Assembly: GCA_016200965.1 (NCBI GenBank)
Contig: JACQDT010000042.1
Location: forward strand, 1-37,678
Direction: 5' to 3'
Source: Candidatus Azambacteria bacterium
GTDB lineage: Bacteria; Patescibacteriota; Minisyncoccia; GWC2-36-17; WO2-46-25
DNA length: 37,678 bases
Under the pieces are notes generated by a model. The model was given only the letters and a program-made list of their open reading frames with translations, was not told where the DNA came from and did no database searches. The position numbers were made by a program, and so were the translations under genes. Shown here in pieces: positions 1 through 37,678 of this stretch. Every line of letters starts with the position of its first letter. Positions within the stretch are counted from its first letter, which is position 1.

Positions 1-123
1 GAGCAGGCCCGTCCCCGGCCCAATTTCCAAAACGACGTCGCTTTTTTCAAGCGACGCCGCGTTGACTATTTTTTGGATGACTCCTTTATTTACCAGGAAG
101 TGTTGCCCGAGTTTTTGTCCCAC
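1..123 (-). CDS. rsmA: 16S rRNA dimethyladenosine transferase, N-terminal part (runs off window)
   Basis: Minus-strand translation [40 protein letters not shown], typical RsmA/KsgA N-terminus with SAM motif I; GTG start at 123. Confidence 0.85.
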
Positions 124-129
124 AAAAAA

Positions 130-633
130 TTATCTGGGGGACGACTTAATGGTAGCGACTATTTGCGAGTCGTCCCTCAGGTTTTGCCAAAAGAGAATTT
201 GTGTTTTCGGGATAAACATCGTGTCTTCCGGGCCGTGCAAGTCCTGCGATATTTTCACCAGTTCATTACGCGTTTCTGCTTGCGGCTGTTCTTCCGCCGC
301 ATTTTTTGCATTTTTATCTTTTTCCGCTGGCGCGGCGGCCGAAACGCGCGAAGAGCGCACATAATACACATTGTTCAGCACGAAAGAATGAAAGCCGTAC
401 GGCGAGAGATGCCCGAAGTATACTTGTCCGTTTGTGAGAAACACCGCCTGCCATTTCCCTTTTGCGGCGGCAGTGGCCCCAAACGAAGAAGAAATATTAT
501 AATTAGCGTCGATTGCGGCAAGAAGCAGTACCGCGATCACGATAAGTATTGATTTTTTTATTATGGACCGTTCTGTGCCGCCTGCCGCCGTTTTTTTCAC
601 TATTCGCGCAGAAACTTTTTCTCCAATCTCCAT
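130..633 (-). CDS. membrane-anchored hypothetical protein (paralog of 32784..33236)
   Basis: ORF with N-terminal TM segment ILIVIAVLLLAAI; shares W.AVF..NGQ.YFGHL and MFI....LFW..L motifs with the 32784..33236 ORF. Confidence 0.7.
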   Translation of the reverse strand: MEIGEKVSARIVKKTAAGGTERSIIKKSILIVIAVLLLAAIDANYNISSSFGATAAAKGKWQAVFLTNGQVYFGHLSPYGFHSFVLNNVYYVRSSRVSAAAPAEKDKNAKNAAEEQPQAETRNELVKISQDLHGPEDTMFIPKTQILFWQNLRDDSQIVATIKSSPR

Positions 634-685
634 ATATGATATGCATTTAATGATAAGCGTACGCAACGCATGATACCACACTTGA

Positions 686-2617
686 TCATTCTATGTCTAT
701 GATGCCGCTTTCAAGATCTTTAAGATCAATAGAGAGCTCTTTCCCGCGAGCAAAGAACGCGACGAGGTGTTCGGGGATGTCAAATAAAAATCGCGACGGC
801 GGATTGGTTTGCAATTGGCCGTATAGCCGGCGCGATTGCGCGTATAAAAGCCACAGATTTTTTTTTGCGCGGGTGATGGCGACATAGCACAGCCGGCGTT
901 CCTCCTCAAGCTCTTCCGGCGAGCGTTTGCTGCGCGAATGCGGGAAAACGTTATCCTCCATTCCCGCGACGAATACCGCGGTGAATTCAAGCCCTTTTGC
1001 CGAATGGATTGTCATGAGGCGCGCGGCATTTTGCGCGTGTTCTTCGTCCTCGCGCGATGCGAGCGCGACGCCATCAAGAAGACGGGTGATCGCTTCTTTT
1101 GCGGGAATCCCGTCATAATGCGCCGCGGCGGAAACGAGCTCCAGCACGTTTTCCCAGCGCGTGACCCCTTCTTCCCCCGCGCGCATAAAATATTCTTCAA
1201 GCCCTGATTTTTTCACTACGTGTTTCACAAAGCGGGAAAGCGGAAGATTTTTAATGTCGTGGCGGAACGATTCCATCAACGCGAGAAATTCCCCCATTTG
1301 TTTTGTGGGCGCGCCCGTTGCGAAAAAGCGTTCAAGCGCCACCTTGCCGATGCCGCGCGGCGGGACAGAGACGATGCGCTTCAAGCTTGCGCTGTCTTTG
1401 GGATTGATGATGAAGCGAAGATAGGATAGTGCGTCTTTTACTTCCCTGCGCTCATAAAATTTAAATCCTCCGAGCACCACGTACGGGATGCGCGCGTGCA
1501 TGAACGCTTCTTCTATGGCGCGCGATTGCGCATTCGTGCGGTACAGCACTGCAAAATGAGAGAAAGGATACGCCCGTGTCTTCACGAACTCCTTGATGGT
1601 GCGCGCGATGAAATTCGCTTCCTCAGTTTCGCTGTCTGTCATCACGACGTGTATTTTTCCTCCTTCCCCGCTACGGGTGAACAGATTTTTTTCCTTCCGC
1701 AGTTTGTTCTTGCCGATGATGGTGTTGGCGGCGGAAAGGATGTTCCCCGTGGAGCGATAATTTTCTTCAAGCAGAATGATCTTTGTGCGCGGATAGTCCT
1801 TTTCGAAATTAAGGATGTTGGCGATGTCCGCCTGCCGCCATCCGTAGATCGCCTGATCCATGTCCCCCACCGCGCAGATGTTTTGATGTGTGTCGCCAAG
1901 CAGGCGCACGAAGCGGTACTGGGCGAAATTGGTGTCCTGATATTCATCGATAAGGAGATAGCGGAACGCGTTCTGATAGTGCGCGCGCACCGCCCCGTGG
2001 CGCTCAAAGAGCTCTATCGCTTGCATGATCATGTCGTCAAAGTCAATGGCGTTATGCGCCTTCAGCGCGCGCTGATAGTGCCCGTACACGCGGTGCGTCA
2101 TCTGCAAAAACGGATCCCCTATGTCCTGGTCCGGGTCGCTCGGCGCGATGAGCCGGCTTTTGAGTTTTGAAATGGCGCCCGCCAGCACCTCCGGGGCGAA
2201 GCGTTCCGAGTCAATCTTGTATGCTTCGCACGCCGCTTTTATAAGTCCGAGCTGGTCTTTTTCGTCAAAAATGACGAAATTGCGCGCGTAGCCGAGTTTG
2301 TCTGCGTGCGTGCGGAGTATGTTCAGGCAGAGCGAGTGGAATGTTCCCAAAGAGAGCATTGCGGCGTCGGCGTCATGCCCATATTCCCTTAAAATGTGCG
2401 TGACTCGCTCTTTCATCTCGCGCGCGGCTTTATTGGTGAAGGTGACTGCCAGAATGTGTTCCGGGCTAACCTTTTTTTCTACGATAAGGTAGGCGATTTT
2501 ATGCGTCAGCACGAGCGTTTTTCCCGATCCTGCGCCCGCGATGATAAGAAGCGGGCCCTCGGTGATGTGGACCGCTTCTTTTTGCCGCTCATTTAGTTTT
2601 TCAAGCAGTTTTTGCAT
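686..2617 (-). CDS. pcrA: UvrD/PcrA-family ATP-dependent DNA helicase
   Basis: 643 aa; Walker A AGAGSGKT, DEYQDTN, GDMDQAIYGWRQA, YVAITRAKK motifs. Confidence 0.95.
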   Translation of the reverse strand: MQKLLEKLNERQKEAVHITEGPLLIIAGAGSGKTLVLTHKIAYLIVEKKVSPEHILAVTFTNKAAREMKERVTHILREYGHDADAAMLSLGTFHSLCLNILRTHADKLGYARNFVIFDEKDQLGLIKAACEAYKIDSERFAPEVLAGAISKLKSRLIAPSDPDQDIGDPFLQMTHRVYGHYQRALKAHNAIDFDDMIMQAIELFERHGAVRAHYQNAFRYLLIDEYQDTNFAQYRFVRLLGDTHQNICAVGDMDQAIYGWRQADIANILNFEKDYPRTKIILLEENYRSTGNILSAANTIIGKNKLRKEKNLFTRSGEGGKIHVVMTDSETEEANFIARTIKEFVKTRAYPFSHFAVLYRTNAQSRAIEEAFMHARIPYVVLGGFKFYERREVKDALSYLRFIINPKDSASLKRIVSVPPRGIGKVALERFFATGAPTKQMGEFLALMESFRHDIKNLPLSRFVKHVVKKSGLEEYFMRAGEEGVTRWENVLELVSAAAHYDGIPAKEAITRLLDGVALASREDEEHAQNAARLMTIHSAKGLEFTAVFVAGMEDNVFPHSRSKRSPEELEEERRLCYVAITRAKKNLWLLYAQSRRLYGQLQTNPPSRFLFDIPEHLVAFFARGKELSIDLKDLESGIIDIE

Positions 2618-2720
2618 AAATGTTGCCTGTGGAAAACCGCGGTTTTGAAATTGACTTTTTGCCGTTGTGATGATAGCATGGAAACGTACTTAAGCGAAGC
2701 GAAAAAGAGGCGATTTTTGA

Positions 2721-3989
2721 AGGAAATACTCAGAAATATCTCGCAAAGTTATTCGACACGCAATCCAAAATTTTTTCTCCGTTCTGCGGAGAAAAATTCA
2801 TACGGCGAAGGCATCATTCCCTCCCCTCACCGGCGGGAATAGCTTTTTTTATGCGTGGTCGCTTGCAAAACGCAATAGTTCTCTGACATTTTTCGTTTTC
2901 GCGCTGATTCTCGTCTCGTTTTTTAATATTGCGGACAGGAACGGAAAGCTTTCAGCGCTTGCATTTGGCGCGGGAAATCAGGGATTCGGCGATGCATATG
3001 TTGACGAAACAGCATCTCTTCCCGTTTCTGTGCGTGGATACGGGAGTGATGCGGTGTATGAGGAAGCCATAGGAACCGGCCGCGGAGGGACATCGGGCGA
3101 TGAACAGAATCAGTATGCCTATCCTACCACTCCCGATGACGTGCTGGTCGCCGATTTCGCTCCGCTGGTCATCGATAATGCCCAGACCTCGCGCGATCAG
3201 ATCGTGTATTATGTGGTTGAAGACGGCGATACCGTTTCGGAAATCGCTACGCGCTTTGGCATTGAAGCAAATACGCTGTTGTGGGCGAATAACCTTTCCT
3301 CGGTTGATTACATCAAGGCGGGACAGCGGCTTGAAGTGCTCCCCGTTGACGGCGTGAAATACGAAGTGAAAAAGGGCGATACCGTTGACGCGCTTGCCCA
3401 ACGATTCAAATCAAGCAAAGAGGACATCATCGCGTACAACCATCTTCCTGCGGACGGTTCTTTGCGTCCGGGCGACGCGCTGATTCTTCCCGACGGAGCC
3501 ATGCTGCAGGCGCCAAGGATAGCACGGCCTACGGTCATAGCGGGCGGACAGCCGCAGGTGAAAGTGAATGCAAACAAGTACTTTATTTTTCCGACCACCG
3601 GCAGAAGGTCGCAGGGCTTGCACGGTTACAACGGCGTGGATCTCGCCAACGAATGCGGCACGCCGATTTACGCGGCGGCCGACGGAGAAGTGACAAGCGT
3701 GAGAACCACCAATTCGCGTGCGCGCGTCGGACGAGCGGTGTATGACGGTTACGGTAATCACGTAAAAATCATGCATCCCAATGGCGTGGTGACGCTGTAC
3801 GGGCACCTCAAAGATATCTATGTGTTTGAAGGGCAAAATGTCAGGCAAGGCAGCATGATTGCGACGATGGGCGGCGGGTTTGAAGCGGTGAACGGGCGGC
3901 TCGTGCGGATGGAAGGCGCGGGACGATCCACTGGATGCCACCTTCACTTTGAGGTGCGCGGCGCGCGCAATCCGTTGGTGGGAAGATAG
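2721..3989 (+). CDS. LysM-repeat / M23 peptidase (murein hydrolase); 5' end unresolved
   Basis: Two LysM-like repeats (VVEDGDTVSEIATRFGI..., YEVKKGDTVDALAQRF...) and M23 motif (HGYNGVDLA...GCHLHFEVRG). Frame is open from 2721 and encodes a TM segment (LTFFVFALILVSFF), but no ATG lies upstream of 3030 in this frame. Confidence 0.8.
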   Translation, partial: RKYSEISRKVIRHAIQNFFSVLRRKIHTAKASFPPLTGGNSFFYAWSLAKRNSSLTFFVFALILVSFFNIADRNGKLSALAFGAGNQGFGDAYVDETASLPVSVRGYGSDAVYEEAIGTGRGGTSGDEQNQYAYPTTPDDVLVADFAPLVIDNAQTSRDQIVYYVVEDGDTVSEIATRFGIEANTLLWANNLSSVDYIKAGQRLEVLPVDGVKYEVKKGDTVDALAQRFKSSKEDIIAYNHLPADGSLRPGDALILPDGAMLQAPRIARPTVIAGGQPQVKVNANKYFIFPTTGRRSQGLHGYNGVDLANECGTPIYAAADGEVTSVRTTNSRARVGRAVYDGYGNHVKIMHPNGVVTLYGHLKDIYVFEGQNVRQGSMIATMGGGFEAVNGRLVRMEGAGRSTGCHLHFEVRGARNPLVGR

Positions 3990-3991
3990 TT

Positions 3992-5551
3992 CTATCCTCT
4001 TTGCTGGTATTGTATCGCCTCTGCGATATGGAGAGAAGAAATGTCCTTTTCCTGGGCAAGATCGGCAATGGTGCGCGCGATTTTCAGTATTTTATGGAAC
4101 GAACGCGCGGAAAGGCGTAATCGTTCAAGGGCATCTTTCAGGAACGAGAGCGAGGCGCTGTCCAACTGGCAGTGCTTTTTTATTTGTTTGGGCGACATTT
4201 CCGAATTGAGCGAGACGCCGTCATACGGCGACTGCTCCGCTCTCTGCGTTCGCGGGTTGCTGTCCTTGTCAAACCGCTCCATTTGCATGTTTCGCGCGGC
4301 ATTTACCCGTTTTTGTATTTTCTCGCTTTCGCTTTTTTCGGGGGCGTCTTGAAAGAGTTTTTCGTTTGCGACGGCGGGAATGGTCAGGTGAATGTCTATG
4401 CGGTCGGCGATGGGGCCTGACACTTTTTTCTGATATCTCAAAATGGAAGGGAGCGAGCAGGCGCACTCTCTTTGGGCGGACTCGTACCATCCGCACGGAC
4501 ACGGATTTTTCGTGGCGACCAGCGTGAAGCGCGCCGGATACGAGAACGAACCGTGCGCGCGGGACACGGTGATGACCCGCTCTTCAAGCGGCTGGCGGAG
4601 CGCTTCAATGACATCGCGGCGGAATTCGGGAAATTCGTCTAAGAAAAGCACGCCGTTGTGCGCGAGCGTGATCTCACCGAGCTTCGCGTGCGCGCCTCCT
4701 CCGATGAGCGCGGCGCTTGATGCGGAGTGATGGGGCGCGCGGAACGGGCGGGATAGTATTGTACCCCCTTCGGTCAGCTCGCCTGCGACGCTGTGAATCT
4801 TCGTTGACGCGATTATTTCTTCTTCGGTCATATCCGGAAGAATGGACGCGAACGCGCGCGCAAGCATCGTCTTGCCCGCGCCGGGCGGCCCGGACATCAG
4901 CACGTTGTGCCCGCCCGCGGCGGCGATCTCAAGCGCCCGCTTGGCGTGTTCCTGCCCTTTGATGTTTGAAAAATCGTAGTCATGTGCTGCGCGCTCTTTC
5001 TTGTGCGCGCGGGCCACCGCGTGTTCAGGCATCACCCCTTTTACTACATAATCTATGCATTGGGTGATGTGCGACGCGGGAACAAGCGTGATGCCGGAAA
5101 TAAGCTCGGCTTCGGTTATGTTTTCCGAGGGCAATACCACGGCTACAAACCCCTTCTTTTTTGCTTCCGCAACTACGGCGAGCGCGCCGCGTATCGGGCG
5201 TATGTGGCCGTCAAGCGCAAGCTCGCCCACGAACAGCGTTTTTTTCGGGTCAAATGCAACTTGTTCCGACGCGAGGAGGTAGCTCATCGCGATGGGAAGG
5301 TCGTACCCCGATCCTTCTTTTTTGATGTGTGCGGGCGCGAGATTGACGATGATTTTTTGATTGGTTTTTTTTGGCCAGTCAAAGCCGGAATTTTTCAGCG
5401 CGGCGTTGACGCGGTCTTTTGACTCATCAACTGACTTGTCGGGAAGGCCGACGATGGTAAAACAGTGGAGGCCGTGCGAAATGTCGGTCTCCACCGTGAT
5501 GATTGTTGCGTCAATGCCATGAATCGTCGCCGAGAAAACTTTTGCGGGCAT
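3992..5551 (-). CDS. comM: YifB/ComM-family Mg-chelatase-like AAA ATPase
   Basis: 519 aa; GPPGAGKTMLARAFASILP, HHSAS, NPCPCGW motifs. Confidence 0.93.
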   Translation of the reverse strand: MPAKVFSATIHGIDATIITVETDISHGLHCFTIVGLPDKSVDESKDRVNAALKNSGFDWPKKTNQKIIVNLAPAHIKKEGSGYDLPIAMSYLLASEQVAFDPKKTLFVGELALDGHIRPIRGALAVVAEAKKKGFVAVVLPSENITEAELISGITLVPASHITQCIDYVVKGVMPEHAVARAHKKERAAHDYDFSNIKGQEHAKRALEIAAAGGHNVLMSGPPGAGKTMLARAFASILPDMTEEEIIASTKIHSVAGELTEGGTILSRPFRAPHHSASSAALIGGGAHAKLGEITLAHNGVLFLDEFPEFRRDVIEALRQPLEERVITVSRAHGSFSYPARFTLVATKNPCPCGWYESAQRECACSLPSILRYQKKVSGPIADRIDIHLTIPAVANEKLFQDAPEKSESEKIQKRVNAARNMQMERFDKDSNPRTQRAEQSPYDGVSLNSEMSPKQIKKHCQLDSASLSFLKDALERLRLSARSFHKILKIARTIADLAQEKDISSLHIAEAIQYQQRG

Positions 5552-5564
5552 AAGGAATGGGGGA

Positions 5565-5927
5565 TTATTTACCGCATGACGTATGTGTCTGCGCTTCAGG
5601 GTTCACCTTGAGCCGCTCCACCTCTATCTCTTTGCCGCATTTTTCGCATACGCCGTAGGTTCCTTTCGCCATTTTTTCAAGCGCGGCTTTGATGTTTCTG
5701 AGCCGTTCTGCAAACTGGTGTTCCAAAGAGATCTCGGTTTCGTATTCTTCGGCCTCGTCGATGCGCTCCTCGTCGTCGCCCGCGTCCGATCCGAAGTCCG
5801 GTTTTTTCACCTGCCACGCCCCCGTGCCCGGTTTTTGCTCGGTCGCGAATAGTTTCAGGTCGCGCTCCATATTCTCTTTTTCGGCGAGCAGGCGGTTCTC
5901 AAATTGCGCGAGCTTATCTGTATCCAT
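5565..5927 (-). CDS. DksA/TraR-type C4 zinc finger protein
   Basis: C-terminal YGVCEKCGKEIEVERLKVNPEAQTHTSCGK. Confidence 0.85.
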   Translation of the reverse strand: MDTDKLAQFENRLLAEKENMERDLKLFATEQKPGTGAWQVKKPDFGSDAGDDEERIDEAEEYETEISLEHQFAERLRNIKAALEKMAKGTYGVCEKCGKEIEVERLKVNPEAQTHTSCGK

Positions 5928-5961
5928 TGCGCCATTGTACTATTCTCCGTACAAAAAGCAA

Positions 5962-5985
5962 AGCGGGACGATGTTTCGTCCCGCT
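5962..5985 (-). terminator. intrinsic terminator of minus-strand unit ending with 6017 gene
   Basis: Minus strand AGCGGGACGA-AACA-TCGTCCCGCT followed by TTGCTTTTTG. Confidence 0.8.
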
Positions 5986-6016
5986 TGTGCGTTTTCGTTT
6001 ATATTCGGAGGAATTA

Positions 6017-6430
6017 TCATTGGGCAAAATTGGTGGTGAGGTTTTTCAAGGCCTCTTTGAAATCGCGCCCGGTGCCGATGGCGTATACGGTGTCTCCGTC
6101 CGAAAGCCGTATGTGCACGCGCTGTGTTCCGGTGAAGGTTACCGCGTCAAGCCATGACGTGTTCGGCAGCTCTTCCCCGTTGCTGTTGGCCATCTGCCAA
6201 AAGCCCATTTCAAACTCTTTCGCGTCTTTTTCCGTTTCCGCGATCATCGCGGAGTACGGCTCGGCGGCGCACACTTTCTTGTACGCGCCCATTATCAATG
6301 CATTGAATTGGACGCACACCGCGGTGATGTAGCGCACGGCATTCTTGTTTTTGGGCACGGCTACGGTGTCGGCCAATGATGCGGTGGAGCCAAAAAGAAA
6401 AACGATTGTACACGCGAACAATATTTTCAT
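6017..6430 (-). CDS. secreted hypothetical protein
   Basis: RBS AAGGAGGGATTGCG before ATG at 6430; signal peptide MKILFACTIVFLFGSTASLA; the longer ORF start would run through the hairpin. Confidence 0.8.
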   Translation of the reverse strand: MKILFACTIVFLFGSTASLADTVAVPKNKNAVRYITAVCVQFNALIMGAYKKVCAAEPYSAMIAETEKDAKEFEMGFWQMANSNGEELPNTSWLDAVTFTGTQRVHIRLSDGDTVYAIGTGRDFKEALKNLTTNFAQ

Positions 6431-6484
6431 CGCAATCCCTCCTTGTGAAAGAGCGCGGGAATTCGCTTGAGCGCGAGATTTTCT

Positions 6485-6553
6485 CCCTTTCAAAGATTTT
6501 CAACTTCTTGGAAATCTTTGAAAGGGAGGCGAGACGTTGTTTCGCCCCGCCCC
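6485..6553 (-). repeat. intergenic module copy M1 (hairpin A + hairpin B)
   Basis: ccctttcaaagattt/aaatctttgaaaggg perfect 15-bp stem, then ggcga..ttcgcc hairpin. Confidence 0.75.
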
Positions 6554-6561
6554 CGCCTTTA

Positions 6562-6963
6562 TTACTTACCCAGGTTTCGGAGAACGTCTATGATCGAGAT
6601 CATGGGCGATTCATAACAAACCGCCTTGAATCCTTTTCGGACCCCGATGTTTTCTCCCCAGTGTCCGAATTCCTCATGAACGCAAATCCAGAAAATTTCC
6701 ATGAGCGTGTCCGCTTTCATCCTGAGCTCAATCGCTTTCATCGCGGCCCCCTCCCGCATCTTGTCATCTCTTCCAAACTGAGCGTCGATCATATATCGCG
6801 CTCCGGCCTCAAGAAATCCCTTGGAGAGGGTGTAGATTTTTTTCGCGTCATCACTCACCTCCCCCAGCACTGTTTCACCGCGCTTGACCTCGGTGTCCGG
6901 CTCGACATAACTTTCGCGGCCAACCCCCGCGAGCTCCATATCCAGCAATTTTCTCCACGACAT
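6562..6963 (-). CDS. hypothetical protein, 133 aa
   Basis: Open frame with AAGGGGGAACAAACC upstream of ATG. Confidence 0.7.
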   Translation of the reverse strand: MSWRKLLDMELAGVGRESYVEPDTEVKRGETVLGEVSDDAKKIYTLSKGFLEAGARYMIDAQFGRDDKMREGAAMKAIELRMKADTLMEIFWICVHEEFGHWGENIGVRKGFKAVCYESPMISIIDVLRNLGK

Positions 6964-7030
6964 GGTTTGTTCCCCCTTCCTCTTTGAGTGTTTGTAATGT
7001 GCTTATCATCTTTCAACCCATCAAAATTTA

Positions 7031-7260
7031 AAAAAGCATAAAGCGGGCACTTCATGCATAAAGTGTTTCTGCTCACCGCTTCTTAGGATTGCTCCGTTGC
7101 GGGGAAGAATCTCCCCATCGAGGCATGCTGTGCCCCGCGTCCTCCCGTGCGCAGGCGCGCTCGATACGCGTCCACGCGGGGTTCCGTCGCGGCCCTTCAA
7201 GAGCCGCGGCTCGGACCCAAGCTAAGCCGTGTTTCCAACGTGCTTCACGCCATCAATCTT
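7031..7260 (-). ncRNA. candidate structured RNA 'A'
   Basis: No credible ORF; TTGACA-N18-TACAAT promoter immediately upstream; ends in AAGCGG[...CACTT..AAGTG.]CCGCTT then TATGCTTTTTT; homologous to 10811..11050. Confidence 0.65.
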
Positions 7261-7266
7261 CGCGCC

Positions 7267-7296
7267 ATTGTAATACTCTATGTTGTGTTCTGTCAA
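7267..7296 (-). promoter_or_regulatory. sigma70-like promoter for RNA A
   Basis: TTGACA (7296-7291), 18-nt spacer, TACAAT (7272-7267) on minus strand. Confidence 0.65.
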
Positions 7297-7306
7297 GCTT
7301 AAAAAG

Positions 7307-7334
7307 TTGACACATTATGTGCGTGTGATATAAA
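7307..7334 (+). promoter_or_regulatory. sigma70-like promoter for 7380 gene
   Basis: TTGACA-N16-TATAAA. Confidence 0.6.
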
Positions 7335-7379
7335 AGTAAAATTGGTTAGCATTCACAATCCGGAGAAAAGGAGGATGCC

Positions 7380-7667
7380 ATGATTAAGCACCAGCTCTTT
7401 ACCATCAACGAAAAGACAGGTTCCGTGATTTCATTTGCTCGAAAACATTGTTTGATGACAACGCTGTCTCCGGAGGGCAAAAAAAACGTTATCCATTGCG
7501 TGGATCCGTTCATCCGGTTTGCCGACGGCGCGTGCATGGTATGGTACACTGAACACTACAGCACCCGCTTCAAGAAAGAAAACCACGGGAAAAGAATGAT
7601 CGTTCTTTTGGGTGAGATTATTGAGGCGCGCACTTGGGATCACTACCAAGCCCATCCTTCTCGCTGA
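7380..7667 (+). CDS. hypothetical protein, 95 aa
   Basis: RBS AAAGGAGGATGCC; own promoter and terminator. Confidence 0.75.
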   Translation: MIKHQLFTINEKTGSVISFARKHCLMTTLSPEGKKNVIHCVDPFIRFADGACMVWYTEHYSTRFKKENHGKRMIVLLGEIIEARTWDHYQAHPSR

Positions 7668-7675
7668 AAAAACAT

Positions 7676-7703
7676 AAGAGGCATCTCCACAAGGATGCCT
7701 CTT
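7676..7703. terminator. bidirectional intrinsic terminator
   Basis: AAGAGGCATC..GATGCCTCTT with T-rich tracts on both strands. Confidence 0.75.
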
Positions 7704-7707
7704 ATCT

Positions 7708-8514
7708 TTATGCTTTGTTTTCCCGATTTTCTACTTGCATGGGAGGTTCATGTTCAAGGGGGGTGGTAATTGAAGGCGATTCACTTCTCTCTGTGCCAAA
7801 CCTGATTTGCACAATCCTTGCCTTCGTAAAATCTTGCAACTGCTCCGGCGTTAGTGTTTTCAAAAATTCAGCCGAAGCAAGTTCGGCATTGTCAAATACT
7901 TCCTTGCGGGTCACGGCCCCATCTCGAAATGCTCCCACATCGTCCAAGAGCTTTCTATTTATATATTCAGGCAATTCCACCGCGGCCATACCCTCTCCTT
8001 CATTGCGCACCACGTATACAGGGAGCGGTTTTCCCAGGATGTTTTCATACTGTTCTATTTTCCCCCATGTGGGAAGACGACGGGGATTCAATGCCATAAT
8101 GTCGCCGGTGAATTTAGTCCCGCGCGGGCCCGAGCCGGAATCGCTTATTTCCCCCGCGATGGTAATATCGGCCTCTTCTACGCGCGGAAGTGTCGCGATG
8201 TCGTTATCTTTATTGTATAATTCGTTGAATATTTCAAGACCGCTTCTCGGATTAAGCATGAGAGAAGCGTACGCTCGGTGAACGGGGTCGGGGTGGTTTG
8301 TCGCAATGGATTGGAGCGCGTCAATCATCTTCCCCATCTTTACAATAGTTTGCGCGTCAAGTTCTTTTATATATCTTGTTTGCACATCATGGCTTATGAT
8401 GGAGAGATAACGAATGCGCAAGTCGGGATCTTCACTCAGTCGGATATTATCAATCAAGCCAACTACTACGTCTTCGTTGATGTCGGGATCCCGTCCGGGA
8501 AAAAGATCAAACAT
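7708..8514 (-). CDS. hypothetical protein, 268 aa
   Basis: Long ORF on the operon strand, followed by terminator. Confidence 0.7.
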   Translation of the reverse strand: MFDLFPGRDPDINEDVVVGLIDNIRLSEDPDLRIRYLSIISHDVQTRYIKELDAQTIVKMGKMIDALQSIATNHPDPVHRAYASLMLNPRSGLEIFNELYNKDNDIATLPRVEEADITIAGEISDSGSGPRGTKFTGDIMALNPRRLPTWGKIEQYENILGKPLPVYVVRNEGEGMAAVELPEYINRKLLDDVGAFRDGAVTRKEVFDNAELASAEFLKTLTPEQLQDFTKARIVQIRFGTERSESPSITTPLEHEPPMQVENRENKA

Positions 8515-8535
8515 TGACTTGAATATTTCAAGCTT

Positions 8536-8709
8536 TTATGCTCGCGGCGTATTTTCGTCGAGCAAAAGATCTTCTAATAAATTTACTCCCAAACCGCGCT
8601 CGTTGTCATGAGGAGTCATTTCACGAAAAGCCTCGATATTTTTCTTCACTTCGAGCATTTCCTGATGTTTCTGCGTCGAAACGTCTTCAAAAATGGGCTG
8701 TTCTTTCAT
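8536..8709 (-). CDS. small hypothetical protein, 57 aa
   Basis: MKEQPIFEDVSTQKHQEM...; adjacent and co-oriented with the 7708 gene. Confidence 0.5.
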   Translation of the reverse strand: MKEQPIFEDVSTQKHQEMLEVKKNIEAFREMTPHDNERGLGVNLLEDLLLDENTPRA

Positions 8710-8766
8710 AGTTGTATATGTTATTTTTATGATCATATGTTATCACGGGTAAAAAGATAAAACAAA

Positions 8767-8788
8767 GCGGATGGTGTTTCCCATCCGC
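8767..8788 (-). terminator. terminator of the 13.5->8.8 kb minus-strand array
   Basis: GCGGATGG-GAAACA-CCATCCGC followed by TTTGTTTTATCTTTTT on minus strand. Confidence 0.75.
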
Positions 8789-8794
8789 CGTCAC

Positions 8795-9000
8795 TCAAAT
8801 TCCCTGCCAGGCCCTGAGGTCTCGCCGCTTGTTATATCCTCCCGCCATCGGGAAAGGAATTTCCAAGCGATCCCCTCTTACGTTCGGCCCCTTGAACGTT
8901 CTCCGCCCATGTACGGAGAAATCATTTTACATGGCTTCCCGATTCTTCAGCCAACATTGTCTCAACTGCTCTCTCCCTGTAGTCAGAGCAGTTGAGACAG
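8795..9000 (-). ncRNA. candidate structured RNA 'E'
   Basis: No credible ORF; perfect 15-bp hairpin TGTCTCAACTGCTCT/AGAGCAGTTGAGACA, plus CTCCG/CGGAG and ACGTTC/GAACGT hairpins; ends in a terminator. Confidence 0.45.
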
Positions 9001-9001
9001 T

Positions 9002-9124
9002 TTAGGCAATGAAGCCACATGCCCCGTTGACTGAAGTTGTCACAGATAGAGTACGAGCCCGCACGCTGTCGATTATAAATCGAACATTTGCGCAGGTCGG
9101 TGATAATTTTATTTCATACTCCAT
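9002..9124 (-). CDS. small ORF, 40 aa (MEYEIKLSPTCANVRFIIDSVRARTLSVTTSVNGACGFIA)
   Basis: RBS GAAAGGGGGTGAAAA before ATG. Confidence 0.45.
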   Translation of the reverse strand: MEYEIKLSPTCANVRFIIDSVRARTLSVTTSVNGACGFIA

Positions 9125-9164
9125 TTTTCACCCCCTTTCATCAGGTTGTATGGCTCGACCGCGG

Positions 9165-9218
9165 TTAGTAATCATATCTCTTCCTAGCTGTCGTCGCTAG
9201 AAAAATCACAGTCTTCAT
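9165..9218 (-). CDS. micro-ORF, 17 aa (MKTVIFLATTARKRYDY)
   Basis: RBS AAGGAGGGCGCG before ATG, directly after a module copy. Confidence 0.35.
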   Translation of the reverse strand: MKTVIFLATTARKRYDY

Positions 9219-9280
9219 CGCGCCCTCCTTATTATTTGATTGTTTGAAAAGAACTGTTCGGAACCAGCGTTATTGCTAAT

Positions 9281-9353
9281 CCCTTTCAGAAATTGTCAAC
9301 CAAGTAGCTAAACTAAAACGAATTCTGATTTACTTTTTGGTAATCTCTGAAAG
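9281..9353 (-). repeat. intergenic module copy M6 (hairpin B; box C at 9243-9254)
   Basis: ccctttcagaaatt ... aatctctgaaag; tttgaaaagaac upstream of RBS. Confidence 0.6.
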
Positions 9354-9361
9354 AGAAGCTT

Positions 9362-9390
9362 TTGACGAGGACAATTTTGCATGATATAAT
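9362..9390 (+). promoter_or_regulatory. promoter of hicBA
   Basis: TTGACG-N17-TATAAT. Confidence 0.75.
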
Positions 9391-9399
9391 ACGAACCTT

Positions 9400-9660
9400 A
9401 TGAAAACATATACCTATCGCATCATCATTGAACCGGACGAGCGCAACACGTTTCATGCGTATGTACCTGCGTTGCCCGGATGCCATACCTGGGGGAAAAC
9501 AATACAAGAAGCAAGAAAAAATGCCAAGGATGCCATTGGTGCGTATGTGCGAGTATTGGTCGCGGATGGAGAAAAAATTCCCGAAGACAAAGGAGTAGAA
9601 ATCATTGAGATGATCTCGTTCCCTTCTCCGATGAAGCGAAAATCGCTTTCCTATGTCTAA
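9400..9660 (+). CDS. hicB: HicB-family antitoxin
   Basis: YRIIIEPDERNTFHAYVPALPGCHTWGKTIQEARKNAKDAI, HicB fold signature. Confidence 0.85.
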   Translation: MKTYTYRIIIEPDERNTFHAYVPALPGCHTWGKTIQEARKNAKDAIGAYVRVLVADGEKIPEDKGVEIIEMISFPSPMKRKSLSYV

Positions 9661-9886
9661 ACTTCCCGTTATCAAGGATCGTCAGCTTATCCGAGTTTTA
9701 AAGAAGCTCGGATTTTTTGAACATCCGGAACGGGGAACTTCTCATCTTGTGTTCAAACATCCGGACGGCAGAATCACAACGGTTGCGCGCCATCCCGGAA
9801 AAGATATGCCGCGCGGCACACTTCGCGCGATTCTCCGCGATATCAATATTTCTATCACAGAGTTCATCCAATTTCTCAAGAAATAA
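9653..9886 (+). CDS. hicA: HicA-family mRNA interferase toxin
   Basis: KLPVIKDRQLIRVLKKLGFFEHPERGTSHLVFKHPDGRITTVARHPGKDMPRGTLRAILRD; overlaps hicB. Confidence 0.9.
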   Translation: MSKLPVIKDRQLIRVLKKLGFFEHPERGTSHLVFKHPDGRITTVARHPGKDMPRGTLRAILRDINISITEFIQFLKK

Positions 9887-9917
9887 ACTTTCAAAGAGCT
9901 CCCAGGAAACCATTTCT

Positions 9918-10011
9918 CCTTCAGAAACCACTTGAGATGTTTGGAGTCGGACTCCGAACACTCCGAACAAAATGATTTCTGAAAGAGAGGCCACGATGTT
10001 TTGGTGGCCTC
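9918..10011 (-). repeat. intergenic module copy M2
   Basis: ccttcagaaacc...gatttctgaaag, then gaggccac-gatgttttg-gtggcctc. Confidence 0.75.
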
Positions 10012-10029
10012 CCCAGTGAGGAAGGGTTA

Positions 10030-10668
10030 TTAGTTGAGGTTTTTTGGGGCGGTATATCGCGCGATGCGAAGCTGTTTCCGCATTTTGCGAATCGCATACA
10101 CGGAGACATCCGCGCACTCGGCGATGACCGTATCGGGAAGCTTTCCCAAAAAGGGCTTTATCTTCCTTTTGGGGTCGGCCACCTCCTTGAACGCGTAGGC
10201 GATGCCGATTTTCCGGAATGCCTGCCCGATGCCGCCGTAGTGGACTATGGCGGAGCGGTACACCGCTTGCTGTTCGCGCGCGAACCGTTCGGGAGACAGC
10301 GTTTCCTTTCTGGGCAACTGCGCAAGCGTCTGCGCGGCGCAGTAAAAAGGAGCTTCTGCCCGCACGGCGTTCGCGTGCCAGACGAGAATCGGTGCAAACC
10401 GATGTCTGCACCGTCTGTTTGAGCACCGCGTCGTGAAATCATTCGGATCCCGATTGAATCCCTGAATGATCTCCACCGGAGTCATTTTCTTGTTGCATCG
10501 TGGGCAGTCCCCTTTCGGAACGTAGCGCTCGCCCCGCAATGCCTGCACCAGCTCCATGCGCAGAGCAAATGCGCGCTGGCGCAACCGGAGCCGTTTTTCA
10601 ATTCTCTGCTCCAGTTTCTGTTCAACCGACTGTTCAACCCGCATGCCAAGCGACATTCCCATTCTCAT
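10030..10668 (-). CDS. zinc-ribbon-containing hypothetical protein, 212 aa
   Basis: RBS GGGAGGATTGCAC; CPRCNKKM...TTRCSNRRCRHRF double CxxC. Confidence 0.75.
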   Translation of the reverse strand: MRMGMSLGMRVEQSVEQKLEQRIEKRLRLRQRAFALRMELVQALRGERYVPKGDCPRCNKKMTPVEIIQGFNRDPNDFTTRCSNRRCRHRFAPILVWHANAVRAEAPFYCAAQTLAQLPRKETLSPERFAREQQAVYRSAIVHYGGIGQAFRKIGIAYAFKEVADPKRKIKPFLGKLPDTVIAECADVSVYAIRKMRKQLRIARYTAPKNLN

Positions 10669-10727
10669 GTGCAATCCTCCCATACATTTGAAAGAACTCG
10701 GAAGCTTGCTTGATTGCAAGATTGTCT

Positions 10728-10799
10728 CCCTTTCAGAAACCACTTCCTTGAGCCAAAGCGATTTCTGAATGGGAGGCAAGCAGTGTTTTGCTTGCCTCC
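10728..10799 (-). repeat. intergenic module copy M3 (box C at 10687-10697)
   Basis: ccctttcagaaacc...gatttctgaatggg, then ggaggcaagc-agtgtttt-gcttgcctcc. Confidence 0.8.
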
Positions 10800-10810
10800 A
10801 AATTATAGAT

Positions 10811-11050
10811 GATGCGCGCACTAAGTGATCAGCTTAGTGTTTCTTTCGCCGCATCTTAGTGGGTATCCCCACCATTGAGCGACTCTCCCCGTAGGGTTCT
10901 CGCTCATCAAGGCATGGGGATGCGTCTCACAAAGAGACGAGTCCCGCCTCCTGCCTTGAGCTCCTTCCTTCGCGTCCGCGCATGAGCTGGCCAGCTCTGC
11001 GCGACCCACGAAAGGAATCCCGGTTCGGAGCCAAACCCTTTTTTCTTGTT
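10811..11050 (-). ncRNA. candidate structured RNA 'B', homologous to RNA A
   Basis: GCGCAGAGCTGGCCAGCTCATGCGC hairpin; CATGCCTTGATG motif; terminal GATGCG[..AGAAACACTAAG..CTTAGTG..]CGCATC stem. Confidence 0.6.
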
Positions 11051-11088
11051 ACTTTTCCTTGTGTGAAGCGGACTGTCCTGCGCCTCTT

Positions 11089-11412
11089 TCAACAGGGGTC
11101 GAGGACAACCCTGTCTACCCGGACAAGCATATACGCGATGCCGTCTTGAGCAATCCAGTGCTCAAGCCGCACCTTCCCTTCGATTCTCCCGCCGCATGCG
11201 CCGAATCCTTTCAGAATATTTTCCAGCGCATCAAGCTCGGCGACGCGAAGTTGAACGTCAAGCTCGCGGATGTCCGCGGGAGCCGTACCTACCGCGTAGA
11301 TCGCCTTGTCCTCATGCCAGGGGTGGTTTTTGATTGTCCACGCTGGCCGCGCGGCAACAGTCGCGCAAGATGCCAGTACAACGCCCGTCAAAACAAAACC
11401 AATAAGCCGCAT
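11089..11412 (-). CDS. putative lipoprotein, 107 aa
   Basis: Lipobox MRLIGFVLTGVVLASC; RBS GAGGAGGAGG. Confidence 0.75.
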   Translation of the reverse strand: MRLIGFVLTGVVLASCATVAARPAWTIKNHPWHEDKAIYAVGTAPADIRELDVQLRVAELDALENILKGFGACGGRIEGKVRLEHWIAQDGIAYMLVRVDRVVLDPC

Positions 11413-11456
11413 GATGCCTCCTCCTCTCTGTTTAGTTTTCAAACTCGGGATTTCTT

Positions 11457-11523
11457 CCCTTCAGAAACTTTCAATCCCTTGAAAATCTCTGAAGGGGAGG
11501 CAAACGGTGTTTTGCTTGCCTCC
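11457..11523 (-). repeat. intergenic module copy M4
   Basis: cccttcagaaac...tctctgaaggg, then ggaggcaaacggtgttttgcttgcctcc. Confidence 0.75.
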
Positions 11524-11529
11524 TACGAT

Positions 11530-11740
11530 TCCCGGAAATTTCCGGGTATAAAGAACAAGGGGTGTCCGCAACGCTTCGACTGTTTTCAGCGTAAAGTGAG
11601 TCGCGGTTTTGGATTCCGGTCGGATCAACTATGGTATTACCAAGTTTCCGCGGGGAAGAGCCAAGGATTTATTTCCAAACCCTATCCCTGATAGCCACGC
11701 TTTGTCTGCTATCAATCTTCGGGACCAAAGAGTTCCATCG
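11530..11740 (-). ncRNA. non-coding segment 'D'
   Basis: No supported ORF; hairpins CCCGGAAATTTCCGGG and GATAGC..GCTATC. Confidence 0.3.
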
Positions 11741-11743
11741 GAC

Positions 11744-12241
11744 CTATTCTTGAGGCAACGGCTGTTTTAGAGCCGCGACTACCGCGTTCAGGCGAAACGG
11801 CATTTTGAATTTCATGCCGTTGATCCGGACTTCCATGGTAGAGGGGTCAAAATCCAATGATTTCACTTCCACCCCGCTTGCCCGCATCGCGCGCCGGACT
11901 GCATTCAGGATAGCGGTCGTATTCGTCTCATCACTTCCCGCCGCTTGAGATAAACTCTCCTTTTGCTTCTTTTGCGCGGCGGCGATAACGCTATCCGAAT
12001 ACCCGCCGAGATAGCGCTCCTTATCCCAAAGGCGCATCTCTTCGGCGTAGATATCAATATCCCCGTCACTGAATATCGCGTGCCCGTCGATTTCTATGGA
12101 GAAACCGGCGAACGATCGCGGCATCGTATCGGGCAAATCAATGTCATCGTAGATCACTCTGACAATCTTCCCGTTCTCGCATTGCACGTAAACGAAAACG
12201 GAGTCGTTATTGATCACGTTTCCAGCGACGAATGCTTTCAT
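11744..12241 (-). CDS. hypothetical protein, 165 aa
   Basis: RBS AAGGAGGCGGTC before ATG at 12241. Confidence 0.75.
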   Translation of the reverse strand: MKAFVAGNVINNDSVFVYVQCENGKIVRVIYDDIDLPDTMPRSFAGFSIEIDGHAIFSDGDIDIYAEEMRLWDKERYLGGYSDSVIAAAQKKQKESLSQAAGSDETNTTAILNAVRRAMRASGVEVKSLDFDPSTMEVRINGMKFKMPFRLNAVVAALKQPLPQE

Positions 12242-12293
12242 GACCGCCTCCTTTATATGGTTGAAGTTTAAAAAGAACCCAGGAAACCATTTT

Positions 12294-12361
12294 CCCTTCC
12301 GCAAACCACTTCTTGAGCTAAAGCGATTTCTGAAAGAGAGGCCACGATGTTTTGGTGGCCT
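12294..12361 (-). repeat. intergenic module copy M5 (box C at 12267-12278)
   Basis: gatttctgaaagagaggccacgatgttttggtggcct, near-identical to M2. Confidence 0.75.
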
Positions 12362-12385
12362 GTCCTGTAAAGATTAAGAAAGAAC

Positions 12386-12745
12386 TATAAAGACGGACGG
12401 ATGGGTCGTGAGCCCTTATTATTTCTGAGCTACCCGTCATAGCTCTGCTTGTTTGGGGCTCGCTCGAGCGACACCCTTGCCTGTTATGCACTTATAAAGT
12501 GCATGCCACCACAAGCGATGGGCATAGGAGAGAGACCTGCTCTCATCTACCGGCATTATATCTCGCCGGCAAAACGTAGTGGTTAATCACGTTACCTGAC
12601 CTCACGAGGCAGGATTAAGTTTCGTCGCCTTAGACACAAGTTCGGCAGACGATTTCTCAACCGGATCCGGTCGAGATTTGCTGGGGACTTTCGCTCCCAA
12701 TCCCTGGCGCAGTCAAAGCACGCCTTTCCCGCGGGACCGCAGTAA
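12386..12745 (-). ncRNA. candidate large structured RNA 'C' (~360 nt)
   Basis: No supported ORF on either strand; many local hairpins (ATGCACTT-TAT-AAGTGCAT, CCTGcCTCgtGAGgtCAGG, CTCGACC..GGTTGAG); flanked on both sides by GTTCTTTC boxes. Confidence 0.4.
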
Positions 12746-12939
12746 AATAAATTTTATGAAAGAACTCACCTCACCTTGAATCTCCAAATTGCTTTGGGGA
12801 CTCAAGAAAGGTGGGGAGGTGATGATATGAATGCGATGTATAAATCCCCGGGCCTTCCTGTTGCCCGCGCTTTTACTACGCGAAAGGACTTTATCGCAAC
12901 TCCGGTGCCTTGGCCGGAGATTGACGCGCTCTGCTTGGC

Positions 12940-13008
12940 TTACTTCGCTTTTGGGCGAAGGACCTTGCAGAGGGGGCATCCTTGATGCCTCCCCGTGCAC
13001 TTGACCAT
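12940..13008 (-). CDS. Cys-containing micro-ORF, 22 aa (MVKCTGRHQGCPLCKVLRPKAK)
   Basis: Strong RBS AAAGGAGGTGAGCTT before ATG. Confidence 0.45.
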   Translation of the reverse strand: MVKCTGRHQGCPLCKVLRPKAK

Positions 13009-13036
13009 AAGCTCACCTCCTTTCGGGTTATGGGTT

Positions 13037-13333
13037 TTAGCGGCGGTCTCCATTGCCGTTGCCACTGTGTTTCACGACGGTGGCAAAGGTTTTGAAGAAC
13101 TTCCGCTTGTTCTGCTGTTCGGCCTCCCACTTGAGAGTGTAGTCAAGCCGGTAGGACTTGACTCCCTCCTGATGGGCGAGCCGTCGGCAGTCGCGGCACA
13201 CGATCACGCGCTTGCCTTTCGTGGCCCTTTTATCCAGGGACCACATCTCGCGCGGGAGCTCTTTTGCGGCGCACCCCGGCGTGTCGCAGGCGTATGTCAC
13301 CACCTGCAAAGCGGCTTCCATGACACCCTCCAT
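13037..13333 (-). CDS. small putative zinc-binding protein, 98 aa
   Basis: CDTPGC and CRDC motifs; RBS GGGGGGAGGTGATTGAT. Confidence 0.7.
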   Translation of the reverse strand: MEGVMEAALQVVTYACDTPGCAAKELPREMWSLDKRATKGKRVIVCRDCRRLAHQEGVKSYRLDYTLKWEAEQQNKRKFFKTFATVVKHSGNGNGDRR

Positions 13334-13390
13334 ATCAATCACCTCCCCCCTAAGTTTGAAAGAACGTGGAATCAGCGTTATTTACCGATC

Positions 13391-13458
13391 CCTTCCAGAG
13401 GCCATCGCTAAGTATATGCGATAGTATGGCCTCTGTGGGTCCAATGGACTCTGGAAGA
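13391..13458 (-). repeat. intergenic/leader module copy M7 (box C at 13355-13365)
   Basis: ccttccagaggccat...atggcctctg...ctctggaag; shares AATAACGCTGrTTCC...GTTCTTTCAAAC with M6. Confidence 0.65.
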
Positions 13459-13491
13459 GAGCTAATCCTTTAATTGTCAATTATGTTGCAC

Positions 13492-13520
13492 AGTATACTC
13501 CCCTACAAATAATTTGTCAA
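13492..13520 (-). promoter_or_regulatory. sigma70 promoter of the minus-strand array
   Basis: TTGACA-N17-TATACT on minus strand. Confidence 0.85.
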
Positions 13521-13652
13521 GAGGTAATGACGCAATTGCACATAAATAAGCAAAATGTCCTTTATTTAAGCTATTTTATCATAATGCTATTTGTTGAAAA
13601 TATGCAACAATATAAGAAATACATATAAATCAGATACTAAAGTCAGCGCCCA

Positions 13653-13681
13653 TTGACAAAGTTATACATAGGGAGTATACT
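13653..13681 (+). promoter_or_regulatory. divergent sigma70 promoter
   Basis: TTGACA-N17-TATACT; shares AGGGAGTATACTGTG with the opposing promoter. Confidence 0.85.
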
Positions 13682-13794
13682 GTGTGGGCAAAGTAGAGAT
13701 TTGGAGATTCATTAAAAATCGCATAAAAACAAAGATTCCTCCGCATAAACGGAGGAAAATCAAGGAAGGAGAAGGATAAAAGGAGGGGAAAAAG

Positions 13795-13890
13795 ATGAAA
13801 AGAAACAAGCGGAAAAGACACATTTTTCCATTGTTGCTTTACAAAGCGAACTTCCCCTCTTTCTTTTCCGACCCGGAAAGGGGGTACTAG
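13795..13890 (+). CDS. basic micro-ORF, 31 aa (MKRNKRKRHIFPLLLYKANFPSFFSDPERGY)
   Basis: RBS AAAGGAGGGGAAAAAG; downstream of a strong promoter and upstream of a terminator. Confidence 0.55.
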   Translation: MKRNKRKRHIFPLLLYKANFPSFFSDPERGY

Positions 13891-13954
13891 AGTCATGGGA
13901 GCGAGCCAGTAAGTTAAGTCCGCAGTGAAAAATTCACGAGCGGAAAGTGTTGTG

Positions 13955-14005
13955 AGCCGAGGATCGAAAAGGCAGAATAGCCGAAGTAGGTCCTCGGCTT
14001 TTTTT
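13955..14005 (+). terminator. intrinsic terminator / structured 3' region
   Basis: AGCCGAGGA...TCCTCGGCT followed by TTTTTTT. Confidence 0.75.
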
Positions 14006-14756
14006 ATTGATACTTTTCAGCGGCGTCCCATGCAAGATTAAAAAGAGAGCGTAGCGTGTTGGTTATTTCTTGATGATCAATAATAGCCCCAACCAATTTC
14101 CCTTTTAATGAAATCAAGGCAACTTTATTTCCGTAAATAAGGATGTCGCTATGAATTGGAAACTGACCTTGCGGCAGAATGCGTATATCATTAAGAGGAG
14201 CAATGTCAGAGAATTTCCCGCCTTTTCTTGTGTAGAGCGCGCGCACCTTTATCTTTTTTTGTTGGCGCATAAGAAGCGATTTCCTTAGTTCGTCTTGAGT
14301 AAAAACCCCATATAAATCATCCGAGGAATATATTTCTTCAATCTTTTTATCTTTTGTTTTCAAAAAGTCCTCTTGTATTGCAAGCAACCCTTCCTTGCCT
14401 TCATAGTATTGCACCTTCGGTTTTTCTTCCGCGTATTCATACATGTTCAAAAGTTCCGGGAGCAGATTTTCAAGCGATAGCGCGCTTGCCTTCAGCCGCT
14501 CTTCGCGACGCAGGAGTATGCGTTTGAGTATCGCGGGGTTTTGGGCGGCAAAAAGCGTCGTTTTGTTTTTTTCAAACGTACTCACGAGCCCCATTTTCAT
14601 GAGCGATTCTATTTCCACGTACGTCGTCGCGCGATTCACGCCCGCTTTCTCGGCAATCTTCGTCGCCGTCGCCGGCCCCAATTCCAAAGAAGCAAAATAC
14701 ACCTTCGCTTCTTTCTCTGATAGTCCAAATCGTTCCAAATCTTTTGAGGTGATCAT
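14004..14756 (-). CDS. TrmB-like HTH transcriptional regulator
   Basis: LERFGLSEKEAKVYFASLELGPATATKIAEKAGVNRATTYVEIESLMKMGLV. Confidence 0.85.
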   Translation of the reverse strand: MITSKDLERFGLSEKEAKVYFASLELGPATATKIAEKAGVNRATTYVEIESLMKMGLVSTFEKNKTTLFAAQNPAILKRILLRREERLKASALSLENLLPELLNMYEYAEEKPKVQYYEGKEGLLAIQEDFLKTKDKKIEEIYSSDDLYGVFTQDELRKSLLMRQQKKIKVRALYTRKGGKFSDIAPLNDIRILPQGQFPIHSDILIYGNKVALISLKGKLVGAIIDHQEITNTLRSLFNLAWDAAEKYQ

Positions 14757-14757
14757 G

Positions 14758-15201
14758 TTATGCGCTTGCTCTAAACTTTTGAATGAAATCTTTTGGTTTC
14801 AAGATAACGAGTCCTTTCGCCTCTGCAAATCGAACAACGCCTTCCTCCAGGAAATCATTGTCCATGGTAATAAAATGCGAGGCATACTGCAATGCCGAAA
14901 TCAATATGGGAGCGTCTTTCGGATTGATGATGCGCGCCGCTGTTTTTATCTGTTCTTTTGAAGGGTCGGGAACAATCCGTATCGGAGTGAGTCCGATGAG
15001 AAGAAATAGCTTGTTTGCGAGGTCTTGGCGCGCGCGGAGTTTGACGGTTAATACTCTTGTTGTTTCTTCAAACACGTATGCGTTAATATAAAATGTGAAA
15101 GCGTTTCCCAGCGTGTTTAGTATATAAAAAGAGCCGCCCGTTGAAGAGAGGACGGCTGTCAGCAGTACGCTGGTATCTAAAAAGACATTACTTTTTTCCA
15201 T
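14758..15201 (-). CDS. PIN-domain protein (putative toxin)
   Basis: NVFLDTSVLLTAVLSSTGG...HFITMDNDFLEEG. Confidence 0.8.
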   Translation of the reverse strand: MEKSNVFLDTSVLLTAVLSSTGGSFYILNTLGNAFTFYINAYVFEETTRVLTVKLRARQDLANKLFLLIGLTPIRIVPDPSKEQIKTAARIINPKDAPILISALQYASHFITMDNDFLEEGVVRFAEAKGLVILKPKDFIQKFRASA

Positions 15202-15367
15202 AACGGCTTCGGTAGAGATCTGCCCTTGTCCGCTTTACTTGGGCGCGTATCTGTTTCCAATTTTTTTCATCAACCGTAAAATCAAGCTCTTTCTTAAGAG
15301 TTTTTTTGAGAAGCGCCAGTTCGGTTTCAAGAGTGAATATTTTCTCCCGGATAACTGATGTTGCCAT
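15188..15367 (-). CDS. putative antitoxin partner of PIN protein
   Basis: 59-aa charged ORF overlapping the PIN ORF start; upstream TTGACC-N18-TATGAT promoter. Confidence 0.5.
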   Translation of the reverse strand: MATSVIREKIFTLETELALLKKTLKKELDFTVDEKNWKQIRAQVKRTRADLYRSRYGKK

Positions 15368-15414
15368 TGTGTGTATCATAACAAATCTGCTCGGCACCGG
15401 TCAACGGTTGTCAA

Positions 15415-15480
15415 GGTTCAAGCGAAGCCACATACACTTTGGCTTCTTTTTCCGACAACCCGAACCGTTCTAAATTTTGG
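15415..15480 (-). pseudogene. truncated TrmB-like 5' fragment
   Basis: QNLERFGLSEKEAKVYVASLEP* matches the N-terminus of 14004..14756; no start, truncated. Confidence 0.75.
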
Positions 15481-15933
15481 TTATCGACGGCGTAACTGTT
15501 GCAGCTGTTCCATCAGCTTTTTATGCTCTTCATGCAACGCTTCCCCTTCATCCATAAGTTCCTTGTGCTTGAGGACAACTTCCTGGAATTGCGCCGTATC
15601 CGTCTTTCCCATTCTCACGAGCTCTTTTTGCTCCTCAACCAATTGACGACTTTTTTCTTTCCAAGTTATAAGTTTTTTATCCAAGATCTCGGACCTTTCC
15701 TTGGTGGTTTCGCGTTTTATTCTATCTCCTTCTCCGGTGTGTTCCGGCGTCTTTCCCGGTGGTTCGGTATCGGGACTCGTGATATCTTCCAGTTTTCCGG
15801 GCGGTGGCACTTCCGCGTCTGTAAAAGGCACATTTACCTCCGGGCCTTGCGGGGTTTTTTCAACTTCGTTTTCGCTTTCATCGGGATTCATTTTCGGCCC
15901 CTCCGGCATTTTTGGAAAATCTTCAGGACCCAT
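15481..15933 (-). CDS. hypothetical, proline-rich N-terminus and coiled-coil C-terminus
   Basis: Long ORF in co-directional cluster. Confidence 0.6.
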   Translation of the reverse strand: MGPEDFPKMPEGPKMNPDESENEVEKTPQGPEVNVPFTDAEVPPPGKLEDITSPDTEPPGKTPEHTGEGDRIKRETTKERSEILDKKLITWKEKSRQLVEEQKELVRMGKTDTAQFQEVVLKHKELMDEGEALHEEHKKLMEQLQQLRRR

Positions 15934-15939
15934 ATGTTT

Positions 15940-16137
15940 TTAGAAACTGAATTGTTTGAACAGTTTTTCTTGCGGAACGATCTTTTTTTGTTTGACTTCT
16001 CCCCGAGCTTCCCGGATGTCCGCTAGATTTTCAAAGTACGCAAAAAAACCACGGAAACGACGGTCAAGTTTTTTGAGCCGCAGATACTCCGTCTTTACTA
16101 TAGAAACCCTTTCTCTTGTTGGTAGGGTGGCAGACAT
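15940..16137 (-). CDS. small hypothetical protein
   Basis: ORF adjacent to 15481..15933. Confidence 0.4.
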   Translation of the reverse strand: MSATLPTRERVSIVKTEYLRLKKLDRRFRGFFAYFENLADIREARGEVKQKKIVPQEKLFKQFSF

Positions 16138-16217
16138 ACGGCAAGCATATCACGCGCAAAAACAAAAATCAAACGATTACCCATTTATTGTAATAATCAT
16201 GCATGAGCGCCGGAATA

Positions 16218-17195
16218 TCACTCAAAGATGCCGAGGTCTTTCATTTTTTGACGGTAGCGTTTCATCACCTCTTTGTTTTTCGGGCGGGGATGATGCAGGG
16301 CTATCACGGCGTCGTTTGCGGCAAAATGCGACGCATCTCCGCCTGCGGCGATTTTTTTGGAGAGCCGCGCCATTTGCCACGTTTTGCACGCCCTTTCAAC
16401 CATGCCGCCGAATGTGCCAGAAAGCGTTTTTTCAATCGCTGTTTTTATGAACACGAGCGCGCCGTTTGCACCGGGAAGATGCGCGCTTGGCGTTGTATGC
16501 GCCGCGTCGTCGGGTCCGGATAGAAATTCTTTCATCCATTTGTTTTTGGCGAGAAATTGGCGGAATTCCGTTTCGCCAAAAAAAGGAATCGCTTCCGCAA
16601 ACATATGGGCGGATGCGATGTTTTTGACGGGAATGTCGGCGTCGGGCGTCGCGAAATAGTTAAAGCACAGCTTGTCTTTCCCAGATCGGACAGAGCGTTC
16701 TGTGCGCCTGCCGAATAATTCCGATAATATAAGGGCGCCGGCTCGCGCGGTCCATATTCTCCTTTCTTGCGCGACGCAGAATACATCAACGTCGCTTTTT
16801 TTTGTGGCGTTTCCGAAGGCGACGGAGCCGGTAATCGCGGCGGCTTTTATGAAAGGCATTGCTTGCAACAGGAAAAGGACCGCCCGCGCGCCGCGTATTT
16901 TACGCGCCGATGTCTTTGCGCGCGTTATGCTTTCCTCAAGAGAGGTCGCGGATCGTTCAAGCAGGCACCATCCGTTTTCCACGGAAACAAATCCCGCGCG
17001 CGCGAGCGCGGCAAGAGTTGTTTTTATTTCGGTGATCGAAAGATGTCCTCCGTTATGCGCGCCCAGATACGTGCGGATGCGCGTTGAGTGTAAGGCGCGC
17101 AAGGATTCCGCCCACGCGAGCGCAAGGGCGGAAATAATTGCATTACTTTGCGACTGCAGGCGCGGTTTGAGATTGTGTTTTATCAAGGATGGCAA
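16218..17195 (-). CDS. nucleotidyltransferase-domain protein
   Basis: AITGSVAFGNATKKSDVDVFCV (GS...SDxD NTase motif). Confidence 0.75.
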   Translation of the reverse strand: MPSLIKHNLKPRLQSQSNAIISALALAWAESLRALHSTRIRTYLGAHNGGHLSITEIKTTLAALARAGFVSVENGWCLLERSATSLEESITRAKTSARKIRGARAVLFLLQAMPFIKAAAITGSVAFGNATKKSDVDVFCVAQERRIWTARAGALILSELFGRRTERSVRSGKDKLCFNYFATPDADIPVKNIASAHMFAEAIPFFGETEFRQFLAKNKWMKEFLSGPDDAAHTTPSAHLPGANGALVFIKTAIEKTLSGTFGGMVERACKTWQMARLSKKIAAGGDASHFAANDAVIALHHPRPKNKEVMKRYRQKMKDLGIFE

Positions 17196-18444
17196 AAATC
17201 ATTTCTTTTGAAGTCGCGACGACGAAGTATTTGTCCGAGAGCGCCCAGTCAAGCGATACGTCCGGTTGGGGCATGTTGAGATAGCGCTTGGTGAAATCAA
17301 GATAGGTGTTGGAAGAAAACGCAACCGTCGCCGGCTTCACGTACGCTTTTTGGATGTACAGCCCGGCGAGGTCGTCAAGCGCGCTGGCTTCCCATGCAAG
17401 CGCCGCGGTTTTCACTTCGTCTTTATGCGAGGTCGCGGCGGCCAATCCATAGCGGAATGCACTTCCATTTTTGTATCCGATGAATTCGGACTGCGAGAAG
17501 GATTGCGCGAGTGATTGCGGGACGGTAAAGCCGATCAGCTGGCCGATTTCAGAAAGAGAAAGGTATTTCTTTTCCGTCGCGGAAGAAATCCTTACCAAAT
17601 ATCTAAGTGTCGCTTTTTGCGCGGTGATTTTTGTGTTTTCGGCCTGCAGTTTCGCCAACAGCGTGGTCTTATCCATCGTGGCAATTTCTATGGTGACCGT
17701 CTGGTCAAGCGAAAGGACGGCTTGAGGTATTGTAGGCTCGGTCACGACAGGCGTCGGCTCAGGTTGCGCCTCCGGAGCCGGCTGCGGTGGCACGACCACC
17801 GCGGGAGTAGAAGTGGCCTCGGCGGGCGTGGATGTGGAAGTGGGTTCCGTCACGACAGGCGTCGGCTCAGGTTGCGGCTCCGGAGCCGGCTGTGGCTCGG
17901 GCGTTGGTTTAACCATCACAGGCGTCGGCTCCGGAGCCGGCTCGGGGGCGATAACGGCCGCAGGAGCCGGCGGAGGGGTCTTCATGAAAATCCACCAATA
18001 GCCGAACCCTCCTCCCGCCAAAAGAAGAAGTAAGATGGCAAGAAGCGTTATCGTGGTTGTGTTGAATGCCTTGCGTTTTGTGGGTATGTAAATTTGAAAT
18101 TGCTGTTTCTCTTCATCGGGGGTCTTCATGTCGGACTTCGGGAATGAGAATGGCTGGTCGCGCTCAAGAGGCGGCATTCCCGGGACAACCGGCTCGCGGT
18201 ACACATCCGATCCGTTCGGCTTGGCAGTTGCGGGCGGAGCGGGCGGCGGAGGGATGTATTCGGCAAACGGTTTTTTCACCGCTTCTTCTTTCGCGGCTGT
18301 GGCAGGGTCGGTTTTTGCTTGCGCGACATCTCCCTCCATGGTGTGAGTGAGAAATCTGCGGCTGTCCCCTGTTACAGGAAGCTCTCCCGGTGCGCCAGGA
18401 CCGGTGTTTTTTGCTCCCGCCTCACCTTGTTTTTCGTCTTGCAT
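17143..18444 (-). CDS. membrane-anchored protein with Pro/Glu-rich repeat stalk
   Basis: TM ITLLAILLLLLAGGGFGYWWIF then PEPAPEPTPV repeats. Confidence 0.75.
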   Translation of the reverse strand: MQDEKQGEAGAKNTGPGAPGELPVTGDSRRFLTHTMEGDVAQAKTDPATAAKEEAVKKPFAEYIPPPPAPPATAKPNGSDVYREPVVPGMPPLERDQPFSFPKSDMKTPDEEKQQFQIYIPTKRKAFNTTTITLLAILLLLLAGGGFGYWWIFMKTPPPAPAAVIAPEPAPEPTPVMVKPTPEPQPAPEPQPEPTPVVTEPTSTSTPAEATSTPAVVVPPQPAPEAQPEPTPVVTEPTIPQAVLSLDQTVTIEIATMDKTTLLAKLQAENTKITAQKATLRYLVRISSATEKKYLSLSEIGQLIGFTVPQSLAQSFSQSEFIGYKNGSAFRYGLAAATSHKDEVKTAALAWEASALDDLAGLYIQKAYVKPATVAFSSNTYLDFTKRYLNMPQPDVSLDWALSDKYFVVATSKEMIFAILDKTQSQTAPAVAK

Positions 18445-18726
18445 ATCCAGTATATCAACTTCCAGAACCCAACGCCTTCCGGCGAGACCCTGCGAAGCGT
18501 ACATTAAAAAGTTTGTGACCTTGTATTGTTTTCATGTGGATGTCTATGGCGTTGGGCGGCATGCATGTGTTCTTCTCTATTACTGCAGTCAGTAGCGGTA
18601 AACGGACATACTGCTCTCTGCTTTTGATATGCTTTGCATTGTATGAAGAGAAGAACACGCTGGAAGTTGTATTACTAGGCATGCGTTATGAGAAATTAAT
18701 GGTGCTTTTATTATATCTCTTTTAAT

Positions 18727-18876
18727 AAAAAAGAAGAAGTCCCAAGCAGTTGCAAGGGACTTCACATTTTGGTGGACCTAATCGGTCCTATGATTTGGAG
18801 CGATGTTTAGCTCCGTGTAAAAGTGCATGAGGCGCGCTTGGTATTTTGAGAATTAAACTACATTGCTCGCCTCTGT
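18727..18876 (-). ncRNA. candidate independent small RNA (~150 nt)
   Basis: Own promoter TTGACG-N16-TATACT (18909..18882), hairpins GGAGC/GCTCC and GGACC/GGTCC, closing GAGGCG/CGCCTC, terminator GAAGTCCC/GGGACTTC + TTCTTTTTT. Confidence 0.6.
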
Positions 18877-18940
18877 GTATAAGTATAGCGCCCCCATAGC
18901 GCGCGTCAAACGCAAGCTGTGGATAACTCCTCCTTCGCAC

Positions 18941-19681
18941 TTACTCCTTTAGCGATCGCAAAAGGAATTCAAATACCTTTTTTTGATAGCCGGCAACGGC
19001 GGGATTTTCAATGACGAATGCGATTTTTTTCGTGAAGTCAACGAATGCAATGGTATTGTTGTAAATGAATTGGCTTATGCCGAACTCCATTACATCAAAG
19101 TCCGCAGGGATTATTTTAGAAACGCATTCAATACGATTTTTGAACGGTCTGTTACGCAATCCAGCGTTTGTGATGACGAACCGTTCAATCTGTTTCTTAT
19201 TGATAGCTGCTCGGTACGCATCAGAAACGTACCGATCAATGCTCAGAGATGGCGCATACCCGTCGTACCGATAAAAAGTACTGCCTTTCGGCAATGATGC
19301 CAACTCCTCCCACACTTTTGCTATATCTTTGCCGCGATAGACCCGTATGCCCATATCATCCGTATCGGGCTTCTCGCGTTCCGCGCATTTCTGAAAATGC
19401 GCAGTGAACGTCTTCCGGCTTGTCCTGTAAACGTCCAGCATTCTCTTGGCACCAGTAACGTGATACATAACTCGTCGTTTTTGCTTACGGGATGCGATAA
19501 GATTTTTCTCCATGAGACCGACCAAAAGACGGTATACTGCCGGGCGGGTCAGACCGGAAAATCGCGCAATGGCGCTTACATTCAAATCGCCATGCGCGTC
19601 CATGGCAAGCCATACCTTCGCTTCGCGCAGGGTAAGACCTGCAACGGTTAGTATTTGAGGAGTCAGTTGCTGTATGTCCAT
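18941..19681 (-). CDS. TrmB-like HTH transcriptional regulator
   Basis: LTLREAKVWLAMDAHGDLNVSAIARFSGLTRPAVYRLLVGLMEKNLI. Confidence 0.75.
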   Translation of the reverse strand: MDIQQLTPQILTVAGLTLREAKVWLAMDAHGDLNVSAIARFSGLTRPAVYRLLVGLMEKNLIASRKQKRRVMYHVTGAKRMLDVYRTSRKTFTAHFQKCAEREKPDTDDMGIRVYRGKDIAKVWEELASLPKGSTFYRYDGYAPSLSIDRYVSDAYRAAINKKQIERFVITNAGLRNRPFKNRIECVSKIIPADFDVMEFGISQFIYNNTIAFVDFTKKIAFVIENPAVAGYQKKVFEFLLRSLKE

Positions 19682-19792
19682 ATGTACCAAATAATTACAC
19701 ATTTATATTTTTTCTGCAAGCTTTCCAGAGAGATAGTAGGGTTAAGGGGAGATCTTTGAAAATTAACCATACAACGAATAAGGAGGCTTACT

Positions 19793-20311
19793 ATGTCTAA
19801 TGAATCAGCGAAGAAATCGGACCTTTCCATTACTTCCCTTGCTGAATCTCTCGTCAAAGCACACTTCCTTGACGGGGTAAACAAAAGAATCACCGATAAA
19901 CTATTCCCTGTTCCTGACAGGATAGGGAACGACTATATGGTGTATGGCTTCAGAGGAAGCTTTCTTTTTGAAGAAGTAATCAGGCAAATACGGGCGGAGG
20001 GGCATGAACCAGCCAACTCTCATGAGTTAGCACTTTGGAGGGACTGGGATAGGTCAGGTATCGTTGTAGCGCTAGGATCTATTGTATATATAGACGAAGA
20101 ACACGAAGGATATACATATGGGAAGACAGATAAAGGAGCTGTTTGCTATGTCTTCAACCAATATATCCATGATGTTCCTCATGCTTTGATGCTCATAAGT
20201 GAACACGACGATGCCGCCCGCAATGACCAGTATCTTAGTATCACATCGTTGAGAGAACCTCTTACTGACTACTGCCGCTTCCTCGCCGTTCGCAAGCCCT
20301 CCGGTCTTTGA
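19793..20311 (+). CDS. hypothetical protein, 172 aa
   Basis: RBS AAGGAGGCTTACT; followed by terminator. Confidence 0.75.
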   Translation: MSNESAKKSDLSITSLAESLVKAHFLDGVNKRITDKLFPVPDRIGNDYMVYGFRGSFLFEEVIRQIRAEGHEPANSHELALWRDWDRSGIVVALGSIVYIDEEHEGYTYGKTDKGAVCYVFNQYIHDVPHALMLISEHDDAARNDQYLSITSLREPLTDYCRFLAVRKPSGL

Positions 20312-20331
20312 TTCTTTGGGGATGTATATTG

Positions 20332-20366
20332 AGCCCTTGCCATATTTATGGCAAGGGCTTTTTTTA
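20332..20366 (+). terminator. intrinsic terminator
   Basis: AGCCCTTGC..GCAAGGGCTTTTTTT. Confidence 0.85.
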
Positions 20367-22472
20367 TTTTTTCTGGTCTTTTTGCGCTTCTTTCGCGGAA
20401 AGATTGAGGCGGCCCTGAGAATCGATTTCCATAAGTTTGACGGGGATGATGTCGCCCATCTTGACCACGTCATGAGGATTTTTGATGAACGCATCCGAGA
20501 GCTGTGAGACGTGCACCAGCCCTTCCGTGCCGGGAAAAATTTCCACGAACGCCCCGAAATCCATGATGCGTTTCACCTTTCCTTGGAATATTTCTCCGAC
20601 CACCGCCTCGCGGGTGATGTTTTTTATCCATGCGACCGCTTTTTCCGCCGACTCTTGGCTGGTGGAGGTGATGAACACGGAACCGTCGTCTTCAATATCA
20701 ATAGCGACGCCGGTCTCATCAATGATCTCGTTGATCATCTTGCCGCCAGGGCCGATGACGTCTTTTATCTTATCGGGATTGATCTGCAGGGTGATAATAC
20801 GCGGAGCGTATTGGGACAGCTCTTTGCGCGGCTCGGCGAGTGCCCCCCGCATCACTTCAAGAATCTCAAGGCGCGCTTTGCGCGCCTGTGCAAGCGCTTC
20901 CGCAAGCACCTGTACGGCCACGCCGTCCACTTTCACATCCATCTGGATCGCAGTGACGCCGTCTTTCGTGCCCGCCACCTTAAAATCCATGTCCCCGTGA
21001 TGGTCTTCCGGGCCCTGGATGTCGGTGAGAATGGTATATTTTCCGCTTGCGTCGGACATGAGCCCCATCGCGATGCCTGCGGCGGGCGCTTTCATCGGTA
21101 TGCCGCCGTCCATCATGGCAAGCGTCGCGGCGCACACGGACGCCATGGAAGACGAACCGTTTGAAGAAAGCGTTTCGGATACCACTCGGATAGTGTAGGG
21201 AAATTCTTTTTGTTCCGGTATTAGATGTTCCAGCGCGCGCTCCGCAAGCGCGCCGTGGCCGATATCTCTGCGCGAAGGGCCGCGGAGTGATTTCACCTCG
21301 CCCACCGAAAACGGAGGGAAATTGTAATGATGCATGAAGCGCTTGAATCCCTTTTTCTCCATCGTGTCTATCCATTGTTGGTCGCCCGGCGCGCCGAGCG
21401 TGAGAATGGAAAGCACCTGTGTTTCGCCGCGGATGAATATGCCCGAACCGTGCGTGCGTGGGAGGAACGTCACGTACGACGCGAGCTCGCGCAACTCGTC
21501 CGGCTTTCTGCCGTCAGGCCGCCTGTTGTTATGGATCGCGTTTTCATGCACGATGCGGTTTATCTCTTCTTCGAATATGCGCTCGGCCTGTTTTGCTTTT
21601 TCGGGATGTTCCGGGTGAAGCCCGTTTATGTGCAAGGCAAGCTCCTTTTTCAGATTATTTAGGTTTTCCATGCGCTCGCTCTTTGAAGCGCCTTCGAATA
21701 ATGCCCGGTCAAGGCGCGTCCCCAAAAATGATTTTACCTGTCCCTCAAGCACTGCGTCTGTTTCCTGGAATTTCAGTTCCGCCTTTTTGATACCGATGGC
21801 TTTTACGATTTTATGTTGAAGCGCGACTATCTGCGCAATATAAGATTGTGCGAATGCAAGTGTTTCCACAACTTCATCTTCGGGAATTTGCGCGCCGTCG
21901 CCTTCTATCATGTTTATTGTGTCCGCGCCGCCCGCCACTACGAAGTCCATGGTGGAGCGGGTTCTTTCGTCGTAAGAAGGGTTCAGCACGAGTGTGCCGT
22001 CCACTTTTCCGACGCGCACCGCGCCGATGGGGCCTTTCCACGGGATGTCGGACATGGCCAGCGCGCATGATGCCGCAATGACGGATACCGTGTCGGGATC
22101 GTTTTCCTGGTCGATGGAAAGCACCGTCGTGACTATCTGCACTTCGTTGCGCATCGCGTGATCAAACAAGGGGCGCAGTGCGCGGTCAATAAGGCGTGCG
22201 GTGAGAATGCCTTCGTCGGACGCTCTTCGTTCGCGCTTGATGAAGCGCGAACCCATGATCTTCCCTGCCGCATAAAACCGCTCTTCGTAGTCCACCATGA
22301 GTGGAAAGTAATCAATGACGTCGTTGGCCCGCGCGCTCATGACCGCGGTGGCAAGGACGATCGTTTCTCCCAAAGACACGAACACCGCGCCGTTTGCCTG
22401 GCCGGCAAGGATATTTTTTCTTATCGTGAGCGTTTTTGAACCCAACTGCAATGAGAATTCTTTTGTCTCCAT
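20364..22472 (-). CDS. pnp: polyribonucleotide nucleotidyltransferase
   Basis: RNase PH domains, KH (VIGPGGKMINEIIDETGVAIDIEDDG) and S1 domain. Confidence 0.97.
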   Translation of the reverse strand: METKEFSLQLGSKTLTIRKNILAGQANGAVFVSLGETIVLATAVMSARANDVIDYFPLMVDYEERFYAAGKIMGSRFIKRERRASDEGILTARLIDRALRPLFDHAMRNEVQIVTTVLSIDQENDPDTVSVIAASCALAMSDIPWKGPIGAVRVGKVDGTLVLNPSYDERTRSTMDFVVAGGADTINMIEGDGAQIPEDEVVETLAFAQSYIAQIVALQHKIVKAIGIKKAELKFQETDAVLEGQVKSFLGTRLDRALFEGASKSERMENLNNLKKELALHINGLHPEHPEKAKQAERIFEEEINRIVHENAIHNNRRPDGRKPDELRELASYVTFLPRTHGSGIFIRGETQVLSILTLGAPGDQQWIDTMEKKGFKRFMHHYNFPPFSVGEVKSLRGPSRRDIGHGALAERALEHLIPEQKEFPYTIRVVSETLSSNGSSSMASVCAATLAMMDGGIPMKAPAAGIAMGLMSDASGKYTILTDIQGPEDHHGDMDFKVAGTKDGVTAIQMDVKVDGVAVQVLAEALAQARKARLEILEVMRGALAEPRKELSQYAPRIITLQINPDKIKDVIGPGGKMINEIIDETGVAIDIEDDGSVFITSTSQESAEKAVAWIKNITREAVVGEIFQGKVKRIMDFGAFVEIFPGTEGLVHVSQLSDAFIKNPHDVVKMGDIIPVKLMEIDSQGRLNLSAKEAQKDQKK

Positions 22473-22580
22473 GTATGTATGAAGCGGAGAAGGCGAGACC
22501 CGAAATCCAAAGCCATAAAGCAATACTTGTTTTTGCGCTATGGTTTTGTATTTTGAGCCGTGACCCCCCGTTTTTATTAA

Positions 22581-23087
22581 TTACCTTTTTAACAGATACT
22601 TTTCCTGGTCGGCACACAGGTCGATGAAGTCATCCGCCGCCTCGCGTAATTTTGCCGATGCACTGCGCGAAAACGCGGTTACTTCCGCCTGCTTGCCCAT
22701 GCTTTTGAGTTGTTCTATAAGCGGGACATAATCGCCGTCGCCGGAACAGAGCACTACCGCATCCACGGACGGCGCGATGCGCATGGCATCCACCGCGATG
22801 CCGACATCCCAGTCGGCTTTTTTGGCGCCTCCGTAAAATATCTGCAGATCTTTTTCGCGTGTTTCAATGCCAAGCTTGGTGAGCGCGTCGAAAAACCCCT
22901 TTTCCTCCCCCGATTCGGTGCGGATGACGTATGCGATGGCGCGCACCAACTGCCTTCCGGCAAGCGCGGCTTTCACTACTTCTTTGAAATTCACGCGCGC
23001 ATGGTACAAGTGTTTCGCGGAGTAGTAGAGGTTCTGCACGTCCATAAACACCGCCACGCGCTGATTCTTCTGTTTAATAACAGGCAT
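22581..23087 (-). CDS. NYN-domain (LabA/DUF88) protein
   Basis: VAVFMDVQNLYYSAK...DWDVGIAVDAM...VVLCSGDGDYVPLI. Confidence 0.9.
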   Translation of the reverse strand: MPVIKQKNQRVAVFMDVQNLYYSAKHLYHARVNFKEVVKAALAGRQLVRAIAYVIRTESGEEKGFFDALTKLGIETREKDLQIFYGGAKKADWDVGIAVDAMRIAPSVDAVVLCSGDGDYVPLIEQLKSMGKQAEVTAFSRSASAKLREAADDFIDLCADQEKYLLKR

Positions 23088-23148
23088 GCCAATGTGATTT
23101 AAGATTTACGAGCCCAATGCGAAGTAAATCTTACTTTCACATTGAGCA

Positions 23149-23301
23149 CCCCGCCCTTATTTTGCTTCCGAGCAACCCTGTGATGCGCGAGGAGCGGATA
23201 GCTCCACTCCGCTTTAGGGCGAAGCGCTTCGCCCCGTGAGGGATATGCCTATCCGGCATGCGCACTTCGCTGGCTACTCCGTTGGCAAAATAAGGGCGGG
23301 G
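23149..23301. repeat. fold-back element FB1
   Basis: CCCCGCCCTTATTTTGC / GCAAAATAAGGGCGGGG perfect 17-bp terminal inverted repeat, internal hairpins. Confidence 0.7.
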
Positions 23302-23360
23302 TAAGGTTTTGTTTCCAAAATAACTTCGCGGCTTGCGCCTCGTTATTTTGGTCAAAGCCC

Positions 23361-23627
23361 TTACTTTCTTAACCCGAGTTTTTTTACCACCGCGCTGTAG
23401 CGTTTTTTGTCGGTCTGGCCGAGATAATCCAAAAGGCGTTTTCGCCGGGAGACCATTTTGAGAAGTCCCCGGCGGGAGTGATTGTCTTTTTTATGCTTTT
23501 TGAGATGATCGGTCAGTCGCGCGATTTCCTCGGAAAAAAGAGCGACTTGCACCTCGGGAGAGCCGGTATCCGTGTCGTGGGTCCGAATATCCTTAATGAT
23601 CTTTGTTTTCTCTTTTGCGGGAATCAT
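23361..23627 (-). CDS. rpsO: 30S ribosomal protein S15
   Basis: [49 protein letters not shown]. Confidence 0.97.
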
Positions 23628-23628
23628 A

Positions 23629-23764
23629 CCCAGTAGTAGAACTTTGACAGTATAGCATCGCGCTCTTGCTATTACTAAAAGTTCATTCGTTTAATTATTC
23701 TTTGTATTACATGCGCCGGTAGATGCGGTCGCCTGTGGCGACCAGTCAAAGTTTCACTACTGGG
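23629..23764 (-). promoter_or_regulatory. self-complementary rpsO leader
   Basis: CCCAGTAGTGAAACTTTGAC / GTCAAAGTTCTACTACTGGG (18/20 paired), internal GGTCGCCACAGGCGACC hairpin, 3' arm abuts the start codon. Confidence 0.55.
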
Positions 23765-23858
23765 CATATTTGCCTAATATATCATAGATGGCAAAAATAC
23801 GCAACCACCATCAATAAGGACCTAAAAAGCTAACAGCGGAACCTTTTTGGTTCCGCTG

Positions 23859-24443
23859 TTATAATACCTTAGATCGTTTTGCCAACACGCCAACCGCCGC
23901 GTGAAGCACAAGGCAGTTGATCGGATACGCAAGGTCTTGAAACTGACCTTGCCACCTCAACAAAACGACAGCAATACTCAAAATGTACGCACTGCTCCAT
24001 ATGAACCAAGGAAGAGCTTTCTCGTTTTTGGGATTTTTCCGCACGCCTCGCATGGTTGGCACAAACGAAACCAAAATAGAGCCCTGCATTATCAGGTTTG
24101 CGTACGTGGCGGATTGATACCACCACCACGCGCACCCGGACAAGAACCCTATTCCAAGAGCGAAAACATCCCAAATATTCAACCGAGAGAGTTTTCCTTT
24201 TGCAATCGCAAAAAGAAATGTGAGCAAGCAAGCAATGGAACTTGCAAGCGGGAGTATGCTTTTTACCCAATTCCCGCTCATCACTTTGTAACTCCCAAAG
24301 TTAAGAAACGTAAGAAATGCCCACAACGTCCATGTTGCTGTATTTGGCCTGGATGTTCCTTGAATCATCTGCTTGTTGTAAAGAGCAAAAGCTGTAACAT
24401 GCATTACCCCGGCCGTTATGCCGAGGATGAGATCCACAGACAT
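23859..24443 (-). CDS. multi-TM hypothetical membrane protein
   Basis: Repeated hydrophobic segments; upstream TTGACG-N17-TATATA. Confidence 0.7.
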   Translation of the reverse strand: MSVDLILGITAGVMHVTAFALYNKQMIQGTSRPNTATWTLWAFLTFLNFGSYKVMSGNWVKSILPLASSIACLLTFLFAIAKGKLSRLNIWDVFALGIGFLSGCAWWWYQSATYANLIMQGSILVSFVPTMRGVRKNPKNEKALPWFIWSSAYILSIAVVLLRWQGQFQDLAYPINCLVLHAAVGVLAKRSKVL

Positions 24444-24590
24444 AACTGTCTCCTTGTGCGGCTTGCCGAGCCGTGCGGGTCAGCATCACAGCTTGACACT
24501 AGCTATATAGCATATGCATATGTTCTCGTCAAGACCCGCCACGTCGTAAAAAATTGTATACTATAAATAGGGAGAAAAGCGCGCATTTGG

Positions 24591-24736
24591 CCTAGCAGTC
24601 CTGTCTCGTCCGGGAACATCCCGCAGGCGCGCCAGCTTGGTGCCCCGCCGTGCGGGGCTGGCGCACCGAGGGCGAAGAACATTTCATCGCTGGAACGAAA
24701 TGATTCTGTTTCCAAGGACGAGACAGGACTGCCAGG
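24591..24736. repeat. fold-back element FB2 upstream of recombinase
   Basis: cctagcagtcctgtctcgtcc / ggacgagacaggactgccagg (20/21), internal GCGCCAGC/GCTGGCGC and CATTTC/GAAATG. Confidence 0.7.
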
Positions 24737-24739
24737 CCC

Positions 24740-26950
24740 ATGACTCACTGTGAAACGAGTATATCCGAGACCCGTATGAAAGGTCACATCAACGATTTTT
24801 TGGAATATCTGGAAATTGAGAAGAACCGGTCGGCAAAAACGCTGGAAAACTACCGCCGGTATATTCTTGCATTTGTTTCTTTTGCCGGGATTGCCGATCC
24901 GTCGGACATCACCGCCCAGAAAGTGCGGAGCTTCCATGTGCACCTGAACCGGATTGGCTTGAAGAAAAACACGCAAGCGTATTATTTGGTTGCGCTCCGC
25001 TCGTTTCTGAAGTTTTTGGCAAAACGCGACATAAAAAGTTTTTCCGCTGACAAAGTGGAGCTGGGAAGGATGCCGGAGCGCGAGCTGGCGTTTTTGGATC
25101 TCCAGGAAGTAATGCGCCTGCTTGCGGCGCCCGAGGGGGACGACATTGCGGCGTTGCGCGACCGCGCGATTCTAGAGACGCTTTTTTCCACGGGCTTGCG
25201 GGTGTCGGAACTCACGGGGCTTAACAGAGAAAACGTCAATATCGAGCGCGGTGAATTCGCGGTGCGCGGCAAGGGGAGCAAATTGCGGGTGGTGTTTCTG
25301 TCTCCGGAGGCGAAAGAAACGTTGGGCGCGTATCTTGCAAAAAGGACCGATGTGCACGACGCGCTCTTTGTGAGGTATCGCGCGAAGCAGGAGCAGGCGG
25401 CGGAGCTTCGCCTGACGCCGCGTTCGGTCCAGCGGATCATAAAAAAATATGCGGTTAAGGCGGGTATCGTGAAAAAAGTGACGCCGCATCAATTGCGTCA
25501 TTGTCTTCATCCCGATACGCTTATTTTTTTGCCACAGGGCATAACTAACGCAAAAAGTTTATATACGACAAAAACAAAAATTACCTCTTTTGATTTTAAG
25601 GCATTGCGCTTTGCTTCTGGCAAGATTATCAATAAGACAAAACATCAGGCGAAAGGGATGCTTTCTCTTCTGGCTGACGGCTATGAACTGACCTGTTCTT
25701 CTCAACACCGTCTCTTTACCATCGGCACTGACGGGATCGAGGAAGTTTTTGCCGGAGATCTCAAAATTGGAGATTATATTGCCGGAGTCAAGCACGTGAG
25801 AGTTGATGGCCATGCCAAAACCGCGCACCCATTTTTAAGCGTAAAAATGTGGCGATATCTTGGATATGTTATCGGTGATGGAACGGTCAGCGAACGGAGA
25901 AGAGGGATTATTATTACTGACAAAAACAGAAGGAGGATAGCATTTTATTACGATCTCCTCGTTTCAATAGGACATAAACCCATTATGCATCAGAAACCTG
26001 GTTCCGCGAGCTATACCTTGCATTTTTATTCCAAGAAAATGGTGAGCTTTTTAAGAAGCATCGGATGTACCACCATCGGAAACAAAAAACGGGTACCCCC
26101 GCTCATTTTTAAGGCAAGCAAAAATGAAGTACGGGCGTTCCTCGCCGGTTTTTATGATGCTGAAGGGAACGAAGGAACGGGTGGTGTAAGAATATTCTCT
26201 TCAAGCAAAATGCTACTTTTGGAAGTTCAGGCTCTGTTTTTGTTGCTTGGCATAGATATTCGTTTATACGAAAGAAACCGTCGGGTCCGCTTGCCGGATA
26301 AGAAGATGACGCAACACACCATGTATTCTTTACAAATTTTGCGTTTGCCGGACCAACTGTCCTTTCTGCAAAAGATTCCGACATTCAAAAATGTTTTATC
26401 ATCACTTAGAAAGAATGCCAACAGCGATAAATTGCCGGTCAGATCTCTCTTGCGAAAAATATACTTTGGGCTGGGCGGCGGGCATTGGAAACAATTCGCG
26501 CAGTGGCTCAAAGCGGATAACCATATTGATATCTATCGGTATATTGGAGCAACAACAAAGATAGTTCTCACGAAAGAAACAGCATTGAAAATAATCGCGC
26601 TTTTAAGAAAAATAAACTGCCAGGATCCGCGCCTCTCTGTTTTAGAAAATTTGGCAAATGATAAACATGTTAAATGGTTAAGGGTAAAAAAGATAAAAAA
26701 GATTGACTACAACGAAGCTATGTACGATTTTGCCGTTTCTCCCCACCAAACGCTTGTGACGAATGGTATTATTTCTCACAATTCATTTGCCACCGATCTT
26801 TTACAAAACGGCGCGGACATCAGGTCGGTGCAGGCGATGCTCGGCCATTCAAGCATTGCCACGACCCAGATATACACCCATTACACCGACAAACACCTCA
26901 GGGAGATCCATAAAAAGTTCCACGGACAAAAACCTAGTTCTTCAAATTAA
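24740..26950 (+). CDS. XerC/XerD-type tyrosine recombinase precursor containing an intein
   Basis: SAM-like N-domain; [49 protein letters not shown] split by a 427-aa insert; host could be XerC, XerD or XerA-like. Confidence 0.92.
25502..26782 (+). mobile_element. intein with LAGLIDADG homing endonuclease domain
   Basis: Begins [19 protein letters not shown] (block B-like), [10 protein letters not shown] and [10 protein letters not shown] (DOD motifs), [21 protein letters not shown], then Ser+1. Confidence 0.93.
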
Positions 26951-27182
26951 ACCGTTTCGCGATTTTTTCGTATCCTTCAATATCGAACATAATAACCTGG
27001 CTTTCCGCCGCCCGTTCGTCAATGTTAAACGCCGCGCGTATGTTTCCAACGACAAAAAGAATCGCCGTTGCGGAAACGTATATCCACGCGCATAGGATGA
27101 CGACCGAAGCGACTGTATAGGTATTGCGCTTCAGCATTTCTATCCAGCTGATTTTTTTCAATTGTTCAAGCGAGGCGTTCAT
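26934..27182 (-). CDS. small TM protein of pilus cluster
   Basis: One TM; overlaps the PilO-like ORF. Confidence 0.6.
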
Positions 27183-27730
27183 AACGCGGCATCTTTAAAA
27201 TAAATTACTCCGGCCAAAGTTGCTTTTGTCGGGCCATCAAGTCCGTTTGGAAAAGAAAAAGACAGATTTTTCACCTCAATGAAATACGGCGCGCTTTCGA
27301 ATTCTTTCAAAAGCGCCCGCACTGTTTTCAGAGAGCCGGTTGCTTCCATGGAAAAAGAAAGTTCTCTTTGCGATGATTCGTTGAGCGTCGGAACGGGATC
27401 GTAATGAGTGACCGCCTCATTGAAGGTCCGCGCCGCCGCGCTTGCGATATAATTTGCCACAACGGGAAAATTGTCTATCGGGGGGATCGCGGATTCAAGC
27501 GTTTCGACGTGGGGGCTCACGCGCGCGTAGTCGGTCCGCAAGCGGTCAAAAAACTCGTATTTTTTGCTGAAGGCGGTAAACTCGTTGCGTGCCTGCTCTA
27601 TTTCATGCGTGACGTCCGTTATTTTTCCCGCAAGGTACAGGACAATAAAAACGCTCGCAATGGAAATCCCGAGCAATTTTAAGATGAGCGCGATCCAATG
27701 GCGGGCAGAGTATGAAAAATATTTCTTCAT
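27179..27730 (-). CDS. PilO-like type IV pilus assembly protein
   Basis: TM + coiled coil + ferredoxin-like region; follows PilM/N ORF. Confidence 0.65.
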   Translation of the reverse strand: MKKYFSYSARHWIALILKLLGISIASVFIVLYLAGKITDVTHEIEQARNEFTAFSKKYEFFDRLRTDYARVSPHVETLESAIPPIDNFPVVANYIASAAARTFNEAVTHYDPVPTLNESSQRELSFSMEATGSLKTVRALLKEFESAPYFIEVKNLSFSFPNGLDGPTKATLAGVIYFKDAAL

Positions 27731-29205
27731 AATTCTTTCTTTAAGGTGAGAACGACATTCGTGCTTATTTGTTCCCGCTGAGTGACGCTCAAAAATGGCA
27801 TTTCTACTTTTTCGTAGGCGCCGCTTGTTTCCAGCGCTTTTTTAAATGCGATTGCTTCATCTCTCGTGGCCGCGCTGAACTGGACGACTATCGTTCCTTC
27901 CGCGCGGCGCGTGCCAATGCTCGCGACCGCGATGTTTTTATAGGTGAGCGACGGGAGCATGCGGTCAAATACCGCCGACCAGCGAGGCATTTTCGCTTCG
28001 ATCGCGGTAAGTTGTCCGACGGTCGCATTGAATTTTCCCGCGGTTTGCTCAAGCTCGGCTACCGGCGCCCAGGCCGCCTGCGCGCTCCCTTTATTGGCAA
28101 TTTGTACATTGAGATTTTTTTGCACTCTCATGAGAAAAAAGAGCGTGACGCCAAAGAGCACCACCAGGAGAAACGCGGTTGCATTTATGATGTCGGACCA
28201 TAGCGACGCGTACGCGCGGAAACGGCGTGCGCGGTATGCTTCCTCGGTGCCGACGGGCATTAAGCTTACAAGCGCGTCTTCTTCTCTCGGGATGAGTCCG
28301 CGCATTGCCGATCCGAACGCGGCGACATGGGAATCGGTCAGTTCCACCGAATGCACAAGGCGCGGATGTTCAAGAGAAAGCCCGAGCTCTTTTGAAAGGT
28401 AGGAAGAAATTTCTTCTTTTTGGGCGAAATAGGAAAGAACTACTATCGCAGAGAGAGCGGTTTCCGGATATTCAACCTGGAAAAAATTAAGCACTTTGAA
28501 GGCCTCATCTTTCACGAACGTTTTGAACTCCTCGATAGTATGGAGCGCGGCAGGCATCGCCACAAAACGGCTGAATTGGAACTCTCCCTGAGCCGCGGCC
28601 GAGAATTCTATCCCTTCGTCAAGCATGCGTATGATGAGTCCCGCTTTGTCTTTGAAATTACCGAGCGCGCGCGCGACGGAAATCTGGGGAATTTCAAATG
28701 CAAGCGGTTCAAGCCCGGCTTGTTCGCATACCTCGGTGTACTCGTTGATATTTTTTTTCAGGGCAAAGGTCACGAGCGCGTTTTGGTACAGCGGACTATG
28801 GGAAACGGCCGGCTGCCAGTCGTAGTATATGTCTTCGGGAGAAACGGGAAAGAGCGTTTTTGAACCGAAATTAAGCATGAGCGATTCCCCTATCTGCTCC
28901 GGCCTCATGGGAGGAAATTTCATGATGTCGGTGAATACGAACGCGGAGGGAAGCGCGAGGATGATGTATTTTGATTTGAATACGTCTTTGTTTTGCTGTA
29001 CGAAATTTTTTATGGCGGCGGTGAGCCCCGCTTTATTTTTCACCATCCCCTGCGAGATGGAGTCCGGAGGAAGCGCCGCGCTTTTTTTGCTTACGCGTAT
29101 GCCGCCTTTTTTGTCGCGTTCGCACAGCACCGCAAGCATATATCCTTGGGTGATTTCCACGCCGACTATTTTTTCAACCGGCCTGAATAATTGGGCAAGG
29201 TCCAT
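27727..29205 (-). CDS. PilM-PilN-like fusion protein
   Basis: PilM actin-like N-domain (IVGVEITQGYMLAVL...), then TM and PilN-like C-domain. Confidence 0.75.
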   Translation of the reverse strand: MDLAQLFRPVEKIVGVEITQGYMLAVLCERDKKGGIRVSKKSAALPPDSISQGMVKNKAGLTAAIKNFVQQNKDVFKSKYIILALPSAFVFTDIMKFPPMRPEQIGESLMLNFGSKTLFPVSPEDIYYDWQPAVSHSPLYQNALVTFALKKNINEYTEVCEQAGLEPLAFEIPQISVARALGNFKDKAGLIIRMLDEGIEFSAAAQGEFQFSRFVAMPAALHTIEEFKTFVKDEAFKVLNFFQVEYPETALSAIVVLSYFAQKEEISSYLSKELGLSLEHPRLVHSVELTDSHVAAFGSAMRGLIPREEDALVSLMPVGTEEAYRARRFRAYASLWSDIINATAFLLVVLFGVTLFFLMRVQKNLNVQIANKGSAQAAWAPVAELEQTAGKFNATVGQLTAIEAKMPRWSAVFDRMLPSLTYKNIAVASIGTRRAEGTIVVQFSAATRDEAIAFKKALETSGAYEKVEMPFLSVTQREQISTNVVLTLKKEL

Positions 29206-29206
29206 A

Positions 29207-29821
29207 TTACAATTCTTTCCACGATACCTGACTTATTTTACCATTAGTTGCGTCTACGCTCAAAATCGCCTCTATTTTTCTTGTTCTGCTCCCGAGCGTG
29301 CCGGTGGCGATAAGACAATCCTGCCCTGAAGAAATCGTTTGCGAGCACGTTGACGCCGTGTCTTTTTCCACCACCACTTTCGTGCATACGGTCGTGCCGT
29401 TGAGCGAACATCCCGCGGGGATGAAATAGCCGGTATTGGTGAAGGCCTTGCTTCGCGCCACGCGGAGCATCGCGTCTTTTATTCCCGACTGTGCCCCGGT
29501 AAACGCGTCGCGTGAGTCGCCTTGCGCCTGCGACATGAACCCTTCAAAAAGGCCGGAGGAAACCATGGAAAGCCCCACGGCGAGTAAAATAAGAATGACG
29601 GCGAGTACCGTTCCAAGCAGGGCGGCACCCTGCTCTTGATTCAACAAGACGCTCCCCCGACCCTTCGGTCCGTCAACCCGCTCCGACCGCTCCAGCGGCG
29701 GTCTGCGCTTATTCTCGCGACGGCGAGGTTTTGGGTTGGCTTCGCCATTGTACCCAAAACCGCCAAGCTCGCCTGCTCGAAAGGTTTCCCGATCGAAGGG
29801 TCGGGGGAGCGTTTCACTCAT
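29207..29821 (-). CDS. PilX-like pilus-associated protein
   Basis: NQEQGAALLGTVLAVILILLAVGLSMVSSGLFEGF; RBS GGGGAGG upstream of ATG at 29821. Confidence 0.65.
   Translation of the reverse strand: MSETLPRPFDRETFRAGELGGFGYNGEANPKPRRRENKRRPPLERSERVDGPKGRGSVLLNQEQGAALLGTVLAVILILLAVGLSMVSSGLFEGFMSQAQGDSRDAFTGAQSGIKDAMLRVARSKAFTNTGYFIPAGCSLNGTTVCTKVVVEKDTASTCSQTISSGQDCLIATGTLGSRTRKIEAILSVDATNGKISQVSWKEL
29649..29812. repeat. fold-back element FB3, in frame within the 29207 gene
   Basis: ACGCTCCCCCGACCCTTCG / CGAAGGGTCGGGGGAGCGT perfect 19-bp inverted repeat, internal GGTTTTGGGT/ACCCAAAACC. Confidence 0.75.
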
Positions 29822-30044
29822 CTCGTTTATACAAACCTCCCCGCGCTGTTTTCTATTGCTGAGCCGTGACAGAGATTTTGCAGGAGCGGCCGCCGCAACC
29901 ATCATCGTGGGTTCCCGTGGGATCCCGCGAAGCGGGACCGGAAGCAGGGAGATGTGGTCGGCGGTTCCGTCTCGCTTTGGCGGGACGGAAAGCGACTTCA
30001 AAATCTTCACGGCGAAGCCTAGTAAACGGCGTGGGGAGGAGAAG

Positions 30045-30938
30045 TTATTTATTTTTAAGCGTCGCGGTGGACGTTGCGCTTTGGACATACGTGAATTGGT
30101 TATTCGTTGCATTGTATGCTACGGTCATGCCGAATTGCGTTGACGTGGCTTGCACGGACGTGTTTGAGACGGCGGTGTTTTGGAGCGTTTTGAAATTCAA
30201 GTACGTGACGTTCACTTTGTCGGTGGTGAGATTTTGCACCGGATCCGCCCCCACCTGCTTTTGGAGTACGGCGCTGGAAAGAGAATACTGCACAGCTAGT
30301 CCCCCCGAGACCACCGTAAGCGCGCTTGCCGATGACCCCACCGCAGGCGAGGTGATTGACGTTGCGCTTTGCACGGTGCGCGCGATGTCTTCCATGGCGA
30401 AGCGCAGATTCTGCTGGACCTCCGACTCCACTTTTGAGCGCGTCCAGCCGAGGTTGGCGTGAAACAGGACCCCCACGAAAATGGCGGCGATGACCGAAAA
30501 AATGCCCACATAAATGATGAGTTCAACGAGCGAGAATCCTTGAGGGGAGAATTTAGAATTGAGCGAGTAGCGAGTAGAGTTCGGTGAAGAATTTTGAATG
30601 AATACATTAAGCATACGCAAAACTTCATCTAAAAGACCTTCTGCTTTGCTAAAATCTATGTTTTTAAACCTTGGCAAATCTTTACAAATATCAATTAAAG
30701 CTTCTACTTCCGCGCCTGACCCAAATGCGATGGAAAAAAATTGTCTTCTTTCCTTATCTCCTCTTCGTCTGTAGCCCTCAGCAATATTTAAAGGTATAGA
30801 AATGGCCGCACGATGAAACTGAGATATAATCCCAAATTTTTCGTTTGGCGGAAAATGCTCGGTAAGAGAATAAATTTCTATTACTAATTGTTTGGATTTC
30901 TGCCACACAATCAGGTCTTTATATGTTTGGGTTTTCAC
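30045..30938 (-). CDS. four-helix-bundle (23S rRNA IVP-like) domain fused to type IV prepilin-like protein
   Basis: YKDLIVWQKSKQLVIEIYSLTEHFPPNEKFGIISQFHRAAISIPLNIAEGYRR then GFSLVELIIYVGIFSVIAAIFVG. Confidence 0.8.
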   Translation of the reverse strand: MKTQTYKDLIVWQKSKQLVIEIYSLTEHFPPNEKFGIISQFHRAAISIPLNIAEGYRRRGDKERRQFFSIAFGSGAEVEALIDICKDLPRFKNIDFSKAEGLLDEVLRMLNVFIQNSSPNSTRYSLNSKFSPQGFSLVELIIYVGIFSVIAAIFVGVLFHANLGWTRSKVESEVQQNLRFAMEDIARTVQSATSITSPAVGSSASALTVVSGGLAVQYSLSSAVLQKQVGADPVQNLTTDKVNVTYLNFKTLQNTAVSNTSVQATSTQFGMTVAYNATNNQFTYVQSATSTATLKNK

Positions 30939-30984
30939 TATTTATTTTTCTACTCCCTACTCGCTACATTCTATGTTCTTTCCT

Positions 30985-31224
30985 TTAAAGGTTATAAGTA
31001 GTGTCCGATCTCCGCTCTATGGCGAGAACGAATATTTTTTTCTCGGCGGTCCGGTATATGATCCGTAATTTCCCTTTTCTTACCCGGAACACATCCTTTC
31101 TCCCCTTTAATTTTTTTATATCAAGACCATGGAGGGTGTCGGCGGCGAGCTGTGTCAAAATGTGTTTCATTCTTTCTTTTTCCTCGCGGTTCAGTTTTCT
31201 GAGCGCTTTTTCTATCGTATCCAT
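30985..31224 (-). CDS. RelE/ParE-like toxin
   Basis: LHGLDIKKLKGRKDVFRVRKGKLRIIYRTAEKKIFVLAIERRSDTTY. Confidence 0.85.
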   Translation of the reverse strand: MDTIEKALRKLNREEKERMKHILTQLAADTLHGLDIKKLKGRKDVFRVRKGKLRIIYRTAEKKIFVLAIERRSDTTYNL

Positions 31225-31225
31225 G

Positions 31226-31444
31226 CTACAGGCGCGCGAGAATTTCTTTCATGTCCACGCCGCCTTTTTTGATTTTGGTGAAGTCAGCAACCTCTTCCCA
31301 CTCCCCGCTTCCTTCATTAAGCGGGGTGATTTTAAATACGGGCGTCGTTTTCCGTATCACGATGAAGGACTTGCCGCGCCGCGCCGCGTCAATGTATTGC
31401 TGGGTGTGTTCTCTTAATTCCTTGAGGCCGATGATGGTTTCCAT
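31226..31444 (-). CDS. Phd/YefM-like antitoxin
   Basis: IIGLKELREHTQQYIDAARRGKSFIVIRKTTPVFKITPL. Confidence 0.8.
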   Translation of the reverse strand: METIIGLKELREHTQQYIDAARRGKSFIVIRKTTPVFKITPLNEGSGEWEEVADFTKIKKGGVDMKEILARL

Positions 31445-31517
31445 GCGTTATAAGTTAATCTTTACTATATCTTAAGTTTAACTTATTTATCTGTATTGGC
31501 AACTATCAGATGGTACC

Positions 31518-32771
31518 CTAAGGGCTCCAGTTCACGATGACGCCGGTTACCGCGGGAGTGTTTGCGCCGGTACCGGAACAAGTGGCATTTGAGCATAAAA
31601 TGACTTTATAGCGGAAGTACTGCTTATTTTGGACGGTTGCGCAGGCAAGGTCTATTTCCGCCGGAGTATCGACATTTGGTTCATAGAACGTGCTTGCCGT
31701 GCAGTCGGGGCCAAGATAGTCGCTCCCCGTGGCGTCCCATGCGCCGCTTGAGCAGGTGGGAGCATTCGTTGCGCCGTTGGAACAATTTGAGGTTGCAAGC
31801 TGGAGGCGCACGTTCCCGCCGTTTTCCGACCCATTCCACAATAGAGAGTTGTACGCTGCGCCGTTGGAGATGCTGGTGTCGTATGTGGTGGATTCAATGT
31901 AGCCGCTTACGGGATATCCCGACGCGATGGTGGCTTTCGCGTAGCGCGTCTCGTAGTAGACGAAGTTTGTGGTGGAGCCGGCATTGGTGAGGCGGAAGCA
32001 GTAGGTCGCGCCAGCGGTGGCGTTTGTAGTCGCCTGTACACCGTATTCAATTTCGGTGAATTGCTCGGAGGTAACGGTGAGGGCAGAGGTTTGGTTGTCG
32101 TTTTCTTTCATTACGCCCGGAGTAAAGGTGGCGTTTGCGTCGGGCAGGCAGTCGCTTGTTGGAGAACAGCCGGAGGCGTTGGTGGTTGCCTCGTTGTTGG
32201 CAAAGTTGCCAGATAGCGGCATATCCCAATGCTCGCCGGAGGAGGCGGTGGCGGGTACGGCGGCGTAGGTGCTTGCGGCGCAGGTTCCTGAAAGCGGTGC
32301 TACCTCCAGTCGGAATTGCGGTCCTGTTCCGCGCGTCCATCCTTCGTTGGAAATTTCAAATCGTAGGCGTTTCAGGGTTGTTTTCGGAAAGCCGGTGTAT
32401 GTGGTGTCTTCCACGAAGGGCCATGTGGCGGTTGTTTCCGAACCGTTGTCATTTCTCCAACGGTAATGAATTTGTTCGTACTGCGGAGTGAATAAGCCGT
32501 ACAGCCAATGCAAAATACCCGCAAACACCTCTTTCGTGGCGGCGGTTGCGGGCGCGCCGGCCGCCGCGGTCTGCCCCGCGGCATTATGCAATTTAAAACT
32601 TGCCGAGGTGGAGGATCCGGTAACGCTTTCAATGTCGGAGGCGTGCAGTTCAAAAGTGGCCGACGTGGATTCAAACGCGTATGCGGGGCGAACAAGAAGC
32701 CCCGTCACAGCGAGCGGGGCGTATGCGGCGGTTATGGAAAGAAACAAAAGGAGTATTTTAATACGGCGCAT
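31518..32771 (-). CDS. secreted surface protein
   Basis: Signal peptide; Thr/Ser/Ala-rich body. Confidence 0.7.
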   Translation of the reverse strand: MRRIKILLLFLSITAAYAPLAVTGLLVRPAYAFESTSATFELHASDIESVTGSSTSASFKLHNAAGQTAAAGAPATAATKEVFAGILHWLYGLFTPQYEQIHYRWRNDNGSETTATWPFVEDTTYTGFPKTTLKRLRFEISNEGWTRGTGPQFRLEVAPLSGTCAASTYAAVPATASSGEHWDMPLSGNFANNEATTNASGCSPTSDCLPDANATFTPGVMKENDNQTSALTVTSEQFTEIEYGVQATTNATAGATYCFRLTNAGSTTNFVYYETRYAKATIASGYPVSGYIESTTYDTSISNGAAYNSLLWNGSENGGNVRLQLATSNCSNGATNAPTCSSGAWDATGSDYLGPDCTASTFYEPNVDTPAEIDLACATVQNKQYFRYKVILCSNATCSGTGANTPAVTGVIVNWSP

Positions 32772-32783
32772 GCCAAAAATTAG

Positions 32784-33236
32784 TTAGCGCGCTTTTTTGG
32801 ACGCTTCAATGTTTTTCACCGTGCTGGAATTTTGGTCGAGCTTTTCCCAAAAAAGCACCGCGCGGCGTTCAATAAACATCGTGTGGTCGCTCGTGAAGGT
32901 GTCATCGCTTCCGCGCCTGATGAGGTTGTATACTTTCTGCGGAACGACGGGCTGTATTTGGAAATTGGTGCTTGTGGCGGCGGTTGCTCCCCCTTGCGGC
33001 TGGGCGGATTCATACACCTCAAAATAGTGCGCATCTTCAAGCGTGAGCGTTTCGTCCGACACCGACAACAGATGTCCGAAGTATGTCTGGCCGTCGTTTA
33101 CATGCACGGCATACCAGCTTTGCGAAGAAAAAATGCGGATGCCGCCGCCCGGCTTTTGTTCGCGTAATACGATTGTGGCTGTTCCGGCGGCGGCGATAAG
33201 AAGGACGACAACAGCAAGTTTTTTTCCGAGGGTCAT
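32784..33236 (-). CDS. membrane-anchored hypothetical protein (paralog of 130..633)
   Basis: WYAVHVNDGQTYFGHL...HTMFIERRAVLFWEKL. Confidence 0.7.
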   Translation of the reverse strand: MTLGKKLAVVVLLIAAAGTATIVLREQKPGGGIRIFSSQSWYAVHVNDGQTYFGHLLSVSDETLTLEDAHYFEVYESAQPQGGATAATSTNFQIQPVVPQKVYNLIRRGSDDTFTSDHTMFIERRAVLFWEKLDQNSSTVKNIEASKKAR

Positions 33237-33238
33237 AT

Positions 33239-33499
33239 TTACCCTGTTAAATACGATTTGAGCCTATTTTTGATAAACATTTTCCCATGATAAGTTTTCA
33301 GATATTTTTCTCTATGTGTGGCATCTTGCTGGTTCAAACACGCTTCATAATAAACTAACTTAAGCGGTCTTCTGTCTTTAGTTGATTCGGCAAGCCCTTT
33401 ATTATGCTGCTCAAATCGTGATTTTAAATTCTTGGTGTACCCGGTATAGAACTTCCCGTCCTTCAACGATTTTAAAATGTATGTATAGTAGAATATCAT
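33239..33499 (-). CDS. GIY-YIG nuclease domain protein
   Basis: FYYTYILKSLKDGKFYTGYTKNLKSRFEQHNKG. Confidence 0.9.
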   Translation of the reverse strand: MIFYYTYILKSLKDGKFYTGYTKNLKSRFEQHNKGLAESTKDRRPLKLVYYEACLNQQDATHREKYLKTYHGKMFIKNRLKSYLTG

Positions 33500-33530
33500 A
33501 CTCGAATTTAAAATCATTTAACAGGGTGAA

Positions 33531-34085
33531 TCACCGCGGATTATACCAGCTTCCCGTTTTGCCTTGATCGGCGGTGAAAAAATAATAACTTCCCGCGGGC
33601 AAATTGAAGTCCTGCATGCGGAGTTCTTTTTTGAACGCGCGCTCGCTCGGGCACGCGAACGCGGAATTCGCGCGCGCGGCGGCGGGGTCTTTGCGGTAGT
33701 CGGTCTTCGCGTCAAAGATCAAAACGGCGTAATACGCGTCGGCGCAGGTTCCCGATACGGTAAGCGTTCTTCCTGTTGCGGGATTATACGAGAACGCGCG
33801 GAATTCTTTTTGTTCGGGGAGTTTCTCGGGCTCGGCTATCGTTGCTTTTACGGTTGGCGCATATTCAATGGTGCTGGTCGCCGGCACGGGCGCTTCCTGC
33901 GCGGGCGCGGGTTCCACGGGTGCCAGCGGCGTTGTCGGCGCGATTCCGGACGGCGTTCCGGTCGTCGCCGTTTGAGGCGTGCCCGCCAACCCCATGTCGC
34001 CCGAGAGATACCAATAGCCGGCAAAGCCGGCGATGAGAAGAACTATGATTGCGATTGCCGCTATGAGTATCGTGTTGGGGCTCAT
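33531..34085 (-). CDS. membrane-anchored hypothetical protein
   Basis: TM ILIAAIAIIVLLIAGFAGYWYL then low-complexity linker. Confidence 0.7.
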   Translation of the reverse strand: MSPNTILIAAIAIIVLLIAGFAGYWYLSGDMGLAGTPQTATTGTPSGIAPTTPLAPVEPAPAQEAPVPATSTIEYAPTVKATIAEPEKLPEQKEFRAFSYNPATGRTLTVSGTCADAYYAVLIFDAKTDYRKDPAAARANSAFACPSERAFKKELRMQDFNLPAGSYYFFTADQGKTGSWYNPR

Positions 34086-34594
34086 TATTTTATCGCTTTG
34101 AGCTCAATTAAAATGTCGCTTACGACGTTCCAGTAGTGCTGTTGCGCGAATTGCCGCGCTTCCTCCGTTTTTTTGTCCCACGGCGGATTGAAAAACACCG
34201 TCATGCGTATGATATCAAAATTCGACTTGATGGGGTAGTGGTCCAGCCTGTTGGCGACCCGCCATCCTTTATTAAAGTACATCCACGTCGCTTCGGAAAT
34301 GGCGCGCTTGTGCGTCGGGTCCTGCCACGCGCGGATGGAGGTGTAGTAAGGAGCGACGAATGTCACCTTCGCTCCGTCTTCGGCGATGCGCCATATTTCG
34401 TCCATGAATTTCATGAGATCGGGCGTGTGCTCTATATAGTGGCTCGCGTAGAACTCTTCAATGGAGCCGTCTTGGAATTCTTTCCACGGGAATTGTTCAA
34501 GGTCAACGACAAAATCAACGCCCGCTCCCGGCGCGATGTCCACCCCTTTGAATCCCGGCTGTTTGTTTTGCCCGCAGGCAAGATCAAGTTTCAT
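34085..34594 (-). CDS. SAM-dependent methyltransferase
   Basis: MKLDLACGQNKQPGFKGVDIAPG...YASHYIEHTPD. Confidence 0.85.
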   Translation of the reverse strand: MKLDLACGQNKQPGFKGVDIAPGAGVDFVVDLEQFPWKEFQDGSIEEFYASHYIEHTPDLMKFMDEIWRIAEDGAKVTFVAPYYTSIRAWQDPTHKRAISEATWMYFNKGWRVANRLDHYPIKSNFDIIRMTVFFNPPWDKKTEEARQFAQQHYWNVVSDILIELKAIK

Positions 34595-36240
34595 GTGTTA
34601 GAACTCATTTCAATTTCATTCACGACGTGGTCCGTTATAGTATAGCACCGATCGCAGATTTCTTTCAATGCTTCGCGGTGGGAAACGATTACCGCGGTTT
34701 TATGTTCAAGATGCCGTTTCAGAAATGCCGTTACTTTTTTCTCGGTTGCCGCGTCCAGATGCGAGGTGGGCTCGTCAAGCAGGCAGATCTCCCGGTCAAG
34801 AAGAATCCCGCGCAAAAGATTGACCCGCTGTTTTTGGCCCGCCGAAAGCTTTACGCCTTTTTCTCCCACCACGGTCTCAAGCCCTTCGGGAAGCATGCGC
34901 GCCCACGTTGCCAGGTCAAGTTCTTCAAGCATGGCGTCAAGCGCGCGTTCGTTGACGGCGCGCCCGAGCGTGATGTTCTCCCGCAGGGACAGGTTGAACA
35001 GCTCAACTTCCTGGGAAATGATTACCATCGTGTCGCGGAAAAAATCGGCGGGCATTTTTTGATAGGGGGCTTCGTCCACAAAGCGCTCTCCTTTCTGCGG
35101 TTTGAAAAAATCCGCAAGGAGGTTTAAAAACGTCGTTTTCCCTTCCCCCGATGTCCCGATCATCAATACTTTTTCTCCTTTCTTAATATGAAAGCGGGGA
35201 ACGGATATGCCGGTTCTTCCTCTCGCGTGGCTGAACGAAACATTTTCAAATGAAAGAGCGTGCCATGGCGCGTGAGAACGCTTTTCGTCCGGCGTATCGC
35301 CCGCGGGGGCGATGATGCGGTCAAGCGCGTCAAGATAGGCCCGTGTTTCCATGAGCGATTTCACGGTTTCCGAGAAGCGTTCCACGTTGAACCGCACCGT
35401 GGCGTAGGCCGCGATGAAAAGGATGAGGATGGCGGGAGAGAGTGCCGCGCGGGCGATCTGGGAAAGGAGAAACCCGATGGTTGAGAGGAACGCTGCGGCA
35501 AAAAGCAGGTGGAGCAGGAACCATCTGTTGGCATGAAATGACTGGAGCGCGCGGATGCGCAGGGAAACATTCGCGGTTTCCGCATCCAATTTCTTCCGGG
35601 CAAAGACATGCACCCCGAGTTTTTTGATCGTGGCGATGTTGGACATGAAGTCGGCGTATCGTTCAAGCAGCGTTGCCTTGCTCGTGTTGAGGGCGTCGGC
35701 AAGCGGCACCATCCGCCGCGAGAGGAAGGTGCTTGCGGCGATAAAAACACCGAGGATAATAAGATTCAAAAACGCGATCGCGGGCGACTCCCGCGCGACA
35801 AAGAAGAAAAAGAGCCCGATGTTCGCCGTTCCTTTCGCAAAGCTCCAAAAGAGATCAAAGATAATGCCGGGGAGCGCATCGGCGACTTTGTTGATGAGCG
35901 AAAGGATGTATCCCGAATGATGCTCGCCAAGGTCGGCCAGCGAAAGCCGCTGGAGCGCGCGGAAGTATTTGAGCCGGATGTGGTTTGAAAATTCCGGGCC
36001 GATGGACTCCCCTTCTTTGCGCATCACCCACTGGAAGACGAGCGAGGCGAGGTAGCAGGCAAGCATCCACCACAGGAGCTTTTGAAACTGCAGGGCGGTA
36101 AAATCGCTTTTGGTGAACTCGGCAAGAAGCACGGGGATGAAAAACGTCGCGAACCCGTCCAGTATCCCTATGAAAAAAATAAAACCGAACCGCGTCCGGA
36201 AACGGTCAAGATTATTCCAAATGAATTTCAGCGCGTGCAT
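34591..36240 (-). CDS. ABC transporter, fused permease-ATPase
   Basis: Walker A GTSGEGKT, signature LSAGQKQR, Walker B ICLLDEPTSHLD. Confidence 0.95.
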   Translation of the reverse strand: MHALKFIWNNLDRFRTRFGFIFFIGILDGFATFFIPVLLAEFTKSDFTALQFQKLLWWMLACYLASLVFQWVMRKEGESIGPEFSNHIRLKYFRALQRLSLADLGEHHSGYILSLINKVADALPGIIFDLFWSFAKGTANIGLFFFFVARESPAIAFLNLIILGVFIAASTFLSRRMVPLADALNTSKATLLERYADFMSNIATIKKLGVHVFARKKLDAETANVSLRIRALQSFHANRWFLLHLLFAAAFLSTIGFLLSQIARAALSPAILILFIAAYATVRFNVERFSETVKSLMETRAYLDALDRIIAPAGDTPDEKRSHAPWHALSFENVSFSHARGRTGISVPRFHIKKGEKVLMIGTSGEGKTTFLNLLADFFKPQKGERFVDEAPYQKMPADFFRDTMVIISQEVELFNLSLRENITLGRAVNERALDAMLEELDLATWARMLPEGLETVVGEKGVKLSAGQKQRVNLLRGILLDREICLLDEPTSHLDAATEKKVTAFLKRHLEHKTAVIVSHREALKEICDRCYTITDHVVNEIEMSSNT

Positions 36241-36259
36241 TGTTGTCTGTTCTGTATGT

Positions 36260-37315
36260 TTATTTTATCGCGTAATTATTCGCGGCAAAAACGTATTGGC
36301 TGATAAAGATTTTTTTAAACGGCATGATGGAATTAATTTCATAGAATACAAGCATGGCTTCGCGATATTCGTTTTCTTCCACGCTACGATAGGAAAGCGG
36401 CGCGCATCCATGCGCAATGAGCACGGCATTTGCCGCGAGCCGCGCCGTTCGTTTGTTGCCGTCTTCAAACGGCTGGAGATAGCTGATGCCCAGAAGCGCA
36501 ATGATCGCCTTGGTGCAGGGGTTTGGCGCTTGTGAAACCGCTTTCAATAAGGCCTCAATTCCTTCTTGCATTTGGTAGAGATTATCAAGCGGCCGATAGA
36601 GCGACCCTACAACGCCAACCGGTTTTCCGCGCAGTCCCGTTCCGACGCCTAAATCATTCACTACAATCGCATGCAATCGTTCAAGATGTGCGCGTGTTAA
36701 CGTTCTGAATTCCTTCGCATGTTCGCGGATGAACAAAAACGCATCTTTATGGTTAAGGATCATCTGCGCTTCTTTGTGGTCGTGTCCCGGCGCTTCCTTA
36801 TTTTCCAAAATAAGCTTTTCCGTATCAAGGAGGGTATAGGTATTCCCCTCAATGCGGGATGATTTCCATGACAACTCTATGATCAGGCGCTCCAGTTCTC
36901 TTTTTTGAATCGCCGGAGGAAGATATTCCGTTCTGCGTGCGTATTCCGCTGTCGCGTCTTCAAGTGTTCTTTGTTCGACATCCGAAAAAAGAACAGGGGG
37001 CATTTCAGAAAAGAGACTGAAATCATATCCTTTCATGCCATAGCGCTTGTCCGGTTCAACTGCGCAATACGCGCGAGCGTCAATATCGGCGAAAATCCTG
37101 CCCGGGACTCCGACCGCATACGCGACTGATCGCCCGGCTCCTGTTGTGAGAAGGGCGCCTCGGCGAGCCAATTGGGCGAGTTCCCGTTTGATCGTCACCA
37201 GCGAAACATTTTCGCCGCTTTTTGTCAGTGCGTCATGTACTGCGGAAGATTGAGTCCCCCCTTTTTCAATAAGCAAAAGGATAATTTTCTGTTGCCGTGA
37301 AGAAAATTGTATCAT
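36260..37315 (-). CDS. Fic-family protein with N-terminal wHTH
   Basis: SSRIEGNTYTL, LQPFEDGNKRTARLAANAVL. Confidence 0.9.
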   Translation of the reverse strand: MIQFSSRQQKIILLLIEKGGTQSSAVHDALTKSGENVSLVTIKRELAQLARRGALLTTGAGRSVAYAVGVPGRIFADIDARAYCAVEPDKRYGMKGYDFSLFSEMPPVLFSDVEQRTLEDATAEYARRTEYLPPAIQKRELERLIIELSWKSSRIEGNTYTLLDTEKLILENKEAPGHDHKEAQMILNHKDAFLFIREHAKEFRTLTRAHLERLHAIVVNDLGVGTGLRGKPVGVVGSLYRPLDNLYQMQEGIEALLKAVSQAPNPCTKAIIALLGISYLQPFEDGNKRTARLAANAVLIAHGCAPLSYRSVEENEYREAMLVFYEINSIMPFKKIFISQYVFAANNYAIK

Positions 37316-37361
37316 AATCGTATCAAATTAACAATATAATCGTATCATATTGATACGATTA
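37315..37361 (-). promoter_or_regulatory. palindromic operator upstream of fic
   Basis: TAATCGTATCA-TAT-TGATACGATTA perfect palindrome (37337-37361) and third half-site TAATCGTATCA (37315-37325). Confidence 0.7.
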
Positions 37362-37409
37362 GGGCAAATCCCGACATATTTTCATTATTTTGCTTGTATT
37401 CTTTACTAC

Positions 37410-37678
37410 TCACCAGACGATATCATTGACGACATCGTAGTGCCCCACTTTCACGCGCGTGTCGCAGGCGACGCGGTAGCCGAGCTTGCGGATGTTCTCA
37501 AAAAAATACAGGTCCTGCGTATACGCTTTTGCGCCTTGGCCGGGAATGACTTCCTGCACCGTCCGGAACCATGGCCGCGGCACGCGCGCGTCTTTAAACA
37601 TATCCATTTTGAACAGATGGAACCCCATGCCCAGCCCGTTGGCTTCCTGCACCGTTTCCGATTGCGGAATTTGCGGTA
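37410..37678 (-). CDS. glycosyltransferase-like protein, C-terminal part (runs off window)
   Basis: Frame open to window edge; ANGLGMGFHLFKMDMFK...YTQDLYFFENIRKLGYRVACDTRVKVGHYD. Confidence 0.6.
   Translation of the reverse strand, partial: PQIPQSETVQEANGLGMGFHLFKMDMFKDARVPRPWFRTVQEVIPGQGAKAYTQDLYFFENIRKLGYRVACDTRVKVGHYDVVNDIVW

Follow-up and report, generated by a model that had tools for sequence, protein, structure and literature searches.

What is the purpose of several kilobases of small ORFs and structured non-coding segments on one strand of a Candidatus Azambacteria contig, in Patescibacteria, which depend on hosts and whose very small genomes hold much gene content of no known function? 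For the window, i.e., the whole analyzed stretch of 37,678 nucleotides, the original prediction had described a modular minus-strand array in which two hairpins, a box, a ribosome-binding site and an ORF recur. This layout was confirmed with corrections: seven elements were located, and seven minus-strand units extend from 13.5 to 6.0 kb in the order of two abutting hairpins (A, then B), the GYTCTTT box, a Shine–Dalgarno (SD) sequence and a small ORF. The pattern held overall, except that hairpin A was poor or absent in the 13.4-kb and 9.3-kb units and the box of the 11089 unit was degenerate. The features below lie on the minus strand unless stated otherwise. The promoter of the main array was TTGACA-17-TATACT (13492..13520; 11/12 matches in the consensus scan). 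Ordinary ORFs at 7380–8736 interrupt the array and thus divide it into two transcription units rather than one continuous array; the second promoter, which had been placed ahead of RNA A and the 6562 and 6017 genes, was recovered as TTGACA-18-TACAAT (7267..7296; consensus scan, 11/12 matches) and begins a separate transcription unit, which is closed by a terminator-like hairpin at 5961..5986.

The payload genes of the units are small. The first encodes a Cys-pair protein (13037..13333), which fell into a phmmer cluster with L057, could be aligned with L080 and had a weak BLASTP match to L019; it is followed by the micro-ORF MVKCTGRHQGCPLCKVLRPKAK (12940..13008), and a similar MVKC...CPCCR micro-ORF was present in L019. 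The C-terminal 31 aa of the ORF at 11744..12241 resembled L019 7543–7737 (pairwise BLASTP, E = 6e-6). The lipoprotein-like ORF at 11089..11412 had a weak LPP20 match below the cutoff (Pfam, E = 0.022), whereas the 212-aa ORF with Cys pairs at 10030..10668 belonged to no Pfam family and no convincing PHROG. Two micro-ORFs (MKTVIFLATTARKRYDY and MEYEIKLSPTC...; 9002..9218) were recognized by their SD and ATG, and the ORFs at 6562..6963 (unit A) and 6017..6430, the latter with a signal-peptide-like start, likewise had no Pfam family. The modules had been described as lying in a single orientation, which is true of the minus-strand units but not of the 9.9-kb unit as a whole, where a plus-strand hicBA toxin–antitoxin pair (hicB, 9400–9660, Pfam HicB 1.1e-13; hicA, 9653–9886, Pfam HicA 3.8e-20) occupies the unit as its payload, antisense to the array and with its own promoter at 9362–9390 (consensus scan). 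Two unmatched gene products compared between L053 and L054 revealed no homology. The locus adds recurrent array protein families without a Pfam match.

The non-coding segments were structured. Compared with dinucleotide shuffles, the fold z-scores were −5.94 for the strongly structured RNA B (10805..11050), −3.09 for RNA D (11557..11743), −2.55 for RNA A (7036..7260) and −2.43 for RNA C (12390..12752). RNA A has a terminator-like 3′ hairpin at 7057–7036, and the fold of RNA E (8766..8990) ends in a similar hairpin at 8789–8766. A further hairpin, CTTGAGTCCCC...GGAGATTCAAG (12774..12806; fold and position), lies ahead of RNA C. RNA F (12850..12927) forms the conserved hairpin CTCCGG-CCAAGGCA-CCGGAG, which in L019 takes the form CTTGGG/CCCAAG; it was rejected as a general array marker, having been found in only 2 of the 384 class genomes and in Candidatus Azambacteria JACRAK010000005. 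The homology of RNAs A, B and E was also rejected, their MAFFT alignment being unconvincing. L144 contained three tandem RNA units of ~366 nt. Rfam searches at gathering and permissive thresholds gave only chance matches in the array, with none above the gathering score.

What recurs between these unrelated contents is the pair of hairpins. Both were matched by model R2 at 12294–12364 (11744 unit, 59 bits), 11453–11523 (11089 unit, 77 bits), 10725–10799 (10030 unit, 72 bits), 9913–10014 (9.9-kb unit, 65 bits) and 6482–6552 (6017 unit, 64 bits). The element of the first unit (13387–13480), matched by models R1 and R2, has a hairpin B-type stem at 13387..13461 and a divergent hairpin A, and the micro-ORF unit at 9.3 kb retains hairpin B (9275–9366, 33 bits) with a degenerate hairpin A. 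The model search revealed no further convincing A/B element beyond these seven in the 866-kb genome of the window. The covariance model comprised 26 pairs, 20 of which had changes on both sides (57 cells), a result matched by 0 of 500 shuffles, and the signal collapsed when the alignment was slid. Stem B, of about 20 pairs, was near-perfect (93% paired cells), covaried strongly and had a conserved G-U position. In 84 versus 12 of 97 cases, the transcript strand gave the more stable hairpins; since this was also the strand used to train the model, the comparison carries some bias. A role of hairpins A and B as intrinsic terminators was rejected, since no U-run follows them. The covarying two-hairpin element is a new RNA element, not present in Rfam.

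The box GTTCTTTC, left unexplained in the original prediction, is by its sequence boxA-like, i.e., it resembles the NusB/NusE antitermination signal, whose consensus is GYTCTTTAANA (PMC5725501). Such boxes were found at 13354..13365 (GTTCTTTCAAAC), 12374..12385 (GTTCTTTCTTAA) and 11546..11556 (GTTCTTTATAC), as well as at 12267..12278 (GTTCTTTTTAAA, 11744 unit), 10686..10697 (GTTCTTTCAAAT, 10030 unit), 9889..9899 (GCTCTTTGAAA, 9.9-kb unit), 9243..9254 (GTTCTTTTCAAA, micro-ORF unit) and 6443..6454 (GCTCTTTCACAA, 6017 unit), while the degenerate GAGTTTGAAAAC was the sole box of the 11089 unit. Contrary to the predicted position after the hairpins, the boxes at 12385 and 11556 lie just 5′ of hairpin A rather than 3′ of B. 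Boxes also directly precede non-coding modules, both in the window, where GTTCTTTCATAAA (12753..12765) is followed immediately by RNA C, and in L067 and L144. GYTCTTT occurred nine times on the minus strand of the array, compared with a Markov mean of 1.04 and a maximum of 6 in 2,000 simulations; however, it is not rare elsewhere, and the 27 copies in 60 kb of the remaining window reduce the local enrichment to about 2.7-fold. The position of the boxes is a stronger argument than their number, because 9/9 GYTCTTT are intercistronic. Across arrays, the sequence 3′ of hairpin B was enriched in TTCTTT (28 versus 1.6 expected) and GTTCTT (21 versus 1.7), together with SD words. A recognizable boxA was absent from about half of the element copies, including most of those in L019 except the leader. 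It should be noted that the boxA motif is short, which counts against the boxA reading.

Related boxes were present in many 16S leaders of the array genomes, e.g., GGTTCCTTGAAAAC in G000, GCACCTTAAAAA beside the array box GCACCTTTAAA in G191, and GCCCTTTGACAA beside the array leader GACCTTTGACAA in G002, although array and rRNA boxes were not identical (e.g., GGAACCTTGAAAA versus GTTCTTTGAGAAAA in G313). The arrays share with rRNA-operon boxA leaders the hairpin(s), the boxA, the structured RNA and stems of RNase III size; they differ in that the leader recurs ahead of numerous small genes and RNAs of a single operon that are unrelated to one another, with SD and ORFs, and in the new covarying two-hairpin element. 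In the suhB 5′ UTR, a boxA near upstream of the start codon serves the autoregulation of a single gene (PMC5725501), a similar placement but with neither a hairpin pair nor an array. According to PMC7862264 (citing Stringer 2020), a boxA GTTCTTTAAAA ahead of a CRISPR array boosts transcription of long non-coding arrays; the box is likewise placed in the leader of such an array, whereas there each CRISPR array has a single box, and the present array has no repeats and spacers. A CRISPR array was rejected, the repeats here being diverged leaders with ORFs and not identical short repeats with spacers.

As the leading explanation, which we consider about as likely as not, the locus would be an rRNA-operon-like device, with boxA antitermination and probable RNase III processing, for fast-changing small genes and structured RNAs. 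Directly observed were that the element exists, covaries, favors one strand and is spread through the phylum, that a boxA-like motif occurs with it, and that nusB is present and often lies close by. Almost every module carries a leader of abutting hairpins A and B, often with a boxA, followed by SD and an ORF or by a non-coding RNA. NusB/NusE may bind each boxA and re-form the rRNA-type antitermination complex, by which RNA polymerase would escape both Rho-dependent and hairpin-induced termination while crossing long, poorly translated, highly structured RNA, and RNase III may cut the long hairpin B of about 20 bp, splitting the transcript into units as in rRNA operons. NusB, like RNase III, was present in 12/12 array genomes tested, and in seven loci, three of which share family f151, no more than about 6 kb separated nusB from the array; in L020 the gene order is nusB-rnc-smc-TrmB-array. 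The window genome showed no such proximity. Of the two possibilities originally offered, a multi-RNA operon whose units are individually processed or regulated was supported, since the element favors the RNA strand, covaries, frequently precedes boxA and SD, and is conserved phylum-wide. A conserved locus that spends several kilobases on varying small proteins and on structured RNAs, behind leaders of the rRNA type, would imply a strongly expressed, often varied need, and the array offers a clear test of repeated boxA antitermination inside one non-rRNA operon.

The same hairpins could be a processing or stability site, at which RNase III or another nuclease cuts B and A protects the upstream 3′ end, yielding individual mRNAs and RNAs in the manner of the T7 early operon, the box being a spacer or ribosome stand-by site. 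The long, near-perfect, covarying hairpin B, the location of the hairpins between units and RNase III (PF14622) in 12/12 array genomes tested are consistent with this explanation, which is nevertheless unlikely: the enriched boxA-like motif 3′ of B and the proximity of nusB would go unexplained, and some units have only a weak hairpin A. The put sites of phage HK022 are about 70 nt long, consist of two nearly abutting stem-loops, occur in one or two copies and act independently of factors. By analogy, the elements might be self-acting antiterminator RNAs whose two stem-loops bind RNA polymerase without NusB; the size and paired stem-loops are alike, and about half of the copies have no clear boxA. 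However, put sites are few and lack boxA, many of the arrays have both NusB and boxA, and we know of no sequence relation between the two, so that this is quite improbable.

Elements found by the covariance model occurred in 43/384 class genomes and in 13/380 phylum genomes, other classes included, and were clustered on one strand; the matches in related genomes and the covariation on which the original prediction had depended were both found. About 25 contigs had at least two elements on the same strand. Among single R2 matches, L065 (G074) was false, lying inside 16S rRNA, and L066, L074 and L078 were set aside. Through a basic peptide of ~50 aa that recurs in six arrays, 14 more genomes were reached, of which 13 had given no R2 match before, and in 8 of the 14 an element (E < 0.01) was present inside the ~3-kb locus, which constitutes an independent test. 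The contents of the arrays vary from species to species, and the locus is chromosomal and previously unrecognized; in the open-access literature, no paper was found that describes it or joins boxA or antitermination to Patescibacteria. A phage or satellite origin was rejected, since three queries had no match in viral contigs and no PHROG family was found at E < 0.01.

This turnover bears on the other original possibility, an integron-like cassette array, which survived in anatomy only (turnover and module duplication). In integron attC arrays, too, the payloads are small, mostly of unknown nature and uniformly oriented, and each module has a structured element of about 70 nt; in the present arrays, by contrast, the fold is selected on the transcript strand and the element lies 5′ of the payload with boxA and SD. 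No integrase was found near any array checked, and tyrosine recombinases numbered no more than two per genome, with none located at an array or in the one complete array genome, G554; an integron was rejected, there being no IntI-type tyrosine recombinase adjoining the arrays or in G554. No attC core sites (RYYYAAC...GTTRRRY) were spotted by eye in the aligned elements. The elements might still be recombination sites at which a non-integron recombinase gains, loses, duplicates or reorders modules via folded single strands. The same-genus genomes G169 and G191 differ in payload but share the array ends, L144 and L060 contain exact module repeats, L055 contains hairpin B in two different sequence types, hicBA is inverted within one unit, and 14 arrays lie at contig ends versus about 10 expected (a rough estimate and weak evidence). 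This is improbable given the scarcity of recombinases, the stable transcript-strand fold with G-U pairs and the boxA and SD after it, and homologous recombination between repeats can also yield turnover. It is doubtful, though conceivable, that the locus represents a new class of cassette array, in which small genes and structured RNAs, as ready-to-express modules with their own antitermination/processing leader, are shuffled, duplicated, gained or lost at a single Patescibacteria locus without an integron integrase.

Finally, the hairpins might bind a regulator encoded by the array or by the TrmB-type gene and so control translation or transcription of all modules jointly. The conserved G-U in stem B, the recurrent basic peptide and the upstream, same-strand location of a TrmB-type gene in seven loci (the window, L020, L055, L060, L068, L080 and L147) are compatible with such control, but TrmB-type proteins bind DNA and the window genome lacks the ~50-aa peptide, which makes it highly improbable.

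The alternation of small ORFs and non-coding segments on the minus strand, which the original prediction had placed behind a promoter near 13.5 kb, was borne out. The main array promoter is located at position 13520 (minus strand, 11/12 matches), and a second minus-strand transcription unit starts at 7296, contains the non-coding RNA A and genes 6562 and 6017, and ends in a terminator at 5986–5961. The payloads, small ORFs or non-coding RNAs, are preceded in order by hairpin A, which is GC-rich with an A-rich loop, hairpin B, which comprises about 20 pairs and abuts A directly, the box GTTCTTT or GCTCTTT, and a Shine–Dalgarno sequence. The first search model of this two-hairpin element (R1) found seven elements in the array and no further convincing one in the window genome, a Patescibacteria (CPR) chromosome (866 kb in 42 contigs, the window being C17). 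The original prediction had missed a plus-strand hicBA toxin–antitoxin pair, which has its own promoter and fills the 9.9-kb unit. The folding of RNA B was strong (z = −5.9), with values of −2.4 to −3.1 for RNAs A, C and D. RNA A is separated from gene 6562 by a terminator-like hairpin with a T-run (7036–7057, minus strand), possibly an attenuator or an RNA 3′ end.

A covariance model (R2) was built from 12 hairpin A/B copies. Paired cells made up 89.5% of the alignment and 20 of 26 pairs changed on both sides; none of 500 shuffles equalled this covariation, and the signal was lost when one arm was slid. Within the class, R2 matched 43 genomes out of 384 (E ≤ 0.01); at the level of the phylum it matched 13 of 380 (E ≤ 1e-4), other classes among them. 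Some single R2 matches were false, one of them falling within 16S rRNA; about 25 contigs from 24 genomes have at least two elements clustered on the same strand over a few kb. The leader is conserved, covarying, repeated and often accompanied by a boxA-like box, and the chromosomal array is widespread in the phylum. The R1 search had led to two loci organised like the window array, L019 in G002, which belongs to the window genome's family, and L020 in G017. L019 and the window have in common a weakly similar Cys-pair ORF, a micro-ORF beginning with MVKC, RNA F and part of ORF 11744, in a different order; the stem of RNA F covaries (CTCCGG/CCGGAG versus CTTGGG/CCCAAG in L019). Arrays were frequently near contig ends (G169:C11, G191:C10, G091:C2/C6/C25, G489:C24, G684:C1 and others; by a rough estimate 14 cases against about 10 by chance), possibly a sign of variation within populations.

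An independent test used a basic peptide of about 50 aa, GGA(H/Q)..KG..GY.R, encoded in six arrays. A protein-only search was positive in 20 of the 384 class genomes, 14 of them outside the source arrays. Thirteen of these 14 had no R2 match in the class search, the exception being G155, with a weak earlier match at another place. When R2 was applied to the 15 peptide loci (45 kb) of the 14 genomes, matches with E < 0.01 were obtained in eight (L161, L162, L163, L165, L166, L168, L169 and L170).

On the minus strand of the array, GYTCTTT occurs nine times (Markov mean 1.0), each time between cistrons, although it is fairly common elsewhere in the window, with 27 occurrences in 60 kb. The top hexamers in the 90 nt downstream of 86 element copies were TTCTTT (28 versus 1.6 expected) and GTTCTT (21 versus 1.7), followed by Shine–Dalgarno words; about half of the copies had no clear box. 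By sequence, the enriched motif matches boxA, the NusB/NusE antitermination signal of rRNA operons, whose consensus is GYTCTTTAANA (PMC5725501); a CRISPR leader has boxA GTTCTTTAAAA (PMC7862264). Related sequences were found in many 16S leaders of array genomes, the 16S and array boxes looking especially alike in G191 and G002 and less so in G313. Of 97 copies, 84 folded more stably on the transcript strand and 12 on the other (mean −33.2 versus −26.1 kcal/mol), as did 6 of 7 window copies on the transcript strand; the comparison is partly circular, since that strand had served to train the model. Together with the downstream boxA and Shine–Dalgarno sequences, this favours action of the element as RNA.

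Each of the 12 array genomes tested encodes NusB and RNase III. No more than about 6 kb separates nusB from the array in seven loci (L020, L058, L084, L142, L143, L146 and L147), against about 0.5 expected by our estimate among some 36 loci (12 kb in about 800 kb), the independent events numbering fewer than seven because three loci belong to one family. L020 runs nusB, rnc, smc, TrmB, array; seven loci, the window among them, have a TrmB-type gene upstream of the array on its strand. Two such regulators precede the window array (14004–14756 and 18941–19702, minus strand), and between them lie genes with a PIN domain (14758) and a nucleotidyltransferase domain (16218). On the likeliest reading, NusB/NusE antitermination would be renewed at every module, and hairpin B would be cut by RNase III. 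The array was classed with boxA-led operons, since this mechanism is the best supported. An integron reading was rejected, as its defining integrase was found neither beside any array examined nor anywhere in the one complete array genome (G554); viral-contig searches with three queries gave no viral relatives, and the locus type matched none of the families tested.

Most array ORFs had no Pfam or PHROG family; the recurring payload types were a Cys-pair protein, a basic peptide and receiver-like proteins. Two genomes of one genus (G169 and G191) have common genes with different ones in between. In L144 and L070, from two distant genomes, a protein of 377–380 aa, an AAA ATPase by Pfam in L070, is followed by a second, large protein, which in L070 weakly matches CobT-VWA; the two are perhaps a conflict-type system. 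An element lies between the MoxR-like AAA ATPase type gene and the large gene (L144 4458–9017, L070 6220–9708, array-strand coordinates). In L067 (G089:C3, 6973–10166, array strand), elements lie between a gene of no known type and a helicase-like gene. Among the repeats, L144 contains three tandem non-coding units of about 366 nt, two nearly identical, and L060 an exact 133-nt repeat. A structured sequence of about 100 nt, TTTCCAC.ATTCTGGG...CCCAGAAT.GTGGAA, occurs in about ten copies within the arrays L142, L143, L146 and L148, whose genomes do not belong to the class of the window. An RNA module common to L058, L062 and L149, of three unrelated families, starts with GGCGAAATGRACAT (or GGCAAAACGAACAT) and ends in the complement of its start.

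Elsewhere in the window, Pfam matches show a Xer-like tyrosine recombinase gene (24740–26950, plus strand) split by an intein that bears LAGLIDADG domains. On another contig of the same genome (L002, G000:C7), a long insertion towards the 3′ end of the 16S rRNA gene appears to encode a homing-endonuclease-like ORF.
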